The position numbers and the translations under genes were made by a program. The notes below the pieces were generated by a model. It was not told the DNA's origin, did no database searches, and saw only the letters and a program-made list of their open reading frames with translations. Positions 1 through 64,000 of a DNA stretch of 64,000 nt are shown one piece after another. The DNA is from Bacillota bacterium (lineage in GTDB: Bacteria; Bacillota; Clostridia; Tissierellales; Peptoniphilaceae). Position 1 is the first letter of the stretch; every line of letters begins with the position of its first letter. The stretch covers positions 1 to 64,000 of the forward strand of contig JAUNLQ010000002.1 in the NCBI GenBank assembly GCA_030532225.1. Direction: 5' to 3'.

Positions 1-44
1 AAAATATCTGTAAGGGGATATTTTTCTATCCCCCCACAGATATT
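1..44 (-). terminator. Intrinsic terminator of the symporter gene
   Basis: Positions 3-11 (AATATCTGT) pair with 36-44, and 14-20 (GGGGATA) pair with 27-33 around a short loop. On the minus strand the hairpin lies just past the symporter stop codon and ends in a short T run. The stem is long and GC-rich for this DNA. Confidence 0.8.
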
Positions 45-66
45 ATAGAACCTTTCTAATTACTTA

Positions 67-1479
67 TTATTGATATTTATAGTGGTAAGTTAATCTTTCT
101 CCACGTTTTCTTTGGCTATCAAAGTCATCAAATAGTTCCTTAGCTTCTGATAACAATATAAACAAACCAATTACATTTGGTATTACCATTAAACCATTAA
201 ACATGTCTGTAAGTTCCCAAACAAGGTCAACTTTTTGAACTGAACCTACAACTATAAAGAATAGTACGATTATTTGATAAACTCTTAGGGCTGTTTTTGA
301 TTTGAATAAATACTTAATATTAGTTTCACCAAAATAGTACCAGCCTACAATTGTTGTAAAGGCGAAGAATACTAAAGCTATAGCCAAGAATTGAGCTCCG
401 ATTTCTCCAAAGGCAATTCTAAAGCCTTCCATAGTAATCATTACCCCTTCTTTTCCAGAGTTGTTAGCTCCTGTGGCAAGGATAACTAAAGATGTTGCTG
501 TACAAACTACTATAGTGTCAATTAGTACACCAACCATAGCTACTGTACCTTGAACTGCAGGATGCAAAACTTGTGCTACTGCGTGAGAGTTTGGAGTTGA
601 ACCCATACCAGCTTCATTAGAGAATAATCCTCTAGCAACACCATATCTAATAGCAGTTTTTATAGATACACCTATAGCTCCACCAAGCATAGCCTGGCCA
701 GTAAAAGCAGCTGAGAAAATAGCCTTGAATACAGGGCCAATCATATTAGCATATTTTATTAATACAATTATTGCACCAATAATATAAAGAGCTGCCATAA
801 AAGGAACTACATATTCTGCGAATTTTCCTATACGTTTAATTCCACCTATAAAAATAAAGGCTGCTAAAATTGCAATTATTATACCAACTATTAATGGATT
901 AATGCTAAAAGCTTCAGTTATTGCAGTTGAAATAGAGTTAGATTGAACCATATTTCCTATAAATCCAAGGGCCAAAACAATTAGTACTGCGAAGATTGCT
1001 GCTAAGGCCTTGCCTAAGCCTTCCTTGTTCCTGTTTTTTAAGCCATTACTTAAATAATAAGCTGGTCCACCAACTAATTGGTCACCACTTTTTTCTCTAT
1101 ATTTTTGTGCCAACATTGCTTCTACTGATATAGTAGACATACCTAGAATTGCAGTAACCCACATCCAGAAAACAGCACCTGGTCCACCAGAAACTATAGC
1201 TCCAGCTACACCACCGATATTTCCTGTTCCAACTTGGGCAGCTATAGCAGTTGCTAGTGCTTGGAAAGATGACAGTGAGCCTTCGTCAGCTTCAGATCTT
1301 TCGCTTTTCTTAAATAGCTTTCCAAAAGTTTCGTTCCATCCATAACCTAGTTTTGTAAACTGAGGGAACTTAAGATAAATTGAAGATACTAAACCGAAAC
1401 CTACAAGTAGTATCATCATAGGAGGTCCCCATAACAAACCGTTAATACTTACGACAACTTGAGTTAGATTTTCTAACAT
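67..1479 (-). CDS. Sodium:alanine/glycine symporter (AGCS family)
   Basis: About 470 residues, an integral membrane protein with many hydrophobic segments, matching the AGCS (AlsT/DagA) family, which imports alanine or glycine with sodium. The family hallmark is visible near residues 75-95 (AAQVGTGNIGGVAGA), and a second conserved stretch reads FSNEAGMGSTPNSHA. I choose the ATG at 1479 rather than one 9 bases upstream, because AAGGAG lies 9 bases before it and directly abuts the earlier ATG. It sits downstream of the glycine reductase operon but behind that operon's terminator, so it is probably a separate transcript. Its placement suggests that it supplies glycine; the substrate is inferred, since alanine is equally typical for the family. 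Confidence 0.9.
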   Translation of the reverse strand: MLENLTQVVVSINGLLWGPPMMILLVGFGLVSSIYLKFPQFTKLGYGWNETFGKLFKKSERSEADEGSLSSFQALATAIAAQVGTGNIGGVAGAIVSGGPGAVFWMWVTAILGMSTISVEAMLAQKYREKSGDQLVGGPAYYLSNGLKNRNKEGLGKALAAIFAVLIVLALGFIGNMVQSNSISTAITEAFSINPLIVGIIIAILAAFIFIGGIKRIGKFAEYVVPFMAALYIIGAIIVLIKYANMIGPVFKAIFSAAFTGQAMLGGAIGVSIKTAIRYGVARGLFSNEAGMGSTPNSHAVAQVLHPAVQGTVAMVGVLIDTIVVCTATSLVILATGANNSGKEGVMITMEGFRIAFGEIGAQFLAIALVFFAFTTIVGWYYFGETNIKYLFKSKTALRVYQIIVLFFIVVGSVQKVDLVWELTDMFNGLMVIPNVIGLFILLSEAKELFDDFDSQRKRGERLTYHYKYQ

Positions 1480-1768
1480 AATAGTCATCTCCTTTTTAAA
1501 AATTTTCTTGGACCAAAATTTACAAATTTATAAATTCCCTACACACTTTTAAAAACTTATGGCAAAATCTATAAATACTAATTTTGTCTCGAAAATTATA
1601 ATTTACTTTTAAGAATAATCTAGATTAGTTTTGTTTTACCATAGTTATTTTATTTTTCACAAAGTATGTAAAAAATATATTGCACCAAATTTTTCCAATC
1701 TACTTGGTGGTATGATACAAATTTATAAATATGTCCAAATTATATGAGTCTTCTATCAACTAGGTAAA
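1480..1768 (-). other. Upstream region of the symporter, no gene seen
   Basis: About 290 bases of very AT-rich sequence between the grd terminator and the symporter start. It holds an AAAAAGGAG ribosome binding site near 1490 and TATAAT-like sequence near 1595-1605. I see no glycine riboswitch here, in contrast to the grd leader, and no convincing open reading frame. Confidence 0.4.
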
Positions 1769-1770
1769 AG

Positions 1771-1797
1771 GATAGATATCCTAAAAGGATATCTATC
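1771..1797 (-). terminator. Terminator of the glycine reductase operon
   Basis: GATAGATATCC at 1771-1781 pairs perfectly with GGATATCTATC at 1787-1797 around a 5-base loop. On the minus strand it lies 9 bases past the grdD stop and is followed by TTTT, so it ends the grd transcript before the symporter gene. Confidence 0.85.
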
Positions 1798-1805
1798 TTT
1801 TCAGA

Positions 1806-2939
1806 CTAAATATAGCCTTTGTTTTCTAGTATTTCTTTTGCTTTTTCGATGTTTCCATCGCTTACCATTACCATAGGTCCTGTACATCCCATGGCTGATT
1901 CTGCGTAAATTTTTTCTGCCCAAAGGGCTTGTACTGCATTTTCAATTTCCAATATATCAATTCCGCCAATAGCTTGAGTTACTATTTCCTTTTCTGGCAT
2001 TGGAGCTAGAACTTGGTTGTCGCTGGCTTTTTCATCTAAAGATGCTAAGATTTCATCTAAATTAGCCTTTCTGGCTGCTTCATAACAAGATTTAGAAATA
2101 TCTACTAAGCCACCTTTTACACTGTCATAAGCATAAGATATGGCATTTCTTATTACTGGAGCACCTGAAGCTCTTGAAACTATGAAAACTGCCTTGTCAT
2201 AGTTTTGGCCTACACTAGGTCCATAACCATAACCAGTAGTTTCATAGAAGCCACCTGAATTATAAGATGCAAAGGTCTTAACTAAAACATTACCTGTTAG
2301 AGAGTCACAAACTAAAATGTGTGGAACTCCAGCTACAAGGTCATTACCTCTTAATAAAGATCCTCCGTCAGATCTTTTTGAAGATGCAAAGTTTATGTCA
2401 AAGCCATTTTCCTTTAGCTGTCTTAGTTTTTTCTCAACTGTAACAGCTCCTTCAATGTTTAATATACCAAGGGTTGGATTTTCTACGCCATTGGCCTTGG
2501 CTACAATAATACCGTTTATGGCATTTAAAATCATAGCCTTTTCTCTTTTTGCATGAGTTGTTCCTGTTGTAGTTGCCAAATAAATTTCATTTCCGAAGGC
2601 AGGAGTAATTATTTTTCCTACAGTTGAAACACCAATAGGGAATGGATAGTGCATAGTAACTGCAGCTTGGATTTCTCCCCTATTAAATAGATCTTCTAGA
2701 ACTTTAGCAACTTGGTCATCACCACAAGCTTCATAAGATTCAAATCCTTCTAAAGGAGTTCCTACTACAACTATATCAAACAAAGGTGATTTAGCCATTA
2801 GTATAGCATCATTAACATTGTCTACTCCAAGTTCAGAGCCGAAATTTGTAACTGCAATTTTTATATTATCTTTTAGTACGCCACTTTCTAAAGAGTCTGC
2901 TATATTCATAATTGAATGAGCTATTTTCTTTTTGTCCAT
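1806..2939 (-). CDS. grdD: Glycine reductase complex component C, subunit alpha GrdD
   Basis: 377 residues, the usual GrdD length. GrdD has a PlsX/phosphate-acetyltransferase-like fold and acts in protein C, which takes the carboxymethyl group from the GrdA selenocysteine and releases acetyl phosphate. Recognisable stretches are ITPAFGNEIYLATTTGTTHAK around residues 110-130 and the C-terminal ESAMGCTGPMVMVSDGN, which carries a cysteine. It starts at an ATG with GAGGAA upstream and follows grdC by only 3 bases. It is the last gene of the operon before the terminator. Identity is supported both by sequence and by the canonical gene order. Confidence 0.95.
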   Translation of the reverse strand: MDKKKIAHSIMNIADSLESGVLKDNIKIAVTNFGSELGVDNVNDAILMAKSPLFDIVVVGTPLEGFESYEACGDDQVAKVLEDLFNRGEIQAAVTMHYPFPIGVSTVGKIITPAFGNEIYLATTTGTTHAKREKAMILNAINGIIVAKANGVENPTLGILNIEGAVTVEKKLRQLKENGFDINFASSKRSDGGSLLRGNDLVAGVPHILVCDSLTGNVLVKTFASYNSGGFYETTGYGYGPSVGQNYDKAVFIVSRASGAPVIRNAISYAYDSVKGGLVDISKSCYEAARKANLDEILASLDEKASDNQVLAPMPEKEIVTQAIGGIDILEIENAVQALWAEKIYAESAMGCTGPMVMVSDGNIEKAKEILENKGYI

Positions 2940-2942
2940 GGT

Positions 2943-4487
2943 TTATTCCTCATCTTCTAAAATTTGTTCAGCTACTTGTTTCATAGCAGATGCTACAACT
3001 TTTCTCACTAGGTCTTCTTGGTTAGAAGTTGATTCTTCTTCAACAACACCTGAGTTTCTTTCAGCAACAATTGAAACTCCATCAAATAGGTTAGTAAGTC
3101 TACCTAAGAATAAGGATCCCTTACCTATTAACATAGCCCTGTTATAATCACCTGTAGTTAAGTCAGTAATCATATGACCACAATAAGGAACTGCTGATGG
3201 AATATGACCTTGAGTTGGTGCCCATCCTGGATAACCTTTATTTTCAACAAAGTCTTTTAATTCTTTTCTGTCAATTTCCTTTTCCATTACAGCCAAAGCG
3301 CCTATCATCTTGTAGTTAGCTTCTGGAACATTACCTGCTCCTGCTGGTTTTGTAATGTCAGGGTTTTGCATTTCTGGTGAATATTTATCAACATCTGTAA
3401 TCTTTAGGCCATTTCTCTTTAGTGGTTCTAAAACTAAAGAAGTAATAACTGCTTGTGGGCTTGAGCCTGTATCAACAGTGTGTTTGCCTATAACGTCAGT
3501 TCTTAAAATTGGGCTTTTGCCGTCATTTTCAGAAATAATTACACCAAAACTTGCAACAGCGTCTTCTAGAATTGGTAGGTCCTTTTTCATATGGTCTCTA
3601 GCATTCATTCCAAGTTTGGCTGTAGAGCCACCTGCTACTACTAGAACATTTTTGAAAATACCTGCTTTTACCATAGCTGTAGCATGGATAATAGCATGAA
3701 CTGGAGCAGCACAGAAAGATCTAACGTCAGATCCTGTTGCATTTTTTATGCCTACAGTTTCTGCTATAGCCTTGGCAAAGTTGCCTCCACCTCTTTGGTT
3801 AATGTCACCACAAGCTTCTTCTGAACACTCAATTACATAGTCGATTTCATCTCTTGTAACATCAGAATGGTTGAAAGTTTCAATAGCTGCAATAACTGCA
3901 CTAGCCTTTGAAACTAAGTTTTCAAACATAGTGTGAGCATTTAGGTTAACGTCAGTGTCGTGGGCTTGACGAACATAACCAATTAGGTCGCCATCAATAT
4001 AAAGTCCCATAGCCTTTTCATTGGCTATAAGGTCTTGGCCCTTAGAAATATCTCCAGCAACTAATTTGCCAAAAGATTTTTCTAATTCTGGAAATCGTTT
4101 TTCAACTTGGTCCTTATACTTGTTAACATAGTCTTCTGAAAGAATTACTAAATCGAATTCATCACAGTATTTCATTACTCCAATAAATTCTTCTTCCCTT
4201 ACCATAGAGCCCATTTTTCCCATAACTTGGTCAGACTTATAGTCTATTTGGCAGTATGGTAGTTTGTAATCATTTAATTTTTCTGGTCTTTCATTACCTA
4301 TATAAATTTGGTTTGGTAAATAACTAACAAATTCATCAAAAGATCTGATGTGTTTATTTGCATTCTTTAATAAATCTGAATCAGGGTTTAAGATCTTTTC
4401 AGTAGTGAAAGTACTCCCGGCATTCACAACCATGTCGGGAGTATTCACTAGTACATACCCTGCAGATTTCAAAACAGGAAAACTCAA
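2943..4487 (-). CDS. grdC: Glycine reductase complex component C, subunit beta GrdC
   Basis: 514 residues, resembling the FabH/ketoacyl-synthase fold of GrdC, the protein C subunit that handles the acetyl-thioester intermediate during acetyl phosphate formation. The conserved RSFCAAPVHAIIHAT stretch near residues 255-270 carries the likely acyl-accepting cysteine, and GHIPSAVPYCGH lies near the C-terminus. Translation begins at a TTG (start of MSFPVLKSAG) with GGAGG 8 bases upstream. It sits 14 bases after grdB and 3 before grdD, in the standard order. Confidence 0.95.
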   Translation of the reverse strand: MSFPVLKSAGYVLVNTPDMVVNAGSTFTTEKILNPDSDLLKNANKHIRSFDEFVSYLPNQIYIGNERPEKLNDYKLPYCQIDYKSDQVMGKMGSMVREEEFIGVMKYCDEFDLVILSEDYVNKYKDQVEKRFPELEKSFGKLVAGDISKGQDLIANEKAMGLYIDGDLIGYVRQAHDTDVNLNAHTMFENLVSKASAVIAAIETFNHSDVTRDEIDYVIECSEEACGDINQRGGGNFAKAIAETVGIKNATGSDVRSFCAAPVHAIIHATAMVKAGIFKNVLVVAGGSTAKLGMNARDHMKKDLPILEDAVASFGVIISENDGKSPILRTDVIGKHTVDTGSSPQAVITSLVLEPLKRNGLKITDVDKYSPEMQNPDITKPAGAGNVPEANYKMIGALAVMEKEIDRKELKDFVENKGYPGWAPTQGHIPSAVPYCGHMITDLTTGDYNRAMLIGKGSLFLGRLTNLFDGVSIVAERNSGVVEEESTSNQEDLVRKVVASAMKQVAEQILEDEE

Positions 4488-4501
4488 TTAAATTTGCCTC
4501 C

Positions 4502-5812
4502 TTAGTCTTCGAAAACTGTTTGTTCTTGTACTTCTGTTTCTAAAGCTTTTAGAGCTTTTTCTACTAAATTATATCTTAACTTATATTCTTCTTCCTCAGT
4601 TAAGGCAGGATCACCTAGTGGGTGAGGAATAGCAATTGCTGGTACTATTCTGTTAGCTCCAACTGTCATTGAAATTGGAGTAATAGTACAAACGTGAACA
4701 ACTGGGAATCCAGCTTTTTCTATTTCTTTAACCATTGTTGCACCGCAACGTGTACAGGTACCTCAAGTAGAGGTTAGAATAACGGCGTCAACTTTGTCTT
4801 CTTTTAGATAGTCAGCAATTTCGCTACCGAATTGTTTTGCTGAAAGTATAGCTGTACCATTTCCTACTGTTGCATACCAATAGTCATGTAGGGAACCGAT
4901 TTTTCCTTCTTTAACCATGTCTTTTAGTACGTCTATAGGAAGAACTCTGTCTGCATTTTCGTTGGCATAAACTGGGTCATAGCCACCATGAGCAGTTTCA
5001 GAATTTTCTGGTGTTAAATCATCAATGTCAGCTAGGCTATATCTGCCGTATTTTGATGCAGATGATGATTCAATATGGTCTGGGTTTCCTTTTGGAACAA
5101 TACCACCTGATGTTACTAAAGCTATTCTAGCCTTAGAAAGATCTTTTATTGCTGGCATTGGGTCTACCCTATCAAATTCAGGCATTGGATATTCTGTCTT
5201 GAATTCTTCGCCATTGATTTTCTTAAGAAGCATATTAACTGCTCTTCTAGATCCAGTTTCTTCTGTGAAGAAGTTTACTCTTCTACCTTGTGGCATATAG
5301 CCTTCTACTTCTGGATCACCAATTTCTTCGCCTTTTGCATACTTGTTAGCAAAAGCACTTATAGCCTTAATGGCCTTTCTCATTCCTGCTGCACTGTCAG
5401 CTGTTTCGATGATGTAAACATTTTTCTTAAACATGTCTGCACCAGGGTTTTCAACATACATAGCTGTCATAGCTGGAATATTTAATTCTTCTTTTACTGC
5501 TGCAGTAATAGTACCGCAAGCAACACCATATCTACCTGCATTAAATGCTGGTCCTGCTATAAAAAAGTCAGGTTCAAAACTCTTAATAAAGCCTAGGACT
5601 TCTGCTTTCGCTTCTTCCATATTTTCGTTAAAGTAAGTGTCACCGCAAACAACAGTTCCAACTACTTCAAAGTCATCACCAAGTTTTTGTCCAAATTGAA
5701 CACTTAGTGGTGGTAGGGTTTCGGCTATATGAGGTTTTGTATCGGCTTTGTCTTCTCCACCAATACCTGCATAAAATTGGTTGACATAATGAACAACTTT
5801 AATTTTTGCCAT
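4502..5812 (-). CDS. grdB: Glycine reductase component B, selenoprotein GrdB
   Basis: 436 residues when the in-frame TGA at 4763-4765 is read as selenocysteine (residue 350). The reading frame is continuous on both sides. The active site then reads S-T-U-G-T-C-T-R-C, the known GrdB UxxCxxC motif. GrdB is the substrate-specific protein B subunit that, with the pyruvoyl subunit made from GrdE, binds glycine and passes a carboxymethyl group to GrdA. ATG start with AAGGGG upstream. Automatic gene calling is likely to split it into a 349-residue protein and a separate 77-residue protein; both halves belong to one gene. A hairpin just after the TGA fits a bacterial SECIS element. Confidence 0.96.
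4737..4765 (-). promoter_or_regulatory. Sec codon and SECIS hairpin of grdB
   Basis: The UGA is at 4763-4765. Thirteen bases later the minus strand forms GTTGC-GGT-GCAAC (4749-4737), a perfect 5-bp stem with a 3-base GGU loop located about 19-21 bases after the UGA. That is the spacing at which SelB recognises bacterial SECIS loops. The longer lower stem is not obvious, so the exact fold is inferred. Confidence 0.7.
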
Positions 5813-5826
5813 TTGTTACCCCTTTA

Positions 5827-6297
5827 TTATCCTAACAAATCCTCTCTGATTTCTTGCATTTCTTCTACAATTTCATCAACGTCTAGAACCATTTCCATCA
5901 TTCCAATTTGTTCGTCATAAACATCTGGATCAAATAGTTCTTTCATTTCGTCTTCAACTACGTGGTAGCAATCTAAACCTAGTGCAACACCAGCAAGTGG
6001 TCCTGCAAATGTTGGGTCTCCTGCTATACATGTCTCAGCTGCAAGACCTGCAGCCTCTGCCTCAGCTCCACCTAAAATAACAACAATGTTTTCTGCTCCG
6101 TATTGTTCTGCGAAGTCTTTAACTCTTTGTTGGTTTTCTAGGTCCATAGCTCCGGCACTAGTTCAGACAAAACATTCTGTAGCTGAAAATATAACTTCTG
6201 TGTTGTCTACAGTATCAACACAAGCTTGAATAGCTGGTCCAGGTATACCGTCACGGTCACCTATGATCACTATTTTTTTGTTTTCTAGTAAATTCAT
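5827..6297 (-). CDS. grdA: Glycine reductase component A, selenoprotein GrdA
   Basis: 156 residues when the TGA at 6163-6165 is read as selenocysteine 45, in the GrdA motif C-F-V-U. The frame is continuous from the ATG at 6297, which has AGAGG upstream, to the stop at 5827. GrdA (protein A) carries the Se-carboxymethyl intermediate between protein B and protein C and is reduced by thioredoxin. The N-terminus ([16 protein letters not shown]) and the sequence after Sec ([12 protein letters not shown]) match the family. Automatic calling would start it late, at the internal methionine at 6147, and lose the active site. It lies between grdE and grdB with 14-17 base gaps. Confidence 0.96.
6138..6165 (-). 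promoter_or_regulatory. Sec codon and putative SECIS hairpin of grdA
   Basis: The UGA at 6163-6165 is followed by CTAG (6161-6158) that can pair with CTAG (6141-6138), with an inner CC/GG pair and a loop containing GGAGCU. The position fits a bacterial SECIS, but the stem is short and imperfect, so the structure is a proposal. Confidence 0.5.
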
Positions 6298-6314
6298 AGT
6301 TCCTCTCTTTTCTA

Positions 6315-7604
6315 TTAAACAGTTCTTGCTGATTGTTTAGTAAATCCAGTTTCGTTAGTAGCTCCAGTTATAGCTTGAAGCTCAACTTCAATGGTTCCGT
6401 CTTCTCTTAGAGACTTGTCGTTACCACCAGCAATAATATTTACATATTGGATGTCTCCAATAACTTTATCAAGTTTTGGTAATACAATAACTTCGTTAGC
6501 ATTTCCTGCAGTTACACAAGCATTAGCAAGTGGGTCAGCATCTGCCAAAGATTGGCTTAGACCGTCTTGGCCAGCATATTCGTCAGTTATAATTACTGTC
6601 TTGATATTCTTTTTCTCAATCTTCTTGCAGTTCATTATTAAGTCTGTATCTGGATTACCAAATCCTTCTTGAGAAATAATAACAGCATCTGCACCTAAGA
6701 ATTCTACTAACTTAGCAGTAGTATCTGATGATCTTTGTTTGTCCATTAGATATACGTTTTCGTTAGTAACTACAACTCCTAGGAAGTTCAAAGTTTTTCC
6801 GTGTTCTTCATAAAGTGACTTAATTACATCATTGTTTAAATGAACATAAGTTGGGTTTTTGTCACAAGCTGATACACAGTTACCAGAGATTACTGCACCA
6901 TCCATAATTTCTGTTGGGTATAAATATGTTGGGATAATCTTCTTGGCATCTACTCCATAAACATAAGTGTCATGTAGTAGACCTTGAGTTTGTAGCATAT
7001 AAACATAAATTACCTTTGGAAGATCTGGGTATTCTTGAACTTGTTCAAGAAGAGGCTTAGTTTCATAAACCTTAACGTTTTCAGGTTCATGGTCCTTAGC
7101 TAGGCTTCCAATAAATCTTGTAACCTTTAATCCGATCATTCTTACAGAGTGTTCGTGATTATGTTGTTTTACACCTTCTTTTGGGTTTGTAATTACAACT
7201 AATGATACAAGCTTAGAAAATGGAGTATATTCTGCTCCTGGTCCTGTCATGTCGATAATTCCTTCTTGGAAACCAACAATTTTACCAGTAGTCATTACTG
7301 CCATATCCTTTAAACAAATAGTCTTACCTGATCCTACGGTATCAACTTTTCCTAGTACTCCTGGGAAAAATTCTCCGCCTTCAACCTTATACCTTGGTTC
7401 AAGAACATCTTTTACAGGTGTGATTCTTACACTTTCTCCTGGATGAACAATATCGAAGTCTATGTCTTCAAGATATTCGTCATCTTCAAAGCCTGATTCT
7501 CGAACAAGGTCTTCTTTATTAAGGTAAAGGATGCCATCTTCAAGTTTTGATTCTTGGGCAAACTTAATATCCTTAATAAAGATTTCACCTAATTCTAGAC
7601 GCAT
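6315..7604 (-). CDS. grdE: Glycine reductase component B, precursor GrdE
   Basis: 429 residues, the usual length of the GrdE proprotein. In this family the chain is cleaved before a cysteine to give two subunits, the smaller bearing an N-terminal pyruvoyl group that forms a Schiff base with glycine. The conserved site is visible as SGNCVSACDKNPTYVH, placing the scissile Asn242-Cys243 bond in the middle of the protein. The ATG start has a clear AAGGAGG. It stands between trxA and grdA, the canonical place. Confidence 0.95.
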   Translation of the reverse strand: MRLELGEIFIKDIKFAQESKLEDGILYLNKEDLVRESGFEDDEYLEDIDFDIVHPGESVRITPVKDVLEPRYKVEGGEFFPGVLGKVDTVGSGKTICLKDMAVMTTGKIVGFQEGIIDMTGPGAEYTPFSKLVSLVVITNPKEGVKQHNHEHSVRMIGLKVTRFIGSLAKDHEPENVKVYETKPLLEQVQEYPDLPKVIYVYMLQTQGLLHDTYVYGVDAKKIIPTYLYPTEIMDGAVISGNCVSACDKNPTYVHLNNDVIKSLYEEHGKTLNFLGVVVTNENVYLMDKQRSSDTTAKLVEFLGADAVIISQEGFGNPDTDLIMNCKKIEKKNIKTVIITDEYAGQDGLSQSLADADPLANACVTAGNANEVIVLPKLDKVIGDIQYVNIIAGGNDKSLREDGTIEVELQAITGATNETGFTKQSARTV

Positions 7605-7618
7605 GGGTCCTCCTTATA

Positions 7619-7936
7619 CTAATAATATTTTTTGATCATAGCTTCTATATTTTCTATAGTAGCTGAGTCTGCATCTATGGCGTCAATTTTTTCGCCATCT
7701 TTAAACATAAGCATATTTGGTAGGCCTAAAACTCCGCATTTAATAGCTGCCCTTCTAGCCTTGGTTATATCTAAAGAAGCAAATTTAATCTTGTCACCAT
7801 ATTTTTCTGCAAGTTCATGAACTTTTGGCATTAAAGCCTTACAAGGTTCACATGATTCAGACCAAAAGTCTACGAATACATAGCCTTCTGAATCATAAAC
7901 AACTTCGTCAAAATTTTTCTTGTCTAGTTCTAACAT
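7619..7936 (-). CDS. trxA: Thioredoxin of the glycine reductase operon
   Basis: 105 residues with the thioredoxin fold. The active site is W-S-E-S-C-E-P-C (Cys29 and Cys32) instead of the general WCGPC, as is typical for thioredoxins encoded with glycine reductase. It would carry electrons from TrxB to the oxidised selenocysteine/cysteine pair of GrdA. AAAGGAGG precedes the ATG. It lies 10 bases from trxB and 14 from grdE, so all are translated from one mRNA. Confidence 0.93.
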   Translation of the reverse strand: MLELDKKNFDEVVYDSEGYVFVDFWSESCEPCKALMPKVHELAEKYGDKIKFASLDITKARRAAIKCGVLGLPNMLMFKDGEKIDAIDADSATIENIEAMIKKYY

Positions 7937-7946
7937 TTTTCCTCCT

Positions 7947-8888
7947 TTACTTCAATGTTTGCAATTCTTTTTCTATAGAAACAGCTGCTATTGATCCATC
8001 GCTAGCTGCTGTAACCACCTGTCTTAGTGGAGTGTTTCTAACATCTCCTATAGCATAAACTAATGGAAGATTAGTTCTCATCAGTTCATCAGTGATAATA
8101 TATCCATTATCAGTCATGTCAACTTGGCCTTTGAAGATTTCTGATTGAGGGTCAGTACCTACAAATACAAATACTCCCATTAAGCCATCGTCTTCATCAG
8201 CAAGGTATTCTGTTTCTTCTCCTGTTTTGTTGTCAACAAGAATTAGTTTGTTTACCAGTGGATCACCATGGATTTCTTTGATAGAGGTGTTATACATGAA
8301 ATTAAGATCCTTAAGATCTTCAGCTTGTTCTTTAACAATAGCATCACATCTTAAAACATCTCTTCTTACTACTATAGTAACCTTTCTAGCAAATTTCTTT
8401 AGATACATAGCTTCTTCTACAGCAGAGTTACCTCCACCTACAACAAAGACTTCAAAGTCTTCAAAGAAGTTAGCATCACATGTTGCACAGTAAGAAACTC
8501 CCTTGCCAGCAAATTCTTTTTCACCTGGTACATTAAGTTTTCTTGGACTAGCACCAGTAGCAATAATTACTGCCTTAGCTTCAACTACATCACCAGATTG
8601 AAGGGTGATTTTCTTTGGTTGGCTTTTAAGATTAACTTCTACAACATCATCAAAAACAAATTCACAACCAAAATGTTCAGCTTGTTGTCTCATTCTTTCA
8701 GTAAGAGTTTTTCCAGATTCATGTTCTCCTACTAAGGATCCTGGGTAGTTTTCAATAGAGTCAGTAACTCCAATTTGGCCACCAATTGAACCCTTTTCAA
8801 TAATAAGAGTGTTTAGTCTGGCCCTACCTGCATAAAGGCCAGCTGAAAGTCCTCCTGGACCTCCTCCAATAATTACTATATCGTACAT
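7947..8888 (-). CDS. trxB: Thioredoxin reductase
   Basis: 313 residues, a flavin-dependent NAD(P)H:thioredoxin reductase. The FAD-binding GGGPGG motif is at residues 8-13, the redox-active C-A-T-C at Cys134-Cys137, the NADPH-binding GGGNSAVEEA follows, and the C-terminal YAIGDVRNTPLRQVVTAASDG motif is intact. GAGGAGG precedes the ATG. It is the second gene of the grd operon and supplies reducing power to the operon's thioredoxin and thus to GrdA. Confidence 0.94.
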   Translation of the reverse strand: MYDIVIIGGGPGGLSAGLYAGRARLNTLIIEKGSIGGQIGVTDSIENYPGSLVGEHESGKTLTERMRQQAEHFGCEFVFDDVVEVNLKSQPKKITLQSGDVVEAKAVIIATGASPRKLNVPGEKEFAGKGVSYCATCDANFFEDFEVFVVGGGNSAVEEAMYLKKFARKVTIVVRRDVLRCDAIVKEQAEDLKDLNFMYNTSIKEIHGDPLVNKLILVDNKTGEETEYLADEDDGLMGVFVFVGTDPQSEIFKGQVDMTDNGYIITDELMRTNLPLVYAIGDVRNTPLRQVVTAASDGSIAAVSIEKELQTLK

Positions 8889-8901
8889 GATAATTACCTC
8901 C

Positions 8902-9267
8902 TCAAAGTATAATATTGTCTAGAGTTTCACTGATTAAAGTATAATCAATAAAGGCTAGATCTTTTTCAATAGCTTCGGTTATTTCTTTGGCTTTGTCTTT
9001 TTTTATAATCCTCTCAACCTTAGAAATAGAATTTTCTATTAGCTCTAGTGATTGAAAATCTAGGTGATCACCTTCTTCTATAACCAAAGTTCTGAAAAAG
9101 GTTGTAGTTGGTGGAATATTCCCATAAAGGGGATGAGTTATAAGCTTGTGGTTTTTGTGAACGTAATCCCTTACCTTAATAAACACATCTAAATATGAAC
9201 CATCAACATATTCTACTGGGACTTTTTTATAAGTCAAAAAACTTTTATTGTTAGTTATTATTTTCAA
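8902..9267 (-). CDS. grdX: GrdX family protein
   Basis: 121 residues, soluble, rich in charged residues. Size, composition and place as the first gene of the operon fit GrdX, a protein of unknown function found at the head of many glycine reductase operons. No catalytic motif is visible. Translation appears to begin at a TTG with AAAGGA about 10 bases upstream. It follows the glycine riboswitch directly, so its expression should depend on glycine. The call rests on context as much as on sequence. Confidence 0.75.
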   Translation of the reverse strand: MKIITNNKSFLTYKKVPVEYVDGSYLDVFIKVRDYVHKNHKLITHPLYGNIPPTTTFFRTLVIEEGDHLDFQSLELIENSISKVERIIKKDKAKEITEAIEKDLAFIDYTLISETLDNIIL

Positions 9268-9301
9268 ATGTCTTCTATCCTTTAATAATATTTAAAAAAA
9301 A

Positions 9302-9335
9302 ACGACAAAGAAAAGCTTTGCCTTTTCTCTGTCGT
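9302..9335 (-). terminator. Riboswitch expression-platform terminator
   Basis: ACGACAAAGAAAAG at 9302-9315 pairs with CTTTTCTCTGTCGT at 9322-9335, a near-perfect 14-bp stem. On the minus strand it is followed by eight or more T, just upstream of grdX. The 5' arm (CAGAG) can alternatively pair with CTCTG at about 9342-9346, giving an antiterminator, so glycine binding probably permits read-through. Confidence 0.85.
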
Positions 9336-9339
9336 CATC

Positions 9340-9446
9340 TTCAGAGTTTCATCAATTGTAAATGTTTGGACCTGAGAATTTCAGTTGGAATCGGCATCCC
9401 CACCTTGTCCCTTCGGTTTTCTCTTAGAGAAATCTCTTTACAATAT
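9340..9446 (-). ncRNA. Glycine riboswitch (single aptamer)
   Basis: The minus strand shows glycine-aptamer landmarks in order: GAGA, ACCGAAGG, a variable stem, ATTCTCAGG and then AAACTCTGAAGA. An outer stem is formed by ATTGTAAA (9444-9437) and TTTACAAT (9362-9355). Only one aptamer is present, followed by a short segment that may act as the ghost aptamer of singleton riboswitches and then the terminator. It lies between the operon promoter and grdX, so it should couple glycine reductase expression to glycine. A covariance-model search would settle the boundaries. Confidence 0.88.
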
Positions 9447-9481
9447 CACTTGAACTAATTAATTTATTCACCTATAATCTT

Positions 9482-9509
9482 ATTATATATAAGAGCAAAA
9501 ATAAATCAA
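9482..9509 (-). promoter_or_regulatory. Promoter of the grd operon
   Basis: On the minus strand TTGATT (9509-9504) and TATAAT (9487-9482) are separated by 16 bases, placing the start of transcription near 9475, about 30 bases before the riboswitch aptamer. Confidence 0.65.
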
Positions 9510-9546
9510 GCTAATTTATAGACCTATTTCTAGTTTTTTGTATATC

Positions 9547-9563
9547 TATAGAATTTCTCTATA
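9547..9563. promoter_or_regulatory. Putative LysR-type box upstream of selA and grd
   Basis: TATAG-AATTTCT-CTATA is a perfect inverted repeat with the T-N11-A geometry of LysR-family binding sites. It lies between the divergent grd promoter and the selA start. The selenium-linked LysR regulator at 18601-19497 is a candidate ligand, but this is inference. Confidence 0.35.
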
Positions 9564-9590
9564 AATGCTAACGTTTTTAAAGGAGTTTAT

Positions 9591-10967
9591 ATGACTAATA
9601 AATATAGGAAAATTCCACAGGTTAACGATGTTTTAACCTATTTTGAAAGCAAAAATATAGAAGTTTCTAAGGAACTTGTTAAATATGTATCTATCAGTAT
9701 TTTTAATAATTTCCGCAATGAAATCAAAGAAAATCCTGACTTTGATTTTGAAAAGGAAGACATTTATAGACAAATAGAAACTGTCTTAGAAAAAGGAGAT
9801 TTCTATTCCTTTAAAACTACTATTAATGCCACTGGCGTGGTTTTGCACACAAATTTAGGCAGGGCCCTTCTATCTAAAAAGGCCCAAGAAAGATTGGTCC
9901 AAATTTCTTCGTCTTATTCTAATTTAGAATACGACTTAGACCAGGGCCAAAGAGGATCTAGATACAAGCAGCTAGTAGATATTATTAAAACTTTAACTGG
10001 CGCAGAAGATGCAATAATAGTTAACAACAATGCTGCTGCAGTATTCTTAATGCTAAACACCCTAGCCTATGACAAGGAAACTATAGTCAGCCGAGGAGAG
10101 CTAGTAGAAATCGGCGACTCCTTTAGGGTATCTGAAATAATGGAAAGATCTGGAACAAGACTTATAGAAGTTGGTGCCACTAACAGGACCCACCTTAAGG
10201 ACTACACAGATCATATAAACGAAAATACCAAGGTCTTAATGAAGGTTCACACTTCTAACTTTAAGGTCCTAGGCTTCCACAAGGAAGTTTCAGCTCCAGA
10301 GCTAAAGGACCTGGCCCAAGGAAAAGACCTTTTGGTCTTAGAGGACCTTGGTAGTGGATCCTTACTTGACCTTAGTAAGTATGGCCTGTCTCAGGAAAGA
10401 ACTGTGTCCAAGTGTCTCAAAGAAGGCATAGACCTAGTTAGCTTTTCCTGTGATAAACTTTTAGGCGGACCTCAAGGAGGAATAATTGTTGGTAGAAAGG
10501 ACTTAATAGACCAAATTAAGAAAAACCAACTTCTAAGGGCCTTTAGAGTTGGCAAGCTTACCCTGGCAGCCCTAGAAGCAACCTTGTTTGAGTATTTAGA
10601 TGAAGAAGAACTAATAAAAAATAATCCTACTATTAATATGATAGCCATGACCTTAGAAGAAATTACTGCCAAGGCTGAAGACTTAAGGGACCAAATCTTG
10701 GCCCAACTTCCAAACATAGACCTAAGTCTTGAAGATTCCTATTCCCTTGTTGGTGGTGGAGCCTATCCAGAGGAAAAACTTCCGTCTAAGAAACTTTCAC
10801 TAAAGGCCAAGGACAAGGCAACAGATTTAGAAAGATTCTTGCGCCTATCTAGGTACCATATAATAACAAGTGTTTATGACGACCAAGTCCACCTGGACCT
10901 TAGAACCATAAAAAGAGAAGATTTCCCAAAAATCCTCTCAGTATTAAAGGAGTACTATAAAGATTAA
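9591..10967 (+). CDS. selA: L-seryl-tRNA(Sec) selenium transferase SelA
   Basis: 458 residues, the usual length. SelA is a PLP enzyme that converts seryl-tRNA(Sec) to selenocysteyl-tRNA(Sec) using selenophosphate. The PLP lysine lies in SCDKLLGGPQGG (Lys289), and the N-terminal region contains TGVVLHTNLGRA, conserved in SelA. AAGGAG precedes the ATG by about 6 bases. Its stop overlaps the start of selB (TAATG), so the two are translationally coupled. It is divergent from the grd operon, whose GrdA and GrdB need selenocysteine. Confidence 0.96.
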   Translation: MTNKYRKIPQVNDVLTYFESKNIEVSKELVKYVSISIFNNFRNEIKENPDFDFEKEDIYRQIETVLEKGDFYSFKTTINATGVVLHTNLGRALLSKKAQERLVQISSSYSNLEYDLDQGQRGSRYKQLVDIIKTLTGAEDAIIVNNNAAAVFLMLNTLAYDKETIVSRGELVEIGDSFRVSEIMERSGTRLIEVGATNRTHLKDYTDHINENTKVLMKVHTSNFKVLGFHKEVSAPELKDLAQGKDLLVLEDLGSGSLLDLSKYGLSQERTVSKCLKEGIDLVSFSCDKLLGGPQGGIIVGRKDLIDQIKKNQLLRAFRVGKLTLAALEATLFEYLDEEELIKNNPTINMIAMTLEEITAKAEDLRDQILAQLPNIDLSLEDSYSLVGGGAYPEEKLPSKKLSLKAKDKATDLERFLRLSRYHIITSVYDDQVHLDLRTIKREDFPKILSVLKEYYKD

Positions 10968-12844
10968 TGAAATATATAATTTTAGGCACAGCTGGCCACA
11001 TTGACCATGGAAAAACAACTTTAATAAAAGCCCTAACAGGTAGAAACACAGACCAGCTAGAAGAAGAACAAAGAAGGGGCATTTCCATTAACCTAGGCTT
11101 TACCTATTTCGACCTGCCTAGTGGCAAGAGAGTTGGCATTATAGATGCTCCTGGCCATGAACGTTTTGTAAAAAATATGATGTCTGGTGCAGTAGGCATT
11201 GATATTGTCCTAATGGTTGTAGCAGCAGATGATGGAGTAATGCCACAGACCCTAGAACATGCAGAAATCTTAACCTATATGGGCGTAGAGTCTTCAATAA
11301 TCGTCCTTACTAAGGCAGATGCAGTTGACCAGGATATGCTAGACCTAGTTGAACTAGATGTAAGAGAATCTTTAAAGGACACCATCTTAAAGGACTCCCC
11401 TATTGTTAAGGTAGACTCTGTTTCAGGCAGAGGCCTAGACGACCTTATTGGTCTAATAGAAAAACTTTATGCCCAAGTAGAAGCAAATGACCAAGAAGAA
11501 AAGCTAGCCACAAGACTTAATGTGGATAGGTCCTTTTCCTTAAAGGGCCTAGGCACAGTTGTTACAGGTACTCTTTTAGAAGGAGAAATTACCACTGACC
11601 AAACTTATGAACTTTATCCATCAAGAAAAGAAGTAAAAATAAGGTCTATACAAGTCCATGGCGAAAATGTAGAAAAAGCCTATAGAGGCCAAAGGACAGC
11701 CTTAAATATTTCCTCCCTTAGCAAGGATGACATTGAAAGAGGAGACACTATAGCCTCTAAGGATTCCCTTATAGAAACTAATATAATAGATGGAAAAATC
11801 AGTCTTTCAAAACATACAGACCTAGTTTTAGAACACTGGTCTAGGCTAAGGGTCTTTTTAGGAACTCGAGAAGTCCTAGCTCGCCTTGTTCCCCTTAACG
11901 AAAAATATATAAAAGCTGGAGATGAAGCCTTTGTCCAACTAAGACTAGAAGAACCAGTATATTGTAAGATCAACGACCCCTTTGTCCTAAGGTCCTACTC
12001 ACCTGTTGCAACCATAGGAGGAGGAAGAGTCTTAGAAACAGTATCTGACAAATACAACATAAAAGATACAGACCACCTAAGGGCCCTTTTAGAAAAAGAA
12101 AAATTTAACCTTACAGATATGGTCTATGACTATGTAGACAGAGGAGAATTTGGAACTTCCTTTGCTGACCTTTATGCCTATACAGGCCACCTGGAAAAAG
12201 ATATAGAAAATAGCATAAAAGATTTGGAAAAAGAAAACAGAATCTACAAGATCAATGACCTTTATTTTTCCCAAAGATTTTTAACAGACCTGGCCACAAA
12301 AATGGAAAAAGTATTAAAGACCTACCACAAAGACAATCCTTTAGTAGCAGGACTAAAAAAAGAAGAATTGCGAGAAAAAGTTGGCAAAAAAATAAATCCA
12401 AAAGACTTTAATTCCATTCTAGAAAATCCTCTTCTTCAAGAAAAAGTAAAGACCCAAGAAGTCTATGTAAGCCTAAAAGACTTTGAAATAAAAATGTCTG
12501 ACAGCCACTCAAAAATCGCCAAAGATATATTAGCCAGAATGGAAGCAGCTGAGCCAGACCTATTAAAAGACTCAGACTTCTCCTCTACTAAAGAAGAGAA
12601 AAAGACCCTAAGCTTCTTATTGAAAAATGACGTAAAAAAAGTAGACAACTTTGTCTTGAGAGCTGACTACTATGCTGCTATTAAAGAAAAACTAATTTCC
12701 TATTTACAAGCCAACAAGGAAATTACTATAGCAGAATTTAGGGACCTAATTGGCATATCTAGGAAGATGGCCCTGGCCCTATTAGAAAACTTTGACCAAG
12801 AAAAAATCACAAAAAGAGCTGAAGATAAGAGAACCCTGTACTAA
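10967..12844 (+). CDS. selB: Selenocysteine-specific elongation factor SelB
   Basis: 625 residues. SelB delivers selenocysteyl-tRNA to UGA codons by binding a SECIS hairpin. The GTPase signatures are visible: G1 loop GHIDHGKTT near residue 10, DAPGHE (G3) and TKAD (G4). Translation-factor beta-barrel domains follow, and the last roughly 250 residues form the winged-helix repeats that bind SECIS RNA. The ATG overlaps the selA stop by one base. Length and domain order are complete. Confidence 0.96.
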
Positions 12845-12865
12845 AAATGTACAGGGTCTTCTTTA
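12833..12865 (+). terminator. Terminator of selAB
   Basis: ACCCTGTAC at 12833-12841 pairs perfectly with GTACAGGGT at 12849-12857 and is followed by CTTCTTT. The 5' arm includes the last codons of selB, so the terminator overlaps the stop codon. Confidence 0.8.
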
Positions 12866-12957
12866 AATTAACCTATATTAAGAAAATTTTCCCTAGCTAG
12901 TCAAACTTGGTAAAAAAAGGAAGATAGAATTTCATAATTTTTTAAAAGTCTAGGTCC

Positions 12958-13569
12958 TTAGCTAAAATTAAAAACTAACTCTTCTCCATTAAAATCAAAA
13001 ATTAACTTTTCACCTTGACTATCAGGGTCTAATAGAAAGCTTACTGATCCATTTTTGCTCTGGTCTTTTTTTAGCCTTAATAAATGACTATCCTCAAAAT
13101 TAATAAAGGACTGGTATTCTTTTCCCTTGTCATCTATTAAGCTAACATTTAAGATTTTGTCTGCAATGTCAGATCCATTATTTCTTACACTAACAAAAAT
13201 ATTATTCATTAAAGAGTTTTCAGAAATATTTATTTGGTCGTCAAGTTCTATTCCATCTTTTTTATTTAGCTTAATTACTTCATGTTTTAGAATATTAATT
13301 TGAATGTTTTCTAAACTTATCTGGCCTAAATCCTTTTGGTCTTTTATAGTTTCAGCAGAAAAAAACTCTGACAAATCATATACTTCCCCTTTTGTTTCTC
13401 CTTCTATATTTACTATAGCCTCATCTCCAGGGTTTATTTTTTCTATTAAATTGTTTTCGCCAACATTTATTTCTAGATTTTCATTTTCCTTAGGGCTAAA
13501 AAATAACTTTACTATAACTAAGAGAATTATTATAGCCCCAATAACAATTACAAGAGAATTCTTTTTCAT
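12958..13569 (-). CDS. Membrane-anchored extracellular hypothetical protein
   Basis: 203 residues. An N-terminal lysine pair is followed by one hydrophobic segment (about residues 5-24), then a polar, acidic region and a beta-rich C-terminal part from about residue 100. This suggests a protein anchored to the cell membrane with an outside domain, loosely like DUF4352-type domains. There is no lipobox cysteine. AAAGGATG precedes the ATG. It is divergent from the first XRE/TPR regulator, with an inverted repeat in the shared promoter region, so it may be that regulator's target. Function is unknown. Confidence 0.6.
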   Translation of the reverse strand: MKKNSLVIVIGAIIILLVIVKLFFSPKENENLEINVGENNLIEKINPGDEAIVNIEGETKGEVYDLSEFFSAETIKDQKDLGQISLENIQINILKHEVIKLNKKDGIELDDQINISENSLMNNIFVSVRNNGSDIADKILNVSLIDDKGKEYQSFINFEDSHLLRLKKDQSKNGSVSFLLDPDSQGEKLIFDFNGEELVFNFS

Positions 13570-13625
13570 ATTATCATCCTTTCTGTCTTCTTATTTTAAT
13601 AGTATACTATAATTGAGAAAAAAAC

Positions 13626-13641
13626 AGGAAATTGATTTCCT
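13626..13641. promoter_or_regulatory. Inverted repeat between divergent genes, putative operator
   Basis: AGGAAAT-TG-ATTTCCT is a perfect 7-bp-arm palindrome just before the ribosome binding site of the regulator at 13657 and upstream of a TATACT element facing the divergent gene. The layout resembles the repeat at 16877-16900, although the sequences differ. Confidence 0.45.
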
Positions 13642-13656
13642 ATTGTGGAGGTTTTG

Positions 13657-14553
13657 ATGGAAAGTAAACTTTATAAAAGAAGAAAACTACTTGGTTTGAC
13701 CCAGTTAGATCTTGCATTATTAAGTGGAGTAAGTGATAGGACAATTAGAAATCTAGAGTACAAAAACACCCAAGCTAATCAAGAAACTATTGAAGCCCTG
13801 ACTTTAGGATATAAATTAAGTCCCAAGGATTTATATAGGATTCATAATTATTATGATTTAGAATTTGGATTAGCAAAATTAGATCAAATGATAATCAGCA
13901 AATATAATGATATAACTAGTTCTGACACTAAAGACTTTGTTGATGAATTAGAAAAGAAGGTTCAAAATTTAAATGAAAACACCTTTGAGTATTATTATTC
14001 CAACCAGCACTTATATTTTTTTAAGGGCGTTATAGAATATTATTCCCAAAATTATCAGCAAGCTTATTCTTATTATATTAAGGCTCTTAGATTTACTTTA
14101 AAAGATTTTTCCATGAAGAATATTTTTTATTATTTAGATTATGCTGAGGTTCTATCTAGGTTAGAAATTAGAATAATTTATGACTTGGCTTCCATCTGTC
14201 ATAATTTAGGCGATAGTGAATTAAGCTTAAAAATAATTAATATTTTAGTTGAAAAGGTTGATACTAACTGGAACTTTTACTGTGAAATCCTTTCTCACAA
14301 GGCCATAAGTGAATACAGGAATGAAAACTATAAAGAGGCTTTAAGCTATATTAATAAGGCCTTAAAGTCTGCACAAAAACTTTCTCACTATAAAAACCTA
14401 CCCTTGTATTACTACAACCGAGCAGCTATTAAAATTCGTCTAGATGACAAATCCTATATTGAAGATAAAAATACAGCCTTAGATTTATGTGACTATATGG
14501 GACTTGATAATTTGAAAAAGTATATTTTAAAAAAAGTTTTTAAATGGGAATAA
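13657..14553 (+). CDS. XRE-family HTH regulator with TPR-like C-terminus (RRNPP-like)
   Basis: 298 residues from the ATG at 13657, preferred because TGGAGG lies 5-6 bases upstream; a GTG 12 bases earlier overlaps that site. Residues 1-60 form an XRE helix-turn-helix (RRKLLGLTQLDLALLSGVSDRTI). The rest is all-helical with tetratricopeptide-like repeats, for example ENYKEALSYINKALKSA. This layout is that of RRNPP (Rgg/PlcR/PrgX) regulators, which bind short signalling peptides in the TPR domain. It is a paralogue of the regulator at 16923-17819. The cognate peptide, if any, is not evident beside this copy. Confidence 0.75.
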   Translation: MESKLYKRRKLLGLTQLDLALLSGVSDRTIRNLEYKNTQANQETIEALTLGYKLSPKDLYRIHNYYDLEFGLAKLDQMIISKYNDITSSDTKDFVDELEKKVQNLNENTFEYYYSNQHLYFFKGVIEYYSQNYQQAYSYYIKALRFTLKDFSMKNIFYYLDYAEVLSRLEIRIIYDLASICHNLGDSELSLKIINILVEKVDTNWNFYCEILSHKAISEYRNENYKEALSYINKALKSAQKLSHYKNLPLYYYNRAAIKIRLDDKSYIEDKNTALDLCDYMGLDNLKKYILKKVFKWE

Positions 14554-14847
14554 AATCCAAAGATCCAAAACCCTTTACTAATAGAAAATTCCCCTAAGGC
14601 TAAAAATAATTTTAAAGCTTAGGGGCCTATTTATTAAAATATAGTGTTTTTTTACTTGTCATAGGGATATTTCTTATGAATTTTATTTACTAAAAAATTT
14701 AAGACAGGACAAAACTCCATTTGTGCCAAAAAAAGGCTTTTCCATTTCTTCGTAACTCTATGACTGGATGGATAAAAGTTATTTCTTAAATAGAATTAAA
14801 ACATATAAATCCTAACATTAAGTTTTTTTCCAATAGATAATAATATC
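14554..14847. other. Gene-poor stretch with hairpin, possible remnant DNA
   Basis: No convincing gene. CCCCTAAG (14591-14598) pairs with CTTAGGGG (14618-14625), a hairpin that may end the regulator transcript although its T tract is poor. Between 14640 and 14847 the minus strand has short interrupted frames with no ribosome binding site. This is where a permease partner of the truncated ABC ATPase would be expected, so the stretch may be decayed sequence. Confidence 0.4.
14591..14625 (+). terminator. Possible terminator after the first XRE/TPR regulator
   Basis: An 8-bp GC-rich stem (CCCCTAAG/CTTAGGGG) encloses an AT-rich inner hairpin. It lies 38 bases past the regulator stop codon. The following sequence is CCTATTTATT rather than a clean T run, so efficiency is uncertain. 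Confidence 0.45.
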
Positions 14848-15453
14848 TTAAAATGTTTTTTTAGAAATTATAGACTCATACAAGTCCTCTAAGGTTCTAA
14901 ATGGCTTTTCAATATCCAGAATATTAATTTTATTTTCAACTAAGAACAAAATCATAGTCTGTAAATTTTCACTGGCTACTGCCACTTGAAAATAGTCTTT
15001 CTTTTCAGGATCTGAACTAGGTTCTGCTAGAAAGCCCTTGCTTTTTATAAGGTCAAGGGCAGCTGTATTGTTGCTAGTTTTTATTAGATAAGTTTTGGTA
15101 TATTTAAGGTCTCCTATATAACTGTCTAAAACTAGCTTGCCACCTTCTATCATCACAATCCTATCAGCAACTTTTTCTATTTCTGCCAACTGGTGAGAAG
15201 ATAATAAAACTGCACAGCCTTCATTCCTTAAGTCTTCTAGTTCCTTTCTCAGTTCTATAACTCCATCTGGATCTAAGCCGTTCATAGGTTCATCAAGCAT
15301 AATTAATTTTGGTTTTGCCATTAATACCATGGCCAGCATCAACCTCATTTTCATACCCAAGGAATAAGTAGCAACCTTGTAGTTAATTTTATGACCCAGG
15401 CCACTATAGTCAACCATTTCCTTAACTCTTTCCTTGCTAGAATTTGTCCACAT
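14848..15453 (-). pseudogene. ABC transporter ATP-binding protein, truncated at the N-terminus
   Basis: 201 residues remain. Present are the Q-loop-to-signature region (signature YSLGMKMRL), Walker B (LIMLDEPMNGLDP), the H-loop (LLSSHQ) and a C-terminal domain. The first roughly 90-100 residues, with the A-loop and the Walker A lysine, are absent. The codon just before the apparent start is a stop, and I see no Walker A remnant in the 80 bases upstream. Without Walker A it could not hydrolyse ATP, so I call it a decayed gene. It resembles ATPases of two-gene exporters for bacteriocin immunity, but no intact permease follows. Confidence 0.7.
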
Positions 15454-15534
15454 TCAGATTCCTTTTCTATGGTCAAAGCATTTTCTCAAGACAATAGTAG
15501 CTATTATAAACAGGATTTATTATAAAACAAGTGA

Positions 15535-15819
15535 CTAATCATTTTTGTTTTTCCTCTGTTCTATTAACTTTCCAATAAAATAAATTAAAAGATTTATACT
15601 TGTTATTAAGACAATACTAATCATCATGTTATGAAAATTCATTTTCTTGGTCAGTAGAGAATAGAGGACAAAGAACCCTAAAATTTCAACTACAAGTTTT
15701 ATGATATTTTTAGGATTATCTTTATTAATAAGAACAAAGATAATAAGAGCCAAAACGCCATTAATATAATACGGGTTTATCTTTAGTAAAATTTGTGAGA
15801 GATTTCCAATAAATACCAT
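15535..15819 (-). CDS. Small hypothetical membrane protein
   Basis: 94 residues with about three hydrophobic segments (residues 17-31, 41-56 and 63-83) and a charged C-terminal tail (EQRKNKND). It overlaps the end of the upstream secreted-protein gene by 37 bases in another frame, so translation may be coupled. A ribosome binding site is not obvious. Small polytopic proteins next to secreted peptides often give immunity, but nothing in the sequence proves that here. Confidence 0.5.
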   Translation of the reverse strand: MVFIGNLSQILLKINPYYINGVLALIIFVLINKDNPKNIIKLVVEILGFFVLYSLLTKKMNFHNMMISIVLITSINLLIYFIGKLIEQRKNKND

Positions 15820-16427
15820 TTTCCAAATCCTTCATATTCATCGTATTGATATCTTTGCTTGGTGTATATTTTAAATCCGTGAAGAATATCACTAGCTGAT
15901 AACCCCGACAAAATTAAACTAGCTATATTAACAACGGCAAACAAAGTTCCTAAGCCCATGTTAGTAACTATATATTTAGCTAATGCATCTTCGGATACAC
16001 GATTTTTTATAAAAGCGACAGCAGATATGCCACCTATCCAACCAAAATATCTAGCCAGTTCATCAAAATCAAAGGTATAGGTAAGGTATCGAATTTGACC
16101 ATCATAAGAATATGTAGTGAAAATCCTATTATTTTCTTTATTGGTGTTTGTAAATTCTTTCATATGGAAAACCTGTGTAATTCCACTAGCCTCAGCTAGT
16201 TTTTCTGGCAACTTTAAATCTATACCCATTTGATTTGCTTCTTTCTGATATAAGGCTATCATTTCTTCTATAGTAAAGTCAAATTCTTTTAGTTTTTCAT
16301 AGTAACTATCATAACTATAAACACTTGAATACGAGTTTGTTTTGTAATACGCTGATATCAAAACAGGATTAAAAGCTGCGATAATAATATTAATTGCTAT
16401 AAATATACTCAAAAATCTTTTTTTCAA
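15783..16427 (-). CDS. Secreted or membrane-associated hypothetical protein, bacteriocin-like features
   Basis: 214 residues, starting at a TTG with GGAGG 6 bases upstream. A signal peptide is likely (KKRFLSIFIAINIIIAAF, cleavage near residue 25). The middle is hydrophilic. The C-terminal third holds two glycine/alanine-rich hydrophobic stretches (GWIGGISAVAFI and GLGTLFAVVNIASLILSG) that could insert in a membrane. I recognise no family with certainty. It lies downstream of the small secreted-peptide gene and upstream of a small membrane protein, an arrangement that fits a bacteriocin or toxin with its immunity factor. This remains inference. Confidence 0.5.
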   Translation of the reverse strand: MKKRFLSIFIAINIIIAAFNPVLISAYYKTNSYSSVYSYDSYYEKLKEFDFTIEEMIALYQKEANQMGIDLKLPEKLAEASGITQVFHMKEFTNTNKENNRIFTTYSYDGQIRYLTYTFDFDELARYFGWIGGISAVAFIKNRVSEDALAKYIVTNMGLGTLFAVVNIASLILSGLSASDILHGFKIYTKQRYQYDEYEGFGKWYLLEISHKFY

Positions 16428-16657
16428 TTTATTCCTCCGATAAAATTTTCACTTTGAAATATGCTTAATTCATTTTTATTAAACTAAAATTCCATAAATT
16501 TTACCACAAACACTAGTTATCTTTTCTCATAATAATCAATATAATATTTCGGTAATGTTTTTTTAGCATAATAATAAAAATATTTAATACTTTGAGTTTA
16601 AATCCATACTTCTTAAGAATTCTAACTATGTTCTTAAAGTAAACTTAAAAAATATGA
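16428..16657 (-). other. AT-rich spacer between the peptide gene and the secreted protein
   Basis: 230 bases, very AT-rich. It holds only an 18-codon minus-strand frame with no ribosome binding site. A GGAGG near 16433-16437 serves the downstream TTG start. No terminator with a convincing stem is seen, so the peptide gene may be co-transcribed with the secreted protein. Confidence 0.4.
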
Positions 16658-16828
16658 CTAAAGTTTAATAATAAATTTTCTTTCCCTTGATAGAAAATAT
16701 CCTTCATTATAATTTTTTTGCTCATAGTAATCCTCTTGGTCAGCAAGGCGAATTAGCCTATCATTTCTTTGTCCTAGGCTAAAAAATATACAAGCTATGA
16801 GTAATGTAAGGGTTGCTTTCTTCTTCAC
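16658..16828 (-). CDS. Small secreted peptide precursor (56 residues), candidate signalling pre-peptide
   Basis: A 57-codon frame from GTG at 16828 to TAG at 16658. It has a perfect AAAGGAGGTG ribosome binding site 6 bases before the start, one of the strongest in the window. The product begins with MKKKATLTLLIACIFFSLG, a typical positively charged plus hydrophobic export signal, followed by a 37-residue polar tail ending in RKFIIKL. It is divergent from an XRE/TPR regulator with a 10-bp inverted repeat between them, the arrangement of RRNPP quorum-sensing pairs, where a short exported peptide is trimmed and re-imported. The mature peptide cannot be read from one sequence. A tail as long as 37 residues is more than many Phr/PapR-type peptides have. 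Confidence 0.65.
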   Translation of the reverse strand: MKKKATLTLLIACIFFSLGQRNDRLIRLADQEDYYEQKNYNEGYFLSRERKFIIKL

Positions 16829-16876
16829 ATTACACCTCCTTTCATGTTATTATGGTAGTAGAAATTCTTTTTATTT

Positions 16877-16900
16877 TAAAGTGTAAACAATTACACTTTA
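16877..16900. promoter_or_regulatory. 10-bp-arm inverted repeat, putative operator
   Basis: TAAAGTGTAA (16877-16886) and TTACACTTTA (16891-16900) are perfect arms around ACAA. The repeat ends 8 bases before the regulator's ribosome binding site. On the other side it abuts the expected -35 position of a CATAAT element (16854-16849) facing the peptide gene, which has no good -35 of its own. This would fit activation of the peptide gene and autoregulation. Confidence 0.6.
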
Positions 16901-16922
16901 CTTCTCCAAGGAGGGATGATAT

Positions 16923-17819
16923 ATTAATAATTTATCACAGGCTTTAATAAAAAGAAGGCAAGAATTAAATTTATCTTTGAAAGATTTAGAGGAAATTTCT
17001 GGCGTAACTAAAAAAACTATTATTAGAATAGAAAAAGATGGCCATATTCCATCTGTTGAAACTATCCTGGCCCTATCTACTGCCTTGAAAACTGATCTTT
17101 TAAAAACTCTAAGTCCTACTTGGCTAGAAAATATTTTTGATATGTCTAATCTTTCTGAGCTCAAATATATGGTCGAGAAAATGTTAGATGATAACCAATT
17201 TTCAAATTTGCCAGATATTCTTGAGATGCTTAATAATATTTTTGATAATTTAGTCGACCAGGACTTATCTTTATACTTGTACCAAATTATTTTATTTTTA
17301 GATGGAATTTTTTTAGATACTAAGGAAAGGGATTTTAAGTTAGCTTCTGAAAATTTTTTAGAGGCCTTAGCTTTAACTGTAAGGGGTTTTGATATAAATC
17401 ATTTTGAATCTTTCCCTTATAACTACTTTGAGTCGAGAATTCTTATGAACGCTGCCTTGTCTTTGAACAAGTTAGGGGAATTTGAGTTTTCTAAGAAAAT
17501 CTTTTTATTTTTATTGAAGATTGTTGATAAGAAGTCCCAAATTTATATTTCCATACTCCATAACTTATCTATTTTCAAAGCTAGAGAAAAACAATACAAA
17601 CAGTCCTTGACTCTAATTAACAGGGCTATAGATTTTTCTAACAAATTTAGGAATTTTTCTAAGCTTCATACTTCTTATTATCACAGGGGAATTATTGAAT
17701 ACAATTTAGGTCTGGAAAATTTTAGAAACTCTTTTGAGCTAAGCAAGTCCTTGGCAACTGCCTATGGCTATGATGATTTTTTAAAGTTTTTGGAAGAAAA
17801 GATGAAAAAATATATATAG
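16923..17819 (+). CDS. XRE-family HTH regulator with TPR-like C-terminus, start uncertain
   Basis: About 298 residues if begun at ATT 16923. The helix-turn-helix reads LSQALIKRRQELNLSLKDLEEISGVTKKTI and is followed by an all-helical TPR-like region (KQYKQSLTLINRAIDFS). Architecture and length match the paralogue at 13657-14553. The start is odd: AGGAGG at 16909-16914 precedes an ATG at 16916 in another frame that stops after three codons. The correct frame has no ATG, GTG or TTG until TTG 16977, which would cut the first HTH helix. Either ATT is used with an 8-base spacing or a small frameshift has occurred at the N-terminus. A role in sensing the adjacent secreted peptide is inferred. Confidence 0.7.
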   Translation: MNNLSQALIKRRQELNLSLKDLEEISGVTKKTIIRIEKDGHIPSVETILALSTALKTDLLKTLSPTWLENIFDMSNLSELKYMVEKMLDDNQFSNLPDILEMLNNIFDNLVDQDLSLYLYQIILFLDGIFLDTKERDFKLASENFLEALALTVRGFDINHFESFPYNYFESRILMNAALSLNKLGEFEFSKKIFLFLLKIVDKKSQIYISILHNLSIFKAREKQYKQSLTLINRAIDFSNKFRNFSKLHTSYYHRGIIEYNLGLENFRNSFELSKSLATAYGYDDFLKFLEEKMKKYI

Positions 17820-17837
17820 ATTTTAAGAAAAGAAATA

Positions 17838-17860
17838 GAGTGTCTGGCTAGTAGACACTC
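17838..17860. terminator. Bidirectional terminator
   Basis: GAGTGTCT (17838-17845) pairs perfectly with AGACACTC (17853-17860), with TTAGTTTTTA after it on the plus strand and an A-rich run (AAGAAAAGAAA) before it. It separates the convergent regulator and hydrolase genes. Confidence 0.75.
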
Positions 17861-17867
17861 TTAGTTT

Positions 17868-18386
17868 TTATATTATTTGAATTTGGCAAACTTCCATGGC
17901 TGCAAGGGCTCTTTTGTGGCTTTCAGGGCTTACTCCTGCACAAGCGCCTTCTACTACTTTTATTGGTACTTCTGGCAAAAAGGCCTTTAGGGCTAGGGCA
18001 TTGGAGATTACACAAATATCTGTACATAGGCCTGCCAAGGTAATGGATTTTATTCCTTGGTCCTTGTTTACTCCTTCTAAGATTTCAATTAGGTCTCTAG
18101 ATCCAAAGGTTACCTTGTCTACTACATTTTCTCCTACATAGCCTTTTAGTTGGTCAATTATTTCCCAGCCTGGGGTATTTTTTATGCAGTGTTCTACTGG
18201 CAGGTTCTTCCCTTCTTGGGTCTTTAAATAGTCTGGCCCATGGCTGTCCCTTGTAAAATAAATATCCCCTTGGAAATTTTCCACTAGGTCTACAAGAGGA
18301 CCTACAATTTTCTTGGCTTCATCAGTGCCAAGACTTCCACTTACAAAGTCATTTTGCATGTCTACAACAACTAAGATATCTTTCAT
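17868..18386 (-). CDS. Isochorismatase-family cysteine hydrolase (nicotinamidase-like)
   Basis: 172 residues. The N-terminal VVVDMQNDF carries the catalytic aspartate (Asp9), GLCTDICV the nucleophilic cysteine, and a lysine sits in VDKVTFGS, completing the Asp-Lys-Cys triad of the family. FTRDSHGPDY resembles the metal-binding segment of nicotinamidases (DxHxxDH-like), though the exact metal ligands are not the standard set. It likely hydrolyses nicotinamide or a related amide. GGAGCC lies before the ATG. A selenium role is not suggested by the sequence despite the neighbours. Confidence 0.8.
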   Translation of the reverse strand: MKDILVVVDMQNDFVSGSLGTDEAKKIVGPLVDLVENFQGDIYFTRDSHGPDYLKTQEGKNLPVEHCIKNTPGWEIIDQLKGYVGENVVDKVTFGSRDLIEILEGVNKDQGIKSITLAGLCTDICVISNALALKAFLPEVPIKVVEGACAGVSPESHKRALAAMEVCQIQII

Positions 18387-18451
18387 ATTGGCTCCTTTGC
18401 TTTTTATTTTTCCTTAAAACTACTTTGATTATAACATTTCCAAGAAAAAAA

Positions 18452-18478
18452 CCAACTAGGAGCAAGTCTCTTAGTTGG
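18452..18478 (-). terminator. Terminator after tRNA-Sec
   Basis: CCAACTA (18452-18458) pairs with TAGTTGG (18472-18478), with further inner pairs. On the minus strand the hairpin is followed by a run of seven T. It lies 21 bases past the 3' end of tRNA-Sec. Confidence 0.85.
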
Positions 18479-18499
18479 CTTAGTTTACTATTAAATTTA

Positions 18500-18594
18500 T
18501 GGCGGAGACGAGTGGGAATCGAACCCACCCGAGAAGAACTCTTCTCACAACGGTTTTGAAGACCGCAGAGCACACCAGAAACTCATTCGCCTCC
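18500..18594 (-). tRNA. selC: tRNA-Sec (anticodon TCA)
   Basis: A 95-base tRNA with an 8-bp acceptor stem (GGAGGCGA with TCGTCTCC, one G-U pair), discriminator G and encoded CCA. The anticodon loop is CTTCAAA with TCA at 18557-18559. The long variable arm (GAGAAGAGTTCTTCTC) and the GGTTCGATTCC T-loop are intact. These are the features of a bacterial selenocysteine tRNA. It starts only 6 bases after the LysR stop codon, on the same strand, and is followed by a terminator. Confidence 0.97.
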
Positions 18595-18600
18595 CCAATT

Positions 18601-19497
18601 TTAAATTTTTATAGCATATTCTTTTATAAGAAAGTCTAAGAAGGCCTTGGCTAGTATAGACATATATTTTTCCCTTTGGCAGGTAATGTAAAACTGTCTT
18701 TTCTTGTCCCTATTAAGTGGACAAGTTAATAGCAGGTCTTCATAGTTTAGGGCATAAACTACCTTAGAGGAAATAATAGACACTCCCAGGCCTAGTCTTA
18801 CTGATTCAAGGATAGACAGTGGATCTGACATGGATGCCACTATGTTCAAGTCTTTTAGCGAAACTTTTGAAGATGAAAAATATTTTAAGATTTCATTTCT
18901 AGTTCCTGATTGGTCTTCTCTCATTATAAAAGGCTTTGCTAATACTTCTTTTAGAGGGTTGTCAGCTGTCATAATCTTTTTGTACTGGTCCTCTTTAGGC
19001 ATTATAAACAAAAGTTCATCTTCTGTAAAGGGTATAAATTGAAGATTATAGTCATTGACTTTTGTTCCCACTAGGCCAATTTCTAAAAGGCCGTCATTGA
19101 CCTTGTTTATTATGTCCAAGGAATCTGAATTTGTAATTTCAAACTTCACACCTGGCATGGCTTGGTGAAATTTTTTTATAAGCACTGGTAGGTCTGACAT
19201 GGAAATTGCTGAGGATGATCCAATTTTTATTAAATCTCCCCTGGCCCCTAAAAGAGACTCATTTATTTTATCTTTTAGGTTTAAAATCTTCAAGGCATAG
19301 TCATAAAGTTCTTGGCCTGCTTCTGTTACTTCAAATTCTTTGGTAGTTCTTTTTATAAGCTGAACCTTAAATTCTCTTTCTAAGGCATTTACATGGGCAG
19401 ATACTGTTGGCTGTGTTAGGTAGAGATTTTCTGCTGCCTTAGAAAAATTTTTTGATTCTACTACTTCTACAAAGGTTTCTAGTTGTCTAATGTCCAT
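18601..19497 (-). CDS. LysR-family regulator linked to selenium genes
   Basis: 298 residues, normal LysR length. The N-terminal winged helix-turn-helix (MDIRQLETFVEVVESKNFSK, then AAENLYLTQPTVSAHV) is intact and a periplasmic-binding-like effector domain follows. A LysR family of this type is known to accompany selenium metabolism genes; here it is divergent from the selenium operon and its gene runs into tRNA-Sec. The likely role is to control selenium genes in response to a small metabolite, possibly an O-acetylserine- or selenium-related ligand, but the ligand is unknown. The ATG lies behind a modest ribosome binding site (GGGGG). Confidence 0.85.
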   Translation of the reverse strand: MDIRQLETFVEVVESKNFSKAAENLYLTQPTVSAHVNALEREFKVQLIKRTTKEFEVTEAGQELYDYALKILNLKDKINESLLGARGDLIKIGSSSAISMSDLPVLIKKFHQAMPGVKFEITNSDSLDIINKVNDGLLEIGLVGTKVNDYNLQFIPFTEDELLFIMPKEDQYKKIMTADNPLKEVLAKPFIMREDQSGTRNEILKYFSSSKVSLKDLNIVASMSDPLSILESVRLGLGVSIISSKVVYALNYEDLLLTCPLNRDKKRQFYITCQREKYMSILAKAFLDFLIKEYAIKI

Positions 19498-19642
19498 TTT
19501 TTACCCCCTATCTATTCTATACATATTTATAGATTTTTTCAATATATAAATGAAATTATAGGTCTTTTTCTATTAGAATCTATTTTTTTAAGATGCTATA
19601 CTTTAAATACTTGTTATTTTAATCTTTATTTTTGGAGGTAGT
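19498..19642. promoter_or_regulatory. Divergent promoter region of LysR and the selenium operon
   Basis: The 145 bases hold several TATAG/CTAT half-sites: TATAG-N8-CTATT at 19557-19574, TATAG at 19528-19532 and CTATA at 19517-19521. These are plausible LysR boxes. A TATACT -10-like element is near 19598-19603 for the plus-strand operon, with no strong -35. GGAGG near 19634 is the ribosome binding site for the first gene. Confidence 0.45.
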
Positions 19643-19867
19643 TTGAAAAAAGTTGTTATAGCCTTTGCCACTACCAGTGATGCAATGGCAATGGAATTTT
19701 TTTGTAAGAAAAATAATGTTAGTGGAAGGCTTATTGCCATTCCCAAGGAATTGTCTGCTGGCTGTGGCCTAGCCTGGCAATTTGATTGGCAAAGTGAGGA
19801 AGAGGCCCTAGACTTTTTGGCTACAAATGGTCTGGCCTGGGAAAAGATGAAGTTATTGGATTTTTAG
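19643..19867 (+). CDS. DUF3343 protein, putative Se/S carrier-like
   Basis: 74 residues, begun at a TTG with GGAGG 4-5 bases upstream. The small alpha/beta protein has the SAGCGLAW motif with one conserved cysteine that marks DUF3343. The family is strongly associated with selenium genes and has been proposed to carry selenium or sulfur, but no activity is shown that I know of. A second DUF3343 protein lies at 23444-23713 with the matching DAGCGLAL motif. First gene of the selenium operon. Confidence 0.8.
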   Translation: MKKVVIAFATTSDAMAMEFFCKKNNVSGRLIAIPKELSAGCGLAWQFDWQSEEEALDFLATNGLAWEKMKLLDF

Positions 19868-19880
19868 TTTTGAGGTAAGA

Positions 19881-20648
19881 ATGAATTATATTGGAATTGA
19901 TATTGGCTCTACTGCTGCCAAGGTCTGTCTCCTTAAGGGTGATGAAAAAGTTTTCTTTAAACTGCCTACTGGTTGGTCCAGTTTGGAAACTGCAAATTTA
20001 ATTAAGGAAAAGCTTAAAACTTTTGGAGTTGATCTTTCTAAGGATGACAGCAGAGTTGTGGCTACTGGTTATGGCAGGGTTGCTGTTGACTATGCAGACT
20101 TTGTTATTACAGAAATCACCTGTCATGGCAGAGGGGGCAGACAGCTTGCTGGAGACAATATTGGAATTATAGACCTTGGTGGTCAAGATACCAAGGCTAT
20201 TTTATTGGAAAATGGCCTGGTCAAAGATTTTTTGATGAATGACAAGTGTTCAGCTGGAACTGGAAAGTTTTTAGAGGTTATGGCCAACAAGTTAGTTGTA
20301 AGTATAGACCAACTTTTTAAGCTGGCCCAAGTTGGTCAGGTTCTGCCTATTAGTAGCCTGTGTACAGTTTTTGCTGAATCTGAAATTATTTCTTATATTG
20401 GCCAAGGCCAAAAGAGAGAAGATATTGCTGCAGGTGTTGTTGACTCTGTGGCAGCAAAGGTAAGCCAGCTGGCTAGAAGATTGGATTTGCCCAAGGATAT
20501 TATCCTAACTGGTGGCCTTAGTGGCATTGACTATTTTGCCCAGGTCCTGTCTGAAAAGTTAGAGGCCAATGTTAGAACAACTGAAAATGGTATTTATGCC
20601 GGTGCCCTAGGTGCCGCCCTACTTGCAAAGGAGAAGAAAAAAAGATGA
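19881..20648 (+). CDS. Acyl-CoA dehydratase activase (HgdC/YjiL type)
   Basis: 255 residues, an ASKHA-fold ATPase of the BadF/BadG/HgdC family. The phosphate-binding [11 protein letters not shown] is at the N-terminus and DLGGQDTKA follows. Cys123 ([10 protein letters not shown]) and Cys161 ([11 protein letters not shown]) are the ligands that hold a [4Fe-4S] cluster between two monomers. Such activases use ATP to push one electron at very low potential into a partner iron-sulfur enzyme. The partner is the next gene, which overlaps it by 4 bases (ATGA). Confidence 0.88.
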
Positions 20649-21790
20649 AATTAGTTAAAGATTTGCCTGAAGTTTTTGAAAGTTTTGCTGACCAAAGAAA
20701 AAATTCTTTTTTAGCTGTAAAAGAGTTTAAGGACAAGGATATTCCTGTTGTTGGCTCTTATTGTACATATTTCCCTAAGGAAATAGCCCAAGCTGCTGGT
20801 GCAGCCACTGTGTCTTTGTGTTCTACTTCTGACGAAACTATAGGAGAAGCAGAAAAGGACCTACCAAAAAACCTTTGTCCTTTAATTAAGTCTAGCTATG
20901 GCTTTGCCAAAACTGACAAGTGCCCATTCTTTTATTTTTCTGACGTTGTTGTCGGAGAAACTACCTGTGATGGCAAGAAGAAAATGTATGAACTAATGGC
21001 TGACATTAAGCCAGTTTATATTATGGAACTACCTAACTCCCAATCTGACCTGGCCCTAGACCTTTGGACCAAGGAGATTATTAAGTTTAAGGAATTTTTA
21101 GAAGACAAGTTTCAAGTTGAAATTACTGACCAAAAACTTTTACAGGCCATTAAAACAGAAAATAATATTAGAAGGTCCTTGAAAAAACTTAGTGCAGTAA
21201 TGGAAAATGACCCTACTCCAATGTCAGGCTACGACTTTTTTAAGGTTTTATACGGGTCTACCTTTAGGTTTGACAGGGAAAATCTAGCAGAAGAAATTTC
21301 TAACTTAGCTGATGAAATTATGAAAGCCTATGACCCTGACCAAGAAAAGAAGCCAAGAATTTTAATAACTGGCTGCCCTATTGGTGGCGCCACTGAAAAG
21401 GTTATAAAGGCCATTGAAGACAATGGAGCTGTTGTTGTGTCCTACGAAAACTGTACTGGCGAGAAAAACTTTGACAACTATGTTGAAGAAGATACAGAAG
21501 ATCTTTATGGAGCCTTGGCCAAGAGATATTTGGATATTGGCTGCTCTGTTATGACTCCAGATACAAACAGATTTAAACTATTAGGCAAATTAATCGACCA
21601 ATTTAAGGTTGATGGTGTAATAGAAATGGACCTTCAAGCCTGCCACACCTATGCTATAGAAACTCATAGCATAAGAAAATTTGTAAATGAAGAAAAGAAC
21701 ATCCCTTATATGGCCTTAGAAACTGACTATTCTTCTGCTGATATTGGCCAACTAAACACTAGAATTTCTGCCTTTATTGAAATGTTATAG
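20645..21790 (+). CDS. 2-hydroxyacyl-CoA dehydratase-family, double-cubane-type reductase
   Basis: 381 residues, the HgdB/YjiM family. Cysteines at 40, 59, 78, 93 and 108, and later ones in TGCPIGG, YENCTGE and [10 protein letters not shown], could hold Fe-S clusters. Together with the activase this resembles the two-component double-cubane-cluster (DCCP) reductases, which reduce small molecules at very low potential; the physiological substrate is unknown. A true dehydratase would usually need two large subunits, and only one is present. Its position between LysR and selD suggests a selenium-related reduction, which is inference. Confidence 0.82.
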
Positions 21791-21841
21791 GAAAAACTTT
21801 CTTGTTTTGTGTTATATTAAGTCTATAAGTGAGGCGATTTT

Positions 21842-22861
21842 ATGAAAGATTTAGAATTAGAAGTTTGTGGAGGTTGTAATGCAAAAATCCCTGCAGGCTC
21901 TCTTGATGAAATTTTAAAAACCATACCCCTACTAAAAAGACCTGATGTCCTAGTAGGCTTTGATTCCAAAGATGACGCAGCAGTTATAGAAATTTCTGAA
22001 GATATTGCTGCCATTTTGACCTTGGATTTCTTCCCTTCTATGGTAAGAGACCCCTATATTTTTGGCCAAATTGCTGCTGCCAATGCCCTGTCTGATATTT
22101 ATGCCATGGGTGGCAATCCAGTTTGTGGACTGAATATTGTGGCCTTTCCTGAAGAAGGAGATGTTAAGGTCCTAGAGGAAATCCTAAGAGGTGGAGCAGA
22201 AAAAGTTAAGGAAGCTGGGGCAACCCTAGTTGGTGGCCACTCTATCCACGACCCTAAGGTGAAATACGGTCTTAGCGTTTTAGGAACTGTTAATCCTAAA
22301 AAAATTTGGCAAAACAATACGCCAAAAGAAGGAGACCTGTTAATTTTAACTAAGGCCCTTGGTGTTACCCTTATCACCAATGGTTACAGTGTTGGCATAG
22401 TTGGAGACCAAGAATTTAATAAGGCCTTAGAGTCTATGACTTTTTTAAACAAGTATGCCAAGGATATTTTTTCCAACTACCAAGTTTCCTCTGCTACAGA
22501 TGTAACTGGTTTTGGATTTTTAGGCCACTTGGGAGAAATTATTGCAGGCAACTTTACTGCTGTAATTGAAGCTGATAAGCTACCCCTTTTAGATGGAGCA
22601 AGAAAGTGTGCTGAAGAATTTGTCTTTACTAAGGGGGCCCAAAGAAACAGGTCCTTTATGGAAGACAGAGTTGAGTTTCAAGTTGAAGACTTTGCCTTAG
22701 AAGAAGTCCTTTATGATCCTCAAACTTCTGGTGGACTACTAGTTTCCCTTAGTCCAGACCAGGCAGAAGAGGCCTTAGAAGATTTAAAGAAGGCCAATAT
22801 TCCAGCTAGTATTGTAGGCCAAATCCACAAGAGATTTGACAAGGATATAATTATTATTTAA
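21842..22861 (+). CDS. selD: Selenide, water dikinase SelD
   Basis: 339 residues, full length. SelD makes selenophosphate from selenide and ATP for SelA. The active-site region is VCGGCNAK: Cys9 occupies the place of the catalytic Cys/Sec, followed by Lys15. The next conserved blocks (FDSKDDAAV and the DFFPSMVRDPYIFGQIAAANALSD block) carry the metal-binding aspartates. GAGGCG precedes the ATG. Many Sec-using Firmicutes have Sec in this position; this one has Cys. Confidence 0.95.
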   Translation: MKDLELEVCGGCNAKIPAGSLDEILKTIPLLKRPDVLVGFDSKDDAAVIEISEDIAAILTLDFFPSMVRDPYIFGQIAAANALSDIYAMGGNPVCGLNIVAFPEEGDVKVLEEILRGGAEKVKEAGATLVGGHSIHDPKVKYGLSVLGTVNPKKIWQNNTPKEGDLLILTKALGVTLITNGYSVGIVGDQEFNKALESMTFLNKYAKDIFSNYQVSSATDVTGFGFLGHLGEIIAGNFTAVIEADKLPLLDGARKCAEEFVFTKGAQRNRSFMEDRVEFQVEDFALEEVLYDPQTSGGLLVSLSPDQAEEALEDLKKANIPASIVGQIHKRFDKDIIII

Positions 22862-22871
22862 GGAGCGAAAG

Positions 22872-23444
22872 ATGAAAACTATTGATGCACTAGGAATTGA
22901 ATGTCCAATGCCAGTTATTATGGCAAAAAGAGTTATTAAAGAAGGAGAAGAAAAGTTTCTTGTCCTAGTTGACAATGAAGTTGCAACAGAAAACCTAAGA
23001 AAAATAGCAAAACAAACAGGCTTTGATGTGGCCATAGACAAGGTAGAAGAAAATAGATTTGAAGTAACCTTTACTAAGGGCCAGACTGCTGAAAAAGATG
23101 AGACCAAGAACAAGGCCTACATTGTAGTTCTTGATTCTAACATGGTAGGCCAAGGTGAAGAAGCCTTCTCTAAAAAATTAATGGAAAGTTTCCTTGTGGC
23201 CTTAACTGAACAAGACCAATATCCAGAATATGTAATTTGCTACAACTTAGGTGTTGAGCTTACAACTATAAATGACCATGCTGTTGAGGACTTAGAAAAA
23301 CTAGCCCTAGCTGGAGTTGAAGTTTTATCTTGTGGTCTTTGCTTAGACAATTACAATTTGAAAGACAAATTAAGAGTTGGAGAAATTACCAATATGTACA
23401 GGATCTGTGAGCTAATGACTCAATACAGGGTGGTACAACCTTAA
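22872..23444 (+). CDS. yedF: Sulfurtransferase-like selenium metabolism protein YedF
   Basis: 190 residues in two parts: an N-terminal TusA/SirA-like domain with the CPMP motif (Cys11 in IECPMPVIMAK) and a C-terminal DsrE-like domain with SCGLCL near residue 155. This fusion is the selenium-associated YedF, thought to move selenium or sulfur as a persulfide or selenide. GGAGCG lies before the ATG. The stop overlaps the next start by one base (TAATG), so it is coupled to the second DUF3343 gene. Confidence 0.9.
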   Translation: MKTIDALGIECPMPVIMAKRVIKEGEEKFLVLVDNEVATENLRKIAKQTGFDVAIDKVEENRFEVTFTKGQTAEKDETKNKAYIVVLDSNMVGQGEEAFSKKLMESFLVALTEQDQYPEYVICYNLGVELTTINDHAVEDLEKLALAGVEVLSCGLCLDNYNLKDKLRVGEITNMYRICELMTQYRVVQP

Positions 23445-23713
23445 TGGACTACTGCCTTTATACCTTTTCTTCTAGCTCCCAGGCCATGAAGGCTGAAATG
23501 CTTTTGCAAGAAGCTAAGATTAAGGCAAGACTAGTTCCCCTGCTTCCTGAAATCGATGCAGGCTGTGGACTGGCCCTGCGTTTTTCCATAGAAGATTATA
23601 AGGAAGTTGACAAAATTTTTTCAGAAAAAAACTTTGCCTATGAAAATCGCTATGTCCTGACCTATGTTGAGGGCAAGAGAAAACCTGAGGTGAAAAACTA
23701 TGATTTATCTTGA
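23444..23713 (+). CDS. DUF3343 protein, second copy
   Basis: 89 residues with the family motif DAGCGLALRF near residues 43-52. It is longer than the copy at 19643 by a C-terminal charged tail (GKRKPEVKNYDLS). It overlaps yedF by one base and the following desulfurase by 14, so all are made together. It probably carries selenium or sulfur on its single conserved cysteine between the class V enzyme and YedF; this is inferred from context. Confidence 0.8.
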   Translation: MDYCLYTFSSSSQAMKAEMLLQEAKIKARLVPLLPEIDAGCGLALRFSIEDYKEVDKIFSEKNFAYENRYVLTYVEGKRKPEVKNYDLS

Positions 23714-24830
23714 CAATGGAGCTACTTCTCTAAGAAAGCCTAAGATTGTAGCTGAAACCCTTTATCATGCTATAGCCTCTGAAGACTATGGCAACCCATC
23801 AAGGGGGTCCTATGACCAAAGTCTAAATAGCCTAAGGGCCCTAATGAAAGTTAGGATGACCCTAGCAGATTACTTTGGCCTTGAGGATCCTTTAAGGGTG
23901 GTCTTAAGTCCCAATATTACCTATGGCCTAAACTTTATGATCAAGGGTCTTTTTGGACCTGGCGACCATATAATAAGTTCTGTATCTGAGCACAACTCAG
24001 TTTTAAGACCTCTTTTTGAACTTGAAAGGTCTGGAGGATCCCTGTCCCTACTTGGTCTTAATGAGGATTTTTCTATAAAAATTGAAGACATTGAAAAAAA
24101 TCTTAGGCCATCTACTAAGGCCATAGTTATTACTGCAGCCTCAAATGTTTCTGGAAAACTTACTGACCTAAAAAAGGTCCATGAGATAGCAAGAAAGAAC
24201 GATTTAATCTTAGTTATAGATGGAGCCCAAATTGGTGGCTGCCTAGAATTTTCTATGAAGGACTTTGATCAGACTATTTTTGCCTTTACTGGCCACAAGT
24301 CCCTGCACGGTCCCCAAGGCACTGGGGGTGTTTTGATCAAGGGAGACTTTGACTTTAAGCAGGTCTTTTCTGGAGGCTCTGGCTTTGATTCTTTTTCGCC
24401 CTTCCAACCTAAGGCCCTGCCAGAACTATTTGAACCTGGAACTGCCAACCTGCCTTCTTTCTTAGGCTTAGAGGCAGCCATAGGAGAGCTAATAAAAAAT
24501 CCTCCCTACCAAAGAATCCAGGACCTAACTAGGCTCTTGTACACAGAGCTAAAGAAAAATGAAAATTTAGAATTTTATACAAACTTTACAGAAAAAAATG
24601 CCCCTGTAGTTTCTATTAACATAAAGGACCAAGACGCCAATGAAATTGGCCAAAGGCTTTTTGATGACTATGAAATTTGTGTGCGAACAGGCAGCCACTG
24701 TGCTCCCCTTTTCCACCAAGCTGTAGGCACCAAGGACAGAGGCATAGTAAGACTGTCCCTATCTTCTTATAATACAGAAGAAGAAATTCTTGCAGCTGTA
24801 AGGGCCATAGAAGAAATATCAAAAAATTAG
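23700..24830 (+). CDS. Class V PLP enzyme, cysteine desulfurase/selenocysteine lyase-like
   Basis: 376 residues. YLDNGATS at the N-terminus, EHNS near residue 98, the PLP lysine in TGHKSLHGPQGTGG (Lys200) and the persulfide-type cysteine in RTGSHCAPLFH are all present. This matches the desulfurase subfamily found beside selenium genes rather than NifS/IscS. It would release sulfur or selenium from cysteine or selenocysteine for SelD via YedF/DUF3343. It is the last gene of the operon and a terminator follows immediately. Confidence 0.88.
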   Translation: MIYLDNGATSLRKPKIVAETLYHAIASEDYGNPSRGSYDQSLNSLRALMKVRMTLADYFGLEDPLRVVLSPNITYGLNFMIKGLFGPGDHIISSVSEHNSVLRPLFELERSGGSLSLLGLNEDFSIKIEDIEKNLRPSTKAIVITAASNVSGKLTDLKKVHEIARKNDLILVIDGAQIGGCLEFSMKDFDQTIFAFTGHKSLHGPQGTGGVLIKGDFDFKQVFSGGSGFDSFSPFQPKALPELFEPGTANLPSFLGLEAAIGELIKNPPYQRIQDLTRLLYTELKKNENLEFYTNFTEKNAPVVSINIKDQDANEIGQRLFDDYEICVRTGSHCAPLFHQAVGTKDRGIVRLSLSSYNTEEEILAAVRAIEEISKN

Positions 24831-24852
24831 AGCTGGTTTTCAGTCCAGCTCT
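24829..24852. terminator. Terminator of the selenium operon
   Basis: AGAGCTGG (24829-24836) pairs perfectly with CCAGCTCT (24845-24852) and is followed by seven T. The 5' arm includes the last base pairs of the stop codon. It may also serve the convergent acetyltransferase gene. Confidence 0.9.
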
Positions 24853-24859
24853 TTTTTTC

Positions 24860-25288
24860 TTAAAATATTTTTTTCATCCAAAGATGGGGAATAGTGTTAA
24901 AGTCAAAAACTTCAGAAATTCCCTTGTAACCCAATTTTTCATAAAGGCCTTGGGCGCTAACTCTACCTTGGAGGATGGCCTCCTTGTAGCCCTGGTCCCT
25001 AATTTTTTCTTCAACAAAGTTCATAAGAAACTTGCCATAGCCTAGGCCCCTATATTTTTCATCCACAATAAGAGCCTTGACTTGGGCAGTTTCATCGTTT
25101 AAATCCTTATAAAAAACTGTGCCCATAAGTCTATCATCTATGTAGGCTCCATACATGTGCAGGTCTGCATCTCCACTTAGGTCTTCGTCTCTAATGTTTA
25201 GGCCTTGAGGTTTTCTAAAATATTCATTTCTAAGGTCTATAGTTTCTTCGTAGGCCTGACTGCCATAAACAATTTCTCTGATTTCCAT
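24860..25288 (-). CDS. GNAT-family N-acetyltransferase
   Basis: 142 residues. The acetyl-CoA binding segment VDEKYRGLGYGKFLMN (Q/RxxGxG/A type) is near residues 75-90, and the fold order is typical of a single-domain GNAT. The LYEKLGYKG motif at the end of the domain is also present. The acceptor cannot be told from sequence. It is a monocistronic gene with AAGGAGG before the ATG, convergent with the selenium operon. Confidence 0.85.
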   Translation of the reverse strand: MEIREIVYGSQAYEETIDLRNEYFRKPQGLNIRDEDLSGDADLHMYGAYIDDRLMGTVFYKDLNDETAQVKALIVDEKYRGLGYGKFLMNFVEEKIRDQGYKEAILQGRVSAQGLYEKLGYKGISEVFDFNTIPHLWMKKIF

Positions 25289-25375
25289 TTCAGCCTCCTT
25301 AAATAAAATTTAATTGTTACTCTTTATTAACATTTTTACCCTAATATATCTGTTATAATAGCAAGGAGGTGACTT

Positions 25376-26176
25376 ATGAAATTAATTATTGAAGATATAC
25401 ACAAGGCCTTTGATACTAACCAAGTATTAAAAGGTTCTAGCCAAGTTTTCCAAGCAGGACAAATTTATGCCCTTCTAGGCAGAAATGGTTCTGGAAAAAC
25501 CACACTTTTTGATATAATTGCCAACAACAAGGCTGCTGACCAAGGACAAATTTTCCTAGACCTAGACGGCCAACAAAGGCCCCTAGTCCAAGAAGATCTT
25601 TTCTATATGGTGGCCAATCCCCTTTTGCCAAACTTTTTAACTGGTAGAGAATTTCTACAATTTTTTATAGATGTTAACAATAACAGAGTCAAGGAAACAA
25701 GGTCTTTAGATGAGCTTTTTGATTGGATAGACTTTGATAGCCTTGAAAGGGACTATCTGATCCAAACCTACTCCCTAGGAACTAGGAACAAGTTACAAAT
25801 GCTAATGTTTCTCCTTATAAAACCAAAGGTTATTTTAATGGACGAGCCTTTAACCTCCCTGGATGTGGTGGTCCAATTGCAAATAAAAAAACTCCTTAAG
25901 TCTATGGAAGAAGACCATATTATTCTTTTTTCCACCCATATACTTCAACTGGCCACAGACCTATGTGACCAGCTAGTTATTCTTTCTGACGGCAAGTTGT
26001 ACAAGCTTCCTGAAGAAAAACTAAGGGACCCTAACTTTGAAGATGAAATTATTAGAATCCTATCAAAGGCAGGACCAAAGGGCCAAGAATCTAATATGGA
26101 TGAAATTCTGAATCAAGACAAAAGTCCTATGGAAGACTTAGACCAAAAAGACCAAGGAGCTGAAGACCATGCTTAA
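25376..26176 (+). CDS. ABC transporter ATP-binding protein
   Basis: 266 residues. Walker A GRNGSGKTT (residues 35-43), signature YSLGTRNKLQM, Walker B VILMDEPLTSLD and H-loop FSTHIL are all intact. After about residue 225 an acidic tail follows. It is paired with the membrane protein that overlaps its end by 8 bases; together they look like a two-gene exporter. GGAGG precedes the ATG and a TATAAT lies near 25350. The substrate is unknown. Confidence 0.9.
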   Translation: MKLIIEDIHKAFDTNQVLKGSSQVFQAGQIYALLGRNGSGKTTLFDIIANNKAADQGQIFLDLDGQQRPLVQEDLFYMVANPLLPNFLTGREFLQFFIDVNNNRVKETRSLDELFDWIDFDSLERDYLIQTYSLGTRNKLQMLMFLLIKPKVILMDEPLTSLDVVVQLQIKKLLKSMEEDHIILFSTHILQLATDLCDQLVILSDGKLYKLPEEKLRDPNFEDEIIRILSKAGPKGQESNMDEILNQDKSPMEDLDQKDQGAEDHA

Positions 26177-27791
26177 TTTTTTCTTAAAGTCTGCAGAATA
26201 TGACATTAGGACTGTAGTTAATATGGTTCTTTTCTATTTTAGGAAGATACCAGTTTTAAATTGGCTGGCTCCAGGGTCCTCTTATAAGAATGAAAAACTG
26301 AAGAGGTTTTTAATCTTTATATCCCCCTTGGCCATGGTAGTAATGACTCTAATCAGGTCTTTATTTGCTCTGGCTATTTTGGCAGCTGTAAGTACTTTTT
26401 TTTGGACTGTTAGTAAGATCTTTGTAGAAATATCTTACAGCCAAGTGTTTTTAAGTCTGGCCCTAATCTTCTATCTCTTAGACTTTGCCGATTTTTATTT
26501 TATTGACAAGAAAGAAAAGGCCTTGATTTATTTTGAACTTTTTAAGGTAAATCCTAAGACCATCTTCTTGGCTAATTTATTTATTAATACGCCTATAAGA
26601 ATCCTAGGCAGGTTTTTGGCCTTGGTCTTAATTGGTCTAATGGCAAATTTTCCAGTTAAGGACGCCTTTTATATAGCTGTACTTTCTTATTTTACCTATG
26701 CAATTTATAACTATATAAATGGCAGGCTTTTAGAAAAGAAGATTTTAAGTGAAACTTCTATTATGGTTTTAGGCTTTGTATCTTTGCTCCTTATGGCCCT
26801 GGCCTATGTCCTTATGATTGCCTTTAATATAACTTATACTATTATTTTGACTAATTTCTATTTTAAATTGGTCCTTGTAATTTTAGGAATCTTGGCCCTT
26901 GTTGGCCTTAGCAGATTTAAAGGCTATGGTTTAATCTTAAGTAGGCTAGGCCAAGACTATGAAAGCCTTAATACTAAGACCAAGAAAAAACAAGCCATAG
27001 AAAAGGCCAACCAAATAAAAGTTGAGGACCTTGAAAGCTCTAAGGCCCACTTAAAAAAGGATCTGGCTGGCTACAAGCTTTTAAACGAACTGTTCTTCCA
27101 AAGACACAGAAGACATATTCTAAAGCCTATAATAATCAAGTCTATTATTTTAGCTATCGTAGTCCTAGTTATCGTCCTTATACCTTTACTGCCTATAGAA
27201 TCCTTGCAAGAAGAACTTCCTGCTGACTATGGACAAATTCTTATAAAAAGCCTTACTGGCTTTATACCTTTCGCCTGCTACATCGTCTTTTATAACGAGG
27301 CCATTACTAGGATTATGTTTGCCAACTGCGACCAGGCCCTAATGCAATATGGTTTTTATACAAGACCTAAGGACCTTTTGGAAATGTTCTTCCTTAGACT
27401 AAAGAAACTTGGTTTTTGGAATGCCTTAAGTATTTTGCCCTTTGGTATTTTCTTGGTCCTAATGAAATCCATCCATGGAGCAGCCTTAGAAGATGTAATT
27501 ATTTTAGGTCTCCAATACTTGGCCCTGTGGGTTTTCTTTTCAGTCCACACCCTATTTGTCTATTATATTTTTCAGCCTTATAACTCTGCCCAGGAACCTA
27601 AGAGTCCAGTTTATTTTATAATTAATTTAGCTGTTTACTATGTTTCCTGGTTCACCATGCAATTAGGTTTAAAGGGACCTTTAATCGCCCCTATTTTCAT
27701 TGGAGCCTCTATTGTATATTCAGTTCTAGCCTTAGTGGCTGTCTATTATTTGGCACCAAAAACTTTTAAGGTTAGGGTTGGCAGATCTTAA
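26169..27791 (+). CDS. ABC transporter permease
   Basis: 540 residues with roughly 10-12 hydrophobic segments in two groups, about residues 50-270 and 315-535, separated by a basic, charged stretch near 270-310. This is the membrane half of the exporter whose ATPase gene overlaps it. No peptidase domain or large outside domain is seen. The family is not recognised beyond ABC-2-like permeases. Confidence 0.8.
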   Translation: MLNFFLKSAEYDIRTVVNMVLFYFRKIPVLNWLAPGSSYKNEKLKRFLIFISPLAMVVMTLIRSLFALAILAAVSTFFWTVSKIFVEISYSQVFLSLALIFYLLDFADFYFIDKKEKALIYFELFKVNPKTIFLANLFINTPIRILGRFLALVLIGLMANFPVKDAFYIAVLSYFTYAIYNYINGRLLEKKILSETSIMVLGFVSLLLMALAYVLMIAFNITYTIILTNFYFKLVLVILGILALVGLSRFKGYGLILSRLGQDYESLNTKTKKKQAIEKANQIKVEDLESSKAHLKKDLAGYKLLNELFFQRHRRHILKPIIIKSIILAIVVLVIVLIPLLPIESLQEELPADYGQILIKSLTGFIPFACYIVFYNEAITRIMFANCDQALMQYGFYTRPKDLLEMFFLRLKKLGFWNALSILPFGIFLVLMKSIHGAALEDVIILGLQYLALWVFFSVHTLFVYYIFQPYNSAQEPKSPVYFIINLAVYYVSWFTMQLGLKGPLIAPIFIGASIVYSVLALVAVYYLAPKTFKVRVGRS

Positions 27792-27798
27792 GTTTTTT

Positions 27799-27820
27799 AG
27801 AGAAGGTTTCTTCCTTCTCT
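27799..27820 (+). terminator. Terminator of the ABC transporter operon
   Basis: AGAGAAGG (27799-27806) pairs perfectly with CCTTCTCT (27813-27820) and is followed by a run of T. Confidence 0.9.
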
Positions 27821-27921
27821 TTTTTTTGAGAATTTTTTAAAATCATAATAATTTTTTCTAAATTGTCTTTGACTGAAAAGGTTTTCTAGCTTATAATATT
27901 TAAGATGGAGGTTGATTCAAA

Positions 27922-29271
27922 TTGAAAAAATTTAAAGATATTATTGTAGTTGGCTTTGCTCTCTTTGCCATCTTTTTAGGTGCAGGAAATCTAATCTTCC
28001 CGCCTACTTTAGGGTTAATGGCAGGTAAGTCTTGGCTAGCCACTATGTTTGGTTTTATGCTAACTGGAGTTGGCCTACCTGTTTTAGGGGTTATTGCAAC
28101 AGGCAAGGCTGGTGGTAATACTACTGACGTTTTCAAACCCCTTGGCAACAAGGCCGCTAAGCTAATGACCTTTTTAATCCTTTTAGCCATTGGGCCCCTA
28201 CTAGCCATTCCTAGAACTGCTGCTGTAACTTACGAAATTGGAGTTAGACCTAATTTTAATGTAAGCCCAGTTATTTCAGCTATAGTCTTCTTCGCAATAG
28301 TTTTATATTTTACCTTAAATGCTATGGCTGTTGTTGACAAAATTGGCTCGATTTTAACTCCTTTACTTTTAGTAGTTTTGTCTGTTTTGATTATTGCTGG
28401 AATTTCCAATCCAATTGGCCAGCCTATAGTAACTGAAAATAGCAGACACTTTTTGAGAGGCTTTGAAGAAGGTTACCAAACTATGGACGGACTTGGTTCC
28501 TTGGTTCTAGCCACTATAATAATCCAGTCCATTGTCCAAAAGGGCTATACTGACCAAAAAGAAAAGTTCCAACTTACAGTTTTTGCAGGTCTTATTGCAG
28601 CCTTTGGTTTATTTTTAGTTTATGGAGGTTTTATCTACCTAGGAGCCACTGCTTCAGGTGTCCTTTCCAATGATCTTTCTAGGGCTGACTTGCTTATAGC
28701 CTTAGTAAATAGCATACTTGGAGACTGGGGCAATATTATTTTAGGCCTGGCTATATCTCTGGCCTGTTTGACTACAGCTGTTGGTCTTACTGCCACTGCA
28801 GGCAACTTTTTTTCTGAAGCCTTCCATGACAAGATTTCCTACAAGGGAGTTGTGTATTTTGTCTGTGCCTTCTCAGCTTTTTCTGCTATTAATGGTGTAG
28901 ACACTTTAATTAACTTTGCAGTTCCTATACTAACAGTCCTTTATCCTGTTACTATTGTCTTAATCGTTATGTCTATGTTTGATGGATTTATTAAGCACAA
29001 GGCTGCCTACAAGGGCGCCTGCCTAGGAGCCTTAATAATTTCCCTAAGTCAAAATATTTTAAATGCAGAAGACAAGATCAACTACCTTTTAGAAAGAATT
29101 AGTCTTAGTCCTTTCTTTGCAAACATTACACCAACAAGGGTAAACTTTGATACGCCAATTGCAGTTATTGAATCTCTGCCTCTATCTTCCAAGGGCTTTG
29201 CTTGGATAGTGCCAGCCATTGTTCTTGGCCTAGTTTTTGCCCTAGTAGAAAGAGGAAAAGACCACAAATAA
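27922..29271 (+). CDS. brnQ: Branched-chain amino acid:cation carrier BrnQ
   Basis: 449 residues, about 12 membrane segments, LIVCS family. The N-terminal FAIFLGAGNLIFPPTLG is the family signature. It imports leucine, isoleucine and valine with sodium or protons. The start is a TTG, with ATGGAGG about 10 bases before it. It has its own terminator and no partner genes. Amino acid uptake fits the fermentative life suggested by the grd operon. Confidence 0.92.
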   Translation: MKKFKDIIVVGFALFAIFLGAGNLIFPPTLGLMAGKSWLATMFGFMLTGVGLPVLGVIATGKAGGNTTDVFKPLGNKAAKLMTFLILLAIGPLLAIPRTAAVTYEIGVRPNFNVSPVISAIVFFAIVLYFTLNAMAVVDKIGSILTPLLLVVLSVLIIAGISNPIGQPIVTENSRHFLRGFEEGYQTMDGLGSLVLATIIIQSIVQKGYTDQKEKFQLTVFAGLIAAFGLFLVYGGFIYLGATASGVLSNDLSRADLLIALVNSILGDWGNIILGLAISLACLTTAVGLTATAGNFFSEAFHDKISYKGVVYFVCAFSAFSAINGVDTLINFAVPILTVLYPVTIVLIVMSMFDGFIKHKAAYKGACLGALIISLSQNILNAEDKINYLLERISLSPFFANITPTRVNFDTPIAVIESLPLSSKGFAWIVPAIVLGLVFALVERGKDHK

Positions 29272-29280
29272 GATCTACAA

Positions 29281-29308
29281 AATAGCCAAGGCTTTTGTCC
29301 TGGCTATT
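29281..29308 (+). terminator. Terminator of brnQ
   Basis: AATAGCCA (29281-29288) pairs with TGGCTATT (29301-29308), extended by an inner AGG/TCC, followed by TTTTTG. Confidence 0.85.
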
Positions 29309-29354
29309 TTTTTGTTTATAATATTTTCATCTCTTAAAGTTTACAAAAACAAAA

Positions 29355-29383
29355 GACCTCTAAAGAAAAAGTTCTTAGAGGTC
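29355..29383 (-). terminator. Terminator of the YjiH-family gene
   Basis: GACCTCTAA (29355-29363) pairs perfectly with TTAGAGGTC (29375-29383). On the minus strand it is followed by TTTTGTTTTT. Confidence 0.85.
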
Positions 29384-29402
29384 CTTACTTTGCAATTTTA
29401 TT

Positions 29403-30719
29403 TTATCCAAATAATAACCAAACAATAGGTCCAGCAATTACTATAGAAAGAATAACTCTTTCAATCCAAATAATTATATAATCTGAAAACTTAACTGGAA
29501 TTTCAGTACCCATTATACATGGAATAGATGCTGAGAAGAAAAGAACTTCAGATACTGAAACTATGGCTACTAACATCTTAGTAACAAGTGGGAAGCCTTG
29601 GCCAGCAACTATTGGTGCTGGAAGAAGCATCTCTGCTATAGATAGGGCTAGGGCCTTGGCAGTAATCATAGGTTCAGGAATCCTTGTAAGCAAGGTGAAT
29701 GGATAGAAAATATAGCCAATTATATCAAAGACTGGAGTATAGGTGGCTAGAATTAGGCCAATCATTCCTATAGCTAAAAGTGATGGAGCAATATTCAAAG
29801 ACATTTTAAAACCATCTATAAAGTTAGACTTTACAACTTCAGGAACTGACTTGGAATTTTTAAAGGCATTCATTCCAGCATCTAAGGCATCTGAGAACTT
29901 AACCTTTTTCTTAACGTCTTCTTCTTTTACCTTGCCAGAATAATAAACTTCAGGTTTTTTAGCAAGTGGATAGATTCTAGAAGTAATAGCAGTAACAAGG
30001 AAAGTTACAAAAAGAGTTATCCAGAAATAAGCTAGCCAGTGTTCCATTAAATCTAAGGTGTTGGCAACAATAACCATAAAGGTTGCTGAAACTGTAGAGA
30101 AACCAGTGGCAATAATAGCTGCTTCCTTGGTAGTATAAGTATCTTCCTTATAAACTCTATTGGTAATCAAAAGAGCAAGGGAATAAGAACCAACGAAGGA
30201 TGCAACAGCGTCTACTGCTGACTTACCAGGAGTCTTAAAGATTGGTCTCATAACAGGTTCCATAAATACTCCAATAAATTCCATAAGGCCAAAGCCAGTT
30301 AAGAAGGCCAAGAAAACAGATCCAATAGGAACAATAGTAGTTACTGAAACCATAATTCCGTTCCAAATAAGTGGTAGCATGTCTCCTTCAAAAAATCTAG
30401 CTGGGCCTATTTTTGTTAAAAACATAAATAAGAAAATAACACTAGTAAGTTTTAGGCCAAAGAAAACAGCATTTAAGCTTGAGCCCTTCCAACCCTTGGT
30501 CTTAATAGCATAAATTAGTCCTGCTGTAACAATGAAAACTCCAAAAACTGTATTGTAATTTGGAATCTTCTTTACAAAATTCGTTATGTGGTCTATAGGA
30601 ATAGTGCTTTTTCCGCCAATGCTTATAGGTACAAAGAACATAAAAATGCCAAATAGTGCATAAGCAACAAAGACAAGTATATCCTTAGAAGTATAATTCT
30701 TCTTTCTTGAATTTTCCAT
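29403..30719 (-). CDS. YjiH-family membrane protein (nucleoside-recognition gate domain)
   Basis: 438 residues from the ATG at 30719, preferred over an upstream start at 30758 because AAAGGAGAT lies just before it. Around ten hydrophobic segments. The MEFIGVFMEPVMRPIFKTPGKSAVDA region and the later IAEMLLPAPIVAG fit the gate-domain family of YjiH-like transporters. The substrate is unproven; amino acids such as arginine have been suggested for relatives. It is monocistronic, with its own terminator. Confidence 0.8.
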   Translation of the reverse strand: MENSRKKNYTSKDILVFVAYALFGIFMFFVPISIGGKSTIPIDHITNFVKKIPNYNTVFGVFIVTAGLIYAIKTKGWKGSSLNAVFFGLKLTSVIFLFMFLTKIGPARFFEGDMLPLIWNGIMVSVTTIVPIGSVFLAFLTGFGLMEFIGVFMEPVMRPIFKTPGKSAVDAVASFVGSYSLALLITNRVYKEDTYTTKEAAIIATGFSTVSATFMVIVANTLDLMEHWLAYFWITLFVTFLVTAITSRIYPLAKKPEVYYSGKVKEEDVKKKVKFSDALDAGMNAFKNSKSVPEVVKSNFIDGFKMSLNIAPSLLAIGMIGLILATYTPVFDIIGYIFYPFTLLTRIPEPMITAKALALSIAEMLLPAPIVAGQGFPLVTKMLVAIVSVSEVLFFSASIPCIMGTEIPVKFSDYIIIWIERVILSIVIAGPIVWLLFG

Positions 30720-30894
30720 AACATATCTCCTTTTAAAATATTGACTTGGCTTTTCCAAGCCTGTTTTATATTATACTACTTTTCTATAGAAAAATAAAAC
30801 GATTTCATAAAGTTTAATTTTTATCAAAACTAGACCTGGAAACTTTTCTATAGTCTTAGATTTTATAAGGTCCCAAGGCTTTTCTTTCCAAAAA

Positions 30895-30922
30895 AATAGC
30901 CAGGATTTAATTCCTAGCTATT
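30895..30922 (-). terminator. Terminator of the malQ-lyase-hydrolase operon
   Basis: AATAGCCAGGA (30895-30905) pairs with TCCTAGCTATT (30912-30922) with one wobble. A T run (TTTTTTT) follows on the minus strand. Confidence 0.85.
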
Positions 30923-30930
30923 TGTCAAAT

Positions 30931-31842
30931 TTATTTTTCTATGCTTTTCAAAAAGTCAGCTACTAAAGGCCAATACAGATCTGGGTGCTTAAAAGGCCCT
31001 TGTACATGGATAGTGTCTTTAAATATATGTTTCTTATTTGGAGCTGTCATTAGACTTTCAATTTTATTTACATTTTCCCAAGGAACAAAGGAGTCCTTGT
31101 CACCATGGATCAAAAGACCTGGCAGTTTGGTATTTTTTATGCCTTGGCTAGCGTCAACATCTCCTAGGAAGTAGCCTCCCCTTATTTTGGTTACTAAAGA
31201 TGCTGCTGGCAGGACCAGAAACTTTGGTAGGCCATAAAGTTTTTTTAGTTGGTAGGCAAACATATCTAAAAGATTAATGTAGCCTGAATCTTCAATAAAG
31301 CCTATAACATTTTCTGGCAGACCCTTGCCTAAAGAATTTAAGACAGTGGCCGCCCCCATAGACATACCAAAGAGAACTATCTGACAGCCTGGATAATCCT
31401 TGGCCAAGTTTTCTGCCCAAAGAACCAAGTCGTCAGAGTCATAACCTCCCATGGAAATTGTATTGCCTTGGGACTTGCCATGGCCAACTAAGTCTGGAAC
31501 TAATACATTGTAGCCTAGATCATAAAAGTTCTTGGCATAAAGGGACATGGCCCTAGCCTCTAAAAGATAACCATGGACTGCAATAACCCACTTGTTGGAT
31601 TCTGGATTTATAAACTTATAGCCGTGAACCTGGTCTCCCCTAGCAGAAGTCATAAAAACTTCCTGGCCCTGGCTGTCAAACCAGCCAATTTCGTTAACAT
31701 ACTCATCGAAGCCATTGGCCTGTCTGTTGCCTTCCATAACTGCTGTCTTGTCAGTTTTTGCATTTAAGGAAATATTATAAAAATAAAGTCCTATAAGCAA
31801 ATAGACCAAAGCCAGCCCTAAAAAAACATATAAGCCTATCAT
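30931..31842 (-). CDS. Membrane-anchored alpha/beta hydrolase
   Basis: 303 residues. One N-terminal hydrophobic segment (about residues 3-24) is followed by an alpha/beta hydrolase domain. The nucleophile elbow is FGMSMGAATVL, with the oxyanion region VHGYLLEARAM, a likely acid in GDKDSFVPW and a histidine in TIHVQGPF. This is the YfjB/BEM46-like class of serine hydrolases acting at the cell envelope. It directly abuts the MalY/PatB gene (no spacer), so the two are co-transcribed. Substrate unknown. Confidence 0.82.
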   Translation of the reverse strand: MIGLYVFLGLALVYLLIGLYFYNISLNAKTDKTAVMEGNRQANGFDEYVNEIGWFDSQGQEVFMTSARGDQVHGYKFINPESNKWVIAVHGYLLEARAMSLYAKNFYDLGYNVLVPDLVGHGKSQGNTISMGGYDSDDLVLWAENLAKDYPGCQIVLFGMSMGAATVLNSLGKGLPENVIGFIEDSGYINLLDMFAYQLKKLYGLPKFLVLPAASLVTKIRGGYFLGDVDASQGIKNTKLPGLLIHGDKDSFVPWENVNKIESLMTAPNKKHIFKDTIHVQGPFKHPDLYWPLVADFLKSIEK

Positions 31843-33048
31843 TTACCAGTCTCCATTAAAGACATACTTGTCTAATCTATCAAAGGCTTCTACTAAAAGA
31901 TCATGAGGCAGGGCTAGGTTAATTCTAATAGTGTGGTCAACCATAAAAGGCCTACCGTCTTGCCAAATTACCCCATGTTCTACTCCCCTTCTCAAGACTT
32001 GGTCGTGGGTCTTCTTGTGGGCTTCTTCCCATTCTTTTGTAGAAACATAGATTACATAAGTTCCTTGAGGCTTAGATAGCTTAACTCCCTTGAAGTTTTT
32101 ATTTATAAAGTCATAGGCATAGTCCTTGTTTTTTGAAAGAACTTTTCTTAGCTCATCAACATAGGCTGCACCTTGGTCCTTGTAGGCTCCAATAATGCCA
32201 GCACAAGAAAGGACATTTTGGCGATTATAGGCAGATTTTTCCAACTCAAATTCTATACGCTTTCTTAAATAAGGATTGAAGACTAGGTGGTAGGCTCCAA
32301 TTAGGCCTGCTATATTAAAGGTCTTAGATGGAGCATAGGTTGTTATAGTTCTCATTTTTGCATCTTCATTTATAGACCAAGTTGGTATATGAACATTGTC
32401 ATCTAAAATTAAGTCTGACCAAACTTCATCAGCAATTACATAAACGTCATTTCTCTTAAAGATTTCATAGGCCTTTTCAATTTCTTCCCTTTCCCAAACC
32501 CTGCCTGATGGGTTGTGAGGTGAACAGAAAATTGCTGTTTGGATATTATTTTCTTGGATCTTCTTTTCCATGTCTTCATAGTCCATTCTCCACACATTTT
32601 CTTCATCTAAATAAAGATTGGAAAATACTGGATGATAGCCATTGGCTGTTAGGGCCTTAATAAAGCCAACATAAGAAGGAGCGTGAACAAGAATGTTTTG
32701 GCCAGGGCTGGCTAAAACCTTAGCTATGGAAACTACTCCACCAAGAACACCATTTTCATAGGCTATATTTTCTCTTTCTATGTCTACTCCATTTCTAGTC
32801 TTGTGCCAGTTAATAATAGAATCAAAATATTCATCAGGAGTAACAAAGTAACCAAAAATTGGATGTTCTAGTCTTTTTTGGATTTCTTCTATTACACTTG
32901 GAGCTGTAGGAAAGCTCATGTCTGCAACCCACATAGGAATTTTAGAAAAACCTTCCTTGTAGTCAATGTCCTCAAAGGGAATGGCCTCTAAGGACCTGGC
33001 ATGGGACTTGGATCTGTCAATAATAGTTTCAAAATCAAATTTTGTCAT
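31843..33048 (-). CDS. MalY/PatB-family PLP-dependent C-S lyase
   Basis: 401 residues, fold type I aminotransferase family. The PLP lysine lies in TYAPSKTFNIAGL near residue 240, and SPHNPSGRVW and ADEVWSDL are typical of the MalY/PatB cystathionine beta-lyase group. It would cleave C-S bonds of cystathionine or cysteine conjugates. AAGGAAGAAG lies before the ATG. It sits between malQ and the hydrolase in one operon; the link to maltose genes recalls E. coli malY but may be chance. Confidence 0.9.
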   Translation of the reverse strand: MTKFDFETIIDRSKSHARSLEAIPFEDIDYKEGFSKIPMWVADMSFPTAPSVIEEIQKRLEHPIFGYFVTPDEYFDSIINWHKTRNGVDIERENIAYENGVLGGVVSIAKVLASPGQNILVHAPSYVGFIKALTANGYHPVFSNLYLDEENVWRMDYEDMEKKIQENNIQTAIFCSPHNPSGRVWEREEIEKAYEIFKRNDVYVIADEVWSDLILDDNVHIPTWSINEDAKMRTITTYAPSKTFNIAGLIGAYHLVFNPYLRKRIEFELEKSAYNRQNVLSCAGIIGAYKDQGAAYVDELRKVLSKNKDYAYDFINKNFKGVKLSKPQGTYVIYVSTKEWEEAHKKTHDQVLRRGVEHGVIWQDGRPFMVDHTIRINLALPHDLLVEAFDRLDKYVFNGDW

Positions 33049-33075
33049 TTTCTTCTTCCTTTCTCTATAAAAATT

Positions 33076-34590
33076 TTATGCAAAAAATAAATTGTTATGT
33101 CTTCCAGAAACTTGGCTTAGTCTTCTTAGTTTCTCAGCTATGGCCTCAGTCAAGGCTCCTTCTTCCATCCTCCAAGTCCAGTTGTCTCCAAGGCTGCCTG
33201 GAGTATTCATCCTAGCTGTAGCTCCTAGATTCAAAAGGTCTTGGGCTTGAATTATAGCCAACTTAGATGGACCAGTTAAAAGGCCCCTAATAAGTTGCCA
33301 ATTTAGATTTTCTTCTGTCCTTAGGTTAAAGTAATCCTTGAAAAAATCTTTTTCTTCTTGACTGGCTCCTTCATACCAAGCCCTAAGGGTGGTGTTGTCA
33401 TGGGTGCCAATATAGCTTACTGAATTTTTTTCACAGTTGTGAGGCAGGTACTTGTTGGATCCTTGAGGGTCATAGGAAAATTCTAGGACCTTCATTGTAG
33501 GAAAAGCAGTTTCCCTAACAAAGTCTTCAACTTCCTTAGTTAAAAGTCCTAAATCTTCAGCAATAAGACCAACTTGGCCCAGGTCCTTTTCAACTTGCTG
33601 AAAAAAGTCCATGGCAGGACCCTTGACCCAGGTTCCATTTATGGCTGTGTCTTGTCCAAAGGGAATTTGCCAAAAAGATTCAAAGCCCCTAAAATGATCA
33701 ATCCTTAAAAGATCATAGATCTTCAAGCTATAGCCTATCCTATCTATCCACCACTTATAAGCAGTCTCCTTTAAAAAATCCCACTTATAAATAGGGTTGC
33801 CCCAAAGCTGCCCAGTTTGGGAAAAATAATCAGGTGGAACACCAGCTACATAGATAGGATCTAAGTTCTCATCAAAGTGAAAAATCTCTGGATGGGCCCA
33901 GGCATCTGCTGAGTCCATGGCCACATAAAAGGGCAGGTCGCCAATTAAGTCAATGTCCAAGGTCTTTAAATATTTTTTCAGATCCCAAAGCTGGGAAAAA
34001 AATAAAAACTGAACAAAGGAATAAAATTCTATTAACTGGCTGTTGGCTTTTATAAAATTTTCTAGGGCCTGAGTCTGTCTAAACTTTAGGCCAGGCTCCC
34101 ATTGATACCAAGGCTTTTGGTCCCTTGTCTCTTTTATAGCCATAAACAAGCTATAATCCTCAAGCCAAAAGGAATTTTCTTTTACAAAGTCTTGGTAGGC
34201 ACAAGTCTTAGAAAAATTTTCAAAGGCCATTTTTAGAATACCCAACCTCTCCCTACTTAATCGACTATAGTCTACCTTGTTAGGTTTCCAGCCTTCCTTG
34301 TGAAAGGCCAAGTCTTCTTCCCTTAGTAGACCAGCTTCAAGAAGACTGTCTAAGTCAATAAAGTAAGGGTTGCCAGCAAAGCTGGAAAAAGACTGATAAG
34401 GCGAGTCCCCAAAGCCAGTTGGCCCTAAGGGCAAGACCTGCCAGTATTTTTGGCCACTGGCATACAAAAATTTTCCAAAGTCCCTGGCAGCCCTTCCAAA
34501 GGAACCAATGCCATAAGGTCCAGGCAAGGAAGAAATATGCATTAGGACTCCACTATATCTTTTATTAGTAAACTTTTCTCTTTTTTCCAT
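33076..34590 (-). CDS. malQ: 4-alpha-glucanotransferase MalQ
   Basis: 504 residues from the ATG at 34590, chosen because AAAAGGAG lies 6 bases upstream and inside a longer possible frame. GH77 enzyme that moves glucan chains between maltodextrins. Family blocks are present: SSLPGPYGIGSFG at the N-terminus, DLPFYVAMDSADAW, DHFRGFESFWQIP (nucleophile region), AEDLG and GTHDNTT. First gene of a three-gene operon. Confidence 0.95.
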   Translation of the reverse strand: MEKREKFTNKRYSGVLMHISSLPGPYGIGSFGRAARDFGKFLYASGQKYWQVLPLGPTGFGDSPYQSFSSFAGNPYFIDLDSLLEAGLLREEDLAFHKEGWKPNKVDYSRLSRERLGILKMAFENFSKTCAYQDFVKENSFWLEDYSLFMAIKETRDQKPWYQWEPGLKFRQTQALENFIKANSQLIEFYSFVQFLFFSQLWDLKKYLKTLDIDLIGDLPFYVAMDSADAWAHPEIFHFDENLDPIYVAGVPPDYFSQTGQLWGNPIYKWDFLKETAYKWWIDRIGYSLKIYDLLRIDHFRGFESFWQIPFGQDTAINGTWVKGPAMDFFQQVEKDLGQVGLIAEDLGLLTKEVEDFVRETAFPTMKVLEFSYDPQGSNKYLPHNCEKNSVSYIGTHDNTTLRAWYEGASQEEKDFFKDYFNLRTEENLNWQLIRGLLTGPSKLAIIQAQDLLNLGATARMNTPGSLGDNWTWRMEEGALTEAIAEKLRRLSQVSGRHNNLFFA

Positions 34591-34656
34591 TTCTGCTCCT
34601 TTTCGTCTCATATATTATATAATATCTAAATTTATTTTTCATTAGCAGGACTTAAA

Positions 34657-34674
34657 GAAATACTTAAATATTTC
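34657..34674. promoter_or_regulatory. Palindrome between malQ and tdh
   Basis: GAAATA-CTTAAA-TATTTC, arms of 6 bp, in the malQ promoter region. It could be an operator, but AT-rich palindromes of this size also arise by chance. Confidence 0.25.
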
Positions 34675-34756
34675 TTGAATATTTGACAAGCTTTAAATTT
34701 ATAAATTAGACCTATAAATCTATTAAAAAAATACCGGCAATCATTTTCCCTAAGCC

Positions 34757-34785
34757 TTGAATTGTAAATTTTTCTGATGTATAAT
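34757..34785 (+). promoter_or_regulatory. Promoter of tdh-kbl
   Basis: TTGAAT (34757-34762) and TATAAT (34780-34785) with a 17-base spacer, so transcription should begin near 34792 and leave a leader of about 87 bases. Confidence 0.75.
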
Positions 34786-34829
34786 GATTTCGTGAGAAAA
34801 AAAACAAACACAAAATTTTGTTTAAGAAA

Positions 34830-34853
34830 AGGTTTTAGGTTACCTGAAAACCT
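34830..34853 (+). other. Hairpin in the tdh leader
   Basis: AGGTTTT (34830-34836) pairs with AAAACCT (34847-34853), with inner AGG/CCT and a bulged G. The stem is followed by AAAAAAG, not T, so it is not a classic terminator. It lies 10-15 bases before the AAGGAG site and might protect the message or affect translation. Confidence 0.4.
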
Positions 34854-34878
34854 AAAAAAGTTTTAAGGAGATGCATAA

Positions 34879-35826
34879 ATGAAAAGAATCATGATTACTG
34901 GAGCCCTAGGCCAAATAGGATCTGAGCTTACTAACTACCTTGCTGACATTTATGGCAAGGACAACATTCTGGCAACTAACCGTTCAGAAAACAACTTAGA
35001 ATCTATTGGAGACATACGTTTTGAAAAATTAGACGTTACTGATGGTCAAAGACTTTTCGACCTATCAAAAGATTTTAAGGCAGATACAATTATTAACTTA
35101 GCTGCAATCCTATCAGCCAAGGGAGAAACTATGCCACAGGCAACTTGGAACATTAATATTAATGGTATTATAAACTCCCTAGAAGCAGCTAGAGAACTAG
35201 GTGCCCAAGTTTTTGTACCTTCTTCAATAGCAGCCTTTGGTGAAGGAACACCCCTAGACAATACTCCACAAACTACTATCCAAAGACCTAACACTATGTA
35301 TGGTGTAACTAAGGTAGCAGGAGAAATTCTATGTGACTATTACTTCCACAAATTTGGAGTAGATGCAAGAGGAGTTCGTTATCCTGGAATTATTTCCCAC
35401 AAGACCCTACCAGGCCAAGGAACAACTGACTATGCTGTTCACATTTACTATGATGCAGTAAAGAAAGGCGCCTACACTTCTTATATAGCTGAAGGAACTC
35501 AAATGGACATGCTTTATATGCCAGACGCTTTAAAGGCTGTAGTTGACCTAATGGAAGCAGACCCTGCCAAGTTAATTCACAGAAACGCCTTTAACATCAC
35601 TGCCATGAGTCTAACTCCAGAAATTCTAGACGCAAGTATTAAAAAATATATGCCAGACTTTAAACTAGACTATGACATAGACCCAGTAAGACAAGCCATA
35701 GCTGAAAGCTGGCCAAACTCTCTTGACGATTCAGCTGCCAAGGAAGAATGGGGCTGGAATCCAGAATATGACTTAGACAAAATGACTAAGGACATGTTAG
35801 AAAACCTAGAAAAGAAATTAAAATAA
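34879..35826 (+). CDS. tdh: NAD-dependent L-threonine 3-dehydrogenase (SDR type)
   Basis: 315 residues of the extended short-chain dehydrogenase fold. The NAD-binding GALGQIGSE is at residues 8-16, and the catalytic Tyr141-Lys145 pair is in MYGVTKVAGE, with the preceding SSIAAFG. This is the epimerase-like TDH, not the zinc type. It oxidises threonine to 2-amino-3-ketobutyrate. AAGGAGATG precedes the ATG. The next gene 26 bases on is the ligase that completes the path to glycine. Confidence 0.92.
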   Translation: MKRIMITGALGQIGSELTNYLADIYGKDNILATNRSENNLESIGDIRFEKLDVTDGQRLFDLSKDFKADTIINLAAILSAKGETMPQATWNININGIINSLEAARELGAQVFVPSSIAAFGEGTPLDNTPQTTIQRPNTMYGVTKVAGEILCDYYFHKFGVDARGVRYPGIISHKTLPGQGTTDYAVHIYYDAVKKGAYTSYIAEGTQMDMLYMPDALKAVVDLMEADPAKLIHRNAFNITAMSLTPEILDASIKKYMPDFKLDYDIDPVRQAIAESWPNSLDDSAAKEEWGWNPEYDLDKMTKDMLENLEKKLK

Positions 35827-35851
35827 ATAAAAATAAAAGGGAGGCTTTAAA

Positions 35852-37036
35852 ATGAGCATACACGATTTAAAATTCTTAGAAGAAAAAGTTGAACAACTTA
35901 AAAAAGACGGAGTTTTCCGTATCCTACCAGTACTAGAAGGCCACAACGCTTCTACAATTGTACTTGACGGAAAAGAAATGGTTAACCTATCTTCAAACAA
36001 CTATTTAGGACTTGCAACTAACCCTAAACTAAAAGAAGCAGCTAAACAAGCTGTAGACAAATATGGAGTTGGAGCAGGTGCTGTTAGAACAATTATTGGT
36101 AACATGGACATCCATGAAGAACTAGAAAAGAAACTAGCAGAATTCAAACACACAGAAAGAGTATTCCTATACCAATCAGGCTATGACTGTAACGTAGGAA
36201 CTATCCAAGCCATAGTTGAAAAAGGAGACCTAGTAATCTCTGACGAACTAAACCACGCATCTATTATAGACGGTATTAGAATGACTAAGGCTGACAAGGC
36301 CATCTTCAAACACTCTGACATGGAAGACCTTGAAAGAGTTCTAAAAGAAAACCATGGCAAATACAAGACAATGCTAATTATTACTGACGGTGTATTCTCA
36401 ATGGACGGAGACCTAGCAAAACTTCCAGAAATAGTTGACCTAGCAGAAAAATATGACGCCCTAACTTATGTAGACGATGCTCACGGATCAGGAGTAATGG
36501 GTAGCCACGGTAGAGGAACTGTTGACCACTTTGGCCTACATGACAGAGTTGACTTTGTTATAGGAACTTTATCCAAGGCTATAGGAGTAAAGGGCGGCTA
36601 TGTAGCTTGTAACGAAGCTGCTTACCAATGGCTAAACCACAGAGCTAGACCAGTTCTATTCTCTACTACCCTTTCACCTGCAGACACAGCAGCTTGTATG
36701 GCATCAATAGACCTATTAATGGAAACTGATGAACTACAAAAGAAACTTTGGGACAATGCTAAATACTTTAAAGAAAAATTAGGTACCCTAGGCTTTAACA
36801 CTGGCCATTCAGAAACTCCAATTACACCAGTAATTATTGGTGACGAAGCCCAAACAATGGAATTTTCTAAGAAGCTTAGAGAATATGGAGTATTCGGATC
36901 AGCAATTGTATTCCCTACAGTTCCAAAAGGAACAGGTAGAGTTCGTTGTATGATTTCAGCAGCTCACAGCAAGGAAGAATTGGACAAGGCAGTAGCAGCC
37001 TTTGAACAAGCTGGCAAAGACATGGGAATAATCTAA
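35852..37036 (+). CDS. kbl: Glycine C-acetyltransferase (2-amino-3-ketobutyrate CoA ligase)
   Basis: 394 residues of the alpha-oxoamine synthase family. The PLP lysine is Lys242 in [13 protein letters not shown], with VDDAHGSG and [13 protein letters not shown] before it. It splits 2-amino-3-ketobutyrate with CoA into glycine and acetyl-CoA. Paired with tdh, it turns threonine into glycine, the substrate of the glycine reductase in this window. AAGGGAGG precedes the ATG, and a strong terminator follows. Confidence 0.94.
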
Positions 37037-37048
37037 GAAAGATTTTTC

Positions 37049-37078
37049 AAAGAGAGACTTTTGATTTAGTCTCTCTTT
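37049..37078 (+). terminator. Terminator of tdh-kbl
   Basis: AAAGAGAGACT (37049-37059) pairs perfectly with AGTCTCTCTTT (37068-37078), followed by more T. An almost identical terminator is at 37444-37473. Confidence 0.9.
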
Positions 37079-37134
37079 TTTTGTTTAACATATTCTGGGT
37101 ATATTATATATAAGAAAATTAAAAAGGAGCTTTT

Positions 37135-37404
37135 ATGAAAAATTTTAAAGCTAAACCAGAACTTATTGTATATATTATTCAATATGTTCTTGCAGGAATT
37201 TTTATTAATATGACCTATACTGTTATAGAGAAAAAAGGTGTGCCTAAGGCTATCTTTGTCCTTGGTCCAATTATTATTCTCTTAAGTCTTTATACTAGTT
37301 TTAAAAAAGATAATTCCCTACCAAGTCTAAACAAAATTTTATGGATAGTTATGGATATTGCCATAATATTTATTTTGTTTGTAAGCTATAAGTTTGCCAT
37401 GTAA
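37135..37404 (+). CDS. Small hypothetical membrane protein
   Basis: 89 residues with three hydrophobic segments (about residues 9-25, 35-52 and 66-86). AAAAAGGAGC precedes the ATG, and TATTATATATAAG just upstream may be its promoter. No family recognised. It is bracketed by two near-identical terminators. Confidence 0.6.
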   Translation: MKNFKAKPELIVYIIQYVLAGIFINMTYTVIEKKGVPKAIFVLGPIIILLSLYTSFKKDNSLPSLNKILWIVMDIAIIFILFVSYKFAM

Positions 37405-37443
37405 AAATTGCCCCTAGGAAAATAAACCTATAAATTTAATTTT

Positions 37444-37473
37444 AAAGAGAGACTTTTAATCTAGTCTCTCTTT
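37444..37473 (+). terminator. Terminator of the small membrane protein gene
   Basis: AAAGAGAGACT (37444-37454) and AGTCTCTCTTT (37463-37473) with T after. The arms are identical to those at 37049-37078; only the loop differs slightly. Confidence 0.9.
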
Positions 37474-37624
37474 TTTATTTTTCAAAAATTTTGTCACATT
37501 TGGTCAACTTGTCCGTTATATATATAAGAGGATAAAAACAAAGCCAACTCTCGGCTAAAAATATTCTATAACTTGGCCTTAGTTTACTTGGTCTCTATGT
37601 TAGAATATTTAATAGGAGGTTTTT
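37474..37624 (+). other. Leader region of the sigma factor operon
   Basis: 150 bases. TTATATATATAAG near 37514-37526 is a plausible -10 area. In the following leader AGCC and GGCT (about 37541-37556) can form a small hairpin, and GCCAA/TTGGC arms about 25 bases apart could enclose it. AGGAGG at 37614-37619 is the ribosome binding site. No open reading frame is seen. Confidence 0.35.
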
Positions 37625-38158
37625 ATGCTATTAATGTTTTTTAGTCTAGACCAGGCAGACAGGGACCTGGTTGAAGACCTTTATATAAATTTTAGCCAGA
37701 AGTTTTTCAACTATGGCCTAAGCCTAGTAAAAAATAAAGAAGATGCAGAAGAAGCCCTATCTTTAACCTACATAAAAATAATGGAAAACCTAGAAAAAAT
37801 TAGGTCTTTGCCAGAGGAGAAGATAGAAAGCTATTGTTTTGTCATCTACCACAACAAGCTTATGGACATAATCCGCTACAAAAATAAACTTAGTCCCATA
37901 GAGGAAATTGAAAAAATTATGGATGATACTAATCCCTCTCCCTATGACCAAGTAGAGAAGAAACTTTTCTTAGAAGACCTAGACAAGCACTTACAAGACC
38001 TGGACCAAACAGACAGAAATCTTCTAGCCTTTCGCTACAAGTACAGCCTAGGCTACAAGGAAATTGCCCTACTATTAAATATAAGTCCAGAAGCAGCCAG
38101 AAAGAGAAAAGAAAGACTAATAAAGTCCCTGGAAATAAGAATGAAAGGAGGAAAATAA
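37625..38158 (+). CDS. ECF-type RNA polymerase sigma factor
   Basis: 177 residues with sigma-70 region 2 (KNKEDAEEALSLTYIKIMENL, then YHNKLMDIIRYK) and region 4 (LDQTDRNLLAFRYKYSLGYKEIALLLNISPEAARKRKERL). No region 3, as in ECF factors. The ATG has AGGAGG 5 bases upstream. It abuts the next gene, a membrane protein with a cytoplasmic N-terminal part that is probably its anti-sigma factor. The target genes and the signal are unknown. Confidence 0.85.
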   Translation: MLLMFFSLDQADRDLVEDLYINFSQKFFNYGLSLVKNKEDAEEALSLTYIKIMENLEKIRSLPEEKIESYCFVIYHNKLMDIIRYKNKLSPIEEIEKIMDDTNPSPYDQVEKKLFLEDLDKHLQDLDQTDRNLLAFRYKYSLGYKEIALLLNISPEAARKRKERLIKSLEIRMKGGK

Positions 38159-38159
38159 A

Positions 38160-39128
38160 ATGACAGAAAGTTCCAAGCTAATAAATCAAGTCTTAGACAA
38201 GTTAATAGGCTACCAAATTAGGACTGCCTACGAAAAAAATATTCAAGTATCTCAAGGCGCCCTAGCCCCTGCAGACCTAGAAAAACTAGTCCAAGTCCTA
38301 AAAGCCCTGCCAGAAGAACTAAGGACCCTAGTCTTAGTCAACCACTACTTCCACCAAGGCCCAAGTTCAGCCAAGGAAGTCTTTGCCATAGACCAGGCCA
38401 AGGAAAAATACGCCTGGACTAGACAAGTTCTATCCCAGTCCCTAGGCCTTGAAGACAGACTAATAAAAGATGAGGACCTGGCCCTCGCCTGCCAAAGACT
38501 AATGGCAGAGGAAAAAGAAAAATTGAAAAAGCTTCCTCAAGTAGCCTTTAAACCATCAAAGACCTTTAAAAATAAAATGAAACTTTTAGGAATAAAGATC
38601 CAAAGACCAAGAATACAAATCCTAAAAAGAGTTGCAGTGATTTTCTTAGTCCTCTTTGGCTCTGCTTCCATATTTTTTATAACAAACACAGCAGCCAGGA
38701 CCAAGGTCTACGACTGGATAATAAAAGACTATGGCAGCCACTCAACCTTTACCTTTGAACAATTAGAGGAAACAGACGAAGAAATCCTAGGCCTAGATGA
38801 CTTGCAAATTTCTTATATACCTGAAAGCTTTAAACTTTATAAAACACAGACAAGTAATGATTACAAAAGGCTAACTTATGCCCACAAAAAAAATGAAAAA
38901 ACTGTCTTTACAATAAGAATGAAAAAAATATCAGCTAATAATAACTTAAGTGCCTATAAGACCTCATTTGCAGAAGTTAATGAAATATACGTTAATGATT
39001 ATAATGGATATTATTGGCACAATGACTTAAATTATCTACTATGGCAACAAAACGGACTTGAAATCTTAATTTCAGGACCAATCTCAAAAGAAGAACTTAT
39101 AAAAATTGCAGAAAATATTTATAATTGA
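38160..39128 (+). CDS. Probable membrane anti-sigma factor with DUF4367-like domain
   Basis: 322 residues. Residues 1-155 look cytoplasmic and helical, one membrane segment lies near 158-178 (AVIFLVLFGSASIFFI), and the outside C-terminal part carries a DUF4367-like sequence (DLQISYIPESFKLYKT). This is the layout of sigma-factor-coupled sensors in Firmicutes. It starts one base after the sigma gene stop and overlaps the region before the lipoprotein. An anti-sigma role is inferred from layout. Confidence 0.7.
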   Translation: MTESSKLINQVLDKLIGYQIRTAYEKNIQVSQGALAPADLEKLVQVLKALPEELRTLVLVNHYFHQGPSSAKEVFAIDQAKEKYAWTRQVLSQSLGLEDRLIKDEDLALACQRLMAEEKEKLKKLPQVAFKPSKTFKNKMKLLGIKIQRPRIQILKRVAVIFLVLFGSASIFFITNTAARTKVYDWIIKDYGSHSTFTFEQLEETDEEILGLDDLQISYIPESFKLYKTQTSNDYKRLTYAHKKNEKTVFTIRMKKISANNNLSAYKTSFAEVNEIYVNDYNGYYWHNDLNYLLWQQNGLEILISGPISKEELIKIAENIYN

Positions 39129-39139
39129 AAGGAGCATTT

Positions 39140-39703
39140 ATGAAGAAATTTATTATAATTATTTTAGTCCTAGGGCTTCTAGTAAGCTGTCAAAGCCCAA
39201 CATCAAATCCTAAACAGGATTCAAATTATTCAATTAATGAAGACATCTTAGCCACTGAAATTTCCTTCCAAGACTTTAAAGATGAGTATAGGGAAGATTT
39301 TATTCTAGAAAAAACTGGCTTTGAAAATAAGGAAATAATCTCTACCTTAAATGATGATAGCAAAATTTACAAGGAAGTCTGTCAAAGACATTATGGAGAC
39401 TTGGTGGATGTTTTCCTTACTGCCTACTTTACTGATAAGGATGCTAGGCAACCCTTTTATGTCCTAACTGATTTTTCTGACAAAACTAAGCTAGATTTTG
39501 AGCTTAGGCCTGGCAAACTAGTGTTTTTAGATGATAAAAACTCTGACTATGTTTATTATAACTACAACTTAGCCAACAAAAATCCAGCTGAAGATGATGA
39601 TATAAGAGACAAGTTAATTGCCCTTGGTTTTATGGAAGACGAAAAATTGAAAGGCTACTTTTACATTAATGAAAAGCTTTATCTTTTTGAAAAAGAAAAA
39701 TAA
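39140..39703 (+). CDS. Lipoprotein of the sigma factor operon
   Basis: 187 residues from ATG 39140, with AAAGGAG 7 bases upstream; a TTG 15 bases earlier overlaps that site and is less likely. The N-terminus is a lipoprotein signal (KKFIIIILVLGLLVSC) with the lipobox cysteine near residue 17. The rest is polar with no recognised domain. Third gene of the sigma operon, and likely to work with it at the cell surface. Confidence 0.72.
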   Translation: MKKFIIIILVLGLLVSCQSPTSNPKQDSNYSINEDILATEISFQDFKDEYREDFILEKTGFENKEIISTLNDDSKIYKEVCQRHYGDLVDVFLTAYFTDKDARQPFYVLTDFSDKTKLDFELRPGKLVFLDDKNSDYVYYNYNLANKNPAEDDDIRDKLIALGFMEDEKLKGYFYINEKLYLFEKEK

Positions 39704-39735
39704 TTTTTTAGATTTTACTATATGTAAATGTAAAA

Positions 39736-39767
39736 AACCTCAAAATCTATTTTTAGATCTTGAGGTT
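39736..39767. terminator. Bidirectional terminator
   Basis: AACCTCAA (39736-39743) pairs with TTGAGGTT (39760-39767), with inner ATCTA/TAGAT pairs. T runs follow on both strands, serving the lipoprotein gene and rplT. Confidence 0.88.
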
Positions 39768-39773
39768 TTGTTT

Positions 39774-40127
39774 TTATAGGTTTTCTTTTGCAAGTTCTAC
39801 TAATTGGGCAAAAGCTTTTTCATCATGGATGGCTATTTCAGATAGCATTTTTCTGTTGATTTCAACATTAGCTTTCTTTAGGCCAGAGATGAATCTTGAA
39901 TAGCTTAGGCCATTAATTCTTGCTGCTGCGTTAATTCTTTGGATCCAAAGTTTTCTAAAGTCTCTTTTTCTTTGTTTTCTTCCTACGTATGAGTAGTTTA
40001 GTGACTTCATTACTGCTTGGTTAGCAGTTTTAAATAGTTTGGATTTTCCTCCAAAGTAACCTTTTGCTAATTTTAATATTTTTTTATGTTTTTTTCTTGC
40101 ATTTACTGCTCTTTTAATTCTTGCCAT
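39774..40127 (-). CDS. rplT: 50S ribosomal protein L20
   Basis: 117 residues, very basic, full length. [19 protein letters not shown] at the N-terminus and [14 protein letters not shown] are L20 signatures. GGAGGCG before the ATG. Last gene of infC-rpmI-rplT. L20 is known to repress this operon by binding its leader in Firmicutes. Confidence 0.98.
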
Positions 40128-40139
40128 TTCTTTCGCCTC

Positions 40140-40337
40140 CTACTTTCTTGGTAACATGTGGTCGATTCTCTTTAAGTCGCCACTGCTAACAAGTGTTGAT
40201 TTTCTTAATTTTCTTTTTCTTTTAGGAGACATCTTTCCAGTCATGTGAGTTACTCCCATTTGCATCCTAGCTAGTTTTCCGCTACCAGTTCTTTTGAATC
40301 TTTTAGCAGAACCTCTATGAGTTTTCATTTTACCCAT
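40140..40337 (-). CDS. rpmI: 50S ribosomal protein L35
   Basis: 65 residues, basic, starting [20 protein letters not shown] and ending in [10 protein letters not shown] as in L35. It lies 12 bases after infC and 12 before rplT. AGGAGG precedes the ATG. Confidence 0.98.
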
Positions 40338-40349
40338 TTTTCTTTCCTC

Positions 40350-40859
40350 CTATTTGTCATTAGGCATTAAATACATAGTCATATTTCTGCCTTCCATTTT
40401 TGGTTTTTTTTCTACTACTGCCCTATCCCCAAGGATCTCTAGGAAATCGTCTAAGACTACTCGCCCTTGGTCTGTGTGTCCTAGTTCACGTCCTCTAAAT
40501 CTAACAGATACTTTTACCTTGTCTCCGTTAGATAAAAACTTTTCAGCTTGTTTAGCTTTTACGTTTAGGTCGTGTTCTTCAATATTTGGAGTCATTCTGA
40601 CTTCTTTAATATTAATAACTTTTTGGGCCTTTTTTGCTTCTTTGGCTTTTTTCATTTGATCATATCTGTATTTGCCATAGTCTAGTATTTTGCATACAGC
40701 TGGTTTTGCGTTTGGAGAAACACATACTAAATCCAGTCCTGCTTGGCTAGCAAGTTCTTGAGCCTTACCATTTGGGATAATACCTAATTGTTCGCCGTCA
40801 GCGCCAATTAGTCTGACTTCCTTGTCCCTGATTTCCTGATTAATTTTTAATTCCTTTAT
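40350..40859 (-). CDS. infC: Translation initiation factor IF-3, probable non-standard start
   Basis: About 169 residues if begun at ATA 40859, giving the sequence KELKINQEIRDKEVRLI, which matches the usual IF-3 N-terminus. GGGGGTG lies 5 bases before that codon. The only in-frame ATG is at 40910, inside a leader hairpin, and would add 17 residues unlike IF-3. infC of E. coli and Bacillus uses AUU, allowing IF-3 to control itself, so a rare start is expected. Domains: N-terminal to about 75, linker, and a C-terminal domain with the GREL and MEGRNMTMYLMP motifs. Confidence 0.93.
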   Translation of the reverse strand: MKELKINQEIRDKEVRLIGADGEQLGIIPNGKAQELASQAGLDLVCVSPNAKPAVCKILDYGKYRYDQMKKAKEAKKAQKVINIKEVRMTPNIEEHDLNVKAKQAEKFLSNGDKVKVSVRFRGRELGHTDQGRVVLDDFLEILGDRAVVEKKPKMEGRNMTMYLMPNDK

Positions 40860-40993
40860 GTTTACACCCCCGGAAATAAATAAATGCGGATACCATAAAA
40901 GTACCCGCAAAAAAATTACTATCCTAAAATAATAAATTGTAACCTATAGGCGCCAGCCACGAGGTGAGAAGCGGTACTTCTACTTGTCTTACC
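40860..40993 (-). promoter_or_regulatory. infC-rpmI-rplT leader with attenuator hairpin
   Basis: On the minus strand the leader has AGAAG-TACCG-CTTCT followed by CACCTCGTGGC, like IF3/L20 leaders of Firmicutes. It then has GCGGGTAC and GTATCCGC as an 8-bp hairpin (about 40911-40888) just before the ribosome binding site. GTACCGC upstream can pair with GCGGGTAC, giving an alternative fold. This fits autoregulation by L20; exact mechanism inferred. Confidence 0.6.
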
Positions 40994-40999
40994 TTTAAT

Positions 41000-41028
41000 A
41001 TTAAAACATATTTGCTTATATTTGTCAA
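41000..41028 (-). promoter_or_regulatory. Promoter of infC-rpmI-rplT
   Basis: On the minus strand TTGACA (41028-41023), a perfect -35 box, and TTTAAT (41005-41000) are 17 bases apart. Confidence 0.8.
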
Positions 41029-41065
41029 ATATTATTTAAACTTTTTTGTTTTTTTGTAAAAATTT

Positions 41066-42304
41066 TTATTTTTCTTCTTGGTCATAGGCCTTTCTAAGCA
41101 TAAAGTCCTTGGCCACTTCTTGGTCCATTTTGATTTTTAGAATTTGTTGAGGATGAGGGGCAACTTCTAGTGGATTTCCCTCTTCATCTGTCATGTATTC
41201 TATTTTTTGGCTAAAGTGGTCTTGGCCTGGGCCGAAGATTTCGATTTGGTCTCCTAAGAACATCCTGTTTCTTTGTTCTACTGTGGCAATTTTACTTGCT
41301 GGATCATAGTCTAAAACTAGGCCTGCAAAGTCATAGCCTCTTATATAGGAGTTACTTGTATATACTTGGGCATCGTTTTTGGCCTGACCATAATAAAAGC
41401 CTGTTGTAAAATCTCTGTGACTTACTTTTTTGATTTCTTCTAAATATTTTGGATTGAATTTATAGTTTTTTGGGTCCTTATAATAGTCATCTAAGGCCAT
41501 CCTATAAGATCTTATTACTGTTGCCAGATAATAAACTGTTTTCATTCTGCCTTCGATTTTTAGTGAATCAATTCCTGCTTCTATAAGGTCTTCTATGTTT
41601 TGGATCATACATAGGTCCTTGGAATTCATTATAAAGGTTCCCTGTTCGTCTTCAAAGACTGGGAAATATTCTCCTGGTCTTGTTTCTTCTACAAGATTGT
41701 ATTTATATCTACATGGTTGGGCACAATCTCCCCTGTTAGCATCTCTGCCTATCATATAGTTAGAGATTAGGCACCTACCTGAATAAGACATACACATGGC
41801 TCCATGGACAAAGGTCTCTATGGTCATGTCCTCTGGAATGTTTGCTGTAATATGTTTTATTTCTTCTAGGGACAACTCTCTAGCCAAAACTATTCTTCTG
41901 GCTCCTTGTTGGTACCAGAATAAGGCTGTTTCCAAGTTAGTTACATTGGCCTGGGTGGAAATGTGGATTTCCATATTGGGAGCTGTTGTTTTCACTTTCA
42001 TAAACATACCTGGGTCTGCTACTAAAACTGCATCTACTCCAATTCTGTCTAAGTCTCTAATATAGTCTTCTACTCCAGTCATGTCATCTTGGTGGGGAAT
42101 AATATTTAAGGTTACATAAACCTTAACTCCCCTTTGGTGGGCGAAGTTCACCCCTTCTTCTATTTGGTCAACTGTAAAGTTCTTGGCTCTTTTTCTAAGG
42201 CCAAAGGCTTCTCCTCCCAAATATACTGCGTCAGCTCCATATAGAACTGCCATTTTTAGTTTTTCTAAATCACCAGCTGGTGCTAATAATTCTGCTTTTT
42301 TCAT
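41066..42304 (-). CDS. U32 peptidase-family protein, TrhP-like tRNA hydroxylation enzyme
   Basis: 412 residues. LLAPAGDLEKLKMAVLYGADAVY at the N-terminus, and ETFVHGAMCMSYSGRCLISNY with the GDCAQPCRY cysteines, are the U32/YrrO signature. Members TrhP/RlhA take part in 5-hydroxylation of uridine or cytidine in tRNA/rRNA using prephenate-linked chemistry and an iron-sulfur cluster. It overlaps the preceding methyltransferase gene by 4 bases, as in the Bacillus yrrM-yrrN-yrrO cluster, which supports a tRNA wobble-uridine role. Confidence 0.85.
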   Translation of the reverse strand: MKKAELLAPAGDLEKLKMAVLYGADAVYLGGEAFGLRKRAKNFTVDQIEEGVNFAHQRGVKVYVTLNIIPHQDDMTGVEDYIRDLDRIGVDAVLVADPGMFMKVKTTAPNMEIHISTQANVTNLETALFWYQQGARRIVLARELSLEEIKHITANIPEDMTIETFVHGAMCMSYSGRCLISNYMIGRDANRGDCAQPCRYKYNLVEETRPGEYFPVFEDEQGTFIMNSKDLCMIQNIEDLIEAGIDSLKIEGRMKTVYYLATVIRSYRMALDDYYKDPKNYKFNPKYLEEIKKVSHRDFTTGFYYGQAKNDAQVYTSNSYIRGYDFAGLVLDYDPASKIATVEQRNRMFLGDQIEIFGPGQDHFSQKIEYMTDEEGNPLEVAPHPQQILKIKMDQEVAKDFMLRKAYDQEEK

Positions 42305-42948
42305 TTAATCCTCACTGCTACTAATAATCCGTCTCCCATTGGAAGCAAAGACGATTCAAAGTCTTCTAGGTTAATAACTTCCTTTATAAAGGCTCTAAGT
42401 CTTTTTACTATGGTTTTCTTTCTCCTAATTACTAGGTCGTCTGTGGCCACCATGCCCTTATAAAGTACGTTGTCACATACTATAAGGCCTCCTGGATTTA
42501 GCATCTTTCTAATTTCATTAAAGTATTCCTGGTAGTGGCCCTTGGCTGCATCTATAAAGACAAAGTCAAAGGTGTCTCCCAGGTTCTTTAAAACTTCTAA
42601 GCCGTCACCAACAATAAGCTGGACCCTAGAATCTTGTCCTGCTTTTTTAAAGTTTTCCTTGGCTATGGCTGCTGTCTCTTCATTTATTTCTATTGTTACT
42701 AATTTTTCTATTTCCTGGGAAACATCTAACATTAAAAGGCCTGAATAGCCTACTGCTGTTCCAACTTCCAAAATCCTTTTAGGTTTTTTGCTGGCCAAAA
42801 GAAATCTTAAAAATTGCCCTACTTCAGGGCTAATAATAGGAACGTGATTTTCCAGGGCCTCTTTTTCCAAGGCCTCTAAAAAATCACTTTTCTTTTTAAT
42901 ATTGTCGTATAAAAAATTTTCTATATACTCTTTGTTTATTTCGTTCAT
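42301..42948 (-). CDS. O-methyltransferase, TrmR-like
   Basis: 215 residues, SAM-dependent catechol-O-methyltransferase fold. The SAM motif is LEVGTAVGYSGLLML near residues 62-75, and DFVFIDAAKGHYQEYF and CDNVLYKG hold the metal- and substrate-binding aspartates. Next to a TrhP-like gene it most likely makes 5-methoxyuridine in tRNA, as B. subtilis TrmR does. It overlaps both neighbours, so it is co-transcribed with rnjA. Confidence 0.82.
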   Translation of the reverse strand: MNEINKEYIENFLYDNIKKKSDFLEALEKEALENHVPIISPEVGQFLRFLLASKKPKRILEVGTAVGYSGLLMLDVSQEIEKLVTIEINEETAAIAKENFKKAGQDSRVQLIVGDGLEVLKNLGDTFDFVFIDAAKGHYQEYFNEIRKMLNPGGLIVCDNVLYKGMVATDDLVIRRKKTIVKRLRAFIKEVINLEDFESSLLPMGDGLLVAVRIK

Positions 42949-44615
42949 TATACTTCCATTATTATTGGTAGAATCATAGGTTTTCTTTGGATTTCCCTAG
43001 AGATATAGTTTTTAAGGTCGTCTTTTATTTCTGTCTTTAGGTGGTTCCAATCTGAATTGCCTTGTTTTTCTAGTCTTTCTAAGGTCTTGGAAACAACTCC
43101 CCTAGCCTCGTCCATTAGGTCTCCAGATTCTCTTACATAGACAAAACCTCTAGAGATAATATCTGGTCCTGATAAAACTTTTTTAGTCTTCTTAGATAGG
43201 GTTACTACTACTATTATTAGGCCGTCTTCTGATAGCCATTTTCTGTCTCTAAGGACTATGTTGCCAACATCTCCAATGCCTAAACCATCAACTAAAACTG
43301 CCCCAGCTTGGACTGATGAGCTAACTTCTATGCCCTTGTAGTCTAATTCTAATACGTCTCCATTTTCTACCATTAGTATGTTTTTGTCTGGTATTCCCAT
43401 TTTTTGGGCAACTTTTTCGTGGGCCTTCATTTGCATCATTTCACCATGGAAAGGCAAAATATATTTTGGTTTAGTTAGGCTCATCATTAGCTTAAGCTCT
43501 TCTTGGCAGGCATGGCCTGAAACGTGAATTTCTGATAGGGCTTCATAAACTACCTCTGTTCCCCTAGACATAAGATTGTTTATTACTGTTCCTATGGCTA
43601 GCTCGTTGCCTGGTATAGAAGATGCTGATAGGATTACTACGTCATTTTTTGTAACATGAATTTTCTTGTGGTCGCCGTTGGAAATTCTAGTTAAAGCTGA
43701 GAAAGGTTCTCCTTGGGATCCTGTTGTAATTAGGGTTACCTTGTGGTCAGCATACTTGTGAATTTCATTTATATCTATAAGAGTGTCCTTCTTTATTTTT
43801 AAAAGTCCTAACTCTTGGGCTGTTTTCACTGTTGTAATCATAGACCTACCTGAAAGGGCTACTTTTCTTTCGTGGGCCTCTGCTGCTGAAATAATTTGTT
43901 GGACCCTGTGAACATTAGAGGCAAAGGTTGCAACGATTATTCTCTTCCTAGAATATTTTGCAAATAGGTTGTTTAGAGTTTGGCCTACTACTCTTTCACT
44001 CATTGTATAGCCTTTTCTGTGGGCATTTGTTGAGTCAGAAATCAGTAGCTCAACGCCTTCTTCTCCATATTGGGCCAGTCTATTTAAGTCTATTGGTCCT
44101 CCATCTATTGGGGTAAAGTCTACCTTAAAGTCTCCTGTGTGAACAATGTTACCTTGAGGAGTTTTTATGGCTATGGCAGATGATTGGGGAATTGAATGGG
44201 TTGTTTGGATAAATTCAACTTCCATTTTGCCTAGCTTTATTGTGTCTCCTGCATCAACTCTGTGGAGTTTGGCATCTGATAGCTTGTGTTCTTGTAGCTT
44301 GTTTTTTAAAAGTCCTAGGGTCAGGTCTCTGCCGTATATATCTATGTTTCCTACTTCTTTAATAAAGTATGGAATGGCTCCAATATGGTCTTCGTGACCA
44401 TGGGTTAAAACCATTCCTTTAATCTTCTTCTTGTTTTCTTTTAAATAAGAAAAGTCTGGAATTACTACGTCAATTCCTAGCATGGATTCTTCTGGGAAAG
44501 TTATTCCACAGTCGATTATAATAATATCGTCTCTATATTCGACTACGAACATATTCTTTCCGATTTCGTTCATTCCTCCTAGGGGTATTAATCTTACTTT
44601 GTTATTGTTCTTCAT
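42948..44615 (-). CDS. rnjA: Ribonuclease J
   Basis: 555 residues from ATG 44615; the spacing from AAGGAG is best for this methionine, the second of two adjacent ones. Metallo-beta-lactamase/beta-CASP fold: THGHEDHIGAIPY holds the metal ligands, followed by HTGDFK, SDSTNAHRKGYTMSE and HVSGHACQEEL. It degrades and matures RNA with endo- and 5'-exonuclease activity. First gene of the rnjA-trmR-trhP group, it begins 18 bases before the end of the upstream fur stop region. Confidence 0.93.
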   Translation of the reverse strand: MKNNNKVRLIPLGGMNEIGKNMFVVEYRDDIIIIDCGITFPEESMLGIDVVIPDFSYLKENKKKIKGMVLTHGHEDHIGAIPYFIKEVGNIDIYGRDLTLGLLKNKLQEHKLSDAKLHRVDAGDTIKLGKMEVEFIQTTHSIPQSSAIAIKTPQGNIVHTGDFKVDFTPIDGGPIDLNRLAQYGEEGVELLISDSTNAHRKGYTMSERVVGQTLNNLFAKYSRKRIIVATFASNVHRVQQIISAAEAHERKVALSGRSMITTVKTAQELGLLKIKKDTLIDINEIHKYADHKVTLITTGSQGEPFSALTRISNGDHKKIHVTKNDVVILSASSIPGNELAIGTVINNLMSRGTEVVYEALSEIHVSGHACQEELKLMMSLTKPKYILPFHGEMMQMKAHEKVAQKMGIPDKNILMVENGDVLELDYKGIEVSSSVQAGAVLVDGLGIGDVGNIVLRDRKWLSEDGLIIVVVTLSKKTKKVLSGPDIISRGFVYVRESGDLMDEARGVVSKTLERLEKQGNSDWNHLKTEIKDDLKNYISREIQRKPMILPIIMEV

Positions 44616-44632
44616 CATCGCTCCTTGTATTT

Positions 44633-45067
44633 TTACTTGCACTTGGAACAATAGCCATAGAATTTCAGGTCATGGTCTACAATTTTAAAGTCGTGTTCCT
44701 GTTCAATTTCTACTTCTAAGGCTCCAAGCAAGTCTTCTTTTACTTCTATTAATTTATTGCAATTTAAACATACAAGATGGTGGTGTTGGTGGGCATCTTC
44801 CCTAAGTTCAGCATATTCGTATCTGCCTACGCCGTCATCAAGGGTCAGTTTTGTAACAATATTTAGCTCCTCAAATAACTGCATATTTCTGTATATTGTG
44901 GCTATGCCCATGTTAGGGTGGTCTGTAGATAACCTATCATAAATTTCGTCACAGGATAGGTGTTTGTTTTTGTCCTTATCTAAAAACTCTAACAAAACCC
45001 TTCTTGGTTCTGTGGTCTTATAGCCTTTTTCTGCTAATATTTTGAATGCCTTGTCCATTCTATTCAT
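44633..45067 (-). CDS. Fur-family metalloregulator
   Basis: 144 residues from ATG 45067, preferred because GAGGTG lies 6 bases upstream. The N-terminal winged helix (YKTTEPRRVLLEFL, NMGIATIYRNMQLFEE) and a metal region with HQHHHLVCLNCNK and the C-terminal YGYCSKCK (CxxC pairs) are intact. It could sense iron, zinc or peroxide; the subtype cannot be fixed by sequence alone. It lies in the ruvX/DUF1292 row typical of Firmicutes. Confidence 0.88.
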   Translation of the reverse strand: MNRMDKAFKILAEKGYKTTEPRRVLLEFLDKDKNKHLSCDEIYDRLSTDHPNMGIATIYRNMQLFEELNIVTKLTLDDGVGRYEYAELREDAHQHHHLVCLNCNKLIEVKEDLLGALEVEIEQEHDFKIVDHDLKFYGYCSKCK

Positions 45068-45077
45068 GGTGTCCACC

Positions 45078-45323
45078 TCATTGCATGTTCTGATTTCTTA
45101 CCTTTTCATAGGCCTTGCTAACTTCTTTAAGTTCTTCGTCATCAATGCCTACAAATACTTCGTTTCCATTATCGTCCATTTCAATTTTTAATATATAAGT
45201 TGGTGATTGAATTTCATCAACTGGAAGTATAGCTATATACTTTGAATAGCCTATGTTAAACTGAGCTTTTACTATAAAATCTACATATTGTCCTTGGTCG
45301 TCTTCAAAGGCTAATTTTTGCAT
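45078..45323 (-). CDS. DUF1292 family protein
   Basis: 81 residues, acidic. The pattern YVDFIVKAQFNIGYSKYIAILPVDE matches DUF1292 (YrzB-like), a small protein of unknown role found between ruvX and other genes in Firmicutes. AAAGGATGG precedes the ATG. Genes on either side are 10-16 bases away, so all are likely co-transcribed. Confidence 0.82.
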   Translation of the reverse strand: MQKLAFEDDQGQYVDFIVKAQFNIGYSKYIAILPVDEIQSPTYILKIEMDDNGNEVFVGIDDEELKEVSKAYEKVRNQNMQ

Positions 45324-45339
45324 AATACCATCCTTTCAT

Positions 45340-45753
45340 CTAGAATCTAGAATCTAAAAAGGCTTGTAGAATAAAAACTGCTGCGATTTTGTCTATGTGG
45401 GTCTTCCTGTTTTCTCTCCTGACACCAGCTTCAATCAAAACTCTTTCAGCACTCATAGTGGTCATTCTTTCGTCTTGGTAAATTATTTGGACCTGGTACT
45501 TGTTTCTAAGCTTTTCAGCAAACTTTTTTGCTCTGTCAGCAGAAGGGCCTAGGCTTCCATTCATATTATAGGGAAGGCCTACAACTAGGCTTTCAATCTT
45601 ATAGTAGTCAATATATTCCTTAACCCTTTCATAGTCTTCCTTGTTGCTTGTTCTTTTTATTGTTGTGACAGCTTGGGCTGTTATGCCTAAAGGGTCGCTA
45701 ACAGCTAAGCCAATAGTCTTTTCTCCAACATCTAATCCTAAAAATCTTTCCAT
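45340..45753 (-). CDS. ruvX: Holliday junction resolvase RuvX (YqgF)
   Basis: 137 residues from ATG 45753, which overlaps the stop of the aldo/keto reductase by one base (TAATG). An upstream extension to 45813 has no support and runs over that gene. The RNase H-like core is visible: FLGLDVGEKTIGLAVSDP, VGLPYNMNGSLG and YQDERMTT. It is thought to act in rRNA 16S processing or DNA junction resolution. Confidence 0.9.
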   Translation of the reverse strand: MERFLGLDVGEKTIGLAVSDPLGITAQAVTTIKRTSNKEDYERVKEYIDYYKIESLVVGLPYNMNGSLGPSADRAKKFAEKLRNKYQVQIIYQDERMTTMSAERVLIEAGVRRENRKTHIDKIAAVFILQAFLDSRF

Positions 45754-46703
45754 TAATATACCTTTATATAAAAATCTGGACAAACAGAGGCACAATAAGA
45801 ACAAAGGATGCACTTATCCTTGTTAATTACTGCCTTGCCCTCTATTATTTCTATGGCTTGGGACTTGCATTTTTCAGCACATCTGCCACAGCCAACACAG
45901 TATTCTTCTACATCTATAGTCCTGTTTCTCTTTATAAGTTGATCTGCCAGGTCTTTTTCTAGGACTTGGCCACTTATAAGTTTAGCATTTGCCAGGACTT
46001 CTTCTTGGCTTTGCATGCCTAAAGCTATAGAATCAAAATCCCTTTGGTCTACTGCCCACTTAATTGCCTCTTGGCTTTTGGACCTAAGATGGCCACCGCC
46101 TAAAACCTTCATGGCATAAATTCCAATACCTGCCTCCTTGGCTCGGTGAATCTCAGCCATCATTTGGTCAATGGTCCCATCTAAAATCCCTAAACCTTGC
46201 ATATTGGTCATTGGGTGAATTATATCTATTTCCTTAAAATCTCTAGCTGCCTTAACAGCCCTGATTTTGTGGGTGGAAATTCCTATAGCTTTTATATACC
46301 CTTTTTCCTTTAACTTCCACAGTTCTTCTAAGGCTTCATAATGGCCTCTTAAGGTGTGTTCACTTTCTTGTTCATGGAGCAAAAATATATCAGCATAGTC
46401 AGTTTTTAGTTCCTTTAAATATTTTTCCAAAGACTGTCTGGCTCCTTCTTTTGAATAAGCGTAGGTCTTAGATGTAATAACTAGGTCTTGTCTTTTTACA
46501 TATTTAAAGACTTGTCTAATAAGGTCATAGTTGTCATAAAGTTCTGCTGTATCTATAAAATTTACTCCCTGGTCATAAGCAAAGGCTAAAAGTTCGCCTG
46601 CTTGGTCCTTGGATAAATTGGCCTGAGACTTGGTCATAGTAAGGGACCCAAAACAAAGTCTAGACACTTTTATATTAGTTTTTCCTAAGTTTCTATATTC
46701 CAT
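45753..46703 (-). CDS. Aldo/keto reductase with C-terminal 4Fe-4S domain
   Basis: 316 residues. An aldo/keto reductase barrel (FIDTAELYDNYD with the catalytic Tyr, and DIFLLHEQE) is fused to two 4Fe-4S motifs at the C-terminus, CVGCGRCAEKC and CILCSYCASVC. This class is common in anaerobes. The reduced substrate is not known. It overlaps ruvX by one base and is separated from ireB by a terminator. Confidence 0.88.
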   Translation of the reverse strand: MEYRNLGKTNIKVSRLCFGSLTMTKSQANLSKDQAGELLAFAYDQGVNFIDTAELYDNYDLIRQVFKYVKRQDLVITSKTYAYSKEGARQSLEKYLKELKTDYADIFLLHEQESEHTLRGHYEALEELWKLKEKGYIKAIGISTHKIRAVKAARDFKEIDIIHPMTNMQGLGILDGTIDQMMAEIHRAKEAGIGIYAMKVLGGGHLRSKSQEAIKWAVDQRDFDSIALGMQSQEEVLANAKLISGQVLEKDLADQLIKRNRTIDVEEYCVGCGRCAEKCKSQAIEIIEGKAVINKDKCILCSYCASVCPDFYIKVY

Positions 46704-46714
46704 AAAGCAAAAAA

Positions 46715-46752
46715 TTAGGTAGTCATATCCTCAAGGAAAAATGACTACCTAA
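46715..46752 (-). terminator. Terminator after the alaS-ireB genes
   Basis: TTAGGTAGTCAT (46715-46726) pairs perfectly with ATGACTACCTAA (46741-46752), 12 bp, and a T run follows on the minus strand. Confidence 0.92.
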
Positions 46753-46757
46753 ACCTC

Positions 46758-47018
46758 TTAATTATCTTCTTTTAAATATTCCTTCAAAAGTTCTTCCAAT
46801 AATTTTTCTCTTTCAACTTCACGAATTAATTTTCTTGCGTTGTTGTAAGAAGTAATATAGGTAGGATCTCCTGAAAGAATATAGCCAATAATCTGATCAT
46901 AAGGTTCATAGCCCTTTTCTTCTAAGGCCTTATAAACCTCTCTTAAAATAGTCTTAATGGATACTAAGTCATTTAATTTTGAAAATTTTTGAGTTTCGAA
47001 CATATTCTTATCAGTCAT
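46758..47018 (-). CDS. ireB: IreB-family regulatory phosphoprotein
   Basis: 86 residues. The core [13 protein letters not shown], then [20 protein letters not shown], is the highly conserved IreB/UPF0297 sequence. In Enterococcus IreB is phosphorylated on threonine by kinase IreK and affects cephalosporin resistance. Adjacent to alaS as in many Firmicutes (yrzL). GGAG-poor but has AGAGAGTG before the ATG. Confidence 0.9.
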
Positions 47019-47036
47019 TTTCTCACTCTCTTTTCT

Positions 47037-49664
47037 TTACAGTAAATTCTCTACTATATGGTACACTGAATCCAATGCTTCGTCAAGTTTTTCAGCATCT
47101 TTTCCACCTGCTGTAGCCATATCTGGACGGCCGCCACCTCCACCTTTGGTAATGGCAGCAACTTCTTTTATTATCTTGCCTGCATTTAATTTCTTAGGGA
47201 TTAAATCCTTAGAAACTGTTACTACAAAGTTTACCTTGCCTTCATTTTCTGTTCCCAAAACTACTACTGCTGAACCTAGCTTGTCCCTAATTTCATCTGC
47301 CAAATCTCTTAAGCTGTTAACATCTTGGCCATCAATTCTAGCCTTAAGAACTTTAAAGCCAGCTACTTCCTTGTAAGAATTTAAGATGTCGTCTATGCCC
47401 TTTCTAGCACTTTGTCTCTTAAGGTCTTCTAAGTCCTTGTTTAGGTTTTTATTTTCTTCTACTAGGCCTTGGGCTTTTTCTAAAAGGTTGCCCTTGTTGG
47501 CCTTTAGTATGTCAATAAGCTTTTCTTCTTTGCCTTCTAAGTCTTTCAAAATTTTATAAACATTTGAGCCTGTTGTAGCTTCTATTCTCCTAACTCCAGA
47601 GGCAATTCCTGCTTCTGACAGGATCTTAAAGATACCAATATCTGAGGTCTTTTTAACATGGGTTCCGCCACAAAGTTCCTTAGACACTCCTGGGAAGGAA
47701 ACAATTCTTACCTTGTCCTTGTACTTGTCTTCAAAAATTCCAATGGCCCCTTCATCATAGGCTTCAGTTATGGACTTTTCATAAATTTCAGACTCAATTT
47801 CTTGGTAGATAAATTGATTTACCAGGTCTTCAATTTCCCTAACTTGGTCCTTAGAAAGTCCTTCATAGTGGGAGAAGTCAAATCTAAAGGCCTTGTCTGT
47901 TACTTCAGAGCCTGCTTGGTTTACATGGTCTCCTAAAACTTTTTTTAAGGCTGCATTTAAAAGGTGGGTAGCTGAATGGTTTCTAGCTATAGCCCTTCTT
48001 CTGCCTTGGTCTACTAGGGTTTGAGCCTGGTCTCCTAGGCTTATTTTCCCTGACTCAAGCTTGCCTAGGTGAAGGATAATTCCACTTTTAGTTTTCTTTG
48101 TGTCTTCAACTACAAAGCTAAAGTTTTCGTTGGAAATTAGTCCCTTGTCTCCAATTTGCCCTCCTCCTTCTGGATAGAAAGAAGATGCATCTAGGATTAA
48201 GGCTCCTTTTTGGCCTTGGTCTAGGGAATTAACTTGAGCTCCGTCTTTTAAGATTTGTACAATCTTTCCTGAGCCTTCAGTGCCTTGGTAGCCTAAAAAG
48301 CTAGTTTCTGAGCCTTGGATTTCCATTTGACTATCTTGGGCTGACCAGCCTACATTCTCTCCAGCTTGGGAGGCAGATCTGGCCATTTCCCTTTGTCTTT
48401 CCATTTCTTTTTTAAAGCCTGCTTCATCGACTTGAAGATTTTCTTCTATTAAAATTTCCTTGGTCAAGTCTAGAGGGAAACCATAGGTGTCATAAAGTTT
48501 AAAGGCGTCTGAGCCTTGGAGAATGGTTTCGCCTTCTTTTTTAAGGTCTTCTATATATGAAGATAGGATTTCTATACCCTTGTCTAAAGTTTCGGCGAAT
48601 TTTTCTTCTTCTGTTCTAATTACTGAAAGGATCTTGTTTTCTTTTTCCTTTAGTTCTTTATAAGAAACTGACCAAGAGTCTATAACAACTTGGGCCAAGT
48701 CTGTTAAGAATAAGTCTTCTATACCTAGAAGTTTTCCATGTCTAGCTGCCCTTCTAATAATTCTTCTCATAACATAGCCTCTGCCTTCGTTAGAAGGAAT
48801 AACCATGTCTGAAGCCAAGAAGGTCATGGCCCTAATATGGTCAGTTATAACCCTTACTGACATGTCTTTTTCTTGGTTGCTGCCATATTTGTAGGCAGAA
48901 ATTTCTTCAATTTTCTTGATAATATCTTGGATAGCCTCGATTTCAAAAATATTGTCTGCTCCTTCTAGGACTGCAGTAATTCTTTCTAGGCCCATACCTG
49001 TATCTATATTTGGATTAGCAAGGGGATGGTAGTTGCCCTCTGCATCCTTATCAAATTGTGTAAATACAAGGTTCCATACTTCTAAGAACCTGTCTCCTTC
49101 TCCACCTGGTTGAGTATCGTCTCCATATTTTGGTCCTCTGTCTATGTGGATTTCAGAACATGGTCCTGATGGTCCAACTTCCAATTCCCAGAAGTTGTCT
49201 TCCTTGCCAAGTCTAACTATTCTCTCCTTAGGCAGGCCAATTTCCTTTTCCCAAATTTCATAGGCTTCATCGTCATCAAGATAAACAGTAACCCAAAGTA
49301 GGTCCTTGTCAATTTCTAGCCTTTCAGTTAAAAATTCCCAAGCCCAATGAATAGCTTCTTTTTTAAAGTAGTCACCAAAAGAAAAGTTTCCTAGCATTTC
49401 AAAAAATGTTGCGTGACGGGCTGTAACTCCAACATTTTCCAAGTCTCCTGTTCTCATGCATTTTTGGCAGGTGGACATTCTAGCCTTTGGTGGCACAAGT
49501 TCCCCTGTAAAATACTTTTTCAAAGGCGCCATACCTGCACCTATTAACAAAAGAGACTTGTCATTTACTGGAACAAGTGAATAAGAGTCGTGGACCAAGT
49601 GGCCCTTTTCCTCAAAAAAATCTAAAAATTCTTTTCTAACTTGGTGAAGTCCTAATTTTCTCAT
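47037..49664 (-). CDS. alaS: Alanyl-tRNA synthetase
   Basis: 875 residues, full length. Catalytic domain with class II motifs (DTGMGLERI), the editing domain with HSATHLLNAALK and the zinc-binding CGGTHV, and a C-terminal C-Ala part with DALA-type GGGGGRPDMATAGG. It charges tRNA-Ala with alanine. It begins 4 bases inside the end of the upstream permease gene. Confidence 0.97.
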   Translation of the reverse strand: MRKLGLHQVRKEFLDFFEEKGHLVHDSYSLVPVNDKSLLLIGAGMAPLKKYFTGELVPPKARMSTCQKCMRTGDLENVGVTARHATFFEMLGNFSFGDYFKKEAIHWAWEFLTERLEIDKDLLWVTVYLDDDEAYEIWEKEIGLPKERIVRLGKEDNFWELEVGPSGPCSEIHIDRGPKYGDDTQPGGEGDRFLEVWNLVFTQFDKDAEGNYHPLANPNIDTGMGLERITAVLEGADNIFEIEAIQDIIKKIEEISAYKYGSNQEKDMSVRVITDHIRAMTFLASDMVIPSNEGRGYVMRRIIRRAARHGKLLGIEDLFLTDLAQVVIDSWSVSYKELKEKENKILSVIRTEEEKFAETLDKGIEILSSYIEDLKKEGETILQGSDAFKLYDTYGFPLDLTKEILIEENLQVDEAGFKKEMERQREMARSASQAGENVGWSAQDSQMEIQGSETSFLGYQGTEGSGKIVQILKDGAQVNSLDQGQKGALILDASSFYPEGGGQIGDKGLISNENFSFVVEDTKKTKSGIILHLGKLESGKISLGDQAQTLVDQGRRRAIARNHSATHLLNAALKKVLGDHVNQAGSEVTDKAFRFDFSHYEGLSKDQVREIEDLVNQFIYQEIESEIYEKSITEAYDEGAIGIFEDKYKDKVRIVSFPGVSKELCGGTHVKKTSDIGIFKILSEAGIASGVRRIEATTGSNVYKILKDLEGKEEKLIDILKANKGNLLEKAQGLVEENKNLNKDLEDLKRQSARKGIDDILNSYKEVAGFKVLKARIDGQDVNSLRDLADEIRDKLGSAVVVLGTENEGKVNFVVTVSKDLIPKKLNAGKIIKEVAAITKGGGGGRPDMATAGGKDAEKLDEALDSVYHIVENLL

Positions 49665-50905
49665 TTTCTATTATTTACATCCTTTTCTTCTTTTTTTGCC
49701 TTCAATTTATTTCTAAAAAATTCTATTAATACTAAGCCAGTGGCTGCAAGTGGAACAGACACAACCATTCCCCAAACACCAAAGATTCCACCTCCAATAA
49801 CAATGGATAGGAAGATAAATAGGGGATTTAGCCCCATAGAATTACCTATAATTTTTGGTGCTAAAATATTATTTTCTGCCCATTGGATAATTACATAGAA
49901 CATAGCCACTATTAAAGCCTTAAAAGGAGATTGGATTAAAGCAAATAAGAAGGCTGGTATAAATCCAAGTAAAGGTCCAATATAAGGAATAATATCAGCT
50001 ATACAGGTAATAATTCCAATAACAATGGCAAAGTCTATTCTTAAAATTAAAAGTAAGATAGCAGTAAAGGCACCAACAAAAACTGCCAGTATAATTCTGC
50101 CTCTAATAAACTCACTTAAAATCTTGTTTATACGGTCACTTAAATATCTAATGTCATCATTAAAGCGACTAGGAATTAGTTGTTTTACTTTTTCTTTGTA
50201 CCTAATTTTATCTACAAGGAAATAATAGGTCATAATCATAATTAAAGCCAAAGAAAATAAAACTGAAATTATATTTTGTACTGAATGACTGACTATTGTT
50301 GTTATAGATGATGCTGAATCAGAAATCCAATCCATTAGATTTTGAATTATTCTGTTATAAGATTTGTTTAAAGAATCAATTACAGCCTTATAGGCTTCAG
50401 AGTCTTCAAAAACTGGAGTCATTTGGGCTATAGAAGAAAATCTCTTGGCCAAATAATCTGCATACTTAGGCAAATCTAAAACTAGGTTTCTAAGCTCTAA
50501 GGTAATTTGTGGTACAACAACTATAAAGAGAATAATTATAAGTAAGAATATAGACAAATAAACAATACCAACACTAAGACCCCTTCTACCTATTCTGTCT
50601 TCTAACTTATTTACTAGGGGATTTAAAATATAAGCTAGAATAGCAGAAATAATAGCCGAGGTAAGTACCTTGCCTAAAATTGGATTCTTTCTTAAGATAA
50701 AAATAGAAATAAATAAAATAAGCAAATCTCTAAAAATTCGCTTTATTAAAACAAAATCAATTTTTATTCTCTTGGATCTTTCCACATATCTGTTTCCAAT
50801 GTTAACTAAATAATATCCTGCTAAGAAAATAAAAATTATTACAGCTAGCCAGCTAATATTTCCAATATAAATTTGTGTTTTGCCTACTTTTAGCATTTCA
50901 TCCAT
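49661..50905 (-). CDS. AI-2E-family permease
   Basis: 414 residues with about 8 hydrophobic segments and the conserved end region (DIIPYIGPLLGFIPAFLFAL, GNSMGLNPLFIFLSIVIGG) of the AI-2E (PerM/TqsA) family. Some members export small metabolites or act as sodium/proton antiporters; the role here is unknown. It overlaps alaS by 4 bases. GGAGG lies before the ATG. Confidence 0.88.
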   Translation of the reverse strand: MDEMLKVGKTQIYIGNISWLAVIIFIFLAGYYLVNIGNRYVERSKRIKIDFVLIKRIFRDLLILFISIFILRKNPILGKVLTSAIISAILAYILNPLVNKLEDRIGRRGLSVGIVYLSIFLLIIILFIVVVPQITLELRNLVLDLPKYADYLAKRFSSIAQMTPVFEDSEAYKAVIDSLNKSYNRIIQNLMDWISDSASSITTIVSHSVQNIISVLFSLALIMIMTYYFLVDKIRYKEKVKQLIPSRFNDDIRYLSDRINKILSEFIRGRIILAVFVGAFTAILLLILRIDFAIVIGIITCIADIIPYIGPLLGFIPAFLFALIQSPFKALIVAMFYVIIQWAENNILAPKIIGNSMGLNPLFIFLSIVIGGGIFGVWGMVVSVPLAATGLVLIEFFRNKLKAKKEEKDVNNRK

Positions 50906-51058
50906 AATAGTCCTCCAGCTTTAATTATATGATATAAACTAGCAAAAATCCATATATGGCAGAAATTTTATATAACATATTTCTTGCTAGGACAAGTTTG
51001 TTGGCCTAGGTCTAAGTATATAAAAAGGGAGCCTACTTGGCTCCCAAAAAAATTCTTT
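50906..51058 (-). other. Spacer with terminator at 51027-51045
   Basis: GGGAGCC (51027-51033) pairs perfectly with GGCTCCC (51039-51045), with a T run on the minus strand, ending the glutaredoxin transcript. The rest, 50906-51020, is AT-rich, with TATA-like sequence near 50930 that may be the promoter of the permease-alaS operon. No gene seen. Confidence 0.6.
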
Positions 51059-51289
51059 TTATTTGTCTAATAGGCTGTCAATTCTTGCCTTGTCGAAACC
51101 AACGATTTCTTCGTTGTCGATTATTACTACAGGAACGCCAGTGTGGCCTTTAGCCATAAGTTCTTCTCTAGCTTCCCTAGATGTAGAAATATTTCTTTCT
51201 TCAAATTCTACACCCTTTTCGTTTAAATAGTCTTTTGCAAGTGTGCAATAAGGACAAGTTGAACTGCTATATACGATAACATTTTTCAT
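51059..51289 (-). CDS. Glutaredoxin-like protein (NrdH/Grx)
   Basis: 76 residues. The active site is STCPYC near residues 10-15, GHTGVPVVIID carries the cis-proline and GFDKARIDSLL the C-terminus, as in NrdH-redoxins. It reduces disulfides, probably with thioredoxin reductase. Monocistronic, with AAAGGAGT before the ATG and a strong terminator after. Confidence 0.9.
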   Translation of the reverse strand: MKNVIVYSSSTCPYCTLAKDYLNEKGVEFEERNISTSREAREELMAKGHTGVPVVIIDNEEIVGFDKARIDSLLDK

Positions 51290-51413
51290 AATAAAAACTC
51301 CTTTTCATAAATAATTTTTTCTTTACTATTGTAAATTTACCCAAATAGAATTTACTTAAACAAGTTGAAACTTTTAGATGAAAAGTTTGTAAATTATCTA
51401 TAAAAAAATTTTT

Positions 51414-51701
51414 TTAGTCATGAACTACATGGTCTAAGCCTGCAGTTAAAAGTCCTACAACATGGTCGTCATCAAGACTATAGAATACTTCCCTACCAAT
51501 TTTTTTAGCCTTTACAAGTTTTAGAGTTTTTAGCTTTTTCAGTTGGTGAGAGGTTGCAGATTGTTCCATTTCTATTTCCTCACAAATTTTAGAAACATTT
51601 TTTTCTCCATCTAAAAGAGACTTAATGATTTTTAACCTAGTTGGATCACTAAGACACTTAAATATTTCTGCTAATTTAATTAGTATATCTTGGTCAAACA
51701 T
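51414..51701 (-). CDS. ArsR/SmtB-family regulator
   Basis: 95 residues from ATG 51701, because GGAGG lies 5 bases before it. Winged helix: LSDPTRLKIIKSLL, then MEQSATSHQLKKLKTLKLVKAKKIGREVFY. There are few cysteines (one in CLSD, one in KICEE) and a C-terminal His/Asp pair (DHVVHD) that could bind metal in an alpha-5-type site. Target genes are not evident. It overlaps the end of rsmA. Confidence 0.85.
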   Translation of the reverse strand: MFDQDILIKLAEIFKCLSDPTRLKIIKSLLDGEKNVSKICEEIEMEQSATSHQLKKLKTLKLVKAKKIGREVFYSLDDDHVVGLLTAGLDHVVHD

Positions 51702-52554
51702 CTTTACCTCCATTTTTTATTAATTCTCTGCTTAATTGTAAATATTCTTCTAAAGAAATATTTTCTGCCCTATAAGTTGTAGGAATTTCTAAACTATTTA
51801 GGACTGCTTCAATTTGAGATTTTTCTAGACCTAAACCCTTGGACAAGGAGTTTAATATGGTTTTTCTCCTTTGACCAAAGGCAGCTCTTAGAATCTTTTC
51901 CAAGGCTCCTATGTTAACATCTTTATTTTTATTGTCAATCTTTATTTTTATTACTGCTGAATCTACCTTAGGTTTTGGCATAAAAACTGTATTTGGTACA
52001 GTCATTAAAATTTCAGCTTGGCCAAAGTAGGCTATGAAAACTGAAATAGATCCATAATCTTTTTTCGATTGGTCAGCAACAATTCTTTGGGCCACTTCTT
52101 TTTGCATCATAACTATGATTTCAGAAATATTGGCCTGGGATTTTAAAAGATAAATTAATATAGGACTGGTTATATAATAAGGAAGGTTGGCTACAACTTT
52201 AAAAGGCTGGTCACCAAAGTATTCCTGGGCTAACTTTTCTATATCTGTTTTTAAAACATCTGCAAAGTGAACTTTCACATTGGAAAATTCTCCAAGGGTG
52301 TAGGCCAAAATATCCTTAAGGCTTTGGTCTACTTCTATGGCCAAGACTTTTTTTGCCTTTTGGGCAATTGAATAGGTCATGGTACCTATGCCTGGTCCTA
52401 TTTCCAGAACATTTTCTCCTTCAATTTGTCCCTGTCTGATTATTTTGTCTACTATATTTTGGTCAATTAAAAAGTTTTGGCCTAAGGACTTGGTAAAGGA
52501 AAAGCCATATTGGTCTAACAAATTTTTTAATTCTCTTGCTGATGTTAAATTCAT
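51694..52554 (-). CDS. rsmA: 16S rRNA dimethyladenosine transferase RsmA (KsgA)
   Basis: 286 residues. FTKSLGQNFL at the N-terminus, LEIGPGIGTMTY SAM motif, and VANLPYYITSPIL catalytic motif mark RsmA, which dimethylates two adenines in the 16S rRNA 3' end. It overlaps rnmV by 4 bases in the conserved order metG-tatD-rnmV-rsmA. Confidence 0.96.
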   Translation of the reverse strand: MNLTSARELKNLLDQYGFSFTKSLGQNFLIDQNIVDKIIRQGQIEGENVLEIGPGIGTMTYSIAQKAKKVLAIEVDQSLKDILAYTLGEFSNVKVHFADVLKTDIEKLAQEYFGDQPFKVVANLPYYITSPILIYLLKSQANISEIIVMMQKEVAQRIVADQSKKDYGSISVFIAYFGQAEILMTVPNTVFMPKPKVDSAVIKIKIDNKNKDVNIGALEKILRAAFGQRRKTILNSLSKGLGLEKSQIEAVLNSLEIPTTYRAENISLEEYLQLSRELIKNGGKDV

Positions 52555-53087
52555 AGGTCAATTTCCTCCAAGACTTTTTCCAATTCTTCCCTTGTTACTT
52601 GAAAGGAATTTAGGATCCTTAAAAATTGCTTGCCATTGCCATAGTCTATGTTAAGCCTGGCTGCTACTTGTTCTCTTATTTGTTTAGAGTTAGGTCTGCC
52701 ACTTAGGCCATACTTGTTTAGGTCTGCTTGGACAAAGTTTCCTTGGCTGTTTCTTTCTTGGGGCTTGGCCTTTTCTATGGCCCTTCTTACGTCCTCTGGG
52801 CTGGCATTTTCCACTCCTATGTCCTCTCCCTTAATGGCCTTGCCCCTTGGGAGAAAGGCGTGTTTGGCTCCTGGAATTTTTTCTGCCAGGTCCTTTCTAA
52901 TTTTTTTGCCTACATAGTCTGGGTCAGTGAAAATTATTAGGCCCCTGGTCTGGTCTAATTTTTTTAGCTTTTCTATTAGGCCCTTGCCATAGGCATAGCC
53001 ATGGGTTTGGATTACGTCAGCTTCCACTGCCCTTTTTACTACTTGTTCGTCATCTCTGCCTTCTACTACAATAACTTCTTTAATCAT
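52551..53087 (-). CDS. rnmV: Ribonuclease M5
   Basis: 178 residues. The Toprim domain shows EGRDDEQVVKRAVEAD and IFTDPDYVGKKIR with the acidic metal-binding residues. It matures 5S rRNA. It overlaps the tatD gene by 8 bases and rsmA by 4, in the usual Firmicutes order. Confidence 0.95.
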   Translation of the reverse strand: MIKEVIVVEGRDDEQVVKRAVEADVIQTHGYAYGKGLIEKLKKLDQTRGLIIFTDPDYVGKKIRKDLAEKIPGAKHAFLPRGKAIKGEDIGVENASPEDVRRAIEKAKPQERNSQGNFVQADLNKYGLSGRPNSKQIREQVAARLNIDYGNGKQFLRILNSFQVTREELEKVLEEIDL

Positions 53088-53859
53088 TAGTCAACCTATA
53101 AAATCTTAGGGTGTTAGCATCAGTTGCTTTCACCAGGTCTTCCAGATCCATGCCCCTAAGGTCAGCGATTTTTTCTGCTGTATAGGCCACATACTTAGGC
53201 TGGTTTCTCTTGCCCCTAAATGGTTCTGGAGTCAAATATGGACAGTCTGTTTCTAAAAGTAGTCTGTCTAGGGGTACGTCAACTGCAACTTCTTTTGGCT
53301 TTTTGGCGTTTTTAAAGGTAGTTACTCCTCCAAGGCTTATATAAAAACCTAGTTTCATATACTCTCTCATAAGCTCTACTGATCCTGAGTAGCAGTGAAG
53401 AAGGGCAGAAAAGTTTTGGTACTTTTCTTTGTAGGCCTTTAGTATATCAAAGGTCTTTTGGTCAGCCTCCCTAGTGTGAATTACAACTGGCAAGTCTAAG
53501 TCTACAGCCAAATCCAGCTGGGCCCTAAAGGCTTTCTCTTGATCTTCAGGGCTTGGGCTGTCGTCATAGTGGTTGTCTAGGCCTATTTCTCCTATGGCTA
53601 CAACTTTTTCCTTCTTAGTCATTGCTTGAATTTTTTCTAAGGCTTCTTGAGAAAATTCATCAGCATCTAGGGGATGGATGCCAACTATGGCATAAACATT
53701 GTCATATTTTTCTGAAAAATCTACTGCCATTTGAGAAGCTTCTAGGTTAGACCCACAATTAAAGAAATAGTCTACTCCATCTGCCTTTAAGTTGGCTAGG
53801 ATTTCATGTCTATCTTGGTCAAAGGCCTGGTCTTCTAAGTGGCCATGTGCATCTATCAT
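53080..53859 (-). CDS. tatD: TatD-family metal-dependent hydrolase
   Basis: 259 residues. AHGHLEDQAFDQDR holds the first metal ligands, GEIGLDNHY the next, and ALLHCYSGS and LLETDCPYLTP the rest. It is a TIM-barrel deoxyribonuclease-type hydrolase. The gene overlaps metG by one base and rnmV by eight. Confidence 0.94.
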   Translation of the reverse strand: MIDAHGHLEDQAFDQDRHEILANLKADGVDYFFNCGSNLEASQMAVDFSEKYDNVYAIVGIHPLDADEFSQEALEKIQAMTKKEKVVAIGEIGLDNHYDDSPSPEDQEKAFRAQLDLAVDLDLPVVIHTREADQKTFDILKAYKEKYQNFSALLHCYSGSVELMREYMKLGFYISLGGVTTFKNAKKPKEVAVDVPLDRLLLETDCPYLTPEPFRGKRNQPKYVAYTAEKIADLRGMDLEDLVKATDANTLRFYRLTND

Positions 53860-55823
53860 TATTCTACTTTTGCTCCATTTCTAAGTTCTTCATCTACAGT
53901 TAAAAGAGCCAGCTTTCCATCTCCATCTTCTGCTGCCAAAAGCATGCCTTCAGAGTCTATGCCCCTAAAGTTGTGAGGCTTTAAGTTGTAAAGGACAAAA
54001 AGCTTTCTGCCTTCCATTTCTTCTATGGAATACTTAGACTTTAAGTTTGTTACTATAGTAATATCCTTGTGGCCAAGGTCTACAGTTAGGACATAAAGTC
54101 TGTCAGCATTTGGATGGTCTATACACTTTTTAACTGTACCCATTCTTATATCTAATTTTTCTAAATCATCTAGGGTAATTTCTGGTTTTTTGTCGTCTGC
54201 TATTTGGTCCTTTAGGTCTTGGGATTTCTTTTCTTCTTCCCTGGCCTTAATAAGGGCCTCATTTTTGTCAACCATGGCTTCCATTTCCACCTTCACATCA
54301 AGTCTTGGGAAGATAATTTCAGATTTCTTAACCCTAGTTCCTGGTTTGGTCATGGCCCAGACCTTGGCATCTTCTATTTTTGGAAGGTCTTCTAGGCCTA
54401 GTTGGTGTCTTATCTTTAAGGAAGTTTCTGTTAAGAATGGATATAGCAAGTTGGAAATTATCCTTAAGGACTCACTTAGGTTATATAGAATGGTGTTTAT
54501 TCTCGTCTTGTCTTCGTCCTTGGCTGCTATCCATGGTTCTGTTTCGTCTACATACTTGTTGGTCCTTCTAATTAAGGTCCAAATATCTTCAAAGGCTCCT
54601 GAAAAATCATAGTCTTCCATTTTTTCATTAACCTTGTCTAAAATGGTAAGGGCAACAGCCTTCAAGTCCTCATCTACTTCATTATAAGTTCTAGCCTCTG
54701 GAATTAGGCCATCAGTATATTTTTCTATCATAGAAACAGTTCTAGATACTAGGTTACCTAAGTCGTTGGCCAGGTCAGAGTTTAGTCTGTTAATAAATTT
54801 TTCCCTAGTAAAAGATCCATCTTGGCCAAAGGAAAATTCACGAAGCAAGAAGTATTTCAAGGCATCAACTCCATAAGTTTGGATAATTGGCTCTGGATAG
54901 AAAATATTCTTCTTAGACTTGGACATTTTTTCATTGTCAAATAGTACCCAACCATGGCCAAAAACTTGTTTAGGAAGTTCTAGGCCCAAGGCCATTAAAA
55001 TCGCTGGCCAAATGATGGTGTGAAATCTCATAATTTCCTTGCCCACAAAGTGGGTTGATGCTGGCCACAGTCTTTCAAATCTTTCTTGGTCATAGCCATA
55101 GCCTGCTGCTGTTAAATAACAAGACAAGGCATCAATCCATACATAGACAACGTGTTTTGGATCAAAAGGCACCTTAACTCCCCAAGAAAAACTAGACCTG
55201 GTAACACTAAGGTCTTCTAAGCCGTCTTTAAGGAAGTTATTGATCATTTCATGTTCCCTGGACTTTGGCATAATAAAACTTGGGTTGTCCTTGTAGTGTT
55301 GAAGTAGTCTTTCTCTGTACTTAGATAATCTAAAGAAATAAGTTTCTTCTTTTTGGATTTGAACTGGTCTGCCACAGTCTGGACAAAGATGGTCTTCTCC
55401 AACTTGGGTTTCAGTCCAGAAAGACTCACAAGGTGTACAATAGTAGCCTTCATAGTCTCCCTTGTAAATATCTCCTTGGTCATAAAGTTTTTGGAAAATA
55501 GCTTGAACATTTTTTTCGTGTTGAGGGTCTGTAGACCTAATAAAGGCGTCATAGTGAATGTCCAGGCTTTCCCATAGCTTTTTAGTTGAAGCTACAATTG
55601 GGTCTATATAGTCTAGGGGATTGTCATAGCCATTGGCTGCTGCATTGTCCTCTAGCTTTTGTCCATGTTCGTCTGTTCCTGTTGTGAAGAACACGTCATA
55701 ACCTTGGTAGGTCTTAAATTTTTTGTAAGTGTCTACTGCTATTGTGCAGTAAGTGTGACCAATGTGGAGGAAGTCATTGGGATAATAAATTGGTGTTGTA
55801 ACATACAGTGATTTCTTAGTCAT
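53859..55823 (-). CDS. metG: Methionyl-tRNA synthetase
   Basis: 654 residues. The class I HIGH motif is HIGHTY, the KMSKS motif is present, and a zinc knuckle (CTPCESFW, CPDCGRP) lies in the connective domain. A C-terminal tRNA-binding EMAP-like domain begins near residue 545 (LDIRMGTVKKC). It charges methionine tRNA. A T-box leader precedes the gene. GGAG precedes the ATG. Confidence 0.97.
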   Translation of the reverse strand: MTKKSLYVTTPIYYPNDFLHIGHTYCTIAVDTYKKFKTYQGYDVFFTTGTDEHGQKLEDNAAANGYDNPLDYIDPIVASTKKLWESLDIHYDAFIRSTDPQHEKNVQAIFQKLYDQGDIYKGDYEGYYCTPCESFWTETQVGEDHLCPDCGRPVQIQKEETYFFRLSKYRERLLQHYKDNPSFIMPKSREHEMINNFLKDGLEDLSVTRSSFSWGVKVPFDPKHVVYVWIDALSCYLTAAGYGYDQERFERLWPASTHFVGKEIMRFHTIIWPAILMALGLELPKQVFGHGWVLFDNEKMSKSKKNIFYPEPIIQTYGVDALKYFLLREFSFGQDGSFTREKFINRLNSDLANDLGNLVSRTVSMIEKYTDGLIPEARTYNEVDEDLKAVALTILDKVNEKMEDYDFSGAFEDIWTLIRRTNKYVDETEPWIAAKDEDKTRINTILYNLSESLRIISNLLYPFLTETSLKIRHQLGLEDLPKIEDAKVWAMTKPGTRVKKSEIIFPRLDVKVEMEAMVDKNEALIKAREEEKKSQDLKDQIADDKKPEITLDDLEKLDIRMGTVKKCIDHPNADRLYVLTVDLGHKDITIVTNLKSKYSIEEMEGRKLFVLYNLKPHNFRGIDSEGMLLAAEDGDGKLALLTVDEELRNGAKVE

Positions 55824-55856
55824 TATTTTCTCCTTCGTATAGTCTTAAATTCAGCA

Positions 55857-56056
55857 TAAAAAAACTCCGTCAACAAAGAGACGAAGTTATCCGCGGTTCC
55901 ACTCTACTTATCTAATATAGATCAACTTTGACTTTTAACGCAAGTAAGACGGCCAAAAGCAAAAATGGAATCATCTTCAACGAAAACTTCTACTAGCTCC
56001 CACCAGCCGCCAGCTCTCTGTTAGTAAATTTTAGCCTACTCTTTCCATATAATCTT
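55857..56056 (-). ncRNA. T-box leader of metG
   Basis: The minus strand has the T-box sequence AGAGTGGAACCGCGG (core at 55891-55903). A terminator (ACTTCGTC/GACGGAGT, 55887-55864, then T run) follows, and upstream a stem I with AGAGAGCTGG and GGTGGGAGC-like distal elements. A likely specifier region reads GAAGATGATTCC, with ATG as the Met codon. Uncharged tRNA-Met should allow read-through into metG. Confidence 0.9.
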
Positions 56057-56062
56057 TATTAA

Positions 56063-56091
56063 AGTATATAATAGATTTAATTTTTTGTAAA
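56063..56091 (-). promoter_or_regulatory. Promoter of metG and its T-box
   Basis: On the minus strand TTTACA (56091-56086) and TATACT (56068-56063), 17 bases apart, put the start at about 56056, the T-box 5' end. Confidence 0.7.
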
Positions 56092-56187
56092 GATAAAGTA
56101 GATCGTCCTCTTTCAAGAAAGTTCTTACATAAAAAACAAAGCCCAAACTTTTCTTTTTTATTTTCTCCTTTATTTTAAACATAAAAA

Positions 56188-56212
56188 TCCTAGGCAAAAC
56201 TTCTGCCTAGGA
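56188..56212 (-). terminator. Terminator of the hem operon
   Basis: TCCTAGGCA (56188-56196) pairs perfectly with TGCCTAGGA (56204-56212), followed by TTTTTATG on the minus strand. Ends the hemA-hemL operon. Confidence 0.9.
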
Positions 56213-56219
56213 CTTAAAT

Positions 56220-57500
56220 TTATTTTTCCCCTGCTATTTCTTTTAATACTTGAAGATTATCTGCAAGGAACTTGTCTATCATTGCTTCTGTGTGGGCATC
56301 TGATAGGAAGATGGCTTCAAATTGAGCTGGAGCTACAATGTAGCCTCTTTCTAACATCTTCTTAAAGTAAAGCTTGTAAGTTTCTGTGTCGGCATTTTTT
56401 ACATCTTCATAGGATTTTATTTGGTCAAAGTCTCCAAAGAAAAGACTAAGCATTGACTTGTACCTAGAAACTTTTCCCTTAACTCCACTTATTTCTAGAT
56501 TTTTGTTAAATCCTGCTTCTAATTTGCTAGCCAGTTTGTCTAGTTTGTCGTAGATTTCTTGGTGGTCTTCAAGGTAGTGTAAAACGTCTAGACCCATTTT
56601 CATAGCAAGAGGGTTGCCTGACAAGGTTCCTGCCTGGTAGACTCCACCTGTAGGTGAAAGTTTTTCCATTATTTCTCTTTTGCCAGCAAAGGCTCCTACT
56701 GGTAGGCCTCCTCCTATGATTTTTCCAAAGCAATAAAGGTCTGCTTCTATTCCAAAGTCTTTAGCAATAGATCCAAAGCTGGTCCTAAAACCAGTTATTA
56801 CTTCGTCAAAAATTAAAACTATGCCAGCTTCTTCTGTAACTTTTCTCAATTCTTGGATAAAGTCTTGATCTGGAACAACTACGCCCATGTTGCCTGCTAT
56901 TGGTTCTATTATTACACAGGCTATTTGGTCCTTGTTAGCTGCAATTTGTTCCTTTACATCTTCAATCTTGTTGTACTGACAAACAATAGTGTCCTTAATT
57001 ACTTCTTCTGGCACTCCCAAAGATGTTGGCGCCTTGTAGGTTAGGGTTCCTGATCCAGATTTTACTAAGAGGGCATCTGAATGGCCATGATAACAGCCTT
57101 CAAATTTTATTAATTTGTTTCTGCCAGTATAACCTCTAGCCAGTCTAATGGCTGACATGGTAGCTTCTGTTCCAGAGTTTACCATTCTAACCATGTCTGT
57201 ATTTGTGGCCTTGGTTAAATATTCTGCCATTTCAACTTCAACTTCAGTTGGCAGTCCAAAGGTTAGCCCTTGGTCCAAATAGGCCTTGGCCTTGTCTATA
57301 AGGTCTTCTCTGCCGTGGCCTAAGATCATTGGTCCCCAGGAACAAACAAAGTCTACATATTCCTTGCCATCAACATCAAAAACATAGGGCCCCTTGGCAT
57401 AGTTAAAAAACACTGGTTCCATTCCCACTGAACCAAAGGCCCTTACAGGTGAATTAACTCCACCTGGCATTACCTCTATGGCTCTATGATAAAGTTTCAA
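56220..57500 (-). CDS. hemL: Glutamate-1-semialdehyde 2,1-aminomutase
   Basis: 426 residues. The PLP lysine lies in FGKIIGGGLPVGAF; GGVNSPVRAF, NSGTEATMSAIRLAR and FEGCYHGHSD are family blocks. It makes 5-aminolevulinate from glutamate-1-semialdehyde, the second C5-pathway step. The start overlaps hemB by 4 bases. Last gene of the tetrapyrrole operon. Confidence 0.96.
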   Translation of the reverse strand: MKLYHRAIEVMPGGVNSPVRAFGSVGMEPVFFNYAKGPYVFDVDGKEYVDFVCSWGPMILGHGREDLIDKAKAYLDQGLTFGLPTEVEVEMAEYLTKATNTDMVRMVNSGTEATMSAIRLARGYTGRNKLIKFEGCYHGHSDALLVKSGSGTLTYKAPTSLGVPEEVIKDTIVCQYNKIEDVKEQIAANKDQIACVIIEPIAGNMGVVVPDQDFIQELRKVTEEAGIVLIFDEVITGFRTSFGSIAKDFGIEADLYCFGKIIGGGLPVGAFAGKREIMEKLSPTGGVYQAGTLSGNPLAMKMGLDVLHYLEDHQEIYDKLDKLASKLEAGFNKNLEISGVKGKVSRYKSMLSLFFGDFDQIKSYEDVKNADTETYKLYFKKMLERGYIVAPAQFEAIFLSDAHTEAMIDKFLADNLQVLKEIAGEK

Positions 57501-58465
57501 TATCTTCCCTCCTTAAGCCACTTGGCCACTTCCTTGGCATGGTAAGAGATTATAAGTTTGGCCCCTGCCCTTTTCATGGCTATTAAACTTTCGTAAATTA
57601 CATCTTCATTTAAAAGTCCAGCTTCAATGGCCTTTTTTAGCATAGAATATTCTCCAGAAACATTGTAGGCAACTAGGGGGATATTAAAGGTAAAGCTGGC
57701 TTCCTTTATAACATCTAGGTAGGCTAAGGCTGGCTTTATAATTATAAAGTCTGCATCTTCGTCTAGGTCTAGTTGGATTTCTCTCATGGCTTCGTCACCA
57801 TTGTGGAAGTCCATTTGATAAGACTTTCTGTCTCCAAATTGTGGGGCAGATTGGGCAGCCTCTCTAAAAGGTCCATAGTAAGATGAGGCATACTTAGCTG
57901 AGTAGGCCATTATTGGAATATTTTCAAAAGCATTTTCATCTAGTTCTTGGCGAATTCTTTTTACCCTAAAGTCCATCATGTCAGATGGGGCAATTATGTC
58001 GGCTCCTGCTTGGGCATGGGACAGGGCAATTTTTGCTAAATATTCTAGGGTTTGGTCATTTACAACTTGGCCTTCTTGGTCTAAGATACCACAGTGGCCA
58101 TGGTCTGTATATTCACACATGCAAAGATCAGTTACTACTAAAATCTTGGCACTTAAATCTTTTATTTTCCTTATGGCCTTTTGGATAATGCCATCTGGGT
58201 CATAGGCTCCTGATCCACAAGAGTCCTTGTGGTCTGGAATACCAAAAAGGATTACAGCCTTTATGCCTAAGTCTTCTAATTCTCTTATTTCATCTTCTAA
58301 CATGTCTACTGAGAAATGATAAACTCCTGGTAGAGATGAAATTTCTTCCTTGATCCCCTGGCCTTCAACTAGAAAAAGGGGATAAATAAAATCACTTGTT
58401 TCTAGGCTAGTTTCCTTAATCATTTGTCTAATAAGGGGGTTGTTCCTAGTTCTTCTCATTCTCAT
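57497..58465 (-). CDS. hemB: Delta-aminolevulinic acid dehydratase (porphobilinogen synthase)
   Basis: 322 residues. The zinc-ligand stretch DLCMCEYTDHGHCGI, the catalytic lysines in AYSAKYASSYYGPFR and FIIIKPALAYLD, are intact. Condenses two 5-aminolevulinates to porphobilinogen. GGAGG precedes the ATG by 9 bases; overlaps the cobA-hemD gene by 20. Confidence 0.96.
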   Translation of the reverse strand: MRMRRTRNNPLIRQMIKETSLETSDFIYPLFLVEGQGIKEEISSLPGVYHFSVDMLEDEIRELEDLGIKAVILFGIPDHKDSCGSGAYDPDGIIQKAIRKIKDLSAKILVVTDLCMCEYTDHGHCGILDQEGQVVNDQTLEYLAKIALSHAQAGADIIAPSDMMDFRVKRIRQELDENAFENIPIMAYSAKYASSYYGPFREAAQSAPQFGDRKSYQMDFHNGDEAMREIQLDLDEDADFIIIKPALAYLDVIKEASFTFNIPLVAYNVSGEYSMLKKAIEAGLLNEDVIYESLIAMKRAGAKLIISYHAKEVAKWLKEGRY

Positions 58466-59936
58466 TTTCTACATCCTCCTTTAAAAATTCTATTAACGAG
58501 TCAATAGTAGCTTCCTTGCTTTGGCCATAAAGGTCTAAGCCTTGGTCTTTAATGGTCTTAGATGTTATGTCTCCAATTGAAACTACTTTGGCTCCTGCTA
58601 AACTTTCTTTTCCATATAACTTTAAATAATTTTCCACTGTTGATGATGAGGTGAATAGACCATAGTCAACTTCTCCAAAGTCTACCCTTTCCTCTGGCAA
58701 GGTGTTTTCATAAACTACAAAGGCATCTAGCTGACCTAGGTCCCTGTAGCCTTGAAGCAAGTCTTGTCTACTTAAGTTAGAATGGGCCAAGAAGATTTTC
58801 TTTTCCTCTGTTGAGTCTGCCTTAATGGCAGCAAGTAGGTCTTCTCCAACAAAGTTTTCAGGCTCAATGTCTGGCCTTAGGCCATAAGACCTGATTAGCT
58901 TACTAGTCATCTTGCCAATGGAACAAATTTTTACTCCTGCTAAGTCCCTTAGGTCCCTGTATTTTAAAAAGTGCTTAAAGAAAATTTCTCCACCATTTAC
59001 TGAATGGATAACCAAGTGGCTGTAGGCCCTTTTATCAAAGTCCTTGATGGCTGCAATAAAGTCTGGATTTTCCACTTCCTTTATTTCTATACATGGAGCT
59101 TCAATAACTTGGGCTCCCAGATTTTCTAATTTCTCTCTTAAGCTTGAAGCCTGGGACCTGGCCCTAGTAACTAAGACTTTTTTTGAAAATAAGGGCAGGT
59201 TCTCGTAGAAGTTTAGTTGGTCTCTTAAGTTTATAACATCACCAACTACTATTAGGGCTGGTGAACCAAAGCCCTTGCCTTGGATATCTGAGTAAATATT
59301 TTCAATAGTAGAAACTTGGACCCTTTGGTCTGGGTAGCCTCCATGCATAATTACAGCTGCTGGCCTGTCCTTGTCCATACCTGCAGCAATTAAGTCTGAA
59401 CTTAGTTGGTCTAAGTTATTTAGGCCCATATAAAAAACCAGGGTGCCCTCAAGGTCTGCATATTGGGAGAAGTTGGCCTCTGTGCCCTGGCTCCTGTGGC
59501 CAGTTATAAAGCTAATAGAGGTGGCTATGTCTCTAAAGGTTGCTGGAATACCTGCATACATTAAAGATAAGACACCTGATGTTATACCTGGAATTACTTC
59601 AAAGTCCACTCCATTTTCCAAAAGATGTAAGGCTTCTTCTCCACCTCTACCGAAAATATAAGGGTCTCCCCCCTTAAGTCTGACTACAGTCTTTCCTTCC
59701 TTGGCCTTTTCCAAGATCAAGTCATTGATTTGGTCCTGGGTCAGATAGTGGTCTCCTGCAGTTTTTCCTGCATAGTACATTTCCTTCTTGCCAAGATAAG
59801 GTTTAATTATATTTTCATTAAGGAGCCTGTCATAGACAATAACATCACAATCATCTAAGGCTTTTTTGGCCCTTATAGTTAACATGTCTGCTGGGCCTAT
59901 GCCAGCTCCAGTTATTTTAACGATTCCCTTGTTCAT
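58446..59936 (-). CDS. Uroporphyrinogen-III C-methyltransferase/uroporphyrinogen-III synthase fusion (CobA-HemD)
   Basis: 496 residues in two enzymes. Residues 1-245 are the SAM-dependent SUMT (GAGIGPADMLTIRAKKAL, VRLKGGDPYIFGRGGEE, IPGITSG), and about 255-490 are a uroporphyrinogen-III synthase (HemD) domain that is less conserved (VLVTRARSQASSL). Together they take hydroxymethylbilane to precorrin-2. Such fusions are common in clostridia and direct the pathway to siroheme or cobalamin. It overlaps hemC by 20 bases. Confidence 0.93.
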   Translation of the reverse strand: MNKGIVKITGAGIGPADMLTIRAKKALDDCDVIVYDRLLNENIIKPYLGKKEMYYAGKTAGDHYLTQDQINDLILEKAKEGKTVVRLKGGDPYIFGRGGEEALHLLENGVDFEVIPGITSGVLSLMYAGIPATFRDIATSISFITGHRSQGTEANFSQYADLEGTLVFYMGLNNLDQLSSDLIAAGMDKDRPAAVIMHGGYPDQRVQVSTIENIYSDIQGKGFGSPALIVVGDVINLRDQLNFYENLPLFSKKVLVTRARSQASSLREKLENLGAQVIEAPCIEIKEVENPDFIAAIKDFDKRAYSHLVIHSVNGGEIFFKHFLKYRDLRDLAGVKICSIGKMTSKLIRSYGLRPDIEPENFVGEDLLAAIKADSTEEKKIFLAHSNLSRQDLLQGYRDLGQLDAFVVYENTLPEERVDFGEVDYGLFTSSSTVENYLKLYGKESLAGAKVVSIGDITSKTIKDQGLDLYGQSKEATIDSLIEFLKEDVENENEKN

Positions 59937-60819
59937 AAACAGCCTCTTTCACTTGGTCAGCTAGCCTTCTAGCCAGGTCAACTCTTTTATTTATGTCCCC
60001 TTCAATTTCACGTCTTACTAGGATGTTTTTTTCTCCGTCACCAAAGCAGGCAAGTATCTTACAAGTAGACCTAGTAAAAGATGAATACAAGCCTATTGGA
60101 CTATGGCAATCTGCATCTAATTCCTTTTGGTAGGCCCTTTCTGTTTGGTATCTTAGAGTGGTGAAGGGATCAGAAATTTCTGCTAAAAATTTTATAACTT
60201 GGCTGTCTTCCCTGTATTGGAGGGCCAAAATTCCCTGACAAGGTGATGGGATTATTTCTCTTGGGGAAAAGGTGTAGGAAATCCTATCTTGGTAGCCAGC
60301 TCTCAAAAGGCCAGCCTTAGCTAGGATTACTCCATCTAGGTTTTCACTTTCAATTTTTCCCATCCTAGTTTCAATGTTGCCTCTAATTGGTTGAGTTTGG
60401 ATATTTTTCAACAGTCTTTCTAGCTGCATCTTCCTTCTGGCTGAGCCAGTTCCAATTAAAAAGCCTTCCATTTGGTCTAGGCTTTCAATTTTATCCTTTG
60501 CAACTAAAATATCCCTTGGATCTTCTCCCTTAGGAGGGTTGGCAAAGACTAGGCCCTCAGGACTTTTTCCTGGCATGTCCTTCATTGAGTGAACAGCTAG
60601 GTCAATTTCTCCATCTATTAGAGCCCTTTCAATTTCCTTGACAAAGACTCCCTTGTCGCCAATTTTAGAAATTTCCCTGTCTAGGATTTTATCTCCTGTA
60701 GTGTGAATTATTTTTATGTCTACTTGGACTTGGGGAAATCTTTCTTCCAAAAGTTTTTTTACGTGTTTTGTTTGTATAAGGGCCAGATTAGACCCTCTTG
60801 AACCAATTGTTATTTGCAA
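59917..60819 (-). CDS. hemC: Hydroxymethylbilane synthase (porphobilinogen deaminase)
   Basis: 300 residues. TIGSRGSNLALIQTKHV at the N-terminus, VHSMKDMPG, GTGSARRKMQLERL, and the dipyrromethane-cofactor cysteine in DADCHSPIGL are all present. It links four porphobilinogens. Overlaps the dehydrogenase by 10 bases and cobA-hemD by 20. Confidence 0.96.
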   Translation of the reverse strand: MQITIGSRGSNLALIQTKHVKKLLEERFPQVQVDIKIIHTTGDKILDREISKIGDKGVFVKEIERALIDGEIDLAVHSMKDMPGKSPEGLVFANPPKGEDPRDILVAKDKIESLDQMEGFLIGTGSARRKMQLERLLKNIQTQPIRGNIETRMGKIESENLDGVILAKAGLLRAGYQDRISYTFSPREIIPSPCQGILALQYREDSQVIKFLAEISDPFTTLRYQTERAYQKELDADCHSPIGLYSSFTRSTCKILACFGDGEKNILVRREIEGDINKRVDLARRLADQVKEAVYEQGNR

Positions 60820-61406
60820 TTTTCTTCTCCGTATTTTTTTATGTCTGCCAGGGGCTTTTTATACAGGTCGACTATTATTGAGCCTATGTTTTTTTCCCCT
60901 TGGTCTTTTAGTTTTTGTCTCAGGTCGTTTAAGGCTGAAATCTTTTCTTGGTCTATATTCCTTATAAGCTCTTCTAAGTCCTTGGCTATTATTCCTAAAA
61001 GGGCTGGATTTTTCCCTCCACTTGATAGGCTAATGGTCAGGTCCTCACTGGCCACAAGCTTGGTCATAATAAAGTCTGAGTTTTCAGATTTAGAAGCATT
61101 TAGAAAAGGAATCTTCTTTTCCCTTGCCTTAGCTTCTAGGATTTCATTGGCTGTCTTAGAGTCTGTAGCTATAAGCAAATAGTCGTATGAATCTAAGACA
61201 AAGTCTGAGTCAACTTTTTTCCAAATAAAGCTTAGCCTTGGATTGGCTTGCAGGTTTTTAAAGTCGTCTATAAAGCTTGAAGAAACTATGTCTATAGAAA
61301 ATTCTGTTGGCAAAAGACTTTTTACCTTTCTATAGGCCACCTGGCCACCGCCAACTACAAGGATTTTTTTGTCCCTAGTGTCTATACTTACTGGCAAATA
61401 TCTCAT
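60810..61406 (-). CDS. Precorrin-2 dehydrogenase/sirohydrochlorin ferrochelatase (CysG N-terminal/Met8 type)
   Basis: 198 residues. The Rossmann motif VVGGGQVAYRKVKSL near residues 17-31 binds NAD, and FLNASKSENSDF is near the active site; SLSSGGKNPALLGIIAKDLE is the family end motif. It oxidises precorrin-2 to sirohydrochlorin and may insert iron. Overlaps hemA by 4 bases. Confidence 0.9.
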   Translation of the reverse strand: MRYLPVSIDTRDKKILVVGGGQVAYRKVKSLLPTEFSIDIVSSSFIDDFKNLQANPRLSFIWKKVDSDFVLDSYDYLLIATDSKTANEILEAKAREKKIPFLNASKSENSDFIMTKLVASEDLTISLSSGGKNPALLGIIAKDLEELIRNIDQEKISALNDLRQKLKDQGEKNIGSIIVDLYKKPLADIKKYGEENCK

Positions 61407-62638
61407 AGGTCAAAAACCTCTTTCAAAACCTTAATGGCTATATTTTTTTCCTCTGTTGACTCCATGTTCTTTAAGGCAACTAAAGGCTCTCTCATGGCCC
61501 TTCTAATTGAGGCTCTAACGATTTTTTCCACCTTGCCCTTTTCCCTGTGACTTAAGTGAGTTTTTCTAAAAATATAATTTAAGGTCACATCTGCAATTTC
61601 CTTGCACCTTTGGTCAGCAGATTCCATAATGGGATCCACCTTGGTCTGAGTCCACCATCTGGTAATTTCAGAAATTTTTTCTTGGATTTCAGGTTGGAAC
61701 TTGTCTAAAAGGTCTTTTTTCTTTTTTAGATTTTCGTCTGAAAGTTCCTTTAGATTGTCTATGTCATAAAGGTGAACATGGTCCATGTCTCCAACACTAG
61801 CCTCAACATCTCTAGGTAGGCCTAGGTCCATTATATAAAGGTCCTCAGTCCTAGGCTCAATGTTTTTTTCCTTGATTATAGTGTGAGGAGATGAAGTAGC
61901 AGTAATTAAAATTTTGCAGTCTAAAATAGCCTGGTCTAAGTCTTTGTAGTGGACTATGTCCAGGCCACCAAGGTCCTTTGAAACTTTTACAGAATTTTCA
62001 TAGGTCCTGTTGGCAACTATAACTTGGGCTCCCCTTTCAACTAAATACATGGCAGCAAGTTTGCCCATGTCTCCTAGGCCAATAACCAAGGCCTTTTCAT
62101 TTTCTAGTCTTAGGGCCTCTTCAATTTTCCTAATGCCCATATAAGAAATAGAAACTGGTATGGCAGAAACCCCTGACTGGGTCTTGGTCCACTTGGCAAA
62201 GGTTATAGCCTCTCTAAAGACCTTGTTAAGATACTTGCCAGCTGAGCCAACTTCAATGGCCAAAATCTGGGCATCAGTAATCTGACCTAGAATCTGATCC
62301 TCTCCTATAATCAAAGACTCTAGGCCTATGGCTGTGTTGAAAAGGTGTCTTAAGGCCTCTTCATTATATAATTTAATTAGCTGCCTACCTTCCAGGTCTA
62401 CTTGGAAAAAGTCCTTTAAGTAACCTTCAATATTGGCAGCTGCCTGGTCTATATTTTCTCCTACAAAATATATTTCCGTTCTATTACATGTAGATAAAAT
62501 CAAAGCTTCTTCTACAAAGTTTTCTGAAAAATAACTTAGGCTTTCAATTTTATCCTTGTCATAAAAGTGTATTTTCTCCCTAATTTCTATGGGAGTTTCC
62601 TTATGGTTTAAACCTATAAGTCCAAAATTCTTTAACAA
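61403..62638 (-). CDS. hemA: Glutamyl-tRNA reductase
   Basis: 411 residues starting at TTG with AGAGGAAA upstream. Catalytic Cys51 in LSTCNRTEIY, NADPH-binding VIGLGDMGKLAA, and the C-terminal helices are complete. Reduces glutamyl-tRNA to glutamate-1-semialdehyde, the first C5-pathway step. First gene of a six-gene overlapping operon that leads to sirohydrochlorin. No hemE, hemN or other heme-branch gene is in the window, so siroheme and/or cobalamin are the likely products. Confidence 0.95.
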   Translation of the reverse strand: MLKNFGLIGLNHKETPIEIREKIHFYDKDKIESLSYFSENFVEEALILSTCNRTEIYFVGENIDQAAANIEGYLKDFFQVDLEGRQLIKLYNEEALRHLFNTAIGLESLIIGEDQILGQITDAQILAIEVGSAGKYLNKVFREAITFAKWTKTQSGVSAIPVSISYMGIRKIEEALRLENEKALVIGLGDMGKLAAMYLVERGAQVIVANRTYENSVKVSKDLGGLDIVHYKDLDQAILDCKILITATSSPHTIIKEKNIEPRTEDLYIMDLGLPRDVEASVGDMDHVHLYDIDNLKELSDENLKKKKDLLDKFQPEIQEKISEITRWWTQTKVDPIMESADQRCKEIADVTLNYIFRKTHLSHREKGKVEKIVRASIRRAMREPLVALKNMESTEEKNIAIKVLKEVFDL

Positions 62639-62698
62639 GATTTTTCCTCTTTCTGATAAAATTTTTCTAGCACCCTAGATATTTCCCTCTCTATAAGT

Positions 62699-62728
62699 AT
62701 TATAAGGTTTTGGTCTGCTAATTTTCAA
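62699..62728 (-). promoter_or_regulatory. Promoter of the hem operon
   Basis: On the minus strand TTGAAA (62728-62723) and TATAAT (62704-62699) are 18 bases apart, upstream of hemA by about 60 bases. No riboswitch is evident in the leader. Confidence 0.7.
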
Positions 62729-62742
62729 GTTTATTTATCTAT

Positions 62743-63366
62743 CTAGTGGCTAGTAGCTAGAGAAAGGGCATAGACCCTGGCTGCTCCTGCTGCCTTTAAG
62801 ACCTTGGCACATTCCTCTATAGTAGATCCAGTAGTAATCATATCGTCTAATAACAAAATGTTTTTGTCCTTGATTTTTTCAGGCTGGAAAACTTGAAAAG
62901 AATCTATAAGATTAGTCTGCCTAGCAAACATATCAAGTCTAGCCTGCTCCTGGGTCATTTTTATTTTAATAAGATTGTTTGTTTGTAGCTTTATTTTTGT
63001 GTCCTTGCATATTTGGTCAGCTATAAGTTCCACTTGGTTGTAGCCTCTTTTAGCTAGGGTGTTTTTGTGAATAGGCACTGGCAGCAATAAGTCCACTTTT
63101 TTATTAAGACCTAGGGAAAAAATTTTGTCTATAAGAATTTCTCCAAACAAATAAGCCAAATATCTTTTTTGAGCAAACTTAAATAATCTAATAGTCTCCT
63201 TTAAAAGAGAACCATAATAAAAGCAGGAGTAAGCCTCATCTACATAAGTGAAACTTCTAGTAACTCTTTCTGCCTTGGGAGAAAAAAGTTCCAAACAAGA
63301 ATCACATATATAGGTGAAAGACTGGGTCTGCCTATTACAAATTAAACATATTTTTCTTGCCGTCAC
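62743..63366 (-). CDS. comF: ComF-family phosphoribosyltransferase-like protein
   Basis: 207 residues. N-terminal zinc knuckle CLICNRQT with CDSC, then a type I phosphoribosyltransferase fold whose PRPP motif is LLLDDMITTGSTIEEC. LLPVPIHKNTLAKRGYNQ is the ComF family block. It serves DNA uptake in competent bacteria, where it works with ComFA. It overlaps the helicase gene upstream by 32 bases, so they are co-transcribed. Confidence 0.9.
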   Translation of the reverse strand: MTARKICLICNRQTQSFTYICDSCLELFSPKAERVTRSFTYVDEAYSCFYYGSLLKETIRLFKFAQKRYLAYLFGEILIDKIFSLGLNKKVDLLLPVPIHKNTLAKRGYNQVELIADQICKDTKIKLQTNNLIKIKMTQEQARLDMFARQTNLIDSFQVFQPEKIKDKNILLLDDMITTGSTIEECAKVLKAAGAARVYALSLATSH

Positions 63367-64000
63367 CTATAACCACCCTATTAAAATCTTTGATTTTTTC
63401 TCTTAGGCCTGTAAACCTTTCATTAACATAGGTATTGTCTATCATAGTCTTAAGTCTTTGTTCCTTGCCTACTAGGACTACTAGTTTTTTTGCCCTAGTT
63501 ATGGCAGTATAAATTAAATTCCTATTAGCCAAAAGTTCAGGAGCATAGTGGATTGGAATAATCACAACTGGAAACTCTGAACCTTGGGACTTGTGAATAG
63601 TAATGGCATAGGCCAAGGTCAAATCCTTTAAGTCCTCTTCTGTATATGAAACTTCCCTGCCATCAAAATCTACAACTAAGGTCCTAGATAAACTATTGAC
63701 TTTTTTTATAAAGCCTATGTCTCCATTATAAATTCCAGAACCAGAATCATAAACAATCCTATCTTCTGTATAGGCCTCCCATTCCATTTGGTAGTTGTTT
63801 TTAGTTTGCATCACCTTGTCTCCTAGTCTAAAGACACAAGCTCCAAAGACCAGTTCGTCCTTGGAAAAATCTGGAGGATTCAAGGAATTTTGCAATTCAA
63901 AATTTAAATTTTCAACGCCAACTAGGCCCTTTTTCATAGGAGTCATAATTTGGATGTCTTTTTTTGGATCAAAGCCATAAAAATTTTTCAACCTAGTTGC
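63335..64000 (-). CDS. RecD2-like DNA helicase, C-terminal part (cut by window edge)
   Basis: At least 221 residues; the frame stays open to base 64000, so the 5' part lies outside the window. GDKVMQTKNNY and the UvrD_C_2 motif AYAITIHKSQGSEFPVVIIP, then NRNLIYTAITRAKKLVVLVG, are superfamily 1 helicase motifs V and VI as in RecD2. An ATP-dependent 5'-3' helicase in DNA repair. The N-terminal helicase domains are not visible here. Confidence 0.85.
   Translation of the reverse strand, partial: ATRLKNFYGFDPKKDIQIMTPMKKGLVGVENLNFELQNSLNPPDFSKDELVFGACVFRLGDKVMQTKNNYQMEWEAYTEDRIVYDSGSGIYNGDIGFIKKVNSLSRTLVVDFDGREVSYTEEDLKDLTLAYAITIHKSQGSEFPVVIIPIHYAPELLANRNLIYTAITRAKKLVVLVGKEQRLKTMIDNTYVNERFTGLREKIKDFNRVVIGDGKKNMFNL

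Follow-up and report, generated by a model that had tools for sequence, protein, structure and literature searches.

Receptors of the RRNPP superfamily carry five to nine TPR motifs that form a superhelix. Their peptide precursors bear a Sec signal, and the mature peptide, taken up through an oligopeptide permease, binds to the receptor and alters its activity. Two described systems of Streptococcus pneumoniae, TprA/PhrA and TprA2/PhrA2, consist of a PlcR-homologous regulator and a Sec-exported small peptide whose genes are oppositely oriented; it is the peptide that lifts repression, and adjacent antibacterial-type peptide genes are under control (PMC7595303, PMC5436883). For Bacillales systems, the peptide gene is described as lying downstream of the receptor gene (PMC9765709). 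The candidate subfamilies reported with RRNPP_detector combine a receptor of 250–500 amino acids with an adjoining precursor of 10–100 amino acids (PMC10075063). Apart from one Peptoniphilaceae gene cluster mentioned in the latter paper, the portions of the literature searched give no account of such peptide signalling in these anaerobes.

The DNA analyzed here, a stretch of 64,000 nucleotides that we call the window, comes from a bacterium that shares its genus with Neofamilia massiliensis. An earlier note on this DNA had pointed to a 57-codon minus-strand frame with a perfect Shine-Dalgarno site and an export-type N-terminus, facing away from a regulator with an HTH and a TPR-like domain, and to an inverted repeat with 10-bp arms between the two genes. 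The frame, its Shine-Dalgarno site and its N-terminus were found as described, the divergent order was confirmed, and the repeat is present with perfect arms (Table 1).

The pair is like TprA/PhrA in its PlcR-type regulator and its divergent exported-type small peptide gene, but the C-terminal heptapeptide of the Phr peptides (LDVGKAD, VDLGLAD) is absent from the window peptide, whose C-terminus is ERKFIIKL; the two genes are therefore arranged like TprA/PhrA without being a member of it. No lanthionine genes were seen at the window locus, and the regulator lacks an ordinary start codon, which also sets the locus apart from TprA/PhrA. With PlcR-PapR of the Bacillus cereus group the regulator shares the HTH plus TPR organization, a full-length family profile match and a similar fold, a match that rests on its wider family and not on its close relatives alone. 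In contrast to the Bacillales order, the window peptide gene is divergent. The sizes of the receptor (298 aa) and of the adjacent precursor (56 aa) are like those of the RRNPP_detector candidates. We regard the pair as a further PlcR/TprA-like case, of a kind already known, in which the pairing is plausible.

Table 1. Features of the peptide–regulator locus, in window coordinates
Feature	Position	Strand	Remarks
ABC-transporter ATPase remnant	14848..15453	minus	about N-terminal 100 residues missing
94-aa hydrophobic protein	15535..15819	minus	overlaps 214-aa gene; possible immunity partner
214-aa protein	15783..16427	minus	TTG start, export-type N-terminus; next gene after peptide
56-aa frame, candidate pheromone precursor	16658..16828	minus	GTG start at 16828, stop at 16658; export-type N-terminus
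Shine-Dalgarno site of peptide gene, AAAGGAGGTG	16833..16842	minus	6 nt between GGAGG and GTG
Inverted repeat TAAAGTGTAA-ACAA-TTACACTTTA, predicted operator	16877..16900		perfect 10-bp arms
Shine-Dalgarno site of regulator, AAGGAGGG	16908..16915	plus	8 nt from GGAGG to ATT 16923
PlcR-like HTH+TPR regulator, 298 aa	16923..17819	plus	predicted ATT start; domain, profile and fold matches

The full 56-residue product of the peptide gene, MKKKATLTLLIACIFFSLGQRNDRLIRLADQEDYYEQKNYNEGYFLSRERKFIIKL, has the N-terminus MKKKATLTLLIACIFFSLG. It contains three lysines and a hydrophobic stretch with a best ten-residue hydropathy of 3.0, above the threshold of the survey described below, and by eye S-L-G may be a signal-peptidase site. 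Its length lies within the 10–100 amino acid range of RRNPP precursors, and its gene adjoins a receptor gene in divergent orientation. Of the ORFs listed for 16428–16990 (minimum length 12 codons), this frame alone has a Shine-Dalgarno site; a consensus scan found no promoter on the minus strand. No homologue of the peptide was found among 5.8 billion proteins, and in the protein database it forms a one-member cluster whose source is the same contig (P0001). When it was compared with 130 family genomes, the best match outside its own genome had an E value of 0.0039, and among 6001 frames of the compared loci there was no relative better than chance. In our judgement the frame is probably translated and its product exported.

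The regulator, with its 298 residues and N-terminal HTH, falls within the definition of RRNPP receptors (250–500 aa, HTH and TPR domain). It matched HTH_3 with an E value of 2.4e-11, and its matches to RNPP_C and TPR_12 were below the cut-offs of these families. A profile of 27 relatives, representing the wider family, matched PlcR end to end (5–287, E 1.4e-17) and also matched ComR; RNPP_C was detected at E ≤ 0.01 in 7 of the 27 members. A profile built solely from the close relatives of the window regulator matched no solved structure. Fold comparison with a modest model of the regulator ranked NprR and PlcR first. Oligopeptide-binding proteins scoring above the family cut-off are encoded in the same genome. 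The regulator is very probably a peptide receptor of the PlcR type. Of the RRNPP system proposed in the earlier note, the receptor half is thus supported by the PlcR/ComR profile and the fold, and the peptide half is plausible by analogy, small ORFs being enriched beside relatives of the regulator.

Another HTH-TPR regulator of the same superfamily is encoded at window positions 13645–14553, divergent from a gene whose 203-aa product matches DUF4352 weakly; beside this regulator, no small ORF with a good Shine-Dalgarno site and a signal-like start was found. Contig 13 of the same genome (L123, 2196–2726) encodes part of a third such receptor, a 176-aa fragment that lacks the HTH part and adjoins a 424-aa permease-type protein.

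A TGA codon precedes the regulator frame, which is open from 16920 and has its first ATG, GTG or TTG codon at 16977, inside the HTH. The TTG at this position, given in the ORF list, was rejected as the start because it would cut the HTH. At Shine-Dalgarno distance the sole candidate initiator is the ATT codon, 94 bp from the peptide gene. ATT is a rare initiator in bacteria. With one mismatch allowed, the string AAGGAGRGATGRTATATTAATAAT has a single occurrence in the window's genome and two in N. massiliensis (G097), and it was absent from the other 128 family genomes searched. Among the copies of the Shine-Dalgarno-to-ATT string, at window positions 16908–16931, at the locus of the N. massiliensis orthologue (L032, 9986–10009) and at a second N. 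massiliensis locus (L122, 6691–6714), one base differs, and the codon is ATT in all three. For relatives of the regulator in the protein database (P0003–P0007), P0003 was called from an upstream ATG, reading through the Shine-Dalgarno region, and P0004–P0007 were called with starts inside the protein, as expected if no ordinary start codon exists. Judged from these sequences, initiation at ATT seems the simplest reading. About 150 bp beyond the L122 copy, a different HTH-TPR regulator follows in place of its own; L122 6661–6760 therefore looks like a regulator stump, comprising operator, Shine-Dalgarno site and first codons.

The intergenic repeat is kept in N. massiliensis at L032 9956–9977 and L122 6661–6682. 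With up to two mismatches, the repeat pattern was matched once in the window's genome and three times (one of these weakly) in N. massiliensis; the reversed control pattern gave no match. In mononucleotide shuffles of the 91-bp gap, a 24-bp stretch equally symmetric was present in 45 of 5000.

The window presents a case of a receptor and predicted operator persisting while the opposite genes change. In N. massiliensis, the regulator orthologue at L032 faces a transporter operon encoding an ATPase and two membrane proteins that by eye are of permease type. Of these genes the ATPase alone persists in the window, from around its residue 104 onwards (73.5% identity to the L032 ATPase over 204 columns, starting at residue 96, in an alignment that crosses a stop near residue 102), and both permease-type genes are missing. 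In the window, the slot carries the peptide gene together with the 214-aa gene and that of the 94-aa hydrophobic protein; at L122, the second N. massiliensis copy of repeat and start, it codes for a membrane protein and a lipoprotein-like protein of 393 aa.

Family searches gave no name for the 214-aa protein, and its fold comparison was empty. Its relatives have 208–268 amino acids and are 39–45% identical to it. At L054, the gene of a 208-aa relative overlaps the next one, for a 90-aa hydrophobic protein, in the same layout as in the window, and the 214-aa gene has decayed copies in two other genomes, at L055 and L056. The 208-aa and 90-aa pair looks mobile. A secreted antibacterial protein with its immunity partner would fit the pair found in the window. 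At L054 5496–7930, the pair also stands beside a second hydrophobic ORF, of 86 aa, and an ORF that by eye is transposase-like.

The wider occurrence of small ORFs was surveyed by a profile search, which gave matches in 116 of the 130 family genomes, many among the matches listed covering the HTH only. From the matches listed, 68 nearly full-length ones were chosen by eye and 66 of these were examined, the window's own regulator and G083 being left aside; matches that were incomplete or had no HTH start (e.g. G030:C10:171619, G026:C69:9, L017, L019 and L022) were excluded. Small ORFs were scored when they encoded 20–100 amino acids, had a Shine-Dalgarno site, a K or R among residues 1–10 and a hydropathy of at least 2.0, and lay at most 300 bp away. 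Such small ORFs stood beside 33 of the 66 relatives examined (picked among the matches listed), with none beside the other 33, versus 15 of 149 controls in any position (3/20 HTH-only regulators, 4/50 neighbouring genes and 8/79 genes taken from the window and from eight further loci, sets in which one small ORF may count for two neighbouring genes). Two loci, L018 and L020, were unconvincing by eye, and without them the count is 31 of 66. The small ORFs were downstream on the same strand at 16 loci, divergent at 7, convergent at 9 and upstream on the same strand at 2, one locus appearing twice. In the divergent position, the 7 of 66 relatives compare with 1 of 149 controls (0/20, 0/50 and 1/79). 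Fisher tests gave p values of 4.8e-10 over all positions and 0.0012 in the divergent position, both too small owing to kinship, since 56 of the 66 loci come from one genus (g3) and are not independent.

A tree of 67 receptors was used to follow the arrangements; for it L018 and L020 were scored as having none, L087, L089 and L094 were added from a relaxed scan, and L003, a copy of L032, was dropped. The downstream arrangement was clustered on this tree (4 changes versus 13.7 after shuffling, with 0 of 500 shuffles as low), as was the convergent one (5 changes versus 9.6, again 0 of 500). The divergent arrangement was unclustered, with 10 changes versus a shuffled mean of 9.6. In a clade of five receptors (SH-aLRT 98, genus g3), each member is accompanied by a PISIY-type propeptide, with four tandem copies at L010, two each at L025, L026 and L027, and one, IPISIYSL, at L058. 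Repeated mature peptides are described for AimR, NprR, PlcR and Rap systems (PMC9765709, PMC11343458). The layouts nearest to that of the window are the divergent ones at L065, L068, L069, L076, L084, L097 and L013; at L065 (N. massiliensis) the peptide gene encodes 43 aa and lies at 132 bp, and at L068 it encodes 46 aa, lies at 88 bp and is followed by a gene for a 154-aa protein, thioredoxin-like by eye. From the survey, PlcR-like receptors would seem to be common in the family, with as many as six examined in a single genome, and often to be flanked by a gene for a small exported-type peptide. Short signal candidates emerge as well, the repeated PISIY peptides being the clearest.

The earlier note had named lack of conservation of the small ORF as evidence against its proposal, and on this point the window peptide fared badly: the searches described gave no homologue, and no small ORF with a Shine-Dalgarno site was found beside the N. 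massiliensis orthologue (L032, 65% identical). Receptors nearly the same as that of L068, with the same next gene, are encoded at L067 and L071 without the L068 peptide; peptide turnover beside a stable receptor thus occurs in the family. L007 and L011 likewise have near-identical receptors, the peptide being missing at L011. Since peptides come and go beside near-identical receptors, the missing conservation weakens the pairing without refuting it.

We lean slightly towards the view that the 56-aa peptide is the signal of the divergent PlcR-like regulator. The precursor would leave the cell by the Sec route, losing about its first 19 residues, and a short fragment, probably of its C-terminal region, would re-enter via an oligopeptide permease and bind the regulator in its TPR groove. 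The regulator would sit at the inverted repeat and, on peptide binding, release it or change its grip, upon which the peptide and the 214-aa and 94-aa proteins would be made together at high cell density. The DNA itself supplies the frames, Shine-Dalgarno sites, repeat, divergent order, PlcR match of the family and oligopeptide-binding-protein genes; export, processing, uptake, receptor binding, the direction of control and a single minus-strand operon of three genes are what we infer.

It is possible, though rather unlikely, that the regulator is a peptide receptor whose signal comes from elsewhere or from other cells, and that the 56-aa peptide is swapped-in cargo, for example an accessory or antibacterial peptide of the 214-aa and 94-aa genes. 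The N. massiliensis orthologue, which has regulator, repeat and start yet faces two membrane proteins and an ATPase, would fit such an exchange, as would the L122 copy of repeat and start with its different opposite genes and the ATPase remnant retained in the window; receptors without a peptide of their own ('eavesdroppers') are discussed for the superfamily (PMC9765709). Against it speak the enrichment of small exported-type ORFs beside the regulator's relatives and the relative of the 214-aa gene pair at L054, which has no such peptide directly before it. The shortened ATPase and the loss of both permease-type genes could also mean that the break-up of the transporter operon left the 56-aa frame behind as what remains of a longer protein, exported or in the membrane, and the N-terminus of the peptide would suit a membrane protein too. 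This we consider improbable: similarity to the N. massiliensis 450-aa protein was not significant, 133 of 1000 shuffles scoring as high for the whole peptide and 53 of 1000 when only the residues beyond the hydrophobic stretch were compared, and the frames of the compared loci held no better-than-chance relative. A chance ORF without a product appears more improbable still, even for a single sequence with no homologue and a GTG start, given the perfect Shine-Dalgarno site at a good distance, the signal-like start and the occurrence of such a divergent ORF at 1 of 149 control genes.

The locus may exemplify a genus-level pheromone switch, in which a PlcR-type receptor with an AUU start is retained along with its operator and the opposite slot is refilled; the window would have gained a private pheromone, making a transporter-controlling or eavesdropping regulator self-signalling. 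We put this forward as a speculative extension that is doubtful at present.

Beyond the regulator, the window contains a tRNA-Sec gene (anticodon tca) at 18500–18594 on the minus strand, and some window ORFs resemble, by eye, selenocysteine and glycine-reductase genes.
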